Assembly: GCA_031213475.1 (NCBI GenBank)
Contig: JARUPZ010000003.1
Coordinates: 12,901,580 to 12,965,579 of the forward strand
Direction of reading: 5' to 3'
Source of the DNA: Nereocystis luetkeana
Lineage: Eukaryota > Sar > Phaeophyceae > Laminariales > Laminariaceae
Length of the DNA: 64,000 nucleotides
Every line of letters begins with the position of its first letter. The stretch's first letter is position 1. Below are positions 1 through 64,000 of the stretch, one piece after another. The notes under the pieces are model-generated. The model was given only the letters and a program-made list of their open reading frames with translations. It was not told the DNA's origin and did no database searches. The position numbers were made by a program, and so were the translations under genes.

Positions 1-286
1 GGCGGCAAAAAAGCTTGTGTTGAGCGGTTTAGGACTGCACTCCCGATGGGAACTACAGTAAAAACACTTGGATTAGGACCCAGATTGAGTTTTCTGTAGT
101 ACCAGCAACAAAAGGGTCAGGCTGGCGCTACGTCGGCGGCTGACGCTATGGTTATTTTCACGATAACATTCAGCGCTTTACAACGTGCGGTCAGCCAGAC
201 CAAGATATACTCAGCCGTTCACCCGCAAGAAAATCAAAATGAACTGTCAGAGACACCCCGAATGTACTACTGTATTGTAGCCTCAC

Positions 287-3200
287 CACGACAGATTTTC
301 CTCTTCCTTCGATCCAGTTCCTGGCCGAGGATTTTTTGTCGGTGCACATGTTGCCCGACAGCGATATCAGTCTCGCCTGATGGAACCGTCGCTGGATTTC
401 CCTCACGGCGGCCTCGCACCCCTTGCTGACCATGTTCATGCCCATGGCGTCGCCTGGTAACGACGTTGGGGACACAGCAGCGGCGCACGAGGGGTAGTGA
501 CTGAGATACAAGCGCGAGGCCCATGTGCGAAAAAAAGAAGAAGCCAGAATTGACTGCTGTGTGAAGTGTACGGTCCGCACTGCCACGAGAATTTTTTTGA
601 GAAAGTATGACAAAACAACAGATATAATCGCCATCCTCGCCCTGCCGTAAACCTTGACTCAGCTCCCTACACCAGTTACCATGAGGGAGTGAAGACCGAG
701 AAGTGACAACAACCGACCCGATCAACCAGTAGATACTTTACTGCTGTGCGGCCACGTAAACCAAATTCCTCAACAAAAGATAACACCACCTTTTCTGTGA
801 ATCCCCTCCGCGCAGCCTGTGATTCCGACCCCTCCCCACCACCAAAACAAAACCCAATTGTTTTTATTGCGGGCGAGCGGCTCAAAAATCCTCAGTGAGT
901 TGACTGTACGCCGGCGGCTGTCGGTATGCCTCCTTCGTAAGCTCCGTCAACACTAGTGTCCAAATGAGAATCATTATCACCCGACCATTGAGGATGACCC
1001 CCACCCGGCCACTGCGCCCACCTGTAGTGCACTTGAACCGCAGGTAGACCAGGCGTCCTGCCAGGGAAGCCTTGATCGATGTCAGCCGCCCATGCCTCGT
1101 GGTAGACTGGAACGCGTTGAAAAGTATGGGGAACCCCGCGTCCTCCCCGCTCGTGCGCTCCGCCCACTGCAGGCGCAGTTACGGGATGGCGGCGTTGGGC
1201 AGGCAAGGGTTCGCGGAACGTTCAGCGTGACACGCAGAGATGAGCGCGCTCGCGGAACGCTGAGCGGTCTCAACTGGTTTTAACTAGTTGGAGTACACAC
1301 CGCCTTCATGCCCCCCGATCGATCCTACCTGAATACCAAGGCGCAAGGACCGCTGCTGTATCGGTACAGTACAGTACAGTACAGTACAGTACAGTACAGT
1401 ACAGTAAAGTAAAGTACAGTACAGTGCAGTGCAGTACAGTACAGTAAAGTACAGCACAATACATTACAAAAAAGTACACAACAGCAAAGCACAAGCACAT
1501 GAGTGTTTTTTCACCTGCTGGAGCTCACAGGCGAGATGGATGTCCGGCATAGCGATGCAAGGCGCCCTCGTAATGCCGTCGTCCACAACCTCCGTTCTGG
1601 CCCCTCCGCAGCCTCCCTTGGAGATGGCCAGGCACCCCCGGTTCACGCTCGCAACGAGGCCTCCCTCCGTCGTCGCAAGCGGCACCCACACCTGGCACGT
1701 TGACACGTTAGTATCGGGACGCGGTAGGATCGGAAAGGTTACGGACCGACGGCGGTAAACAACAACATATCAACATTTGCCGGGGGTTGGGGGGGGGGGG
1801 CGTCACCGGCAATCCCCTCGTCTTGCGCTTTGGTATGAAACCTCCGTAAGGCTGCGACCTCCTTGCGGGGCATCAAATCAAGTCACGCGCCCGTCGGCGG
1901 TAGCTTGAAATAAACGTGGTTCGTACAGGAGCCACCGCCGTACAGGCGGGCCCGAATCATGCCCGCTGAACGCACACCAGACGAAAGCGGGCTGTATGAA
2001 GGTGTGTGTGTGGGGGGGGGGGGCGGAGGCACAGACGGCTCACCAGCACCACCGGCAAGCAGCCCTCTTCCTCAAGCACAATATGTTGGTCCATGTTTTC
2101 CTTTTCTCCTTTCCGTTCCCTTTTCCGTCCCCTTCTTCGCGCCCTCGACACTACCAACACAACGCCGGACTTGCTTCAGCACCGCGCTATGGAACGGCCC
2201 CCCGTCTGCTACCGGATAAGCTTGCCTGCTCGCCGTCCACAAGGAGGGGGCCGGCCGCGCCGACCGGCACAGGCAGGAACCCTATCACATTCTCGCAGTT
2301 ATTGCCGAAGACTCTGGAACCATAGTCAGGGCAACAAAAAAACATTGCCACGTGATGTGGCAGGAGTGGAGATAGGACAGGGGGGAGGGTCGCGTGGAGC
2401 GCGTGGGGTCAGGTCGGGGGCGGGAGGGGGATGGGGGACGGGACGGGATAGGGGGCACGGGTGTGGAGCAACGGAATGCGCCGAGAGGCAACTACGAACG
2501 TTTTGTTTTGCACAAAAACTTCGCTGCCACAAAGTGATGCGGCATTACTGTCGGGTGACTCGCGAACCTAGACGGACATGGTAAACAGAGGCCAACGCAC
2601 TACCTTGCACTACTCCCCCTTCCCCCGCCCCCGTTATTCCGTTCCCCCGCTCCCTCTCTACCCCCCATCCTCCCTCCGTTGTTGTTTAATTCCTCCTTCC
2701 TCCTTCCCTCCCTCTCTCTCGCCCTCCCTTCCCCCCCTATGTAGTTTCGCGCTTGGTCCGTACCCTCACACTCAACCACTGCCCCAGCATCAGGCCGCAT
2801 CCCTAAACCCACCGAGAAAAGTCCATGCCCTCATAAGGAAGCCCCGACAACGCGTTTTCGCCGTCCGAAAAGTTCCTCTGCGGCGACCGTTCCATGCTGG
2901 GGCGCGCAAAAAAAAAAGGGTCGGCTTGTCTTTTTTGGGTCTAGAGGGGAGTTGATTGGTGGAAATCGAACGAACCTCGCCAAAAGGCGTCGGCAGAGGG
3001 GAAATGAGAACAAAAACAACAACAAACGAAAAAACGAAAAAAAATTGAAGAAACGTTAAAAACGAAAAACACACAAAAAAAAACGGATACAATAACAAAA
3101 AAAAACGAAAACGAAAAGAAAAACATAAAACAAATACCTGCTCATGATGTTCTTGTTGCTGGCTAATAATACTGTAGTACAACAAAAACATAATTTTCCG

Positions 3201-4502
3201 TATTTGCTGCTGCGGGTGATATTTCTGGTGATGACAGCTCCGTCCGGGCCGCCCGGCTCGTAGGCCAGGGGATCAATAAGCATTACGCCAACTACACTGT
3301 CGTGAAAAGCAAGCACAAGGGAAGCATCACGTCAAATCTATAGGACGCGCCTGAGCGATCGGTTCGCCCGCTCACTCGTGACGAATAACAGAAAAATATG
3401 TTTACTCGTTTTTTATGGGCTTTTTTTCCGCCGGCAGTGCTACCTCCCTCGCGATCTGATGCCGCCACAGACCGCGCCACCGCGCAACTTCTAAAAGCGG
3501 ACAATCCCCTCACAGCAGTGTCACCTACGGAAATGCGGGGACTCGGACCCCGATCCTAGAGCTAGCCCGCGGAGAAGCACGCGGCGACGGGTGAAGCTAC
3601 CTTTGCCTCAACAAGCGCATCCAAAGCGAATGCTCTGCGTTGGCGGCTGCTTCAGGGCCTATAGCCCCATGGGTCGTGCGCGCAAAAACGGTGCGGTGCG
3701 ACGAGGCCTGTTCCACGGTATTTATGTCAGGCTCAAAGACAGCACACCTACGCCGTAGATACGCGTCATGGTAAGGGTTGCAGTTTTGCGCCAAAAAAAA
3801 AAAGCACGGACGGAGCCCTCAAGCTGAGGAGCAACCCAATATCGTCGGATCCGATGGGATTTTTTCAAGGTTATCCGATAGATGCCCAACCCGTGCGATG
3901 ATTGGGTTTTGGGCTTAGTTTTCGACAATTCACGAATTACGGTCGGCTGTTGGCTTCTCGAATGAGGAAAAAGCCTTAGAAATTTCCCAGAAAACTCAGA
4001 TATGCGATGTACGTACCCCTACCCAAGCACGCGTGTATAGTCGTCGTCTCTACCGACCGACCGTTGCCTGCAATGCGCCACGTACAATGTGGGACGACAG
4101 CAAAAACGAAAAAATGAAAGGCGTATGGCGTGTCCACCCACCGCATCATGCCGGCGAGGTGACTCATGACTAGGCGATCGAGCGACGTAACACGGACATC
4201 AGCAGCGGCGGTGAGTGAATTCCGCGCAGTTGGTATAATCGATCATACATACTAGTGGGAGGCGAGTTCCGGGAAAACTTACACGAAGCGCACTCCTCCT
4301 GAGCCGGTCGGGGTGGGTCGGTCGGCATACATACAACTAACGTAACGCTATTAATAGCAAGCGGGTTGAATAAAACCCCAGCCGCCCACCTCAGCAGCGC
4401 TAACGCCTGCCGCCTTACTCGCACGGCCCGTGTGTGATCCCCCCTGAGCGCCTGTTCCAAGCGGTAGAGGTCGACAACGCCATCAGCAGCTTTCCGGGCA
4501 AT
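287..4502 (-). CDS. HMGR: Class I 3-hydroxy-3-methylglutaryl-CoA reductase, six exons, 3' end beyond the window
   Basis: Catalyses NADPH-dependent reduction of HMG-CoA to mevalonate, the committed step of sterol and isoprenoid synthesis. Exons in transcript order: 4502-4390, 2896-2813, 2313-2226, 1691-1515, 1166-1022, 453-287. All junction phases agree (2, 2, 0, 0, 1). Readable motifs, in order: [62 protein letters not shown] (catalytic Glu), [37 protein letters not shown] (NADPH-binding loop), [20 protein letters not shown] (catalytic Lys). The last exon ends at a GT donor after KSVV. The segment carrying the catalytic Asp and His would lie left of position 1. The intron 2225-1692 uses a GC donor. 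No ATG is visible at the 5' end of exon 4502-4390, so an upstream exon is needed; 5679-5464, ending SLEDDDQ, fits the family and phase. No membrane segment was found. The family call is firm from several invariant motifs; the 5' end is open. Confidence 0.9.
1360..1480. repeat. Pentanucleotide tandem repeat (ACAGT)n
   Basis: About 24 imperfect units of ACAGT with AAAGT and GCAGT variants, in the reductase intron 1514-1167. Confidence 0.9.
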
Positions 4503-5463
4503 CTGTGGAGCAGGGGCGGGGAACCGGCGGTTGCGGCTTGCTAAGCTAAAGCACGTCAGACCTGAGTACGCGACAGCAGTCAAGACTCTCCGATTTTGGC
4601 TAAGGTTGCGGCTTATTGTTGATATCAACGTTGAGCACAGGCTCTTAAAGGTTATGACTAACTGCCTGGTAAGTAGGATTTAGAGTGGCATTCTTCACTG
4701 AGCACAAAAACGTAAAGTAGCTGTAAGGTTCTTCAACAAAAATGATGTCAGCCAGAAGCTCACAACTCCCCAAAATATCAACACATGTCACGTACCGTAC
4801 TGCTTTTGTGCTCGTGTGCAGACACGGTTACGTAAGGAGCGCGCGGTGCGAAACGGTCGGGCATGAAGGCGTTAGTTACTTCGGTGTCAGCGCGAACCGG
4901 TAAATAACAACAAAAAAGTTCAGGTCGGGCATTTAACGAGTCTCCTCGGGATTGGTGAGAGTGCCGTGTGAGTGTGTGGATGTGATGTGTATCGAGGTCA
5001 TCATCGCACTGATAAGACGTGAAAAAATTGGTCCCTTTAGAGTCGAGGAGTTTATATTAATTGACTATGATACTCATACCCCGGTGGTTGCAATATAGAT
5101 TATATATATATATACTTCAACACAATGTCAACGCAGAGGCGAGAGCCGTCGAGAGCAAAACGTAGCAGCGGCACAAAGGCGGCGCATTTGCTCTTGAGGG
5201 CGAGGAACCCTCGCGCGCATCACAATCGCTCGGCACTCCGACGTGAACATACGGGTGTGCTTTGCGCCAACGCTTCGAGCTTGCTGAAGTCAGCTGCACT
5301 GGAGGCGTTGCCGACCCACACTCCACAGCTGCAAGCCCCAATCACTACCTTGATCCCAACTCCAATCTCGATCCCAATTATAACCCCAATCCCAGTCCCA
5401 ATATCAGTGTCGACAGAAAAGCGGGCGTCGTGAATTAGAAAATAACCCCGCAAAAGGACGGAC

Positions 5464-8400
5464 CTGGTCGTCGTCCTCGAGGGACAAGTTCGGCACTGGT
5501 GCCTTCGCGGCCGCCGCAACTTTACGCCGCTTTTCTGCCCGCGGAGCTCCACCGCCGTCTCCATCACCCTCCCTACGGGCGCCCAGAACCAAGGGAGCTC
5601 CTTCCATGACCGCCTGCCCCCCTTCCGACTCGCTCCCGCTGCCGCGCTTCCTCACGGAGTTCAGCTTCGCTCGAGACAGCTGGCGAATATTTACCACAAT
5701 ACCCTGTCATAATTGCGCGCGCGCGGTTCGCATATATACAGTAGCAGCGGTGTACGAAGGGGGGCGTTGGGGGGGCGGGGTTGGGGGAGGTGGTAGCGCA
5801 CGGTATGGGCATTATTTACAACAAAATAGCAGAGAACCTTGGTGGGGTACTGGTCAATAACAAATTACCCAGGACGACACTCATATAGTTACCGGATATC
5901 AAACTTGACCCTATTAGGATTTACCGCCAACTGCGTTTCTGCGACGAAATTCCGTTCCCTAGTCGATCTGATCAACAAAAAGGAGGATTACAGAGCAGGA
6001 TACTCGGTGCGATGTTTGCAGCGTGATTGCAGATTACATGAAGGAGAGGAGGCGAGAAAGGCAGAGGGTCGACGCGACTACCCTACATACTGCTTGCTGG
6101 GTGCAGATACAAGCACCCCATCTTGGGTTACGTGCAAATATTTTGGCCATGAACTCGTGCAGAGAGAGAGAGCGTGGCACAAGGAGCAGTGGCTTCGAAA
6201 ACCACAATCAGAAAATGATGCTGCTAATAATATAGAATAACCAAGCCGTACCTTCTCTTGAAGTTGAACTTGAAGAGCCGCGGCCGGGACCGAGGTATTG
6301 ACATGCATGGCACCCGCCACGTCCAACAGCGCCTCGGACGACGGTTTCATGCGACCTCCAATGCAGCCGGGATGGTCGCTCATCTCCACGCTGGACACTT
6401 TCCACAAGCCGGTGCCTGCCAAGCGCGACGAAAAGGGAGGAGAGAGGAGGGGAGGGGAGGGGAGAGGAGGGGAGGCGAGAGGAGAGGGGAGGGGAGGGGA
6501 GGGGAGAAGAGAGGAAGGGAAAACGTTGGGGTGCTGAAAAATACAAAGTGCGTCAACCGTGCCTTTAATAGCCACCTCCGGGTTGTCTGACTGCTCTAAG
6601 ATCGCTCCTGCGTTTTTGCTTGGCTGCAACGTCAGCGAAGCAATCTTGCGTATTTATAGCAGCAGCAGTTGCTGGAGATCGAGCATGGTCAAGGCTGACT
6701 TTGGAAACGCAAATGCTACGTGCGTATACAGGTACAGAGTGTTGTATATACATACCTTTCACACGTTGGACGGATCACTGATCCCTACCTTAAGATCTAG
6801 ATACTGCAGGGCAGGTACACTCCTGATCTGTGGGACCTAGCTCATGTTGCCGCGTGAGAGCCGCATTATCTGCATGATCTAGCCCACGTTTCCTGGGTTG
6901 GATTTGTACATGCAGATCCCGCATAACATGTGAAATCATAACGACGGGTTAGGGTCTATTAATAGATTATCTACTGCTGTACACCATGGCCTGTGCGGCG
7001 TGTGGCACCTTTCGCCTTGACGGCCCGTACTAGGTAGCCGCATCCAGCGCACCCGAACTTCTTCTGCCGACTGCCACCCTGTTCAATCACGAGGCATGGG
7101 CGAGCGGGTCCACATGCCGACTTGAAGGAAGGATGAGGTTGCAACCGGTGCGCTAGTAATGTCATGACGGCACCGTTGGTGCTCCAAAACGAAAGATATG
7201 GAGGCATGTACCTGGTACTTTTTTGTACGGAAACGTTGACAACCCTACGTCCTACGACGTGTTTTGTCCTGTGTACCAGGTATGAGAGAACGATCGAGCT
7301 TTGTACGTGCACGCAGGCAGTAAACTGGAGTCGTTTGGGCTGTTCGTCCGCAAGAACAGTACCTGTGAGCACCAACTCGTAATTGATGTTATACGACGAT
7401 TACGTGCCTCGTGCCTGGCACGTGATACCAGTACTACTATTATACTTGTACGTGAGTGCTTGAAGTTCTACTCTGCTGGTACTGCCGCTGTTGACATACC
7501 TGGTAACACGATACTATCGACGGCTGAAATAAAATTACCTGCAAATCCACCGACTGCGAAAAGGGTATGAAGAAATGTTCATGATGGATGGGCAGTGCGG
7601 GTGGTGAAAAATGTGATCAAAATAAAATCGTACTGGAAATAGAGATAATTATTGATTTTCCGAATTCGGGGAGACGAAAATGAGATTCTCTCTGAATCGA
7701 GGGTGGAGTGTGTTGTAGCAAGCACACCAGAGCATTCTAATGTGCATGATCATCATCGAGGCTCGCGTGATCACCTTCTTGCACACAAGCCCGCGGCCGT
7801 TGACCATGAGGCTCGTCTCCACCGCCAGCCTCAACTCCTTGCTCGTTAGGAACTGCCTGCCCACCGCAATATGTTGCGGATGCGTCGCCTGATCCGCTGC
7901 TGCTGCCGCTGCCGCCGCTGCCGGCGCCGCCCCTACCGCCCCAGCAGTTGCTGCCGCCCCACCTGCCTGGGCCGCCGCCTCCGCCACCTCAGCGACAGGC
8001 CGGGAATCAGGAAAGCATGTCCAGCCGTCTGGTGCTTCGGAGGTCGAGGATGATGGCGGTGGTGCTGCTGCCGTCGTGGCGGGGGTCGCGGTGGTTGGGA
8101 GCGGCGGGTATGTCGACGGCGGCCCTGCTGCTGCCGTGGTGGGCGGGGGCAAGAGGCCCACCGGAGAAAGAGTAGCTAACATCGGCGCAACGCCGGCGGC
8201 GATGATGCCGGCGGCGTCCAAGACAACGGATATGGGTGGGTGTTGTTGTCGTTGGTGGTGGTGAAATTGGTGTTGGTGTTGGTGTTGTGGGTGTTGTTGT
8301 TGGTGTTGTTGGTGTTGGTGCTGATGAGGGTGGTGCTGCTGTTGCTGGTGTAGTTGTGGGTGCGATTCCAAAGGCGTGGCGGCGATGAGGGGAGGGTGGG

Positions 8401-8566
8401 GAAACGGATCGGCAGGAGCAGGGGAAGGAGGAGGAGCAGGGGCATGGGCTGGAGGAGGAGGAGGGGGAAGAGGAGAGGGAGGAGGAGGAAGTTGTTGTTG
8501 TAGCTCGGCTGGTCGAGGTCCAACGCCACTGCCATCTTGGCGCTGGGCGTTGGAAGCTGAGTCCAT
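5464..8566 (-). CDS. Pro/Gln/His-rich protein with a MULE/FAR1-type zinc-finger DNA-binding domain, five exons
   Basis: Proposed exons: 8566-7775, 7120-7009, 6623-6576, 6415-6252, 5679-5464. Junction phases match throughout (0, 1, 1, 0). The first exon is low complexity: a Pro-rich stretch, Gln/His runs and an Ala run. It then reads GRQFLTSKELRLAVETSL and CKK; the following exons read FGCAGCGYLVRAVKAK, GLWKVSSVEMSDHPGC and LQVQLQEKLSRAKLNSVRKR. This order (G-x-F-x-S-x-E-L, Cys pair, W-x-V, H-x-G-C, then a helical tail) is the pattern of the DNA-binding domain of MULE transposases and FAR1-like regulators, so nuclear DNA binding is inferred. No transposase core is seen, so it may be domesticated. 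The start is uncertain: ATG 8566 is chosen, and an in-frame ATG lies at 8713. The end is uncertain: exon 5679-5464 either reads through to a stop near 5404 or splices to the reductase exon at 4502. A stop at 6971-6973 would end a retained-intron form. Confidence 0.55.
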
Positions 8567-8937
8567 TGCAAATGCTGCTCGTGACTCGTGACTTCGTGAA
8601 TCAATTTTTAAAGAAGGGTATACCAAGAAGAGATGTACCTCCACACGGGGATGCCGCACACGGGGCTGTACCTTCGATAGTTTCTGTCGTCCCCTATAAA
8701 AAAACGCCTTCATACACTGTTCCACGTCGCCCTCGGCAAAGGCACTCACGAGGCGAGCAGCTGGCTAGCAAAGACCCAACGACCTTTCGCAACGAAAAAG
8801 TTCTGCACCGATTTCCGCCGAGAAACCCCTCATCACGCGCGCTGGAGTCCGTTATCCGTTGCGGGGTGGTTTAGTCTTGAGCGTCGAGGAGAGCAGTTAT
8901 ATTTGTCCGGGTGTCCCTTCGGCCGAAACGACGCCAG

Positions 8938-9584
8938 GTCACCATCGGCTCAAGTGTGACCACCACAGCCCTAGGCAACGCCAAAGCCCCCAGAACCTTG
9001 AAAATAAAAATAGGCAGCAGATTCCGCTGTCGACGGGTGACTCCACGAGGCCCCTTCATCGCCGAGGGTCAGCAGCAGCAGCAGCAGCAGTGTGAGCTTG
9101 TCCTGATTTCGCGCAGGGAGGACCGAATGATGACCGGGATTACCAACAAACAGGTTTCGCAAGTGCTTCCAGAAGATGCCAGGTGAGTTTCAGCGCCGAA
9201 ATATACTCAAAAACAACCCGGGATGCGATGATTTCACGGGGGACGGGGATGGTGGATGGTGGGTGGGTGGGATTCGGTATGGGCGGGGTCCCCCTTGATT
9301 GCTCCATGTACGGCCACATGTGCGCCACCTGTGTCCCCCTGGCATAACCTCCGAGGCCCCGTTACTTCTTCTGTTGCTGTTGTTTTTGTTTGTTGCCGCC
9401 TGCCTGTCTTGCCTGCCTGTGCTTTTCCGCTTTTTTTCCGCTACTTTTGTTGTTTTGTGTGTGTGTGTTCGGAAAAAACGAAAACCACCTGTGTTTTTTT
9501 TCTATCCATTTCGTCTCGTATGATACCAGGCGAAAAAAAGCAAAAGACGCTCCTCCATCGCTTCCACGCTTCGGCCGCGGCTGA
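8938..9584 (+). CDS. Weak candidate gene, two exons, basic protein of unknown function
   Basis: An open stretch from 8938 follows a possible acceptor and ends at 9182 with a strong donor (AG|GTGAGT). A second exon 9530-9584 follows an acceptor, has the matching phase and ends in TGA. The product would be about 100 residues, basic, with a short Gln run near 9070 and a Lys/Arg-rich end. No family is recognised. No in-frame ATG exists before 9127, so a first exon must lie upstream or the start is at 9127. It diverges from the zinc-finger gene, whose start is 370 bases or less away, so the two could share a promoter. It could equally be non-coding. Confidence 0.25.
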
Positions 9585-11186
9585 TGAGCCGACGCGAGCA
9601 AGCAAGCGACCAGCCACCCACGCCACCCCTCCGGTGCTACAGCCGACGAGGCTCGCATCTTCCCCCGCAAGAGAAGGCCTTCCCTCCTGACCGTATGTTT
9701 CGCGCAAGCTAAAAAATTATTTCCCATCATTTTTAGACAAAATGACACTTCATAAGTCGTGTGACGGATAATCACCAGGCGGTTTTCCTCCCGATTTTTA
9801 TCCGCAAGTTCCGACCGTTTTTTGGTAGGCGGCAGTTCAATTCTGTCTAATGACTTGTGATATCTTTGTCTTGGCTCTGTTTCTGTGAGATCACTTTGTA
9901 GATGCTGGCCAGTTCGTATAGCAGTACGAGTACATGTTGCATTGTTGCCTGGTCTGATACCGGTGTGTTGCCATCGAGGTGAAGGATACTTCCAGCTAAT
10001 CTATAGACATCGACCGGTATTGTGCGTAGTCACCTTGAGATCGAAATACACAGCAGTAGTACTCGCATAATACGTGGTATTAATGTATGCTCGGTAGTTC
10101 AGCCATTCTATGCCAATACGCGATAAACCAGTGACGGAAGAGGGATTACAAGAGGATATTCGACGCTGCGCGGCTCGGTACTCTCATGTACCCGGTACCA
10201 GATACCTGCTACTTGGTACCTGGTATGTACGTAGAGGGTTGATCATTCCTGGTACCTGGTAGGTGCCTGCATAATACCGCTCTGGCCGGAAATATATGGA
10301 GCGTTTATACATTAACATGAAGACCAAGCGATCCTTATATTCCCGCCCAGAATGGTACATTGTGCTGTGAATGCACCGGTATGAGAAAAAACTGTATTCG
10401 AGCTTTCATATCGGCTGGCACGGCTTGGCCATGCTTACGTATCTACCTCCATATGACAGTGAATACCTGGCACCTGGTGATCGTAAGAGCCATCGATACG
10501 TAGGTCGCTGCAGTTCGGCATTGAACCGACTCCGTCTTGTGGTTTTTGCGGCCTTCGTGACTCGTGACAAACAATCGCGGTCATGCTGCTGCTGCTGGTG
10601 CATGTTGCCTTTTTTTGTTGCACCAGCCGCGCCTCGCTGCCCGGGCTGTATCGTCGTGTGGTCCACGTGCTGGTAAGTTTAATATAGATAATAGCGTACG
10701 TGGTACGTGATAGTTGAATGCATACTAGTATTAATACTATCAACATACATGCCTAGTGGTAGCGGTAGCCGACAGCTCTGCGCGTAGTCCACTTCCTGGT
10801 CATCTACTACGAGTACGTATTAATAGAAGTCTACGATGTAGAACAGTAGAATCTATTAATACCTGGTGTATTAGCGGACTTCCACCAGTAGTAGTAGCTT
10901 GGTTTTTGTTTTCCTGCTGCTGCTGCTGCTGCTCACACTCCCGCCCGAAAAACACGACGGACTCAGTCATTATGTTCCCGGAGTCTCGAGCGCTTACTTG
11001 CTAACACGTCCTCGTCACTTACTTCCTGGTTTATATTGCTGTATTTATTCTGCTGCCGCGATCATATTCCGATCGTGGCCTAATAACGTCCGTCACTAAC
11101 CTCTCTCTCGACCACCCCTGCCCCGACCCGCACGCGCGCGTCACAACTTGTCCCTCGTGCTGCCTGCTCGCCGTCCTTCTGTTGTA
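9585..11186. other. Intergenic stretch, no gene recognised
   Basis: I see no exon with both splice sites and recognisable protein content. The DNA carries many copies of the short word TACCTGGTA and its complement, especially 10190-10265, plus scattered TACTGCTG-type words. A (CTG)n run lies near 10915. Confidence 0.5.
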
Positions 11187-14100
11187 ATGTCATCCACCCT
11201 GTTTCACAGGTCCGCGAACCTTAGCAGCGTTATCGCCCGAGGAGAGCAGCGAGAAATGATCGCCCCCGGGACGACGCACGGAAGCAATGACGAAGTGCAA
11301 CCCGAGGAAAGTACCTCCTCCCGACCAGCAGCAGCAAGAGCAGTTGAAGACAAAGCCGTTACGATGTCGAAACGAGTCAAGACGGCCGACTTCTCCGCCT
11401 CCGGCGCCGCCCCCACCCCCGCCCGCCAGGCCAACTCCCGGGTCTACGCCCCCCGTTCACCCCTCCTGCACACCCTACCCCCAGTCCCGGAAACGCCTTA
11501 CTCGGCTGCGGCAGCGGCGGCGGCGGCATCGGCGATGTGGCGAGAACGCGCCCCTTCCCCTGCCCCATCCACCGCCTCCTCGTCCGCATATTCGGCGGCA
11601 ACAACTTCCGCGTCCTCCATGTCTTCCTTCTCGCGAACGTCCTTGTCTTCGTCCCGGTCTCGTACCTCCGGGACCCACGGGGCCTACGGGCGGCGTGGCA
11701 AGGGTACCAGAGGTTCTTTTGACAGGCCTTACTCCGGTTCCACCGGTCGGGTTTCCGTGCCTGGTGGGGGCGGGAGTGGTTCGGGCTGTTTCCCGCCTCC
11801 GCCTTCGCGGTGGGGTCGGGGCGGGGGTGGCGATGGGATCTCTTGGCGTCGACGCGTGGCAGGGAGGAGGGAGCGAAGCCTCGGGCGAGAAAGTGGGCGC
11901 GAGCGCGAGCGTGGGGTTGAGCTGGAGAGGAGGAGCGAGCGGCGGGAAAAGGAATGCCGCCGACGGCCGAGGAAAGATTACGCTAGCGAGGCCGGTGTTG
12001 CTCTTGACGGCGGGGGGTGTTGCAGCAGCAGTTGTGGCGGTGGTGGCAGGGGTGGAAGGTACAGCAGTAGGAAGAGGAGCAGGAGCTGCAGCAGAGAGAG
12101 GGGTTCCTCGCGGGTGACGAGAACCGCTCCCGGGGAAACGAAATGCAAGCGGTGTTTGGAGTGGTGCCGCGTCAGCCGCGAGAGGAAGCCGATCCCTCGC
12201 ACGCTTCCGGTAAGAGCCAACTGTCTACTTGGTTAACTGCCGAGTGTACTGCGGTAGCCAACCCGCCTCACTTTCCAAAGTATTGACTGATTGGTTTTGC
12301 AGCACGTCGGTCCAAGTATCGCAAGCCAGGTTAATGTGCATTGATCTATTCGTGGCATGCTGCGGTCTATCTGTGCTGTGGACACGCTGAAACACAATTA
12401 CTTGGTGAGAAAAACGCTCTTTTATCCAGGTACGCTCGCTCTACCCTGGGTTACAACAGTCTCTCGACGTTTACTTTCCAAACGTCCTTAACTGTTAACT
12501 TAGCGTTTGGCGGCCTTGTGTAAGGAAGAGTCAAGTGTTCGTAGGAGTTTTGTAGTCCCACACGGAGTCCGTGCCATCGCAGGCAATGGAGCCGTTTTTT
12601 TCTACCCGCGTATGTTCCGCACGAAGCGAAGCTAAGAAGTTGGGTTGCACACTTCTCGTTTGGGGGCAGGTTGTCGTGGCGACTACTCGTACCCAACATT
12701 TGCTTATTTGCATCATGAACTAGGACGAGGAAAAGTTGAGAGGTTTTATTTTCCCTTCTGCCTGGCAGAGCAGTGGTGGTCCCTCTGTGTGTAGTGCCGG
12801 TATGGTATGCGCCAGCCGACACCACCTGCACTAAAGCGGTAACCGGTAGTACTCCGCACACTACCGCACTGCTTGGCCAAGCGAAATCACAGGCACTATG
12901 GCAAGCAACCGAGACCTCTACTGCTGTCTGTACGCACCACTCCGCCCGGGAATATAATCCCCTTTCGTTACCAAATGAGGGTCCAAAGAGGGATTATATT
13001 CCCGGACAGTGGTACCAGGTACACGTTTTCCTGTTGAACGTGGATCGTCTTGCGAGGAGTTTGAAAACCTCAATCCTTTGAGGTGTGCTCTTGATATTAT
13101 TACTGTTTTGCATGCAATGTTGCTCTCCAATGTTGCTTCTATTGAATGCGAGCATTTGTAGTGGTCGTCCTCTGCCCCGTACTTACTGTCTACTTGCGGG
13201 GTAATTCCAAAGCGCGCATGCGGCCCATTGTGCTGTGACTATAAATGTAGTCTGTAGTCTGGTGACATGTACTGTCATATGGACCGCCTTTGTCGGCTGG
13301 GCTGTTTACGCCTCTGCAGGCTATCAGTGAATGCTGCCTCTTCGGCTTTGTCGGTTGGGCTTTTGTGTACCACTGCGTTTGGTAAACGTACTGACAATGA
13401 GTGTTGACGGATTGAGAACCGCAGTCCCGTTGTCGGACGAAACGCTCAAATTCGGAGTAGTTTGTCCCCAACACGAGGCTGCCGTCCTAGAAGGGTTCAC
13501 CCAGTAGCTTCTGCTTTGTGTTGTATCACAGTACGTTCATAACAGTAGTGAGTGTTGGCCCATTGAGTTTTTGCTCCATGTACGTACGAACAGAGTGTTG
13601 ATCCATGTCTTGTATTGCGTCTTGTAGTGACAGCAGTGAGTGTTGACCCATTCGAGCGTTCGTTGGCCCCAGGGTTTCCCCTCCATATTTTTTTCAGCTT
13701 GACCCCCGCCCCGTCCTCACCCTGTGTTTCTTGAATGTGCTATTAATAGTCGCCTGCTGTTCTGTGCTTCTCCTGCATCGTCATATAACTTGGCACCGTC
13801 CTCCCCCTGTGCTACTCGATTGTGCTGGTCATCTGCTGTCCTGCTTCCTCCCTCAGATGGATTATTGGGTGCGCACCGCTGGGTGCAAACAGGCGAAGTC
13901 GAAACACATCGAGTACATCGACAATGCTACGTACTCGCGAGAGCAGGTGCGTTCCGTTCAGTTTGGTGTGGTGTAATATCACGGGGGACCATAGTTGATA
14001 GCACCAAATAGTGTTGGTAAAAATGGTTAAATAGAGTACCTGGTAGGTTTTTATCTATACCATAGGTCCTATTAACTTTGGTCCCCCGTAATAGTGTATG

Positions 14101-15194
14101 TGGGTGTTTAATGTGGTTCGGTTTTGATTTTATGTATTTATTTGGTTTGGTTGGTTGGTTTTTATTTGTTTTTTGGAGGGCTCGCTGGTCGGCGGCAGGT
14201 GCGTGCGCTTGAGAGGCGATCGGGTAGAGGTCGGGTAGAGGCTGGCGCCTTTGGGTCGTGTTGACGCTTAGCCCTCGTCGTATCATACGTCACAAACTGC
14301 CGTCTGTCCACACCGGACAGGAAGGCGGAGAAATGGCCCAGCCGCCCATGCTGCGGCGACTACAAACTACAAACACAGGCACACACGCACCTTCGAAATC
14401 GTTTTATATCGCCCCAAGGTTCAAAGGAATTAGCCTTCGCCCGCACGAAACGACGGCGTGTTCCATTACAGCTACCAGGTACGTAGCAGTGCGTACGTCA
14501 ATTCCGCGTCGGGATTGGTTGTCCATCTCTTTGTTTTTTTTCTCTTGCGTCTTAATGGATTTGGCCATTTCTCGAGAACCCACCGTTATCCTTCAACAGA
14601 TACGCAAAAGACAGTATTGCCCTATGAACCTCTCCCCACCCCACCCCCTCCACTCCCAACATTGTGTATGACATATGCTTACCCTTCGTCTCCCTCGCCA
14701 CCCGCCGTCTCCGCCCCCCGCGCTCATCATGTGTTGCCATTTTCTCTCCTTCGGTGTCTTGTGTTTCCGTTCCATGTCTGCTGTTTCAGTTTATTGAGGA
14801 GACGGTTTTCACGTGCCCCTCTACCGGAGCGCAGCGAGACATCGTCCTCGAGCCCAATATGTTCCCGTACGACGTTCCGACCGACGTAGAGCACTGGACG
14901 CTGTGGAGCCGCCACGACCTCACCGACGCGGGAATGCAGGAGTTCGTACAGAAATGGGCGGCGTCTAACCATCCCCACGTGGTGGAGTGGGAGTGCGATA
15001 ACAACGAGGGTGACCGGTCGATCGATTGGTTTCACGTCCACTTGTTTTTCCGGGTCGGGTGCGAGGATAGAACCGGTTTGCCGCGGGACCCGGCGTCTGT
15101 GTACGACGGTCCCTGCAGAAAAACGCCTTCCGACGGTGGTAGCGAGGCCGGGATGACCGATGGGGAGGAGTCCGCGGTGACGGACTGCGAGTGA
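11187..15194 (+). CDS. Arg/Ser-rich protein with a C-terminal DUF3605-like domain, four exons
   Basis: Exons 11187-12209, 12303-12329, 13857-13946 and 14790-15194 give about 514 residues; every intron is phase 0. The ATG at 11187 is the first in the open frame. Exon 1 is low complexity: Ala and Ser runs, then Arg/Ser, Arg/Glu and Gly stretches, ending at a strong GTAAGA donor. Exon 2 is only 27 nt and is the weakest link. Exons 3 and 4 form the folded part: MDYWVRTAGCKQAKSKHIEY, then LEPNMFPYDVPTDVEHWTLW and SIDWFHVHLFFR. The pattern of an LxPNxFPY strand, HWxLW and a late FHxH motif is that of DUF3605, a family of unknown function in fungi, protists and large DNA viruses. The C-terminus is acidic (GMTDGEESAVTDCE). 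Exon 1 and exons 3-4 could belong to separate genes; phase agreement favours one. A MITE sits in intron 3. Confidence 0.6.
13405..13498. mobile_element. MITE family 2, diverged copy
   Basis: Inverted arms related to GACTGCAGTCCCGTTTTGGG and its complement, here diverged (AACCGCAGTCCCGTTG ... CACGAGGCTGCCGTCCTAG). It lies in intron 2 of the DUF3605-like gene. Confidence 0.55.
13978..14092. mobile_element. MITE family 1, copy a
   Basis: About 115 bp with terminal inverted repeats of the type ATTACGGGGGACCATAGTTA / TAACTATGGTCCCCCGTAAT. The left end is slightly diverged (TCACGGGGG) and the centre holds an inserted TACCTGGTA word. It begins about 30 bases after the donor of exon 13857-13946. Confidence 0.8.
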
Positions 15195-16994
15195 ATGGGT
15201 GACTTTTGTTGAAAAGCACTCGCTTGCCGGTAAAATTTTAGAAACGCGGACCTGTTGTGGGATTTGGACGGAGGAAGTCAGGCGTTATAGGAGTTTCTGG
15301 GTCGGTTGGTTGGTTGGTTGGTGAGTCGGTCGATCTCCCGCCTGAAGAAACACGCTTCACGTTTTTTTTCAAGTTTTCGTTTTTGTCTATTCTTGCAGAT
15401 GGCCCTCGTCGCCTCTGCCTTTCGTGTCGCTTGCCACTCTTACCTCTGCGAAAATATTTCTGTTCCTTTTTTGTGTTGTTTGAACTTGGCGCATGTCGGT
15501 CTGCCCGTCTGCCTTGGTGAAGATATAGAATACCTACGTAACCATTTTTTGTTGTACATCTTACGGCGGTGGCTGTAGTTTTTTCTGCGTGCACGTGCCG
15601 GACTCCCCCCCCCCCCCCTCCCTCTCCGCCTCATTCCATACTCCCTCCTTGGATATGTCGATGGGTCGATGGAGGGATGAACGAATGAAAGCTGTTCCTG
15701 TCGCTGTGGCACTGTCTCTTGGGTTGGTCGGTGAGAAGAGATTGCTGCGCTACGTGCGTGATTGGACTCAGCTTTTTCGTCGGAGTGGATCACGTGATGA
15801 CGTATGGACCAGGACAACGTTTGGTCAGCGAGAGCCCGAATAAGGGGAAACTGTGCTCTTGGAAAGATGCCTGCGGCGACGAACGCCTGTTTGAGACGAA
15901 CACCACTTATAGTGGCGAGTGAGCGAGAGACGGACAAGTGAACACTTTGGGTACTTTGTTGCAGTGGCATTCCGTGACTTTTTGTCCGACTTGACCACAT
16001 GTACGAGTACGCGATTTTTTTTCTTCTTCTCCTTGTGGTGGCGGCGGTGCTCCATTTCTGCGTCCCGACTGAACGTTGCTGCTGTGTTGGTTTCGGTCTG
16101 TTTTATTACACGAGGGATGTCGCGGTTGGCTCGTGGCATTTTTTTGGTGTTGTACAACCAATCAAACTTTTTTTTGTCCGAAGGGGCTCAATACGAGCAC
16201 TGCTGTGGCGTACGGACAGCAAGCAGTGTACGAGTTTATAGCGCTTCAGGCTCAAGTGGGTGGATTTGTTTTTGCCTACTTTTCTTTTTCTTTGTAAACG
16301 AAGAGGAGTTTCAAGGTCTTGCTGCTGCTGTCGCGCTGTGCTTACTTTTTCGGTTCCTGCCTTTTTTCTTTTCTTTTTCCACGTGTGAACGCGACCAATT
16401 TTTGTGTTGATACTCAACCACGGCATGCGTATATATGGACGTGTATCGGGACCAGCGGTGGTGCCCCCCCCCCCCCCCCCCCCCCCATGCGTCCATCCAT
16501 GGCAGTGCGTTGTCTTTTTTTGCGTTTAGTCTTGGATAAATGGCGCGTCTTTTTCCGAAGAAGGTCGTGCAAACGTGCGAGACGCCCGCTGCGTTCCGTA
16601 CGCCGACTTTTATTTTTGGCATTTATATACGCTTGAGGTCGAGACCCTTTGCGTTGGCCTGTCCGATGCGACTGTGAGGTTTGATGTTCTGCTTCTCGAG
16701 TGTGATGATTACTACCGGTATATTTTTGCCACGTGTTTTCGTGCATTCCCTGTTGTAAGAAGGGGAAAAAAACGGTTCTTTGCTCTGTTTCGGCCCTTAT
16801 CGAGGACGAGCGCATGCATGTATGTGGTGTGTTATTGTACCAGGTAGGTATTAGTATAGCTTTGATCATCTGTGGGTATATTACGGGCACACGGGAGGCC
16901 GGCCGAACACACGTGGATCGGAATGTATTTTTATCCAACTATGAAGAAGACCTCGCAAGGTCAAGGTTCCCCGAAACGAGGGAGGGGGGGTGTA

Positions 16995-17032
16995 CCCATT
17001 ATGATGCATGGCGGTAGTCGTATGACCAGGAG
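16995..17032 (+). repeat. ATGCATGG-type repeat, short fragment
   Basis: Only GATGCATGGCGGTAGTCGTA and TGACC remain, followed by a poly-G run, as in the other copies. Confidence 0.5.
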
Positions 17033-18740
17033 GGGGGGGGGGGGAGGGGTTGAACACCAAACCCCGCCCTCTTTGAACGTGCCACGAACTTCACTGTCAC
17101 ACTCCACGGCGAACTAACTGGCCACTCGCGCCACTTCCGTGTTCGCCCCGTTCCTCCTCGGCTCCCAGCGCCCCGCTTGAACCCCACTCCCTCGCGCTTT
17201 CTGCAGCGCGCAGCCTCTGCCTGTCTGTGGTAAGCCCTGGGCTAGCTTGGTGCTTTCCCGCAAAGTGCTGCATGTCTCGTTTGTTTGGTGTCAACTCGCC
17301 CTCTCGATACGACACGTGTATCTAACCCCAACACCTTTTTTTTCTTTTTTGCTTTCGTTTACAGCTCAAGTCGTATGAAGGTTTGTCCCTCGGTGACATT
17401 CTGGACGTGAGCGTTACAGGGTGGCGTTTTTACTCCCCGCCCCCCCCCACCCCCCCCTGGATGTTTGCTTCATTTTTGTCGTGCGCAGGGTTATATACAC
17501 TTACTTCCTCTCCCACTCACTGGTCGTCGATTGTGCATCGACTTTCGTCAACTTCCATCACGCTCTCGCGCAATCTGCGACACTGGAAAGACCCACACTA
17601 CCCGTGTGCTTCGAAGTACTACAGCAGTGCTGGTACATTTATTTTTCTGGGTTTTGAACCCGCCGGATTTCGAAGCCCGACTCTCCTGTGCCAAGCAGAG
17701 GAGTGATGGCCATCAACAAAAATGGGGAGCCGTTGACGCACATAACCACACATACCCTGCGTGAAAAATTACCCTTCGTGATGGTTTCCTGTAGTTTCCG
17801 TTGTCGTATTGCTGCTATAGCTTCTTGCGAAGTATCACACATCTGCCCCCACTTCTTCTTTCTTCGTCGACTGCCGCGACAAAAACTGAAAGTTATTGTT
17901 ATAGCATGGTGACTCGTAGTACAGCAGACTACCGGACCACACGCCGTCGAGTGGTTATGAGACAACGCACCCCTCTGGCTCGAATTGCCTACCCGAGTTT
18001 CTCCGAAACTAGTCTAGACACTATACTACGAGCGCGGCGCTAAGGAGACGCATCAATAATGAACGGATGAATCGGTTTCTTTGTCAGAGGCCCGAGTATA
18101 TAAGTTACTGCAATGAATGAAACAAATAGCTTTTTTGGCTGTCATGGGGAGTGAACGAGACAATTTTGTTCAGAGGCCGACTACGTGCGTACGCATCGTG
18201 AAGCAGTGTTTTTGTCAGAGAGAGAGGCCGGATAATACCATGATTGAATCATGCATGTTTGAGTCAGGGATCAGAGGGAGGGGCTGACTATCATGACAGG
18301 AAATGCAGCAGTTTGTCAGAGAGTGGGCGAGGCGACATCCTTCGTACTAATATGATCATGTTCGCCATATATATTATCCGACAACGTGCAGCATGAGCTT
18401 CAACGTTGATCACTGAAAATATTCCTGAAAGAAGAAAATGACGGAAATGAAGAAAACCTATCTATTATTATTTTATTTTATTTTATTTTTCTCACCCCAT
18501 TCATTATCTTCGCACATCTTCTTCTCTCTCTCCTTCCAACTCGTAACTCAGATCCGGGGTCACATATAGCAGGCTCTTCTCCCCCCTTCCCGCTACGGTA
18601 CGTGCCTTCATTTTTTATCGCGAGAAGATTTCAGCCTTTTTTTCTTCCCTCGTCGACTCGCATCGAATTGTGCCTACCCACGCTGCAAGGCGCTCTCAAC
18701 AATTGAATCCCTTTTTTTATTTTTGCAAATAAAGTCAAAG

Positions 18741-18818
18741 TCCGACCCTCCTGGGGCTCGAACCCAGGACTCAAACAAGTAGAATTCGAGGTTAACCACT
18801 TGAACCACCGGGGCGACC
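18741..18818 (-). ncRNA. Degenerate tRNA-like sequence (pseudo-tRNA or SINE head)
   Basis: The minus strand has a good box A (TGGTTCAAGTGG) and box B (GGTTCGAGCCC) at tRNA-like spacing and a sound T-arm. The acceptor stem pairs poorly and the base before the putative TAC anticodon is C instead of the invariant T. A working tRNA is therefore unlikely; a tRNA-derived repeat is the better guess. Confidence 0.35.
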
Positions 18819-18939
18819 GGCCTGAGGTCTAGCTTGCTCATTATCATGCGTTTGGTTGGTTGGCATTGTTTTGGTTTCGTCTTTTTTAGTGTTTCGTCGG
18901 GGGGTGCGGGGGAAGGGGGGGTGTACTCGATAGGAGATA

Positions 18940-19034
18940 TGTACTCGATCTCATGCATGGGCGTAGTCGTATGACCATAGACCCTCGCATCCCTGCAAGG
19001 CCGGGACGGAGCATGTCGGGTTTTCACCGAATGG
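18940..19034 (+). repeat. ATGCATGG-type repeat, 5' fragment
   Basis: Matches the first 90 bases of the long copy (CATGCATGGGCGTAGTCGTA, GCCGGGACGGAGCATGTCGG) and ends at a poly-G run. Confidence 0.7.
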
Positions 19035-19699
19035 GGGGGGGGGGGGGGGGCTGCAGCAGCAGCAGTGTTGAAACATGGCACCGCTGTCGACGAGGGGGGC
19101 AGCAAGGATATCACTATATATATAGGGACTGCAACTGTATTTCGAGATACCTCCGAGGCACACGATAAGATAGATAGAGGCCTGATATGGTATTCCCGTT
19201 TCCCCCGTGTACTGCTGTGTGTGGTTCCCCCTCCCTCTACTACTGCTGTGGAGGCGTTACTATTTACTATTAATCTTGGAAGAGGAATGTTTGCCCTCTC
19301 TCAGAAGCTCTGAAAGGCAAAATGTACCGCTGCGAGTACAGTTATTAGTAGAATGAATCCGACGTGTTTATGTGGTTGTGGCCGATATTTTATCCGGAGG
19401 GAAACTAGGCAGTGGTCAGCTTTGCCCCATATTTCCATACCAGGTAGGTATAACTTGTATGCTGATGATACCGTAGCCGTAAGGCTGATGCACTTCTCCT
19501 CACATGGCGTCGACGGCAGGAACCCGCGCGAATGATATATATACTTATATATAGCTGAGATGACATGATGTTGTGGGGAATGGAAATTAATTGGGAAACG
19601 GCTGGCAGAGAAGCGTATGAGGAATACTGCCGATTTAGGGAAAAGCATATTCGGTTCATATTGGAATGGCGTCCACGCTACATTGTCGGAAGGCAAGAA

Positions 19700-19710
19700 T
19701 GATGATGATG

Positions 19711-19741
<31 letters not shown>

Positions 19742-19771
19742 GAATAATAATAAGAATAATATTAATACTAC

Positions 19772-19806
<35 letters not shown>

Positions 19807-19890
19807 GTAATAATAAGAATAATAAGAATAATAATAATAATTAATGCAATAATACAATAATATCAATAATATCAATAATATCAATAATAA
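19700..19890. repeat. AAT trinucleotide tract
   Basis: (AAT)n with AAG interruptions, passing into ATCAAT repeats at the right end. Confidence 0.9.
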
Positions 19891-22299
19891 TATTAATAAT
19901 GTGTATCGACCTTACTGGGTGTCAACATTTCTTGAAGGCGTTCTTGGTAGCTTTCTCGAGTGAGGAAAGAGCCTGCGAAAATGCTCAGAAAATTCAAGTA
20001 GGCACTGTATGTGCTGAAACAAAAGTTACCCCTACTGGATAAAGCACATACTACGTGTCGAAGCCAGTTTTAGTTAGAGGCCGACCACCATGAAGCACTT
20101 TTCGTCAGCGAGTGTGACCATTAATTTACCTATCGACGAACAAAAGAATGATATAATTTTTAGAAGTTGGTGCCTGCTATATGTAGCGTGATACTGGTAT
20201 ATATGTGCGTCCGATAATAATATGAATGGTGCAGCAATGATTTACTGAAAAGCTCTTAACTTGAGTAGCTCTGTGTGCTACTCATTATTAGTACGAATTC
20301 AGTATACCGTAGTGATACAGTAGGGAGTCACCTAAAACTTGATCATAATTCCTTCCAAAAATATACAACTCCAACCATACAACAAACAACCCGGGGACGA
20401 AAACCGACGTTCCCCGGGTGTATACCGCCCGGCACGATGGTCCTAACAATTCCGCTCAGAATGGTAGTTATATCACGGCGCACTACGAGTGCTACCATAA
20501 TCCCGCTTTATGGGCAACGCAGGGCTATGATAGCGCCACAGTCGGAACCGTGGCCGTACCGCTTCACTAGAGAAAAGTCAAGTTAACCTGATGAACAACA
20601 AAATGCCATGTCCCCCCGTTAGCATAAATAATCAATAGATGTTCTAGCGATATCGGGTAGTTACGGAAATTCGTTGACCACAATTTCATGCCATGTGGCC
20701 GTAAAAATATACTACTCCGTAATATCGAGAAAGCACTGAAACGTTTGAAAAATAAAAAAGTTACCATGTTCCAGCGATCGATATCGAGCAAATAAAATCC
20801 TCAGTTTGTCAGTGGAGGAGCTACGCCCCGTATAGGTCAGAAACAGTTTGGTCAAAGTGCGCGTCGCCTGTCGTTGCACGCCTTCCTGCTCTTTACAGCT
20901 ACCAGGTACACACAGCTATATACAGCGTGGCGAGCGGTGGGCTCACAGTTTCACTGCGTAACAAGCCGCAGCCAACAAATAATCTGATCAGATTAATAAA
21001 AACGTTTTCTCTTGTTGTAAAAAAAAACATGGAAAAGTAATGCATTTTTGTTTCGGGCGAAAGAGTGTGGGCTTCGTCCAGAAAGAAGGAAAAGAAAGAA
21101 AAGAAGAAGAAAAATGCGACAAAAAAAGCGGCACGAACAAAAAAAAAAGAAAGAAGCTTCCTTCTGTCCTTGTCTGTCTTCTCTCCCCTCTACTCTCTGT
21201 CTCTGCCGCACCGATCACCCTCCTCTCGTCTATACAAAAAAAAGCAAAAGAAAAAACGGACCACGACAAACACGCTCAGCCAGCTAGCTGCTGTTCCGCG
21301 ACATAGAAACCAATCATCCATATTGACGGTATGTAAGAAGTATTACCTCCCCCTCCCCTCCCCAGCCCCATCCATCTTGCCTTTAAGGATCCCCCCTCCC
21401 CTCCCCTCGCCCCCCGCCCCGCAGATGCTACTGCTCCACTTCCCCCTCCCTCTCATCTCCAGTCTCCAAGAGAAACCATAGTACCAGGCTTTTCATCGCA
21501 CCGGAGGCGTGCGTCCATGACGAAGCGCGGGACGCAAGAAAAAAAAAACTCTCTGGGACCCTCTGCCCACCCCCGAACATCCTTCTTCACTTCCTTCCTT
21601 CCCTCGGTTACTATTGTTTGTTGCACCCCCCCCCTGCCCACCGCCCATCAAATTTCCGGATGGTGGATCCTTTTCTTGCTGTAAAAAACAAAACAAAAAA
21701 AAGCTTCGCCGTTGTAGTAGTAGCTCAATAGTAGTACTCGTAGTGTGGTTTAGGTCGCGGTCATAATTGTTACTGTACTGATTATCGCTGCTTGCTGTCT
21801 TGACACAAAAACGACGGAGCGCAGGCCCTTTCTCCAAGGCCGAACCCAATATCCCGCCGCTACCTACCCCCGACCCCCCCCCCCCCCCATCCCAACACCA
21901 ACCCCCTCTAACCCCACCTCTCACAGTATCCCATCCACGAGAAGTGCAAATCCATACTACGTACGACGTGTCGTATACCAACCTCAAGCACTAGAGCCAC
22001 GGGCACTATTTTCTGCATTATTATTATTGTCATCACCGCGAGCACACACACACAAAAACACGCCGCGGCGGTGCAAGCCACGCTCCACCGACCAAGCCCG
22101 CAACGCGATGATCGAAAACGCTCTTCCTCCTCCTCCTCCCCCTGTTCCATCCTCCCCTCCTCTCTTCGCCCCTCCTCACATTCCTCCTCACCCTGTCCCT
22201 CCATCTCCTCTTCGTTCTTCTCACCCTCCCCCTTAAAACACTTCGTACTGGACGAACTCACGCCAAAAAACATTACAAAAAAAAACGGCGGCCGGCAAA

Positions 22300-22520
22300 T
22301 AACCGTTGAATATTATCAACCGAAGCAGCAAGCAGCGGACTCGACGGATTTCATGTACAAAAGAGTCGTTGGATACCAACAGTTTCAGCAAGCAGCGAAA
22401 CCGGTGGGCTCATGAACATAGAGCCGTTGAAAACAAAACAGAAGCAGCAACACACTCAACGGTTTCATGATCAAGGAGCGGTTGAACACCAACAGGAGCA
22501 GCAGCAAGCTCAACGGGTCT
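22300..22520. repeat. Degenerate tandem repeat of roughly 75 bp
   Basis: At least three units share the order CGTTGAA(T/A)AC, AACAGxAGCAGCAA, CTCAACGG, TTTCATG. The forward frame is open and Gln-rich over part of it, which follows from the repeat. Confidence 0.55.
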
Positions 22521-22989
22521 ACGGACGAACACCGCGAGAGACGCAAGGGAAACAGGTTCGACACCCACCCTTACTTTTAGAGTACCACTCCGCAGGCAAA
22601 GATAGTATGATGGCCGGGCAACTCGGGTCAGAGACAACACCTAAACTGCGAGCCCGCGACGGATCTGAATCATCCAATAGCAGCAACAACCGCAACCACG
22701 AAGCAGAAGAAGAAGAGACGCACTGCTCGCAATCAACAACAGCAAAAAGGGTTTGAAGCGGTAATCGATGGCCTCGCTCGCGCCAAGGGGGAAAGGGTTT
22801 TCTCACGGGCAAAGAGAGTCGCGTCCACTGCCTAAACTTGACTGCAGGCGCACGCACGCACGCACACATACACACACGCACGCACGCCTCCAAAAACATG
22901 TCCCTGCGAATAAAGAGAAAGGAATCCAAGAAGAGAAAAACTCAACAAACAAAAAAAGAGTATGCGCTTGCATGCATGACATGCCAGCA

Positions 22990-23280
22990 AGCAAACAAGC
23001 CAGAGACTCAGCAAAGAAGCAAACGAAGCAAGGAAGCAAAGGAAGCAAAGGAAGCACGCAAGCAATCAAGCAAAGCAAGCAAAAGCGAGCATAGCCAGCA
23101 AAGCAAGCAAAGCCAGCAAAGCGAGCAAAGCAAGCAACGCAAGCAAAGCAAGCAGAGCAGGCATAGCAAGCAAGGGAAGCACCGCAAGTAACACAAGCAA
23201 AACAATCAGAGCAAGCAAGGCAAGAGAAGGAAGCAAGGAAATCGAGGCAAGCAAAGCAAGCGAGCACACAAGCACCGCGA
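22990..23280. repeat. AAGC-type degenerate repeat
   Basis: Imperfect AGCAAAGCAAGC and GCAAG units for nearly 300 bases. Open frames on both strands result from the repeat and are not taken as genes. Confidence 0.8.
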
Positions 23281-23861
23281 GGACCAAAGCAACATGAGTC
23301 GAACGGGACAAAAAGCCGCGATGTTCCACATGCGCGCGCGCACCGGAGTTGCGAAGGAAGAGCCAATCGCTCCGAGCGTCCCGACCTCCGACTCAACACT
23401 ACTTGTTCATCTCCTCCAGTCGTCCACAACAACAAACACGATATAATTGATGGCGCAGGAAGAGCGCGATGCTTGCCAGGTGCGATGCGTACACGAGCAT
23501 CGGCATCGCATCAGTGCGCGCACTAGCAACGCATCAATCAGCTAAAGCGCAATAATAGCCAGTACGTAGACACGGTAGACGCTGAGCGTGCACAGGGTAG
23601 CCCGTCCGCGTCCCACCCCCTAACATTACTCCTCCTCCCTCCCCCCCCCCCGGCCCCTCTCCCCTACCTCCACCCCCCCCCCCCCCTCCAACCCCTTTAA
23701 CTCGGCCGGGCTGTACACATTCCGCCCCCCCACCGCCAGCCGTTGGAAGAGTGCTATAACGCAGGTCTGGCCGAGCCGGATCAACTGCGTACTCGTCATT
23801 CGAAAATAAACCACTACTCGGCTGCTAGAGGGATGTAAGCGGGAGGGAGTACTCGCTTAGT

Positions 23862-24190
23862 ATGCTCAGCTTCGGCTTCAACGTCAACCTTAACTTCAAC
23901 TTTAACGTCAACTTCAACTTCAACTTCAACGTCAACTTCAACGTCAACTTCAACGCCGACTTTAACGACAGCTTCAACGTCAACCTTGACATCAACGCCA
24001 GACTCCACTTTGGCTTCAACGTCAATTTAGAATCAAATTCAACATCAATTTCAGCCTCAACTTCAACATCAACTTCATCCTCAGCTTCGACGTCAATTTC
24101 AGTCCAAATTTCAACGTCAAACTTCAAGTTCAACATCGGTTTCAACTTCAACGTCAACTTCAACGTCAATTCCATATTCAACTTCAACTT
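23862..24190. repeat. TTCAAC/GTCAAC minisatellite
   Basis: Roughly 330 bases of six-base units, TTCAAC, GTCAAC, TTTAAC and variants, without stop codons in some frames of both strands (FNVNFN one way, KLTLKL or EVDVEV the other). It starts about 115 bases beyond the stop of the kinase gene. Confidence 0.85.
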
Positions 24191-24304
24191 GAGCGTTTTC
24201 TGCAAACGGCCTTCCCCACCGTAAAAAAAGCCGAAATACACCGACACGGCGAATCACCCCTGCCCCCCCCTGTTTTATACCCTCCCCCTCCCCTCCCGTC
24301 TCTC

Positions 24305-25367
24305 TCAGCCGTTAGCGGGGAATTCTCGGACGCTTTTGACCTCCGGAAGGCTCTCCAGCGCCGCTATGATCGCCTCCCGTTCCTTGAGCTGCTCCCACGC
24401 CGCGCACGGGGGGGGGGGGGAAGAGAAGAGGAGAAACAGTGTTGAGCGTTAGTTTTCGGTGGGAGGCAGCAGCGCGGAGCGTTAGGAGCCAGCGTCAGCG
24501 AAGGGTGGGGCGTTCAGAAGCCTCGGTCTGATCGAATGGTGGATTTCATACGAGCACTAATCGTGGTGCGTGGCTTGAAACATAAAAGCGCTTTGTCGTC
24601 GCCGAACGCTACGGGTACGCAAGCGGAGGCCGCGACGCGCAAGGAAGGGCAAGGGCGAAAGATAAACGAAACACGGAGTGACGCCCGTCAGTCCGCCATG
24701 CAACTCCACCTGCGACACGAGCACCGAGTAGCCCACCCTCTCCCGACCGCCTCTCTCCCACGACGGAAAACGCCGAAAAAACAGAAGGGACCCCTCCCCG
24801 ACCCCCCCCCCGACCCCCCCTCCCCTCCCCTCGCCTCTCTCTTCCGACAGGAAACGCCACCAAACAAAACAGCGGACGCCCCCCCCCCTCCCCCCTCTTC
24901 CTGCTCCGTCACGAAAGGGATGCGTGGTCAATGGTCAAAATATTAAGGCAAGCAACAAATGAGTACGCCCCCCGCCCCCCCCCCCCCCCGGCCACCCCCC
25001 CCCTCTCCCCTCCCGGACTCACCACGGCCCCAGCCACTAAGAACTCCATGACGGCCGACCCGGTGTGTCCCCTCAGCCCGTACTGCTCCAGCCTCGCCCC
25101 GCCCCGGCCGCCCCCACCCCCGGCCCCGTCCCCACCCGGCGTCCCATCCACCGCCCCGCTTCCGGAGGTTCTCGCGTCGTGTCCCTTCTGACCCTTGCAG
25201 AGGGCGCGTATGCGGTCCACCAGCCTGTGCAGCAGCCCCTCCTGGTCGAGGGCCTCGACGCGTAAGACCACGGCCATGTCCGGACGGCCGCCGATGTCGC
25301 CGCCGTAGGAGGCCGGAGGCTTCTTCTCCACCTGCACCAGCATGTGCTTGCCTTGCATCAGCTCCAC
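24305..25367 (-). other. Last two exons of the kinase gene: ACT-like regulatory module
   Basis: Exon 25367-25023 (115 codons) and exon 24388-24305 (27 codons plus TGA) are phase 0 at both joins and follow RPSASDIVRQ of the kinase in phase. They read VELMQGKHMLVQVEKKPP, then RPDMAVVLRVEALDQEGLLH, a Gly-rich linker, YGLRGHTGSAVMEFLVAGAV and LKEREAIIAALESLPEVKSV. A first strand with D-x-x-G-L-L, a helix, a middle hairpin, a second helix and a final V-x-S-V strand is the ACT fold pattern (small-molecule, often amino-acid, binding). Membership of the kinase gene is inferred from strand, spacing and phase. Alternatively it could be the end of a separate gene, but no upstream exon of such a gene is visible. 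Confidence 0.5.
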
Positions 25368-28300
25368 CTGTATTTACGGCGGTGGGGTGGGGTGGGAAGG
25401 GGTGGGGGTGATGAGGATGGGGGGTAGGGCATCGGGGAGCGGGGGGGGGGGGGCGGGAGCTTGTACTCGATATTATGCATGGCCGTGGTCGTATGACCGT
25501 AGCCACTCGCATCCCCGCAATGCCGGGACGGAGCACGTCGGGTTTTCCCCGACCAGGCAAGACATTGCTTTTGCACCCAAGCGCGCAGCGCCGTGAGGTG
25601 TTCGGCGAGTCGGACAAAGGGTGAGCTGCATCCTACTGACAACCGCTTTTGAGGCGGATTTTCTTGCAAGTGGATGACAGCTTCAACGAGTTGATTTATT
25701 TTCCGGTGTGGCCACTTCTAGAGACAGCAATGGGGGCACTACTGTATGTTACTGCCTCGTGGGTGCCTTGCCGTAAACACTACGTGATACGATCACTATC
25801 CCCTTCGGCGCGGTAAAGGTTCTCCACCTCGCACAAATGATCTGACTTGATCGCCAGCTGTGACCGACCGCTAAAAAAAAGGAAAAAACGAAGGTAACCT
25901 GGTTGTCTAGCTCACGTGGAGAGCGGCATGGTTTACAGTGTCGTTGCAAACCGACGCCAACCCAACCTACCTAAAATATACGAGGCGTTCTACGATAGAG
26001 GTTTTTACGCTAATTTTTCTGAAGCTCCTCACTTGAGCTCCAAACCTCACCCGAAAGCTGACTCCAGCAAAAATCAAATTGCATCCCGATGAATAAAATA
26101 CCAAGGCCAAAGTGTACAAAAAAAAACATTTTTCGAAACGATATTGGCATTCCGACGTTTTCGGGCTAAGGAGCCCCGTCATTCGGAAAACATTTTAACG
26201 GAAACGTGCTACCTCTATCGTAGAACGCGTCATATAGGGGGGGGGGGCAGGGGGGAGAGGGTTTAGAGGGTTTACAAACAACGAGGCGCGACGGGACCGC
26301 GAGGTACAAGTGGTGGGGGACCGAGCGCGGGGGGCATGGGGGCAGACACCCCTCTGTACGGAAACGTCAGGCAACGTTAACCGATCAATAGGAATCCAAG
26401 CGCATGGACCTGCAGAGGTTCTTCAAGGCCTCCTGGCCCTTCGGAGGGTCCCAAAACCAAAACCCCTGACCCCCCTCCTCCCTTCCCCTCCCCCCAAAAA
26501 ATCTAAGAAAACCAAAAACATAAACGACAAACGACACAAAACACTCGAAATATATATATATTATATATATATATATTCATATTACACCTATCGAATGATA
26601 CCGGCTGCCGACGGGCGAACAGCGCTCTGCAGCATGGACCTACAGAGGTTCTCCGTGCCCTTTTTGACCCTCGGGGGATTCCTACACGTAACCAAAAACC
26701 ACTTGAGCCCAATCAACCTCCTGCGGAAAAAAGCAAAAATTAGAAAGAAAAAAAAACGCCCACCCACAACGAAAACGCCAGAGCACCGAAGAAAGGAAAA
26801 ACAAAATATACCCCGTTGGTAAACTAGGCAACGAGAAAAAAAAAAACGTAAAAAAACACCCAACACCAACACCACCAACAACCCAACAACAGCAACAACA
26901 ACGAACACTATTATTACGGGGGACCATAGTTAATAGGACCAAATGTTGTTAGTAAAAACGGTTAAATATATAGGTTTTTATGTACACCATAGGTCCTATT
27001 AACTATGGCCCCCCGTAATGTAATACATGAGGAAACGAAATCATGACAAGAAGGAGGAAGAAAAACACACCTGTCGGGCATTAAAAAAAGGAAAAAAAAG
27101 GGAGAAAAAATGGGGAAAAACACCTAGCTAGACTAGGGCAAGCGAAAAAAAATACCGGTAATCGTAAGAAAGTCAAACAAATACAAATTTAGAAGAAAAA
27201 AAACAACAACTACATAAAAACAAGAAAAAAAAAATATTGAAAAATATTGAAAAAAGACGAACTACAGTATTACGGGGGAACATAGTTAATAGGACCAAAT
27301 ATTGTTAGTAAAATGGTGAAATATATAGGTATTTATGTATACCATAGGTCCTATTAACTATGGTCCCCCGTAATAGTATAAATACCTGTCGAACGATATC
27401 GGATGCCGACGGCCGCCACCCCGGACCTTTGTTGAAGCATGGACCTGCAGAGGTTCTTCATGGCCTCCTGGCCCTTCGGCGGGCCCCACACGTCTCCCGC
27501 GGGGAACACGAGGCGGTGGGCGTTCGTGAGGACGACGGTGCGCTCCATCTTGGTGCCAAAAGAAGGGTGACACATCTCGAAGAGGAGCATGCCCAGGGAA
27601 TACACATCCGTTTTTTCGTCGTACCTTGAGAGGCGTATGCGTGTAGGGGGGGGGGGGGGGGGGGGGCGCGTGGGAAGGGTGCATGGTTAGGGTGGGTCGG
27701 ATGGGTGGAGAGAGGATGGAAGGGCGGGCGGGGGGGGGGGGGGGGGGGGGGGGGGGGTGAGTAGGTGGCGGAGTGGGAGGGAGAGAGAGGGGGAAGGGGA
27801 GGGAGGGGGGGGGAAGGGCAACAGCAAAATTTGGCGTGAAAAAAACAAAAAACAAGAATAGCCCCAGCCCCAGCCCCAGCCCCAGCACTAGCACCACCAC
27901 CAGCACCATCATCACCATCGATACCAACACCATCAACACTAGTCCCCCTTCCTTCTCCCTCCCCAACACCTCCTCCACCACACCTCCCCACCCCACCACC
28001 ATCAAACAACGTAGCTCACCCTTGGCCGCTCATCTGCTCCGGGCTCGCATACAGGTATGTCCCCACCCCCCCCGTAATCGAGGCATCGTCGCCGCTCGCA
28101 CCGCCTCCCAGGTGGTCAGACTCCCACGTAAAAGACGCACGGTGGCGACCCTTAGAAGGCGACCGAGCGGATGCTGCCGCTGCTGCTGCTGCTGCTGCTT
28201 CTGCTGCTGTGGCGGCGGTTGCCCCTCCGTTTATACCGTCGGCTGGGAGGATGTGTCTCGACAACCGAAGTCCTGTCATTGATAGGATAAATCAAGGACG

Positions 28301-30978
28301 GGCCGTGGCGGCGGAGACAGGGGCGGGGGCGGGTGGAGGGTGTGGGGGAGCAGAGGGGATGGGGTGGGGCCAGCGACGGGACATAGTTTTCGCAGTACAG
28401 TAGACAGGGGGGGGGGGGGGGGCGGCGCCAGCAACAGCGGTGGTGGCTAAGAAAAGCGGGACACAGTTTTCGTAGTAGCCAGGTGGCGGCGGGGAGGGGG
28501 GGGAGGGTTGAGGGTGAGCAGGAGCCAGCGGCATCGGCAGCTGCTAAGAACGGGATACAGCTTCCATACTCGTAGTAGCCAGATGGCAGGGGGCGAGCGG
28601 GCGGGCGGCGGGCGGGCGGACGGGGGGAGGTGGGACCAGCTGGACAGCAGTACCGTGACCCTGACCGTAACCCTCCGAAGCCTTCTGGANNNNNNNNNNN
28701 NNNNNNNNNNNNNNNNNNNNNNNNNNNNNNNNNNNNNNNNNNNNNNNNNNNNNNNNNNNNNNNNNNNNNNNNNNNNNNNNNNNNNNNNNGTGTTATCTTT
28801 TGGCGTTTTTCCAAGCCCTGTTCACTGTTCCCCCCCCCCCCCCCCCCAACCAAAAAAACAATTCATTCATTTTTTCTAAATTAATAAATTCCTTGCTTAA
28901 AAATAGTTTTCTTTTCGTTTTACCAGCACACAGCCCTTGGCGGTAAAAATTGTAAATTTGTGTGTGATGTAAATTTGGAAAAAAAAAAAAAAAAAAAAAC
29001 GGTGGGCAGGGCTTTGTGCACATCTCCCCGGTGGTCTATATTGGTTACCCCTCGAATGCTCCTATTGATAGAGGGTATTTACGTGAGTTCAAATCGCACC
29101 GTGATGGTAATTTATTGATTTACAGAAACAAAAACTAAAACTAAAACTAAAAACAACCAACTGCTCAGAGCGCATAACATCGTGGGCACAGGCGCAATGC
29201 GACGCCAGTCAACGAGGGAAGGGAGTCCTTCTCGCGGTGAAAACGCAAGGCACGGGTCGTAGCGGGGAGGGGGGGGAGTTACGACTACTGTATTACTAGG
29301 AGGGAGAAAGAAAGACGGGCGAAGGCAACGAAATGGCAAGAAGAAGCAGAAAAAAAAGTAAAAAAAAACAGTACAACATACACAGGAAGGCGCGGCGGAG
29401 CAATAGCGGCATGTAGGAATACGCACCCCTATCTTGACGGTGCCGTCAGCCATGAGGAAGCAATTGGCCGGCTTCAAGTCTCGGTGAATCAGCCCGCACG
29501 CGTTGACGTACTGCAGGCCCTTGGCGACCTGCATGAAGATGTGCATCACCTGAGAGGGTGGGAACAACCAACACACATACGATAAATAGGCACGGGACGG
29601 ACAATCGTGGAACGAACGAAAGAAATCAGGAAGCGAACAAACGACAACAAATGAAAACGAACACACGGGCGAACGGATAAACGAACGAACTAACGAACGA
29701 ACGAAATCATGGAACCAAAGAACGAAAACATGGAACACACGAACGAACGAAATATACTAAGCGAGCGGGCGACACCATGAAAACGGATCGAACGAACGCA
29801 AGCATGGCACGCCGAACGAAAGCATAAACGAAATCACCGACAGACAAACGATGAGTGTCATGGAACGCCCAACGTGCCCGCCCCGCGCCGCCGCCGCCGC
29901 CGCCGCCGTATTAGACCTATCTGCCAACAACAACAAAAAACAGTGTACGCACACCTTACACCCAACAACGCGTGGGCCACAATTTTTTCGTATCCAGCTG
30001 ACCCATGGATGACACGAACACTATCGCGTCACATCCACCTACCAATCGCCTACCCACCTAACTCACCCGCGCATCAAGCCCACTACCCACCTAACCACAC
30101 CGCCCACCAATCTCCCTACCCACCCTTCTACCCTTCTACCCCACCCACCCTTATCAATTGCCCCGTGATTCTGGTTCTAGCCCCACCCTCCCCCTATTTT
30201 TTATAGGTTGGGTTGGCGTCGGTTGGCAACGACACTGTAAAACATGCCGTTCACTTACGTGAGCTAGACAACCAGGGTTCCGTTTTTTTTTTTTTTTTTT
30301 TTGGCGGTCGCCCACAACTGGTTGTCGAGTTAGATCATTGTGCGAGGTAAAGAACCTTATACTCCCCACAATTGGGAATAATTGTATCACGTAGTGTTCA
30401 AGGTACGCATCCAAGAGCAGTTACATAGTACTCCCATTGCTGTCTCTGGAAATGCCTACACCGGAAATTAAATCAACTCATTGAAGCTGTCGTCCATATG
30501 CAAGTCCGCCTCAGAAGCGGTTCTTAGTACGATGCAGCTCACCCTTCATGCAACCCACCAGACCACCTCACGGCGCTTCGCGCTTGGTGCAAAGCAAGTC
30601 TGCCTGGTCGGTGAAACCCGACATGCTCCGTCCCGGCATTGTAGGGATGCGAGGGTCTATGGTCATACGACTACGGCCATGCATGATATCGAGTGCATCT
30701 CTCCTATCGAGTACCCCCCCCCCCCCCCACCACACACAAACCAGTCAAATTCCCAGTAGTTTGTCCCCAAAACGGGGTTGCGGTCCTAAAAGGGTTAAAG
30801 GCCCGATTGCCCCGTGATCTGGTTCTAGCCCCCCCCCCCCCCCTCAGCACATTCACGACGCGAGCCGAAGTAAGACGGTAAACCTGTGCAGGCTTCCGGA
30901 CGGTGGCACACAGACCGACCGCTTGCCCTATTGGCGAAACCCAGCACGTAGCATGGTGCTCAATGCCCGCCACACAGC

Positions 30979-31016
<38 letters not shown>

Positions 31017-33560
31017 AAACGTTCGGACAAGATAATGAGGCCGTCGCGACGTTGTCTACCCAATACAACTCTCTCCATTTATTCACCTTCATCTCGTCTT
31101 CCCCCCCCCCCGCCCCCCCAACAAAAAAAAAAAAACTCCCCAACCCCTGCCTCTCTCCGCCCACCTGGGACATGTCGACGCGGGATTGGCTCGGCGCTCC
31201 GGATTCTCTTCCAGGAAATACTGCAGGTTGTTGTGGGAGCAGTACTGCATTTGGATGTACAGCCATAGGTCGTAAACCTCCCTCGATCGCCCGCGGCTGC
31301 CGCCTGCCCTCCTGCTCTTCCTGTTCTGCCCCCACGCCCCTTTCCAAAACGACTTTTGCGAGCGCCCCCGGCGGCTGGAAACCCCGCAGCGGGGTGTTTC
31401 TGCTGCATGTGCACGCGCGGCGGTGGCGCGCCGCGCCCGCGGCCCCTCCTCCCGTCCATCACGTCACTGTGGTCAAAAGAGGGCGACCTCCTCCCGCCCC
31501 CCGCCCCCGTCGCTGCCGCCGCGCCAACGCCGGGGGTAGTACCAGCAGCGGCGACGTTTAGCGGCCAGCTCTGCCCCCTCGGTCGATTATTACCGTCGAC
31601 GTCAACCCGCCCCCCCTTGACCCCCGCTGCTGCCCCCGCTCCAGCCTCAGCTGTTGCTGCTAACGCCTCCGCCGCTTCCGCAGCCGCCGCGGCATCCGCT
31701 GTAGCTTTCCCCTCGCCTTCGGATTTATGGAAAACCCGTTCTCTGTTCCGGCGGGCTGTGGGGCGTTCGAGTCGGCTACCTGGCACTGATGCAGCTGCAG
31801 CTGCTGCTGTTGGAGACGACAGCGGAGACTCTCCTAACAATGTTTCGTCGCGGTCACCGTCATGATCGTCGTCGTCGTCGTCGTCAGTTCTGGCCGTCGC
31901 GACTGCGTGGTGGTGTCCGTTCATAACGTGGCCGCTGCTGCTCCCCGGCGGCAACGGCTTCGCCCTGTCCCAGCTAAAGCTGTCATCGTCGTGATTGCTG
32001 CCGGCTCCTCGCCCGTCGTCGCTATCGCTGCCCGAGTCCTCCTCCTCCTCCTTCTCCTCCTCCACCTCCTTCTCCTTTTCATCCCCCGCTCCTTCCTCAG
32101 CCTCATTGACCCCCTTCCGCTCCCGCTCCCCCTCCCCCCGGCGGCGTTCCTCCGCCGAGCCATCCAGGCGAGATGAAGCGAAACCTCTACCACCACCACC
32201 CCCTCCCAGTCCGCTGGGCCCTTCCCGTCCTACCTCTCCCCTCCCTCTATATCCACCGTGCTTCTCCGACTGAAGAGTGCACGAGTTGCCCACATCCCCT
32301 CTGCTCTCGCTGCAGCCTCCCGCGCAAGAGCTAGCAGGGGCCGTGGCTGTAGTGCTGGTGGGATCGGAAGATTGCCGCTCCCCCGTTTCGCTGCAGCCCG
32401 GCTTGAGCATGCTGCCGCCACTGCTACCCCCGTTGCCGCCGCTGCTGTTGCCACCGACATCGCCGCCGCCACTAACGCTACTGCTACCGCTCCCCCTGCT
32501 GTGACCGTGCCCATCCCTGCCCGGATCGCCGCCAGACTCGTCGGTAAGCCGTTGTCGGCGGCGGCGGTGGCGGCCGTGCTCATCATCCCCCATTTCCTCC
32601 TCTACTCTAGTACTACCCCCCTTTCCCCCTCCCTTCTCCCCCTGCCGCTCCTCCTCCTCCTGCTCCTCCTCCTCCTCCTCCTCCCCCTCTCGGTCGAACA
32701 CGAAGCCCGGCATGCTCGCCTCTTCCTCCTCGTCCTCCTCCTCCCCATCCTCCTCATCGTCATCTTCACCACCCCCTTGGTAATAGTCGAACCCCCCCCA
32801 CGCCCGCCCCCACCTTGCCCCACTCCCACCCCGACCCCCAACCCCCCGCCCCCCCGCCCCGCCCCCACCACCGCCGCCTCGATCGTCCGCGTTACGGCTG
32901 TCTACGGACCACCCATCCACGCTGTGGTCCTCACAAAGAGGCCGGGCAACCTTGGAAGGGTACACGGATGGCGATAAAGGCCAGCTAGGGAAATGGGAAG
33001 AAGACCCACCCCCGAACATTACTTCCTCTTCTTCTTCACCGATATCACCACCGCCGCGCGTCATCGATGCCGCGCCCCCGCCCCCACCCGCCGACAATAG
33101 TGGCATACGGGGGGAGGTCCTCCCGCTGCCCCCGCTTCCGCCCCCGCCGCCTCCTCGAAACCCCGCGAAATCGTAAGGGCTGTTTCTGTTATTGGCGGGG
33201 GCCGTGGTGTTGGTGGTGCCGGTGTGGTGGATGGGGCCCGTACGGGACTCCCCCCCCGTGGTGACGTCCCAGCTGTCGCTTACGGCGGAGGGGGCGCACT
33301 CCTCTCGGAGAAGAAGCTCCTCGTCCTCCTCCGTGAATTTCTCGAGCCACGCCTGAGCGGAGGGGGGGGGGTAGGGTGAGGGTGAGAGGGTTTAGGGGGT
33401 TTGAGGTTCGGGTTGGGGGGAGGAAGGGGGGTTTGGGTTCTGGGGGTTTCGTTCCGTGCTTGGTGCTGTGGGTTGCGTTCGGTTTTATGCTCGTGCTCGT
33501 AATTGTGACGGGGTTAGGTTTTAGGCGAGCGAGCCAGCACGCAAGCAAACAAGTGAGCAA

Positions 33561-33614
<54 letters not shown>

Positions 33615-33630
33615 GGGAGCAAGCAAGCAC

Positions 33631-33667
<37 letters not shown>

Positions 33668-36600
33668 CAAGCAGGCGGTGTCGACGTATTAGAAAAGGAC
33701 CCCACGACAACGGATGAACCAAGTCATCCGCACCCCCTCAGGCGAAAACACACAAAAATGTCATCGGCGTTCAATCGCCCTCAAACGCCCCCCCCGGCCC
33801 CAACCTCCTCACCCCCCCAACCCCACGCCCCCCACCCTTCTCAGTCGCGCGCACCTGGTAGTAGCGAACGATATTGGGATGATCCAGCAGCGACATGATC
33901 TTGACTTCTCGGAGCACCTTCGCCAGCTGTGGCTGCCACCGCCGGTCCGAAGACAGCCTGATCTTCTTGATGGCGTAGTCGTGCCCGTCCAGGCGGTTGC
34001 GGCACTTGAACACCGTCCCGAACCCCCCCTTCCCCAGCTTCTGCCCCTCCACGAACTCCGTGCGCAGGCGTCGGTTGGTAACCAGCAGCGCGTCGGTGTT
34101 CTCGGCGCCGTCCGCACCGTCCCCACCCCCCGCCCCCGCGATGTCCCCGCCTCCACCCCCGTCCAAAACCAGCTCTTCCGCCGCCGCGCACAGGGGCGCG
34201 CGTGGGCTCCGACTAGGCCTCCGATCCCTCCCCATCTCCCTCTCCCGCTCCTTTTCCTGATCCAACCGGCTGTCTCCGTCTCCGTCCGACCGGTTCGCGC
34301 GGCGGTCCGACATCGCTAACGCTGCTGAACCGCTGCCCATGTCTCGAGACCCTCGCCGAGAGTGCCCCCGCGGTTTGCTCCGCCATCGGCTATCAGACTC
34401 GGATGACTTCGACCCTCGCACAGCGACGGCTAAATCCGCAGCTGCAGCAGCAGCAGCAGCAACCGCAGCCGCCTCCGCCGCTGCGGATGCCGTTGCCTCC
34501 GCCGTCGCCGATGTTGCCGTGCGGGTAGCAGAAGAAGCGTCGCGGCCGCCGCGCGGCGCGTCTTCGTCTTCGTCCTCGACGCCCCCCCCGCCTGACGACG
34601 CCGACACCGAGTTCCCCGAGGCCGCAGAGCGCGAACGCGGGGACTGGTTGTCGACCGTCCCCCCTACCTTCGCTGCCACGGCCTGCGAGGCGCCGCTCGT
34701 CGGCGAATACCTATTGTGGACCCTTACACCGGAGCCGCCACCGCCGCTGCCACCGCTACTACTTCTGCTGTTATTTTTGTTGATGTTGCCGACGTTTGCA
34801 CCGCCACCAGAGCCCACTCGTTCTGGGACAGGGTCCAGCGGCGGCGGCACCTGCTTGTCGCCGGCGTCACCCTGCCCGCACACCTCGCTTGCGGACCAGT
34901 TGAAGCAGCCGAGGGGGTCATCATCGCCCGAAGAGGAGGAGACGTTGCTGCTGCCGCCACCGCTGCAGCCCAAAGGACGTGCCCCGTCGACGGCGGCCGT
35001 CACGGCGCGTTCGAGCCTGCCCGTCCCCAAGCCGTCCGCGCTGCCGCCGACACCGCCATCACCACCACCACCATCACCGACGCCACCGGCGCCACTGACG
35101 GCGGCGGCACCTCCCCCCGCGCGCGCGAAGAGAGCCTGCCAGCCTTCCCGGTGCCCCCGCCGGTCACCGTGGGCGGGGGAGTAGGACTGGTGAAGGGCAG
35201 GCAGCGAATGCACGCGCTGCATCGGGGTCTCCCGCATGGAGGAGGCACCTGCGCCGGCTCCGACGGCGGTGGGCCGCCGCTGGAGAGTCTCCACGGTCGG
35301 GGAGGACGCTCCGAGCGAGTTCCTGCCACCTCCTTGCGCGGCCTCCCACGCGCGGGATCCGTTGAACGCGGGAAATTCGGTCGCCCCGTACTGGAGAGAA
35401 AGGGAGGAGGTTAGCATGGGAGGGGATGCCCGCCCGGGCGTCGCTGTCTCCAACAGGAGCGCCGCGTCTCCCCACCGGCCGTGGGTGGCAGCGCCGGCGT
35501 CTGCTTCATCGGCAATGCCGGCAGAGCCGCCACCGCGACTCGCGTCCTGCCGCGCGCCGACGCTACCCCGGCGAGCGATCGTCGACATGTTCAGCATGGC
35601 CTCCGCTCCGTACTTGTAGGCCATGTACGCCACCCCGGCGACGATGACGGACACGAGCCCGACCAGAGCGGCGAAGGCCCGCCACGTCATGAAGAGGCCC
35701 CCCTTCGTATCCGTGGGGACCTCGGCCCTCGCCTTCCCCTGCCCTTCTATAATGTCCTTCTCCACGCTCTCCAGCAGGGCCTGCTGCCAGTTCCCGATGC
35801 CCATGGTCGTGGGGCCCCCGTTGATGCCGCCGCCCGCGCCGCTCACCGTTCCGCCCTTGACCGCCCCGGGCTTCGCCCCGCCGGGTCGGCCGCCCACGGC
35901 GGCCCACGGCCCCGCACTATCGTCTACTGGCCGTGCGGCGTGCGTCGGAAACTTGACAGGGGACGCCAGAGACCAGCCCCAGTCCAGGACAATGTCACCA
36001 TCGCCTCTGTCGCCGCCCCCACCACCGCCCCCGCCCCCGCCGCCTCCACCGCCCATCATCGCGTCCCCGACCCCCCCCCGAGCATCCCTTCCTGCGGCGT
36101 CTACGGAGGGCCGACGGCTGGCCATGCCCATGGGATGCAGGGGATGGGGGTACCGATCTTGCGGGTCCTCGCCAACGGCGTGGAGGGGAACTCTCCTCAG
36201 TGGCGAGGAGACGAAAAGGTGGCTGTTCAGGAGGCGGAGTTGGAGCTGGGGCTGTCTCTGGCCCAGGCCCGACTGCAGGAGGCCGCTGTTTTTGCCGGTC
36301 CGACCGGAAGTCGTCGCGGTGGCAGCCACCAGCGCGGTCCCCGGGTCCTCCGGGTCTACGATCGACCACGGGCAATCGTCTCCCGCGGGAGCGTTGGACT
36401 CGTCGTCGACCGAACACCCTGGGTCTACTCTCTCGCTGCAGCTGCCGCCACCACCGCCACTGCTGCTGCTGCCACCACCGCCACTGCTGCTGCCGCTGCT
36501 GGCATCGCCAGTACCGGTGCCGCCCATACCGCCCCCCACTCCATCCCTGCCAGCGCCGCTGGATTCGTCGGGCCGGCACAAGCTATCGTCCGCAGGGGCG

Positions 36601-38577
36601 GCAGCGGCGGCAGCATCGTCGTCGTCCTCGGAAGGATCATACCCACCATCGTCATCGCCATCACCGTTGGTCAACAACAGCAGGGACTCCTCGCGGCCGC
36701 CAGAGACCCAGTCCAACGCTCCGCCGTCGCCATCCAACCGCCAGCCAACAGAGGGAGAGTGCTGCTGGGACATCAGGGGCGTCGAGGAGGAGGGGGAGCC
36801 GTAGTAGTACCCCGGCGGCGGATGAAGCATGGACATCGGGGGCGGCATGATGTCTACCCACTCCCGGCCCCGGATGCCGTACAGGGACACCGCGAGGGCC
36901 GGCATCTGCCTGCGCCAAAGCACGCTGCCGTCCATGGGGTCCATCGCCACCACGTACTCGTCGTTCTCGTACAGCAGGTACGGGAACCGATCGGTGTGTT
37001 CCACCCCAAACTTCCCTCTGCGTCTGGTCTTCTGCCCGCTTCCCCCTCCCTCCCCCTCCCCCCACTCCTCCCCTCCTCCGCCCCCCCCAACACGCCCCCC
37101 CGGAACCCCGCTGGCCCCCACCTCTCCATCCACCCAACTATCTCCGATATCTCTGGCATCCCCCCAGTCATCGCTGTGCAACTCGTCGAAATCATCTCTT
37201 TCCATCGGTCGCGGCAACGCCTGGACTCGATAGCTTTCGTCACCGCTGCTGCCTGAACGCGCGAGGACCGCCCTGGTGTAGCCCTCGCGGTCCGTGGCGG
37301 CTACCTTGGCGCGCGTGAGTGCGGTCGCCCCGCCCCGCCCCTCCAGGTCGAGGGCGCTGAAGTGCGCAACCGTGACGAACCACAGCTCCTCGGAGGTTTC
37401 TGCGTCCAAGGCACGGACGACGTACTCGTCGCGCTGAAGCAGGAGGTTGCTGTTCGGCTGCTGCTGCTGCTGCTGCTGCTGCCGCCGCTGCTGCGAGTCT
37501 CTCCCCTCCTTCCAGGACTCGTCCTCTCCCGCCCAATCACGGTCGTTGCGGAGGGCGTCGTCGGAAATCACGTCATCCTCTCCGTCTCCACCGCCATCGC
37601 CACCGCCGCCGCCGGCTTCGCCAGCTTTCCGGGCAGGCCTGCTCTGGACACCTCCGCCGACGCGTCGAGCCGTGCCCGTCTCCGTGTCGAGCGAGAAGAG
37701 CTCGGTCGTCTTCTCGCCGATCAAGAGGCCGCAGCTCTCGTCCTCCACGATTCCATCCGAGTCCGCGTCGACCGCGAGGCACGCCATCCTCGGCTCCAGC
37801 ACGAGATCCGGCGCCGACGTCGTCAGCACGCTCAGCCGCCCGTCATCCCCGAGCGAGTAGATGACGCCGTCGAGGCCAGGTACCACCGCGCCCCCACCGA
37901 GCGCGTTCCGGCGGCGTCGACGGCTCGGCCCCCGCCCCCCCCCCCGCGTCGCCACCGCCGCCCTCGCCACTGGTTTCCGCGTCCTTGCTGTCGTCCGTCC
38001 CGCCACCACCCCTACCACCACCACCACCACCACCCCAACCACCATCGTCGTCGTCGACTATCGTGGTCGTGCTCGAGGAGACGAGGGGGCCGCCAGAGTC
38101 TACGTAGACCCCTCGCACGTTGCCACTCCAGGCGTCGAGGGTGTGGACGTGGCCGTCTACGGTGACGGCGACTACGGCGTGGTCCTCCTCCCCCTTCTCA
38201 CGCCACCGACGCGCTTGCTCCTGCTGCTGCTGCTGCTGCTGCTCCTGTTGTTGCTGCCGCGGTGCCTCTCGGCTCGAGCTCGGGCTCGACCCCGCCGCTC
38301 CTGCGCCCGGCACCACCATCGCTACCATACCCGCCACTACGAGCAGGGACACCAGGAGCCTCGGGGAGACCGATGCACCCCCGCGCGATGTGCTGCCGCT
38401 ACGTGTGCCGCTACGCGAACCGCTAGGCGAGTCGCCAATGTATGTTACGCTACTTCTACGACTACTACTATGTATACTGTTGCTGCTGCTGTGACTGCTG
38501 GTGCTGCGGTTGCTGCTGTGGTTTTCCCATCCTGGTGCGCTTGTCTTTTCCGCGTGCTTCCCTCGGCGCCAGCGCAT
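24305..38577 (-). CDS. PERK-type eIF2-alpha kinase with luminal, transmembrane, kinase and C-terminal ACT-like parts
   Basis: Exons in transcript order: 38577-33855, 33352-31165, 29549-29427, 28272-28020, 27624-27386, 25367-25023, 24388-24305. From ATG 38577: a Ser-rich start; hydrophobic segment SPRLLVSLLVVAGMVAMVVP (residues about 71-90, signal or anchor); IRE1/PERK-like luminal repeats (VDGHVHTLDAWSGN, GLDGVIYSLGDDGRLSVL, YVVAMDPMDGSVLWRRQMP); transmembrane helix AFAALVGLVSVIVAGVAYMA (near 35640); then the kinase: LGKGGFGTVF, YAIKKI, LREVKIMSLLDHPNIVRYY, a roughly 670-residue acidic insert, LYIQMQYCSHNNLQYFLEE, LIHRDLKPANCF, DFG, VGTYLYASPEQ, YDEKTDVYSLGMLLFEM, RPSASDIVRQ. YIQMQ, SPEQ, the long insert and FGTKMER are eIF2-alpha kinase hallmarks; there is no RNase domain, so it is PERK-like rather than IRE1. 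Expected role: ER stress sensing and translation arrest. At least five single-base frame breaks are present, so pseudogene status or sequence errors are possible. The intron 29426-28273 contains a 100-N gap. Confidence 0.85.
25450..25972 (+). repeat. Dispersed repeat (ATGCATGG type), long copy
   Basis: About 520 bp beginning after a poly-G run with ATTATGCATGGCCGTGGTCG, continuing through GCCGGGACGGAGCACGTCGG and ending CCCAACCTACC. An inverted copy lies at 30204-30715. It carries no open frame of note and sits in the kinase intron just upstream of exon 25367-25023. Confidence 0.75.
25977..26236. mobile_element. MITE family 3, about 258 bp
   Basis: Terminal inverted repeats GCGTTCTACGATAGAGG at the left and CCTCTATCGTAGAACGC at the right enclose an AT-rich body with no coding capacity. 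It lies in a kinase intron and starts where a long ATGCATGG-type repeat copy ends. Confidence 0.7.
26398..26455 (-). pseudogene. Second, shorter duplicate of the same kinase exon
   Basis: About 55 bases match the region encoding the GPPKGQEAMKNLCRSM segment of the kinase exon at 27624-27386, but the reading frame is broken. It lies in the same intron as the copy at 26588-26685, giving three copies in tandem over 1.2 kb. Confidence 0.55.
26588..26685 (-). pseudogene. Partial duplicate of the kinase exon 27624-27386
   Basis: The minus strand reads ENLCRSMLQSAVRPSAAGII, closely matching the 3' part of the kinase exon (NLCRSMLQ...RPSA.DI). It ends at a GT in the same position as the genuine exon, but the codon before it is TAG instead of CAG. 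It lies in the intron 27385-25368. Either a decayed tandem copy or an alternative terminal exon; unlike the main copy it has no frame break between SMLQ and RPSA. Confidence 0.6.
26913..27019. mobile_element. MITE family 1, copy b
   Basis: 107 bp with about 27-bp inverted ends starting ATTACGGGGG and an AT-rich centre (TTGTTAGTAAAAACGG, TATAGGTTTTTATG). It lies in the kinase intron, between the exon duplicates. Confidence 0.85.
27269..27374. mobile_element. MITE family 1, copy c
   Basis: 106 bp, nearly identical to the copy at 26913. Its end lies only 11 bases past the exon edge at 27386, hence inside the kinase intron beside the splice donor. Flanking TA dinucleotides suggest a TA target duplication. 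Confidence 0.85.
28690..28789. other. Assembly gap of exactly 100 N
   Basis: A run of 100 N, the usual placeholder for a gap of unknown size, lies in the kinase intron 29426-28273. It is flanked by G-rich and C-rich low-complexity sequence. A small exon could be missing here. Confidence 0.99.
30204..30715 (-). repeat. Dispersed repeat (ATGCATGG type), inverted long copy
   Basis: Reverse-complement partner of 25450-25972 over nearly its whole length: GGTTGGGTTGGCG at one end, GTGAGCTAGACAACC, ATTGCTGTCTCTGGAA, and GGCCATGCATGATATCGAGT at the other. It lies in the kinase intron 31164-29550. Confidence 0.75.
30748..30797. mobile_element. MITE family 2, half copy
   Basis: One arm only: TAGTTTGTCCCCAAAACGGG followed by GTCCTAAAAGGGTTA. 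It lies in a kinase intron next to the long ATGCATGG-type repeat. Confidence 0.6.
33533..33668. repeat. AAGC tetranucleotide tract in the first kinase intron
   Basis: Nearly perfect GCAA units with two short interruptions, in the intron 33854-33353. Confidence 0.9.
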
Positions 38578-41500
38578 CCCGATAGGAAGGCCGGGGCGCT
38601 ATATCAGTCACGCGCACATATCCGCGCGCGCGACCCCCCCCCCCCCCCCCCTCCCCCCCCCCCCCTCCGACCCACCCGAGAGAGACCCTGGCCAATGTCA
38701 GCGAACGTCAGCAGCGTTGATCGAACGCTTTGGGTGGGCAAAGTTGGCAACCTTACAGGAGGAGGCCGGGGCCGGGGGGGGGGGAACTGCCACCTGGAGG
38801 CCAGCCAGCCAGCCACGCTTTTGAGATACCCGCAGGGGCTGGCGTGGTCGTGGCAATGGTGGAGGCCGCAGCTGCCTCGGCTGGTGCAACGAGCAACAGC
38901 GTGGAGAGGCTGAGCGCATCCACCAGACAGGGGTTCGATTCCCGTCCAGCAACATACCACAGCAAAATATCACGGTACACGAGGCAGGTGCGGGGGGGGG
39001 GGGGGGGTGACAGGATGTTGGTATGTTGGTCCTTACAAGGTACATACACGTATACGTCGCTGTTTTGGTGCATGTATGTTTTGGAGTTGGGTGTGCGGCT
39101 ATGTACGTATGTACAGAACGTGTTGCGGAATGTCTCTCGTGTGGGAAGCGTGCTATTACTGCTGTAGGTGAACTGTGATAACTGGTGCAGAAGTGCGAGC
39201 AATATTTAGTATGCGTGTGCTCATCAACGCCGGACTGTCTACTATTAATATTAATAATAGAACCCAGACAGGAGTATGGGAGAGAAAGAGAGTCGGCGGC
39301 AGATGACAGGTGGCAGCACTGGAAAGAGTGTGTAAATACTCCTAAAAACACGAACATGCTGAACGCAAATCAATAGGCAAACCAAAAAATCAAAAAAAAT
39401 AATCAAGATTGCAGCATGCTGTTCTCGAGAAAGTACATAGCAGCAGTGATATCGGCAGCTGACCCTCGATATTACGAGGGGGCCTTGGGGTCCACAAGCG
39501 ACAGAAAAATCCCGTGGAAGCACTCGAGGTGGCCCAGCACCCGCGGTGGTGCTCTCCGCTGCTTACAATCGCTCTTTGCCTGCTGTTTCCTATCGTGCTC
39601 GCACCTTTTTGACTTTCGACGTACTGGAACTTGACACGAGTTTGGGATTTGTTGCCTCGCCCCTGAGCACTGTCGTCTCTGATCCACGGGAAGAGTGTCT
39701 CTCGCGCGCTCCCTTCCCTCTCCTCCACCCTTCCCCTTCTCAATCGCCCTCAAGTCTACCGTTATTCTACTGCCCCCTGCCGGTTCGCTCGAGGAAATAC
39801 GTAATGTTCGTGTCAGGGGAGGAAATCAGGTGTGTCCCACAAACGAATAAATCAAGTTGGAATATGGAGACCCCTGCCGTTTCTGATTGGTCTACGTCTA
39901 TGTGTACCAGCGGAGTTCGATATTTTAAAATTATATACAGGTAGGGGGTAGGGGATGGGGGTTTGAATTCACAGCTAAAGCTGGTCTCAGCTCCTGTCTC
40001 CACGCCACGGTCATATAGAGCCACCGTATGCGTACCTACTCGTCAACTCTTGTGCATCTGTTTGCATGCCACTACAAAAAAACATTGTTGTCCACCATGA
40101 TTGTTTTTGGGGACTCGTTCTGGATATGAATCTTGCTTCTTGTCAGCAGGTACATCCTACCCGATGCGACATGGTACGTACGTACGCATGCGCATACAAC
40201 AATCGATTATTTTCAGCACGATAAACTGCCCCTGGTGTATGCAGTACGTGCGTGCGAGTGAGTAGATAACTTCGTATTCGTACGTACTGGTAGGAACTAT
40301 CGATTGCCGACGAGCAACCGATGTAGAAACAGGTAATGATGATGATACATTTTCCGTAAAAAGTACGTACTCGTACCTGGGGTACGTATGTCTGTTCTTG
40401 TTTACCGTTCTGCACCACGAATAAATACTACTCTACCGCAGGCAGCACGTTATGTATGTGGAGGATATTTTGTAGGGCTAAGCAACAGTAGACCCATCCG
40501 TCCCCTATTTCGGAGTTAAATTCCTTGGAAACAGAATTTGGGAAATATTCGGGGGGGATCGCGAGAGATGAGACCTTTGGTCGGGGGCGGGGTAAAGTTC
40601 GCCTTTCGACCGCGAGAATCCGCGTTAGGTTCGTATTATTTTAATAGCACCGACGCTCAGTGTTTTGAAGGTAGAGGAGAGAGAGAGAGGCGGTCGGCCA
40701 TGTGGTGGTGATCGTGTTAAAGTGCCCATGTGCCGGACCAGTAGTTACTGTAGCGTACGTACTACACGTCACCCGGAGTGTTCCATGTGGCGCACGCACA
40801 ACACAACACAACATAGCAGCAGTCAGAATATTATGTATCAGGTACTGTAAAAATAGTGGATACTTGCAGATATACCTGGTATATATATCCAGTGGATTAT
40901 GGGCTCCCTCGTAGCCGTTGGGCTTTGCCCACGTGAGTTCAAATATCATCGTCGACGCCAATATGGACTCCCTACTTGCGTAGAGTTCCAAACGTCCCCA
41001 GTGATGTGGTAGCTTTGACCTGCTACCGAAGCCTGCACGTTTCCTTTCTTATATTTAGGGCAAGGAGAGAGCCCTCCACGTTGGGTCAACAGTGTGGAGA
41101 AGAGAAACCAAGTGGGGTTCGGACGGGTAAACCAGGCCCGTCTCTACTTCAAGGAGGCTCGGGTTATTAAGCCGAGTTCTCCCGGTTCTCGGAAAGATTC
41201 CCACATGTGATACCACTTCTGGTGTGTGTCTTCCATGGGTACATGTGCGTTGACCGTTCTACGAACCTTTCCCGAAACCTGTCCTCCACAAGGTACCTGG
41301 TAACAGATACGTCGGGTTCGCTCCCCCAAAAATATAATCGGGGATATCGAATATCAGACATTGGGACTACCGGATACGTGGCGGGAGGAGGGCCGGGAAC
41401 AGCTCACACCGACGGAGCTCGCACAAGCTAAAGGCATTGGCCGACGAAGGCAAGGGTGGGGGTGCTGCCGTGCCCAAACGAGTGCCAGGTACCAGTGCCC

Positions 41501-42406
41501 AACAACGGACAGGGTCCTCCAGATAGATGGGGAATGGGGGCCAACAAGTGATAGCGTCCCACTTTGCAGATTATCTACACGGGAGGGCGATTCTCTCACC
41601 TGCGGCTCTCTGCCAATTGCGTGCAAAAACTCGTCGCAGTTAGAGCCGCATTCACCTATATTATCAAACCGCTAACGGAGATGGCAGTACGGGAGTTTTA
41701 GGGCTGAGCAGTTGCCAGCGCGGGGAGGCCATATATCGCGAGGCAACTTGTGACAAGGCACAAAAAGGATCGATCGCCTCTCTCCGCCTTTGTAATGCCG
41801 GCACGTCAAGTCGGCCAGACGTACGTAACTAATGCTTCTGAGCTCAGATCGGCAGATGATGCCGCGGGCCATAGCAAGCAGAAGAAACGGAAAACTCACC
41901 CCATCGAAGAGAAATATAACGATGTCCTTAAAACCACCCGTGCCTGGCTCGGAAAACACAACCAACGACAACAAGCGCGTACCAGCGCTACTGGGGAACC
42001 ACGGTTCAAGTACGACACATTTTTCGGTCATATCCCCTCACGCCCCTAGTCAATGAACGCAAAACTTGAAAGAAACAAATCGCACACCGGAGGCATCGCC
42101 AGGCAACAAAGGACCACGACATTGAAACCATACACACACATGCCTCCCGCCTACCCTCTCCCCCACAGCCCCCTACCCGCCTCGCGTACGCCAAACCATT
42201 CAGAGCAAACGGGACGGGTGCCTAACCCCCCGCCCTAGCCGCCGTCGTCAACACAATTTTCTTTCCCGCCACCCCTTTCTCTCTTGTTTCTCTTCGCCGA
42301 CGTAGCTCCCGCCCCACCCGAAGCATCATCATCACCATCATCATCGCCATCATCATCACCATCATCATCACGAATCCACCACTCTGCCCTCAGCTTGAAG
42401 CCGTCA
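38578..42406. other. Intergenic stretch between the kinase and RPN7
   Basis: It contains the kinase promoter side and the RPN7 3' flank. I see C/G homopolymers (38634-38655, 38990-39007) and a region near 38880-38960 whose end resembles a tRNA T-arm but does not fold as a tRNA. Many TACCTGGTA-type words and poly-purine runs occur. No gene could be supported. Confidence 0.5.
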
Positions 42407-45400
42407 TCACGCTTCCACCACTCTCCCCAGCTTCTGTACTCGGTTGAGCAGCAGATCCCCCTGCTTTATGCACGCCTGGTACTGGGCGTTCTTCGTGTCG
42501 GGGCGGTTCGTTTCTACCACGCCCCCGACCTGCAGGGGGCAAACAGTCGACAGATGAAAACGAGAGATAACAGACAAAAAGGAACGAGAAACAGAACAAA
42601 ATAAAGCCTCCGTCACATTTTCCAAATACACCGACAAGGACCGAGCAACAACACAAAAAGGCTTCGACACATCTTTATTGTACGTGCGTACAAGTGCCCC
42701 ATTGCAAATGCAACCCCCCAAGTTTTGGGAACAGACAACTTGGAATAAGAGTAGGGTCATTTTTCTGCAGTATTAATAGGAACACAATGGTGGCAGAAAT
42801 ATGGGGCCCGAGTCCTTGTTGCATCGAGACCTGTTGTTCCCTCGTAAATGAAGAAGTCGTTATAATAAAAAGAGAAAGCCGAACTTCTCGTTGGACCGCA
42901 TAAGTAGGCTGCCGACATACAAAAGGGGACATACAAGAGGGGGGGGGGGGGGGGGGGGGGGGGGCCAACCTTCAATAATCCGCAGACCAAGCGGCGCAAC
43001 GGAGTTGAGCAGTGTCCTTCGCTAAAGGCAGCATTTATTGATCCATCTCATACCCTTACAACCTTCGCGCCGAAGTTTTTGTCATATCGTCCTCCCTCCC
43101 ACCCTCCCTCCTCCCCTCCCTCCTCCCCTCCCTCCCTCTCCCTCCGCCCGACGCACTTCCTCCACCCTCCCCTGCCCCTCTCTCTCCCCCCCCCCATTCC
43201 CCCTTGCCCTGCCTGCCTCACCTTGTCAATCTTCGCGTTGAGGCGCCCGGCGGCGATGAACCTGGATAGCTCCCTGTCAAGGAAAACCTCTCCCACCCCG
43301 AAGGCCGTCGCCATGGTGCCCATCACCACCGACTTGTACGCGTCAAGGAACTGCGTGTAGGCCAAGATACGGAGCTCTCGGACGAGGTACCTCGAGTGGG
43401 TGGCGAAGTAACGGTCCTCTTCGAGCTGACCGTTGAGCTCCACCACCGCCGCCATGAAGTCACGGTATCGGCAGTCGTAGAGGCTGTTCACCAGGTCCGA
43501 GATGTTGGGGATCTCGTTGATCACCGCCAGCACCTGAAACCGATAAAAAAAGAGAGCAAAAAAACAGGCAGACAAAAGGGGGAGGAACGGGGGGGGTGGG
43601 CGGGAGCGTACCCATTTGTTGTTCGGCTAAGCCGTTGGGGCATTGATCACGTGTCTCTTCCGAGACGGAGCACCGTTCCTACTCCTGATAGAGACACCTC
43701 CAACAGTTGTAAAACGGGATTCAGGTACCTCGTGTACTTTTCAATTTCTCTCGCGCAAGTGGACACTTGTCTCTGTCATCAACTGTGAGCGCTGATGGCA
43801 GGCACTACAAGAACAAGAAAAAACAGGAGAATAGCTCGTCACCAACAACAATGTTCACGCGCAGAAACAAAACGGCCGCAAGCCGGACGAACAGCCGCTA
43901 CGATAGACGTAGCATATTTCAGCTAAAACCGTTTCTGATGACGGGGTTCCTTAACCCAAAATCGTAGGAATGACAACCTTGTTTCGAAAAATGAGGTTTG
44001 TAAATACCTGGGCCATGGGATTATTCATCCGGGTGCAATTTAATTTTTGCGGAAGTCAGTTTTCGGATTAGGAATGGAGTTCCTCAAGTAAGGAGCCCCA
44101 GAAAAAGTAGGGTGAACCTCTATTGTAGAAAGCGTCGACCGGGCGCAAAAGGCGCCGCGGACCAATGCCGCGTATTCACCGAATCTACTATTAGGTTCGT
44201 CGGATACACCGGGTCTGCCAAAGACACCGAATCTACAGAATCCATCGCATCTACCGGATCCATCGGATCTACCAGATCTTTCGGATACGCGAGCACCGCA
44301 GAATTTCGAACATCTACCGGATCTATCGGTTTCAACGATGTCCGCCGAATCCGCGGGCTCCACGGCATCCACCAGGTTAGCCATATCATACACCGCGAAA
44401 TGCCATGTATTTGACGAATCTATGGGGTCTACCGACTTGTACCCCGGATCCACCACATTCTGCACCCGATCTACTTGAAAAAATCTGAACAGGATGCACT
44501 AGATCCGCCAGAACTGCACGGGACCAACCTGCGGATTCTGCACCGAATCACACCGAATCCAATTTGAGTACATGTTGTATTCACCCACCTCCGGGCCATC
44601 GACGATCTTCTTCTTCAAGGTCGTCCTGGGCAGGGCGAGGATATTGGTCACCACCGTGTACAGGATGAAGTCGTTGTAGCTGCAGAGTTCCGTGCAGGTG
44701 AATGTGGAGACGCACTCCAGGAGCAGCGCAGCCGCGGCCTTGACATCCCTCGCGGTAATAAGGTGGAGCGCCTCGTAGACCTTGAGCCGGTTGCGCCGGT
44801 CCCAGTCCCCCCCAAGGTCGATCAGCTTCTTCGCCGAGTCGATCCCGGCATTCACCTTGTTGGGTAGTAAAAAAAGAGGGGAGGGAGTGGCAGCCGCGAG
44901 CAAAAGGCCGGGGGAATCGGGTGGGAGGGGGGGTACTCATTTGTTGCTCGCCGTATAAAATACAGCCATTTGCAGATTGAACACGCATCCCTTTCGAGAC
45001 GGGGCATGGGGGGGGGGGGGCGCTGAGTGCAGGATACCTATGACAGAATAGTCATCGCCCGAGGGGAAACACTAGACAGGGGAATCGACGTTCTAAGGTA
45101 ACGAAAAATTGCAGTAAGGAAAACAAAAACGAAACCGGCTCCTGGGGCACACGCCACTTTGGGTTCTAAAACGCCTACAGTATCATCTCGAGCAATCCAG
45201 GAAATTATGGACCATGAGTCAGGATCCCGGAAAATATGTGGACTATGCGTCAGGATCGGTCCCCGGCATGTTGTTCCAGCAAGCGAACCGCTGCGTCCGC
45301 ACAGCGCCCCGCGCACTCTCGACCATCAAGCTATCTCCACCAACAATGTGTGTTCACCAACGCAATACAGTGAAGCAGCCTCCTCCCCACCTCCGTATTG

Positions 45401-47105
45401 TCCTGCGTGCGAGTATGTACGATGCCTAAGAATGAGCAGCGCGGCACTCTGTACATCTGGAGTCCGCCAGGCAGAGCTACGAGTACTGCTCTGCTGTTTT
45501 TCACGGGATCCCAGAAAAAAAAGCAGAAATAGGGGAATGGGAATGACCCATCTTGGACGACATGGTGAGCCCTGGGAGACCACGCCAGTGATGCATCTAC
45601 CTTCACCTCCACCCCACCGCCGACAGCGTATATAGAGGACGCATGCTACGTACGCTGCCAGGGGTGCACCTTTGCAATTTTCCGAGGCTCCTCCTGTAAA
45701 GGTAGGTCACCCAAAAACTGGTTTTGAGAAGCAATGCAAGCTTAATTTTTTTTGAAACTTTTTTGTACTGCAGTCCCGTTTTGGGGACAAACTACAGAAG
45801 AGATTTGAGCGGTTTGTCCCCAAAACGGGGATGCAGTCCTCGAAGCGGTTATAACCCGACGAGCGTGGTCTGCTGTGGGTCTGTACGTGACCACAAATAT
45901 TGTGAAAAAAACATACGCTGTTCGGTAGGTACTCAGTTCATTCAGAAGCCCCCCATCTTCCGGAAATATATTGGCCAAAAGGTCTCCTGTGGTAAAATAC
46001 CGTAGAGGCGAGCACTGCAAGGAGTGGGCCAGCAGGCGTGGCTGGCGTTGTTTAACTACGACACGCGTTCTGTGTGCACGGGTGTACGAATACGAGTACA
46101 GCAGTACGGCAGCAGTACGTGTGCTTGTACATATATAAGAGCACTTAACCCTATCAGGACTGCAGTTCCGTTTAGGGGACAACCTACTTGGAAATTCAGT
46201 GGTTTGCCCCCAAAACGGGACTGCAGTCCTAAAAGGGTTAAACGTGGGAAAAAAACGGGCTACGTTGAGGTTCTCTATATACAACAACGACCAACATGAC
46301 ATATTTTGGTAGTGTAGAGCTACAAGATTTTTGTTGTTGTTGTTGTTGTTGTTGTTGCTGTTGTTATTGTTGTTGTTGTTGTTGTTGTTGTTTTGTAGAT
46401 CGGTAGCTCTAGCCCGGACGGAGGGCAACCCTCGTACGCTTCCGCGCTTCGCGAACAGCTATCTTGCCCACGGGAAAAAGAAAGGACGCAGGCCTCACGA
46501 GTGTTCCGGAAAGCTGCGAGTACTCTAGACCGAGGAGCACGGTGGTACGTACAAGTTCACGAGCTCGCTGATTTGATTCCTTTCGAGTTCCGAGTGTTTT
46601 TAGAGCGTGCACGGGCTGTTTGTTGGTCTTACAATCTACCTTAATTGTTGTGCGGTCCAGCTGCTGTCCTAGCTATCCGTCGGATGTTTTTGGGGGGGTG
46701 CAGCAGATTTACCGCGTGTAGCTCGAGCGCGCGGGCGACTTCTATGCAGTCAAGATACCCCCCCCCCCCATCCGAAAAAAAAGCGATGAGCAACTACGTG
46801 CTGCTGTACGTATGAACAGGACAGTAGAACAGCACAAAAAAAGGCGGATGAAATTACAACAAACAGCCCGTGAACCGTGAACAAACCAAGCTCAACACTC
46901 GAAAACGACGAAAAACAATAGGGTTTCCACGGATGAGGAGGTCTTCAAATTATGACGGATCAGGTTCGGCCTGGTCAGGAGGCCTTGAAAAAAATACGCG
47001 TCGGGTTGGGTGCGGTTAGGCGACCCAACCGGACCCGACACCACCCGTGAACAGCCCTGAAAACAACTGGTTTCTACTCGTAACAACTCAGTGACCTCAA
47101 ACCCG

Positions 47106-47140
<35 letters not shown>

Positions 47141-49654
47141 GCAGCAGCAGCGGCAGCAGCAGCCGTCACGCAACGCAGGGAGGCACAACTCTCACCGCGA
47201 ACCTATCGCCACTACTCAGACAGGCAGCTTCCCTGTAGCGTTTGGTGGAGATCGCGCCTTTAGGCGCGCGCGGTTAGCCATGTGGACGCGCGGTTGGCTG
47301 CGTGGGGGAACGCGAAGGGCCAACCTTTACTCAGAGCCCAGAATATTCTGGAGTTCTCCTCATAACAGGCGTTTTAGAGCTCAACATGGCTTCTCGCCCC
47401 AGAGCCATTTCCACTTATTATGTTTCTTACTGCGAGTGGTCTCGTACCATTAATAGCTTACTGCAAAGTGGTCATATACAAGAGATGAAAAATGACTGCC
47501 AGGCAACGGCGCGTCTTGTTCCTGCCCCGTTCAGTGTATATAGAGATATTTGATAAATCCGCCTTCGACGTGGGCGAAGCTCGGTTCCGGGTGAGGTAAG
47601 GATGTGGATACAAACGCTGCGCATACGGCGTCGCTTCCGGTCGGAGAAGAAAAACAATACCGGGTGCAAAACTCCTTGAGTAAAAAGGTTTGATGCGTCT
47701 ATTTATAGCATCTCGGCCGGGACCACAAGCGACGTTTCAGATAAAACAAAACAATCGCAACAACAAAACGATCACGACCACGCCAACACCAACGGCAAAA
47801 ATAAAACAAAAAAACAAAAAACAAAAAGCCATCCTATCAGACAAAACCCAGGCGACCACGAAAAAAACAAAAATACATACCCTGGTACACAAACACAAAA
47901 CAAAAAAACACCCTCACCTGAGGCGTGTCGAGGTGAAACAGCGCGACCCGCGTCCTGGCCATGACGGCGTCGATCTTTTTGCCCGTCGAAATCTTGGCCT
48001 TTTCCGCGATGGTGTCGTACGCCTCGTACGCCGCCGTCTTGTCCCCTATCCTCGCGCACATCTTGGCCTTCTCGAACTGCGCTTCCAACACCTCCATGTC
48101 ACCCTCCCCCTCCTCCGCGACTTTCAATGCCTGCGTCGGGATGCGCCGAACGTGACGAGGGGGGTGGGGTGAGTTAGGAAGTGGCAAGGAGGGGTTGGAC
48201 GGGCTTTTTTTCTTTACTTGGCAACACGATATGATAACTGTCAGGATATTTGTAGCGCAAGAACGACTCAATAGGATATTGGGTTTTGTACTGTATGATA
48301 TGGCGGTTTACTTGGATATGAAACCGTCAGGACAGGCAGCTTCGACGCGCCTGTGCTGTGAGACTGTAATTAATACCAGGTACCTGGTAATTATTAACTC
48401 TGTTTTTACTCTACCCGAACCTCTGCCCAGCGCTAGCTACTGCATGCTCTTCTGCAGCAGGGCCGTCACCACTGCATGCTTTACTGCTGTAGTATCGACA
48501 ATAACCATCCACGGTGAACCTGACTTTGAATATCGACAAAAAATTGCGCTATGTAAACGAGGAGTGGGAACGGGCTGGGCGGGAGGAGGCTCACTCAGCA
48601 ACACGAACGATGCCCTTCTGCGGTGAAACTGAAAGGTATCGAATATCGCCTATATGATGAAGTGTGTATATACGTATCAAAAACACGGCGGAGAAATTGA
48701 TACCACGGTACCTGGTGAATACCTGGTACCAGGTACATGGTATTCAACACAAGGCATATACAAGGAGGCATTCGGACGTCGGGTGACGCAAGGTTGGACC
48801 TGATGACGTGTGGTGCATAGTGCAGCTGGAAAAAAATGAAAGGCCCACCACCTGTTGAAATTTCAAAGCATATACAGCCAAAAAAACTAAAAAACGGAAG
48901 GTTTACAATGACCAGCGAAAGGAAACCGGTACGTACAAGTATTGGCCATATTATGCGCTACTGCTTACACTCATATTATAAGACACGGATGGAGGGAGCA
49001 GCCGTGCAGCGCGTGACATGTCACCGTCGAAATCGTTTTTGAGCGTACCTAAGGGTCTGCTACTACGGCACTACGTACAGCAGTCAGTAGGATTAACACC
49101 GTTGTCTCTTATTATGGTAGTATATCTACACTACTGTCCAGCAGCTGTGACCGTGAAAACACGCAACGCAAACACACAGCCTTGGACGAACTTCCGAGCT
49201 GGTTTGCTCGAAAGCGGGAAGAGCGCCAAAGGTATCCCGACGAGGAATTTTAATTTTCCAAAGTCGCCATTTTCTCTGCGTGTACCCGTCTTGGTTTGGC
49301 GAAAATCGGCCTGAAAACATCATCCCAGGAGGTGTGTTGTCCTCTTCACCCGTGTGATATCGTAATACAGCAGTGCGTGTCAGTGGGAGTAATACTACTG
49401 TTCTCTGCTGTTTCCACACCGTTCATACGTAGGCGGACACGCGTTTGAGCTGAATGGCGGCTACAACTGTTGTCAGGGGCAAAAGGGGTACGACTCCACA
49501 ATAACCCACAGCAACTTCGCACCTCAGAGTGCAGGGAAGAAAAAAAAAACGCGCACAGGAAAAATTGAAGCAGCTATACACAGCAAGCAACAGCAACGAG
49601 CATGACAGCAGCAGCAACAACAAATACCCAACACGCACTACCACCACCACCACC

Positions 49655-49686
<32 letters not shown>

Positions 49687-49931
49687 CAGCAACAACAACA
49701 ACAACCAATCACCTCGGCAATGCGCGTCTCCTCGGACTCGTTGGCCTCCTTCATCGTCGCCAGAAGCTTCGCATCCAACGGGAACAGAGACGGGTGATGA
49801 TGGCTAAGGCTCGCGTACCAGGGACCCATGTTCCTCTCCTTCATAGTCTCCAAGATGCTAGCCGCGCCAGCGGGATCCTCCTTACTTACGGCTATCCAGC
49901 AGCGCTGGGCCAAGTCCATATCCGGAACCAT
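42407..49931 (-). CDS. RPN7: 26S proteasome regulatory (lid) subunit RPN7 / PSMD6, five exons, complete
   Basis: Non-ATPase subunit of the 19S regulatory particle lid, needed for lid assembly and degradation of ubiquitinated proteins in cytosol and nucleus. Exons: 49931-49713, 48130-47918, 44855-44589, 43533-43222, 42529-42407. Each is a whole number of codons (73, 71, 89, 104, 40 plus TGA), all four introns are phase 0 and GT-AG, total 377 residues against about 389 in animals. Recognisable segments: [10 protein letters not shown] at the N-terminus, [43 protein letters not shown] (the family signature), [37 protein letters not shown] (PCI domain) and [17 protein letters not shown] at the C-terminus. 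The ATG at 49931 starts where the family's conserved N-terminal helix begins; a short further N-terminus cannot be excluded. Introns hold MITEs, a TTG tract, a CAG tract and an 18-bp minisatellite. Confidence 0.95.
43893..44142. mobile_element. MITE family 3, inverted diverged copy
   Basis: Ends TACGATAGACGTAGC and CCTCTATTGTAGAAAGCG; internal TTTCGAAA, TGACGGGGTTCC and CTCAAGT blocks match the copy at 25977-26236 in reverse orientation. It lies in the third intron of RPN7. Confidence 0.6.
44180..44350. repeat. Minisatellite of 9/18-bp units in an RPN7 intron
   Basis: Units such as TCTACCGGATCCATCGGA repeat imperfectly about nine times. Confidence 0.7.
45766..45852. mobile_element. MITE family 2 copy
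   Basis: Palindromic: ACTGCAGTCCCGTTTTGGGG and its complement around a short centre. It lies in the second intron of RPN7, 300 bases from the next copy. Confidence 0.75.
46147..46240. mobile_element. MITE family 2, best-preserved copy
   Basis: 94 bp with ends AACCCTATCAGGACTGCAGT and the complement ACTGCAGTCCTAAAAGGGTT around an AT-rich centre with TTGGAAATTCAG. It is the clearest model of the family and lies in an RPN7 intron. Confidence 0.8.
46329..46393. repeat. (TTG)n tract in an RPN7 intron
   Basis: About 20 TTG units with two interruptions. Confidence 0.9.
47107..47163. repeat. (CAG)n tract in an RPN7 intron
   Basis: About 18 CAG units interrupted by TG and CGG changes. It is inside the intron 47917-44856, so the polyglutamine or polyalanine frames are not coding. 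Confidence 0.9.
49638..49712. repeat. CAC and CAA triplet tracts beside the first RPN7 donor
   Basis: (CAC)n followed by (CAA)n runs up to the splice donor of exon 49931-49713. Confidence 0.85.
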
Positions 49932-50039
49932 CTCCTTTACCTTTTGTGTTTAGAGGAGGGGGGGGGGGAGGAAACCAATACACAGGAGTTTGCGTTTGAG
50001 TTGAAGCATTTTTGTGCATGTTGGCAGTCTGGCAGTGTC

Positions 50040-50138
50040 TTATGCCATGCATGGCCGAAGTCGTATGGCGATACTCTCGCATCCCTACACTGCCGGGACG
50101 CAGCACGTCGGGCTTGCACCGACCAGGCGGGGGAGAGA
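50040..50138 (+). repeat. ATGCATGG-type repeat, 5' fragment
   Basis: CATGCATGGCCGAAGTCGTA to GACCAGGCGGG, the same 5' segment as the other copies. It is followed by imperfect repeats of a motif near TTTGCGTTTGAGTTGAAGC. Confidence 0.65.
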
Positions 50139-51319
50139 GGGCAAAGCAACAAGGGCTTGTGTTTCTGTTGAAGCGTTTCTGTGCATTTTGGCTGTCTGGT
50201 AAGGTAGTGTTCGGCGGGGGGAGGGGGTAGGAAACGAAGAAACGGGTAGGAAACGAAGAAACGAGGGTTTGCGCTTGCGTTGAGGCACTTCTATGTTTTA
50301 GCACGGCCTGGCAGGGTTTGGGGCAAGCATATTCATATAATCATCTAAGCAAACAAACCTAAATTTGGAAACGCCTCCTCCTTTTGTCGGTCACAGGTTT
50401 GAAGAAGGCTCTTGCAAGTACGCACGAGCTGGTCCGGCCCACTATGATAGGGCTTGTGGCATCCAGAAGTGTTGTACACATGATAAGGGGGCTGTTATGC
50501 GAATTTCGGGCTGAAAAAACGAAACTTTGACTGAGGCTTCCTTTGCTTTCTTTCCCCGCCCGTTATCTGATATCAGGTATATTTCAATACCAGGTGTACT
50601 GGTTTACATAAGCGTCATTAGTAAAACAGCATGTTGGGTACCTGGTATGCGCCGGTACCTGCGGCATTGACCCCCACAATGTTACGAACTGGTATGTACT
50701 GGCGGATACTGCCGTGAGCACATACTTCAGTTACACAATACTGCAGCAGTTTGTCCGTTCCTGTTCGTTGCAATCCGAGCACAGTAAGTCTGTTCCCACA
50801 CGCACCCTTATTGCATACTAAGGCACAGACTGGGACAACAGAGTCGTCAGAGCGAAGCCTCTTGGATGAGAGTTCTTGTCTAAAAAATAAAAGAAACACA
50901 GAAGGATAGTGGTTGCTGTCGTAAGTCGACTGTTACTAGTAGTAGTATACGATTACTTCGAAGGGTAGCAGAATTGACACCTCAACTTTTTTTCTTTAGT
51001 GCGCAGTTTCGGCCGCAGTGCCCGTAACACGAGCGAAAACAAAAAACCACCAGATAGTTTTTACGATACATTCTACTGGAGTACTGTGTATGTATTCTGC
51101 AGCAGTACAGCAGTGGCGCATATACAAACACACGGCAAGCAAACCCTCCGGGATGAAGTCCAGGAGCTAAATAAAATAATATAGGCAATGGCATCCACGA
51201 CTACTGTTAATATGTGCTCTACTACTGTTGCAATATAGAGCTACATACTGAGATCACAACCCCTGAGCGTGCTCCGTTGGTGCATCCCTGGCCTCTCAGA
51301 GCTCCCATTTCCAAACCGC

Positions 51320-52362
51320 CTCCTTTCATTACTTGCCGGACCTTTCCAGCAGTTCTTTGTTTTCTCGGTACTTTCTTCCTTTTTTCTTCTTTCGTTTCGT
51401 GTGCGTGCGTGTTCTCCGAGCACGGCATCGCGGGAGGACCCGGCACCGTCGCGGGTGTCAGCGGGTGCTGGCGGGTAGAGGGGGGGTTGCAAGGAGCGCG
51501 GTCGCCACTTTCGTGCCTAGGCGTCGCGTGTGCCTCGAGACACGAGGGATGCATGAACGGGCTTTGTCTGGGTTCGATTTATGATTTTTTATAGAGTATG
51601 TACGAGTTATGGAGGTCGTTCGGGAGGGCAAGATAATATTCAAGCGGTGCTTATTTTTGCGACCACGCTGAAGTTGGAAGGGGGAGGTGTGCAGTTTGAA
51701 CACCAACGTTATCGAGCTGGCGAACGACGGCCACGGTGAGCACCGGGCTTCACGCGAGGCGGGCGACGGGGCTGATTGTGGCAGAGAGTGATAAAAGCTT
51801 TACCCGGACCGAATCGGTAGTGAGGTGATCGCGAGAGGGGCGGGCGGCGTACGAGGCTGAGAGAGAAGCTCTTCTGTGTGATTTTTTCTTTCCTTCTTTT
51901 CGACCGGGTGTAAGGTGTTCCAATCAGGCAGAAAAATATTACACGAGAGGAGACGGGGATTTTTTCCCTTTCCGAGTTTTCGGTTTCATTTTCATTGTTT
52001 TTGCTGCTGTGCCGTGCTGTGCTTTCGCTTTCTTCGTACATACAGTACAGACATAGAGCATATCGAAAGAAGAAAATAAGTACAGACAGTAGTAGTACCC
52101 TACCTGGGGTATGTACGTACGTACGGCATCCGCGACGCGAAGCGTATATGTGGCATCCAAGCTAACGTCGGAGCTGTTTTTTCCTGAAGCATGGCGGCAG
52201 GACTCTTGGCATTATCAAGTCGCCGGTTTGCAATTACGATCCTTGGAAAAACTAAACTCAATCGTGGACCTCTGTTCGCTTCGCATGATTTGATGTACTT
52301 TTTTCCTTCCTGAGCGAGCGTAGCGGGCGGCATAGGCCGCCCGCGGAGCGAAGCGCCTTGTA
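51320..52362 (-). repeat. Left arm of an approximately 1 kb inverted repeat pair
   Basis: Read on the minus strand it starts GCGCTTCGCTCCGCGGGCGG and passes through GCGACTTGATAATGCCAAGA and GCACAGCACGGCACAGCAG. It then passes GAAGCCCGGTGCTCACCGTG and ends near AAGAACTG. The same blocks appear in the same order at 55422-56415 on the plus strand. Confidence 0.75.
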
Positions 52363-53226
52363 TATATATATTTATATATACACATATATACATATAGATA
52401 TATATATAGGTATGTGATGACAGGTAACATAGTGCGTCACTATTACCAGGTACCGGGTGCTACATCGCGCGATCGCAGTATCCCACCTAGCTTGCAAAGA
52501 CGAGTTTCGACAAAATCCTTGATGTCACAGCTGTCGGTTGTTATTTTTATTTATAAATAATTTTGAAGGTGCGTTTAGTATTAATAGGATGCGCAACAGT
52601 AGTATGTCTTTTGCCAAAGGGTACATTTTACCTGTACTCGTATTACCGCCCAATACCAGATCGATCGTCCTATTTCGTAACATGAGATTTTGGATAACAC
52701 CCGGATATTTTGGGGGGCATCTTGCTTGTGATTATGCTTCCAACTCCCAATTCCCACCCCAACGCCTGGTTTATTGGTTTAGGGTTTAGACCTTTAGGCG
52801 GCTTCGCGATTAACATCATCAGTTATCGTGTTCACGTGCTGCTCGTGTAGCCTCTGCCTGGGCTGTGGACTGGTGTGGACCTGCTCCGGCTCCACACGAT
52901 ACGATATCTGATACCAGGTATATGCAAGCGTGCGTTATCTTGCTCAACCCGACATCTCCATGTCCACAATACGTTGGCTTTGCGATTGGCATAATCAGTT
53001 ATTGTGTTCCCGTGCTGCTTGTAGCCTCTGCCTGGGCTGTGGACCTCGACATCTCCATGTCCACAATACGTTGGAAAAAAAACGGTGCGGTCCTCTTGAT
53101 GGTTCGTCGGTCTTCGATGGTTGCACGCGCACCTGCTGCGAGTAGATACACCAGGCATGATATCACACAATACATCGTAGACTGATCACCACGCGTCGCC
53201 CTACTCTACCCTACGCCCGCGCGCTT

Positions 53227-53580
53227 GTCAAGACAGTCTCTCGAGAGCATCGAGGCGGCGGTGCGTAGACGAAGGATCTTGTTTGCGGGTTTCGTGGTGC
53301 GCATGGGAAAGGAGCGCCTGCCGAGGAGGGTGCTGTTTGGAGAGATGCAGGAGGGTAAAGCCCTACGCGTTTGGACAGGAAAGGGATTGGATGGGGCGCC
53401 TCGAGGACGACCTCGAGAGGTTCGGCATCAAGTCCGAACGGTGGCGCGAGACAGCACAGAATGATGGCAGATGGTTTGGAGGGGTCGAGGACGAGCCCGA
53501 GGCTTACATGCGGAGATGTCAAGCTGCGGAGAAGAGCGCTGCAGAAGGGCGACACGCGACAGCTGCAACTGCGAAAAGGA
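53227..53580 (+). mobile_element. Relic of the 3' end of a non-LTR retrotransposon ORF
   Basis: Reads SIEAAVRRRRILFAGFVVRM, then ERLPRRVLFGEM and, after a one-base frame change, DWMGRLEDDLERFGI, ending near EAYMRRCQAAE. This is the common tail found after the reverse transcriptase of LINE-type elements (R-R-x-L-x-x-x-G-x-x-x-R-M ... G-E). No reverse transcriptase core is present, so it is a truncated, frame-broken copy. It is homologous at its end to the relic at 62770-63160. Confidence 0.55.
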
Positions 53581-54531
53581 CCGTGGGCATCAATGGGCCC
53601 AGGCGGGGGCGGGGACGCGGACGAGGGTGGGGGCGAGGGCGAGGGCGGGGGGGGGGGGCGCTCTGCTCCAACTCTTGTCGACTGGGCATGGTCTTTCTCG
53701 TCATGATGCGCGTCTTCCCATGCCATGAGCAACTGGCGTAGGGCTGCCCGGACTCCCTCGCCTGCTTCCAGTGCCTGCTTTTCGCGTGCCCTTTGTTCTC
53801 TTCTTCCTTTTTGTCTCTTTCTCGCTCATGTCTCTTTATTTCCCTTTAACTAGTTCTTCCTTCGTCCTGATTATTAATAGCTCTTTCGCTTCGATTTAAT
53901 TTCCTTCGCCGTTGTTTTGTTTAGTACGCATGCCGTAGCTCTTTTCTCCCTGGGATTTGACGTCATCTCATTCGCTTTGATTTCACGTGTCTCATTTATT
54001 TTCACTTTGCTTCATTTCGCTTCAGTTTGCTTTTTGTTTCATTTCGTTTTTGTTTTCGTCTTGTTTTTTGTATGCGGCCATGCGGCCCCAGGTTGCAAAA
54101 TCGTGCACTTGACTTTACCTGGTATATGTTTAAGGTGTACATACGACGTGTTTTTCCCATGTATCTGGCTGTTTTTTGTTTGTTTGTTATTATTTGATTT
54201 GGGCCTATTTTTTCCCCTGGGGTGTTCTCCCGCTCCAGTTTCTGGGGTCTGCCTTGTGGCCGCGGGCTCTGTATCTTAACAACAAGATCTCTCCCAAGTA
54301 CGAGTCACTTCGTACCTGGTACATCCTACTTCTACGATCACGAGGCACCGATACCAAGGTATGCACGAGTATCCTGCACAAGTATCGAGTCGGGTGTATA
54401 CAAAAAAAAAGAATCTTGCTGCTGTTCTGTCTTTCTGCTGTCGTCATTTCTTTGTTTCTGGTTGTTCACGCAACAACAACAACAACAATAGCAACAACAG
54501 CAACAATTGGTGGGCAAGTGAAAAAAAAAAA

Positions 54532-54619
54532 TCTCGACACTCGGATTCGAACCAAGGACCAACAGATAACCACGGTGACCACTACAGTCTGTCGCTCTAC
54601 CGGGCTGAGCTATGTCGAG
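54532..54619 (-). tRNA. tRNA-Tyr (anticodon GUA) with a 14-nt intron
   Basis: On the minus strand the acceptor stem CTCGACA pairs perfectly with TGTCGAG. The D-arm GCTC/GAGC follows TA (box A TAGCTCAGCCCGG). The anticodon stem ACAGA pairs with TCTGT, the loop carries GTA, and 14 extra bases follow anticodon position 37, the normal site of nuclear tRNA introns. The T-arm is CTTGG-TTCGAAT-CCGAG (box B). The discriminator is A and a run of T residues follows at once, as for RNA polymerase III termination. Tyr tRNAs carry an intron in most eukaryotes, which supports the call. Confidence 0.92.
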
Positions 54620-54888
54620 CTGAAAACGACTCTGGATTTTCGGCACATGTTTGCACATTTTTACATTTTCACAGCATCAATACTTTATTTATATTTTACC
54701 TAAAGCAATAAAGCGTTTCAACTGCTATGATACTGCTGCCGCTGTATCAGGGACCGGGTACATACAGCAGGACAGAACATCGAGTAAATCAAGAAAGTTG
54801 AGTGAATAAACAAGGCACTAAGTACCCTCCGGTAAACCTGGTAAATAGTCGCAGCAGCCCCCTCGTCTCGAAGCCTAAAATACAGTGA

Positions 54889-54993
54889 ATACGGGGGACC
54901 AGAATAAATAGGACCAAATATTGTTAGTAAAAATATGTAAATATACATGTTTTTGTGTGTACCGTAGGTCCTATTTACTATGGTCCCCCGTAC
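54889..54993. mobile_element. MITE family 1, copy d
   Basis: About 105 bp with ends ACGGGGGACC / GGTCCCCCGT and the same central TTGTTAGTAAAAAT core; the terminal bases are eroded. It lies 270 bases from the tRNA-Tyr gene. Confidence 0.8.
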
Positions 54994-55421
54994 GTAGTAA
55001 TAAATTATACCACCTCATGGGCGGGAATGTAAGGAACGCTTGGTCTTCATTATACTGTGTAAATGCTCTTTGTTTTTCCGCCCAGAGTGGTCTGATAGCT
55101 TGATCCCTTCTCGGTGATACCGTACCTCGCGGACGAGCGGCTGAAGAACCGAAAAACTTCAGTCACCCACCCTCTACAGCAAGCTAGTAAGTTGACTTTT
55201 GCGTCGGCTGTCGACGGCTGATGCTAAAAATAAAATTCAAGGGTGCAGTTACTGAAGTGTGATACACCGGACATCTTCGCGGGTTCAAGTGGTATTTGAG
55301 CCGATATCAATACTTGTAGTAATTTCTACCCCCGGGTACGAGTGTACTAAAAAAAATAGGTCTTACGCAAGTATTACGTGGTATGGAAACGGGTATGATA
55401 TTTAGGGCACTGTAATGTAAT

Positions 55422-56415
55422 ACAAGGCGCTTCGCTCCGCGGGCGGCCTTCGCCGCCCGCTACGCTCGCTCTGGAAGAAAAAATACATCGAATTACGCGA
55501 AGCGGACAGAAGGTCGATGATTGAACATATTTTTTTATGGTTATTGTTGTAGTTGCAAATTGGCGACTTGATAATGCCAAGAGTCTACGTACGTACGTAC
55601 GTACGTACGTGCATACCCCAGGTAGGGTACTGATTTTCTTCTTTCGATATGCTGTATGATGTGTACCTGGTATGTATGCACGTGCGAGAAAGCACAGCAC
55701 GGCACAGCAGCAGCACCGCTAAAACAATGAAAATGAAACCGAAAAATTTGGAAAGAGAAAAAAATCCCCGTCCCCTCTCATGTAATAATTGTCTGCTCCT
55801 GGAACACCTTGCACTAGTCAAAGAAGAAAAATAAAAAAAATGAACAGCAGAGCTTCTCTCTCAGCCTCGTACGCCGCCCGCCCCTCTCTCGACCACCTCG
55901 CCACCGATTCGGTCCGGGTAAAGCTTTCCTCCCTCTCTGTCACAGTGATCCCCGTTGCTCGCCCCGCGTGAAGCCCGGTGCTCACCGTGACCCTCGTTCG
56001 CCAGCTCGACGATTTCGATGGTCAGACGGGAGTTCGTCTAAGTGTATAGTTCAGCGTGGTCGCAATAATAAGCACCGCTTGAATGTTAGCTTGCAATCCC
56101 GAACGACCCTGATGGACTCGTACATACTCAGTCTGATTTTTCAGATGGAGGCAAAAGAGAGCCCATTCATGCTTCCCTTGTGTCTCGAGGCACACACGAC
56201 GCCTAGCCACGAAAACCGCGACCGAACTCCTCGCAACCCCCCCTCTACCCGCCAGCATCCGCCGACACCCGCGACGGCGCCGGGCTCACCCACGTCGCAG
56301 TGCTCCGACTACACACACGCACACGAAACGGAAGAAGAAAAAAAGAAAAAAGAACTGAAAGTGCGAAAGAAATTTCAACCAGCCGGTGAAAAAAAGCGAA
56401 AGAGAGCCTCCCAAA
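55422..56415 (+). repeat. Right arm of an approximately 1 kb inverted repeat pair
   Basis: Plus-strand partner of 51320-52362 with many small differences and indels, so not a recent duplication. The two arms enclose about 3.1 kb that includes a LINE relic, the tRNA-Tyr gene and a MITE. Confidence 0.75.
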
Positions 56416-57342
56416 CCGAGGACCTTTAACAATCTGGGAGAAGGGATCTTTAGGTTGGTAGGCTGTTCGGGTGTTTTGGTTCCTGTTGGGATCAGGATAC
56501 GGGCGAAGACCCAACCCCACCCCTGACTCTATAACCCTAACCCTAACCCCAAACCGCAGCCAAAACGGGCCAAAACTCGCCATAAACGCGGCTGCGCCGA
56601 GTTTGCATCGAACCAGGAAATTTCTCAGTTGCGGACGACGATTCCGAAGTGCAGACCACGCTACACATTTTTCGAGTAAAAAACATCCCTAAAAATCCCT
56701 TCTCCCAACCTGCTAAACCTACTCCCCAAACCGCTGAAAAAAAAAAATCGACTTTTTCTTTTTCCGAGATTTTTTTTCTATTGTTCCGGGAAAAAAAGTG
56801 TGGCACGACAAGCAAGCACGCAAAGAGAGCAAAGAACGCAAAGAAAGCAAATGACGCGAAGAAAGCAAATATCGTAGAAGCGACAAAAAATCGCGGGAGA
56901 CTCGCTGAGCGTGAGGCAGGTGATTATGATCAAGTGATTTTAGGAAAAGGGTAACTTTAAGTATGTGTATGGACAATGGGTAATAGATACCCGTGGGTAA
57001 GTGTTCCCCCGCCCGGGTAGGTATGTAGATACCCGGGTAAACAGGGTATAAGGGCGAGTACCAGTAGATATTCGGCGCGGTACTAAAGGTTACCCGACTC
57101 CTGCTGTAGACTACCCGGCGGGTCAAAACCTCACATTACCTATTGTCAGGCATTGCACATAAATACATGCCATGCACGATCGGTCTGGTATTGGGGGGCG
57201 GTGGAGTGCGTATGCTTGTTTTTTGTTTTTGCCTCTGTTTTACTACCGAGGTATTTCTTCCACTCCAGAGTTATTGGAGCCTGTCCTGCGACCACGGACT
57301 GCATTGTATTGTGAGTTAATGTGAGAACAACAACATAAAAAC

Positions 57343-58258
57343 CAGGGCTTTTCGCGGGTCAGGTCAAACCTCACGGGTCGGGTCGGGTCGGGTCGGGTCG
57401 GGTCAGCTGACCCGACCCGACCCGCGAAATTTTTTAGGTATGTTGACTTGACCCGACCCGACCCGCGAGATTTTGAAAGCCCCTTGACCCGACCCGACCC
57501 GACCCGACCCGTGAGATTTGTCTTGACCGACCCGACCAGACCCGCGAGATTTCGAAACCTCCTGACCCGACCCGACCCGACCCGCCACTTTCCGACTGAC
57601 CCGTGAGACACGGGTTTCATGCGGGTCGGGTCACCTTGACCCGCGAGACCATTTACCTTGACCCGAAGGTTCGACCCGCGGATCTCGCCCGTAGGTGGGC
57701 ACTTCAAAAACAATTTAATGTTCATTTTAGAGCCCCGAAGCGATATATGACCTGGCTGTAGTGGGTATGAATGGATGCGGGCATGCGTATATGAATTTGG
57801 CGGTGTTTTAATGTCTGAATATGATACCAAGGGGGTGTTATGGAGTATTGGTACGAGAGAAGCCATTGGGTAAGAGAGCGGGAAGTTATTCAAGCGCCGG
57901 GTCCGCGAGCCGAATACGCGGGTCCGACCCGCGGGTCAGCAAAAAACAACTCGCGCGTCATGCTGGCCGACCCGCGAGTGACCCGCTTCTCGCGGGTCAT
58001 GACTCGCGGGTCATGCTGGCCCGACCCGCGGGTGACCCGCGAGCTTTTCATCACCTCTTGACCCGACCCGACCCGTGAGATTTGAAAAACTCTTGACCCG
58101 ACCTGACCCGACCCGCGAGCGTTGAAAAAATCTTGACCCGACCCGACCCGACCCGTGAGATTTTGAACACTTCCTGATCCGACCCGACCCGACCCGTGAC
58201 ATTTTGAACATCAAGTGACCCGACCCGCGGGTCGGGTCATGACCCGCGAAAAGCCCTG
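57343..58258. mobile_element. hAT-like non-autonomous element built of GGGTC repeats
   Basis: Outer inverted ends CAGGGCTTTTCGCGGGTCA (57343) and TGACCCGCGAAAAGCCCTG (58258). Inside are many CGGGT/ACCCG pentamers and repeats of about 35-60 bp of the type TTGACCCGACCCGACCCGCG plus AGATTTTGAAA. CAGGG ends and GGGTCGGGT tracts occur in hAT transposons. I could not see a clean 8-bp target duplication (ATAAAAAC and AAAAAAAT flank it). No transposase. Confidence 0.65.
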
Positions 58259-59500
58259 AAAAAAATGTACAGGTGAACTGTGAAATGAAAACTATAGGCA
58301 TATTTCCCCTTTGTTAGGTTGTAAGTTATAAGGTACTCGAGTAGGTTTCTCGACGTAACATATTCATACCCGGGTGTTCGTTCTCGAAGTTTGTCAAGAG
58401 CGACTCTCGGGACCTGAGACATGAGACCGGGTTTTGATGTTTGACGAGAACCCACGGGATACGAGTAGACGTACTGGTGTTCCAGCAATAATTCGATTTT
58501 CGCGAGGTGTGGCTAAACCATTTCGTCAGGTATACCTGCTGTGGTACCTACTATTAATAGTAGAGCGATGTGGGATCAAATGTATGCAGCGGGCACTCGG
58601 AGGCGAAGCATCTTGGCTATGGTTGCGCTCGGTTTGTTCATCGCCGATTGTTTGCCTGCTGTGCATCTTGCGCCACGATCGTCGTTATCGTTGGGTGTCG
58701 GTCAGGTACGCAAATATCCGTCCATTAACCACCAGGTACGATGCTATGTACCACGCGAACCTACAGGTACAGCAGTACTGCTGTACTCGTACAGGGGAAG
58801 TGACCGGTATTGGCGACGGAAGAAACTTAGACGATGCAAGATATAACGTAGCAATGCCACTAGTGGCAGCAACAACAACAGCCTCGACATCCTCATGGCA
58901 CCAGAGTTCTAAGAGTCGGTTATGCTTGCCCGACTCTCTCTCACTCCCACCTCCTCTTCCTCGTCCTCCTCCTCCTCCGCCCCGTCCACCTTCTTCTCCT
59001 CTACCAAAGCTTCCGGCATGGGATCGGCCTTGCTCGCAGCCATCCTGAGTTTCCCTGCTCTTCAATAAAGAAGCGGCAACCCTGTGCAATACTAAAAGCA
59101 AGCGTTTCCGATGACAGCGACGATTACCGAAGGTTGCAGCTCGCGGTATTCGTCCTTGATCCACTGCCGACCTCCGAGGAAAGAAAAACACCAAGAACGC
59201 ACCCTCGGGAGTTCATATATTCCAGAAAGCTTTTATTAGTGGGGATTAAATTAAAGGAGTTTTGTTCTCTCGCAGAAAAAAAACGGCGCCAAAAAAACAT
59301 GTCTCAGAAAAACGGATTCCACCACTGCTGCTGTACACCCCACTTCTGCAGTCTGCGCAGAGCTCAAGGAAAATTTGCGGAGGATTTTGAGGGAATTGAC
59401 TCTGGGGAGGCACACAAGTAACTAGCGCCCCTTTTCCTGAGCTTTGGTGGAGGGGCCCAGCTACCCTGCTTGGTGACCTCTGGTTGCTACACGGCTCTTT

Positions 59501-59612
59501 AGATCGGCAACCCTTGTCCCTGCCACCACCGCCAGCCGAACCCGTAAAAAGCGCAAAATGGGTTTGCCGCATGGATGGGACAGCGGGGTGGATACCAATG
59601 GACGCGTCTATT
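59501..59612 (+). CDS. Candidate exon beginning a WW-like domain
   Basis: The open frame reads RKKRKMGLPHGWDSGVDTNG and then RVY, ending at a good donor (GTGAGTG) in phase 1. LPxGW...D..GR.Y is the start of a WW domain, which would continue with a second Tyr. No second exon with the rest of the domain was found to the right edge, so this may be an orphan or decayed exon. Confidence 0.25.
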
Positions 59613-60811
59613 GTGAGTGTTTTTTTGCTCTGGGGCGCTCGACAACTTGGCCGCACGTGTGTGCCGCCCTGCCTTTTGATGATTCTTTGTCGTTGGCTCG
59701 ATGTTGCTTCCGCTGCGGCCGCTGCCTCTGCTGTCTGTGTGTGGTGTTTGTGTTATTATTGTTCTTTGATACCAAACCCGTTTACGACCCTGTGGTGATG
59801 ATTTTGATTTTGTTTTGCTTCCTGTTCCTCGAACTCCGAGAAACGACTTTTTTACCGCTTTTTTTCAGGCTTCCTGTCCAAACGGATGTAAACTGACATG
59901 GGGGGGGGGGGTGGGAGATGCTCCAAGCGCATTCTACAATGAAGAGGTAGATTGCTGTGCATTCGGGGCGTTGCACCTGGCGGCAATCCTAATCCTGAGA
60001 ACAAAGTAGGGTCCTCGTTTTTCAATCAAGCTCGCCCCTCTCTCACATTCTCGAAGCACTCCAGGCAAAGCTACGGTCGCGCGATACTGACTCCGTTATA
60101 TGTTGCGCACATCCTTGGTGTCGCGGAGAGTCGTCGAATACTCATGAAGACTGCTCGACTCGTACTCGTACTGCGCTGTACTGGTATGTCGATAGACAAC
60201 TGTATCATACTTGTACCCCGGTATGCGTGCAAGCAAACTTGAAAAATTGCTCTCCTGTTGGGGTATCTGCCTGCTGCCTGTCGGTCGGTGCTTGTTGGAA
60301 CTGCTACTGCTGTTGACTGCTTGCTGCACGCTGTAGCAGGTACCTGGTACGTATGCGTATATGTGCATACCAGCATGAGTAGGTTTAGCAATCTGGGAGA
60401 AGTATGTGCACTACGAGGTACCTGGTACACAAGGACAAGACAGGCAGTCGTATTTCAAGCAGTAGTACCTGGTACAGCACAATCTCTCTGCGTGTGGTAC
60501 AGCAGTGGGCGCGCGTCAACATGGTGTCCAGGCCCAACGCCTTGTTTTGTTTCCGGCGTTGATCTATGTACTCTTGACATCTCAGTGTACTCCTATTGCA
60601 CATACCAATAGAATTTTTATGGACGGCGGGTTTTTGGTAGATGCTTCTTCGGGGGTGCTTAAGGAGGGGAGTGGTCGTTTTTTGGTGGACGAGATGGAGG
60701 GATGTTGGTTGTATTAATATTAATAGTAGTCTTCATGAGCGTCACATCAGCTCTGATTTGTCGTAGGCATACTGCCGCGCTTTTGTTCTGGAGAGTTTTT
60801 CACTTTCTGTT

Positions 60812-60918
60812 ATTACGGGGGGCCATAGTTAACAGGACCTATGGTATACATAAAAACCTATATGTTTAACCATTTTTACTAACAATATTTGGTCCTGTTA
60901 ACAGTGGCCCCCCGTAAT
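60812..60918. mobile_element. MITE family 1, copy e
   Basis: 107 bp in the opposite orientation to the copy at 26913. Its ends are ATTACGGGGGGCCATAGTTA and the matching complement, with matching substitutions (AACAGGACC/GGTCCTGTTAAC) in both arms. Confidence 0.85.
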
Positions 60919-62769
60919 AGTCGTTTATTAGAACAACACTACACATTGTCGGATGGCAAGCATAATAATAAATCATACCTGATACCGGTAGAATTTAGAG
61001 TAGAACCCTGTTTTTGTACACTTGTACGCAGCTTGCAAAGTTGAATATCAACTACGAATATATAACCAGTCGAACTCACAGCTGTACTGATACAGTTGTC
61101 GACGAATGCAGAAACGAAATGATAGACCGGGTGGCTAGGTATCGGCTCGACTAGCTCTTACAGACTTTTGTCTGTATCTCCCTCTCTTTCGTGTTGCTTC
61201 GTCCGCGCAGCAGATACCTGCCCTTCCTGAGTACGCACGTTTTCCGCCTATAGCAGTTTTTCTATAGCAGCTTTTCTGAAGTCCTTGCGTCGTTTGTATT
61301 CTGTTTTTGTTTTTTTTTCATTTCAGATTTTGGTTTTTTGTTTTATTGTCTGTTTGTTCTTATTTTTCCGGTCTTTGCTTGGGTTGTTTTCATATCATCA
61401 CATACAATTTGTAGATTCAATAAAAAATGGAGTATAGACGAGACGCGCAAAGCTCATTATCAACTATGTAAGTCGAACTCACAGCTGACCTATTTCAGTA
61501 TTTTTTATAAAATTATCTTGTTTTTATTCGTGTCAATCTGAGCCTATTTTTCTTGACAAAATGTTGCGGGCTCCCACTGACATACTCTAGATACACTATC
61601 CTATAGCAGCAGTACCGGCTTTAGGTATAATATGTTCCAGTACTTGGTGCGAAATACCAGGTGTGTGTTCTTCGCATGAGTTAGTCCGTTCTTTCTCCGT
61701 CGACATCCAGCTCAACCAGCGTCCGTGCCGATTCTTCAATCCAAGAGAGATACGAGTATTATTGTACTACATTCCTATACAGCAGTGAGCAAAGTAGACA
61801 GCGGTACTGCAGTAGTGCAATGCCATGTCATCATACTGGGTACCAGGTATGTACGACAGGAACAACATGCACATTATATAAAAGAGAGAAAAATCGAAAG
61901 AAATTTCTAGGAAACATAGTCGGAATACAAAAAAAGAGAGGAAAAGATGTCCTGCCTCCCACTATTGATAGGAGATGTAGCAGACAACTAAAAAAAACAA
62001 GCAAACCAAACCAAATCACCACATATAAACGTACCTGGTACGGTATAACGTGATGATGTTAATAGTACGACTGCAAACCTTAGGGAAGAACAGGCAAGCC
62101 GAAGCACAACGAAACAAAACAAAAAGCACCCTCCAGGCAGCCGCAGCAGTTTTGTGGTATGTAGGAAGGACGGGTTCTACCTACTATTAGTATTAATAGT
62201 CGGTCTTTCACCTTCCCATCCTATCTGTCCTCTCCTCCTATTTTCGCGTCAGGCAATACAATAGTAATACTAGTGAACGAAACAGGCTCGCCATCCACCC
62301 ACGAAACAAGACGGATATAATAATAACGAAGCAATACCAAGAAAAAAGAAAATGAAAGGAAGGAATTCACGTAGGGATCGACCGAAAGCAAAGCCAAGAA
62401 GCGACCCCAACAAAATGAACAGAAATCAGAAGTCATACGAGGGGTTCCAGCATCGTTACTGTGGTGCCCCAAGGGGGGGCTGCTACGGGCAATATTCTAT
62501 TAATAAGAAAGGGGAATTAAAAGCAAAACATTAATAAAGAACTAACTAGAAGAACACCAAGAAAAACAGGTCACAAGAATAAGAACGAAAGGGAAACATA
62601 AAAGGAAAACCGAAACACAAAACAGCGTCGCATGCGAAGCAGCCGCAGGGGTTTGCGGTACGAGGGGCGTAGACAGGTTCTCCCTTCTATTCGGCCTGGT
62701 ACCTTCAAACCCTGTCGGCTGTCTCCTTCCTGCTTTCGTCGACCGCGGTCTCCTTAGGACAGTTGCCAC

Positions 62770-63160
62770 CCCCCCCCCCCCCCTTTCCATCCCCTAGGGC
62801 ACCACCCACAACGGATGCATGGCGCTGTCTGCTCAGCTCCTCTTCATCCGTTTGCCACTTGACCATGAACCGTTCGGCTGCTTCGAGGACCCCCCGGTAC
62901 CGCTTGCTCGCCTTCTTCGCTGCAACAGCAGTCCACACCGCGGTCTCCACTCCAAACACCAACGGGGTATGCACCGTCGACCCCTCGGTGGCTCGAAACA
63001 CCTTAATCAGGTCTTCGACAAGGCATCTATGCCAAGTCTTCGAGTTGCCCGCGCGGTCTCCGGCCCTCCCCACCGGTCGCCGTCGCAAAGAACACCCGAC
63101 TGGGTAATCGCCCCTTGTGTTGCCGTACCACGGCGGCCCCCGGAAAGAAGAGTCTCCGTT
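62770..63160 (-). mobile_element. Second LINE-tail relic
   Basis: The minus strand stays open through TWHRCLVEDLIKVFRATEGS, VFGVETAVWTAVAAKKASKR and AAERFMVKWQTDEEELSRQR. It resembles the C-terminal tail of the relic near 53400 (W...L.EDL..F, then a VE..EA.M...Q..E pattern). Upstream on this strand it runs into a MITE copy. No catalytic domain is visible. Confidence 0.45.
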
Positions 63161-63200
63161 TACGGATGGGCGTTTCGATGATCTCTCATCGTGTATTTTC

Positions 63201-63293
63201 AACCCTTTTAGAACTGCAGCCCTGTTTTGGGGGCAATCCACTCAATTTCCAAGTAGTGTGTCCCCAAAACCGGACTGCAGTCCTAAAAAGGTC
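63201..63293. mobile_element. MITE family 2 copy
   Basis: 93 bp with ends AACCCTTTTAGAACTGCAG / CTGCAGTCCTAAAAAGGT. It abuts the LINE-tail relic. Confidence 0.75.
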
Positions 63294-63821
63294 AAGAGCC
63301 TCCCCCTTCAGTATTCCTACGGTTCGGTTCGGTTATAGTGTCAGACAAACGAGAGCCCTGCGATTGCACCCGGTTCGGTTCCGCGGAACCGGACCGAACC
63401 CAACCCAACCCAACCTAACCCGCTGCTATCGTCCCCTATGTATACCCTGCAGGATTGCCCTCACGTTCTGGGAACAAGTTGCTTGGCATTAGAGCCAAGT
63501 ATGATAACGTGTTTTGGGCACCAGCGCAGTAGTATACGATCGCGGGTGCATACCCTGACTACCGTATCGCGGCCGATTTTTTCCGGTGACGTATACGCAT
63601 ACAGATATATAGCCATGACTTGCGAAAAGACGCACATTTTTCATGAAGCGAATACGCTATATTCGTGACCGCAAAAGACACGATGGGTCGATGCTGATAA
63701 GGAGGGGGGGGAAAGCATCTGATCTCTCCACACGAAATTCAAGTAAATATGGGGCAATCCACCCCAAAATGCAACAACAAAAATTTTTGGGAAGCCTGGC
63801 CATTATCCTGCCTGAAATTTG

Positions 63822-63921
63822 TCATTTTGGACAAACTGCATTTTGTCTCCACTGTTCATACTTTTGTACCACGCCATACGTCTCCTTGAGCCGATCGATC
63901 AGACGAACCATTTCCAGCGGC
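63822..63921 (-). CDS. Candidate C-terminal exon of a gene extending past the right edge
   Basis: After a pyrimidine-rich acceptor, the frame reads LEMVRLIDRLKETYGVVQKY, then EQWRQNAVCPK and TGA. The composition is protein-like and helical. No family is recognised and only this exon is inside the window; it may also be transposon-derived. Confidence 0.25.
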
Positions 63922-64000
63922 CTATTGAGAAAAAAAGCGGTGGGTATCCCCTACCTAATGCGAATGACCTGACCTACATTTTTTTTTTGTTGCCCGTCAC

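Follow-up and report, generated by a model that had tools for sequence, protein, structure and literature searches.

The window, i.e. the whole stretch of 64,000 nucleotides analysed, hosts on the minus strand the exons of a protein kinase gene and, past a 2-kb interval, two short exons, called here the tail. Listed in the order of transcription, the relevant features are:

33855..38057, minus strand: large 5' exon, with an open frame of 1401 codons that comprises the N-terminal region, a candidate membrane span and the kinase N-lobe to HPNIVRYYQ
31165..33352, minus strand: exon of a long acidic/glycine-rich insert, 770-aa open frame, bounds taken from the sequence
29427..29549, minus strand: exon of the catalytic loop (HRDLKPANCFL)
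28020..28272, minus strand: exon of the DFG motif and activation loop, with a single frame break within DFG
27386..27624, minus strand: exon of subdomains IX-XI, ending with RPSASDIVRQ followed by gt, with a single frame break near 27413-27423
26632-26683 and 26402-26453, minus strand: incomplete copies of the terminal part of the last kinase exon (repeat family D2), within the intron
25367-25023, minus strand: tail exon A, open over 345 nt (115 codons); it encodes ACT-like strand 1, a helix 1 containing DQEGLL, the glycine-rich loop, and strands 2 and 3
24388-24305, minus strand: tail exon B, 27 codons plus stop, open; ACT-like helix 2 and strand 4 (LKEREAIIAALESLPEVKSVREF), then the stop codon

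A frame overlapping the large 5' exon matches Pfam Pkinase (E 7e-15), and eIF2AK1 and eIF2AK3 are the top PDB matches of this exon among the best 60 of 293. The exon pieces of the catalytic part were joined by hand and used as query against PDB. The top match was eIF2AK3/PERK (E 1.5e-29), followed by eIF2AK1, GCN2 and PKR (best 60 of 703 matches). The gene had been assigned in the earlier note to the eIF2-alpha kinases and the assignment holds, the product being by homology a PERK-like (eIF2AK3-type) kinase with the catalytic domain of eIF2-alpha kinases. PERK-type kinases work as dimers and phosphorylate eIF2-alpha; kinases of this kind respond to an overloaded endoplasmic reticulum by slowing protein synthesis.

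The likeness to PERK/eIF2AK3 (PEK family) includes the catalytic core, a hydrophobic span N-terminal to the kinase and a long insert in the N-lobe. Unlike PERK, the present kinase would carry a C-terminal ACT-like tail, and it has a long acidic/glycine-rich insert, longer than that of human PERK, the exon of which leads into kinase subdomain V (LYIQMQYCSHNNLQYFL). By Kyte-Doolittle scan only, hydrophobic stretches were located at residues 794-813 and 1-23 of the 1401-codon frame. The former is a candidate membrane span preceding the kinase, which begins at about residue 1336. By eye the lumenal part looks PERK-like; the lumenal PERK structure is absent among the matches listed for the large 5' exon (best 60 of 293 in PDB). 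The gene may in fact start upstream of this frame, or elsewhere.

Several irregularities mark the assembled gene. The reading frame of the insert exon changes near 31270-31290, possibly because of a frame shift or an unseen intron; single breaks occur in DFG and near 27413-27423; 100 Ns fill positions 28690-28789, and fragments of the last kinase exon are repeated twice in the following intron. All this could mean that the locus is misassembled, or is a kinase copy in decay, the join of kinase and tail not being a working gene. Such an explanation is quite improbable, as 1401 and about 687 codons are still open in the large exons, and, of the breaks, those in DFG and in subdomain XI fall at short G runs, which are common sites of sequencing errors. 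Moreover, of the 17 matches obtained by searching the genome with the kinase, 3 correspond to the present locus, and the remaining 14, none better than 1.3e-12, are weaker and taken as other kinases, so that the locus appears to be the only PERK-like copy found in the genome. The frame breaks are taken as probable assembly errors, because a total of about 2088 codons is open in the two large exons.

Exon A is directly preceded by ...TAAATACAG and directly followed by GTGAGT, and the sequence directly 5' of exon B is ...GGGAGCAG. Both junctions of the tail feature GT-AG sites and are in phase 0/0. The two open exons and their junctions are as proposed in the earlier note, and the DQEGLL and LESLPEVKSV tracts to which it drew attention are both encoded by them. 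The phase match to the kinase end RPSASDIVRQ, also claimed, stands in part. The motif is in the matching frame, but the preceding residues (...KNLCRSMLQQ) lie in a different frame of the assembly. Because the assembled kinase has frame breaks, the match is limited to the last kinase codons, unless the breaks are assembly errors.

A codon log-odds model, for which the two large exons of this gene served as training set, was used to compare the six frames. The claimed frame ranks first of six in both tail exons, with values of 0.70 for exon A (0.58 without the glycine-rich loop) and 0.26 for exon B; two conserved kinase exons scored for comparison gave 0.28 and 0.39. The tail had 2 matches in the 465-Mb genome, both being the tail itself, hence a single copy was found.

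The resemblance of the tail to ACT domains was assessed at different levels. The top Pfam match of the intact tail is ACT_4, the ACT family of RelA/SpoT type, but the match (E 0.088, 13.9 bits) covers profile positions 7-28 only, and is nearly equalled by the next one, Lambda_CIII (E 0.1). Once the glycine-rich loop was cut by hand, ACT_4 was again the top match (E 0.012, 16.7 bits), at positions 7-79 of 80. Both scores are far under the 27-bit cut-off of the family. No family was identified by scanning the tail against NCBIfam, nothing useful by scanning it against PHROGs, and no relatives among 16 pattern stretches by scanning IMG/VR. In a phmmer search against PDB the tail had 7 matches at E ≤ 1, none of which is an ACT domain, those listed being largely of low complexity. 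BLASTP did not align the tail core to the ACT domain of E. coli RelA. The ACT_4 profile was also run against the N. luetkeana genome. The 2 matches at E ≤ 1 (19.9 and 19.6 bits) both score above the tail; neither exceeds the cut-off and neither is the tail. The scan is uninformative on the fusion, because a six-frame search reads each exon separately, and the tail is divided between two. The one of 19.9 bits, a weak ACT_4 match, lies at C16:10365333-10365515 (L003, G000), in a sequence which we take to resemble a DUF493/YbeD-type domain.

A profile of the ACT domains of RSH proteins was built from 36 sequences, i.e. the ACT segments yielded by 32 of 39 bacterial loci and 4 others. Used as a plain HMM, it gave 9.6 bits with the tail core and 7.1 bits with the intact tail. 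For each set 20,000 shuffles were made, and these values were equalled by 1 of the 18,071 and 1 of the 10,030 shuffles, respectively, that HMMER scored. The match consists mostly of VVLRVEALDQEGLL. The C-terminal half alone does no better than shuffles (5310 of the 15,412 scored reach at least its score). Among 1567 frames of the window (≥25 aa, frames with ≥5 X excluded) an unrelated one at 14054 beats the tail, 10.5 vs 6.0 bits.

The same profile was aligned to the tail by hhalign. The alignment spans 75 columns (score 26.5) with the intact tail, and 71 columns (score 33.5) with the loop-cut tail; none of 200 shuffles (best 15.3) and none of 300 (best 19.1), respectively, reached these scores. 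It crosses the exon junction without a gap, passing from strand 3, encoded by exon A, to helix 2, encoded by exon B. Similarity to the ACT_4/RSH type thus extends over the full domain (71-75 columns), beyond what shuffles yield by chance. The control was made on 932 frames of the window of ≥45 aa, each trimmed to 600 residues. One of these, again the unrelated 14054 frame, ties with the spliced tail, scoring 27.2 over 19 columns; apart from it, only the frame of exon A itself (27.0) scores above the spliced tail. The 14054 frame, 80 aa long and on the minus strand, carries HLLSRVRSIVDVLDVFRL and scores like the tail against the C-termini of RSH ACT domains. It was considered as an ACT C-terminus and discarded as a chance match, its neighbours having been inspected by eye.

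Exon A alone was modelled by AlphaFold2, with no alignment. Strands were predicted at residues 9-16, 31-39, 92-101 and 104-112, and a helix at 45-59. The order is the expected beta-alpha-beta-beta, with one extra strand in front, at low confidence (mean pLDDT 53.7). Foldseek found 392 matches to the model at E ≤ 10, and none at E ≤ 0.001. The helix and strand of exon B come from the hhalign alignment only, and DQEGLL supplies the glycine at the turn between strand 1 and helix 1. The strand-helix-hairpin array foreseen in the earlier note is therefore seen in exon A, but at low confidence and with no significant fold match, and the ACT pattern it had described is backed by the top Pfam match, the profile alignment and the order of strands and helices, but falls under the Pfam cut-off.

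The tail might be a true C-terminal extension of the kinase and yet not an ACT domain, adopting some other small alpha/beta fold or being partly disordered. The likeness of VEALDQEGLL to ACT domains would then be due to chance, as scores below threshold, the low-confidence model of exon A, the signal lost by the plain HMM in the C-terminal half and the equal score of one unrelated frame of the window could suggest. This alternative is rather unlikely, since the profile alignment spans the whole domain over two exons, with none of 300 shuffles coming near, and the order of strands and helices fits ACT. An ACT-like fold is likely, and is the best-supported reading of the tail, because ACT_4 is the top Pfam match, the profile alignment runs across both exons and the strand and helix order is fitting. 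The tail shares with the C-terminal ACT of RSH proteins (ACT_4, PF13291) the whole-domain profile alignment, the C-terminal position, a VEALDxxxLL-like strand 1/helix 1 and a helix 2 followed by a valine-rich strand 4. It differs from it in having a glycine-rich loop of about 35 residues and a score under the family cut-off.

Kinase and tail are separated by a 2-kb intron that contains repeats and duplicated fragments of the kinase exon. The GTATTT donor of the kinase exon is weak, as judged by eye. Scored on the kinase profile, the kinase end gives 42.3 bits with the tail, 43.6 when the donor is read through, and 42.7 with neither; the profile does not discriminate between splicing to the tail, read-through and termination. 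The idea of a last kinase helix completed by tail residues finds no support in these values, and was dropped.

Exons A and B could alternatively make up a separate small ACT-like gene that follows the kinase on the minus strand, or be 3' exons of another transcript. The repeat-bearing 2-kb gap would agree with this, as would an in-frame ATG at 25358 (codon 4 of exon A) and a stop located just upstream of the acceptor. However, the AG acceptor preceding exon A is in phase with the kinase end, and the list of frames in the intron shows no further likely exon beyond the duplicated kinase fragments. Furthermore, none of the 6 RelA_SpoT synthetase matches found in the genome (on C27, C2, C19 and C15) is on C3, the contig of the window; consequently the tail does not terminate any recognised RSH gene nearby, and its context differs in this from that of an RSH gene. 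A separate gene is on the whole unlikely. We infer that kinase and tail belong to one transcript, because they lie on the same strand and at a suitable distance, the tail exons are the next likely coding exons, phase is 0 after DIVRQ, and coding statistics are similar. The fusion of an ACT domain to an eIF2-alpha kinase, the core of the earlier note, fits these data, but has to be set against the repeat-rich 2-kb intron and the frame breaks of the assembled kinase.

On balance, the locus is best viewed as a gene for a PERK-like, putatively transmembrane kinase, the last two exons of which add a C-terminal ACT-like domain. This domain would be ordered beta-alpha-beta-beta-alpha-beta, helix 1 being separated from strand 2 by a glycine-rich insertion. 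The lumenal part would sense stress in the endoplasmic reticulum and drive dimerisation, and the cytosolic kinase would phosphorylate eIF2-alpha. The ACT-like tail would pair with the partner tail in the dimer and tune kinase activity, possibly binding an amino acid or a ligand of similar kind at the glycine of the strand 1/helix 1 turn (DQEGLL). Dimerisation is common among ACT domains, as is the binding of amino acids at the turn between strand 1 and helix 1. The kinase would hence have in the tail a module for dimerisation and possibly also for metabolite sensing. A more demanding version, in which the bound amino acid or related metabolite gates dimerisation or activity, lumenal stress and cytosolic metabolites being integrated, is conceivable but doubtful.

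What mainly distinguishes the eIF2-alpha kinases from one another is the sensor joined to a common kinase core. The plant kinases STY8/17/46 also have an ACT domain, N-terminal to the kinase; they belong to a different kinase family, and are not known to have a part in the lumen of the endoplasmic reticulum. Among the open-licence PMC articles listed for ACT domains with eIF2-alpha kinases or with kinases of these algae, no title or abstract opening hints at an ACT domain on an eIF2-alpha kinase, and no such fusion appeared, within the same limits, among those listed for PERK/eIF2 kinases in brown algae and stramenopiles (in one case 8 of 37). The kinase is known, the type of domain is known, and their combination, if real, is new. 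If a PERK-like kinase did bear an ACT-like module as its second sensor, this would be a new combination of sensors, and a metabolite input into the signalling of endoplasmic reticulum stress would become directly testable within one protein.

The repeats of the locus are of different types. The D2 elements match part of the last kinase exon, near its end. Taking the 26402-26453 unit as reference, the copy in the kinase exon (27437-27488) is 94% alike, that at 26632 is 73% alike. The 26632-26683 unit runs to the homologous end, where an in-frame stop replaces the last codon before the donor of the main copy. These fragments may be what is left of a duplicated exon, or may provide the kinase with another end. 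A palindromic repeat resembling a mobile element is found in two copies (26894-27028 and 27250-27383), 86-88% alike and with ends like ATTACGGGGGACCATAGTTAATAGGACC, one of which begins about 11 bases past the kinase donor. Finally, two introns of the kinase gene host an inverted pair of repeats of about 500 bases (25462-25978 and 30195-30697), the arms of which are 71-90% complementary.
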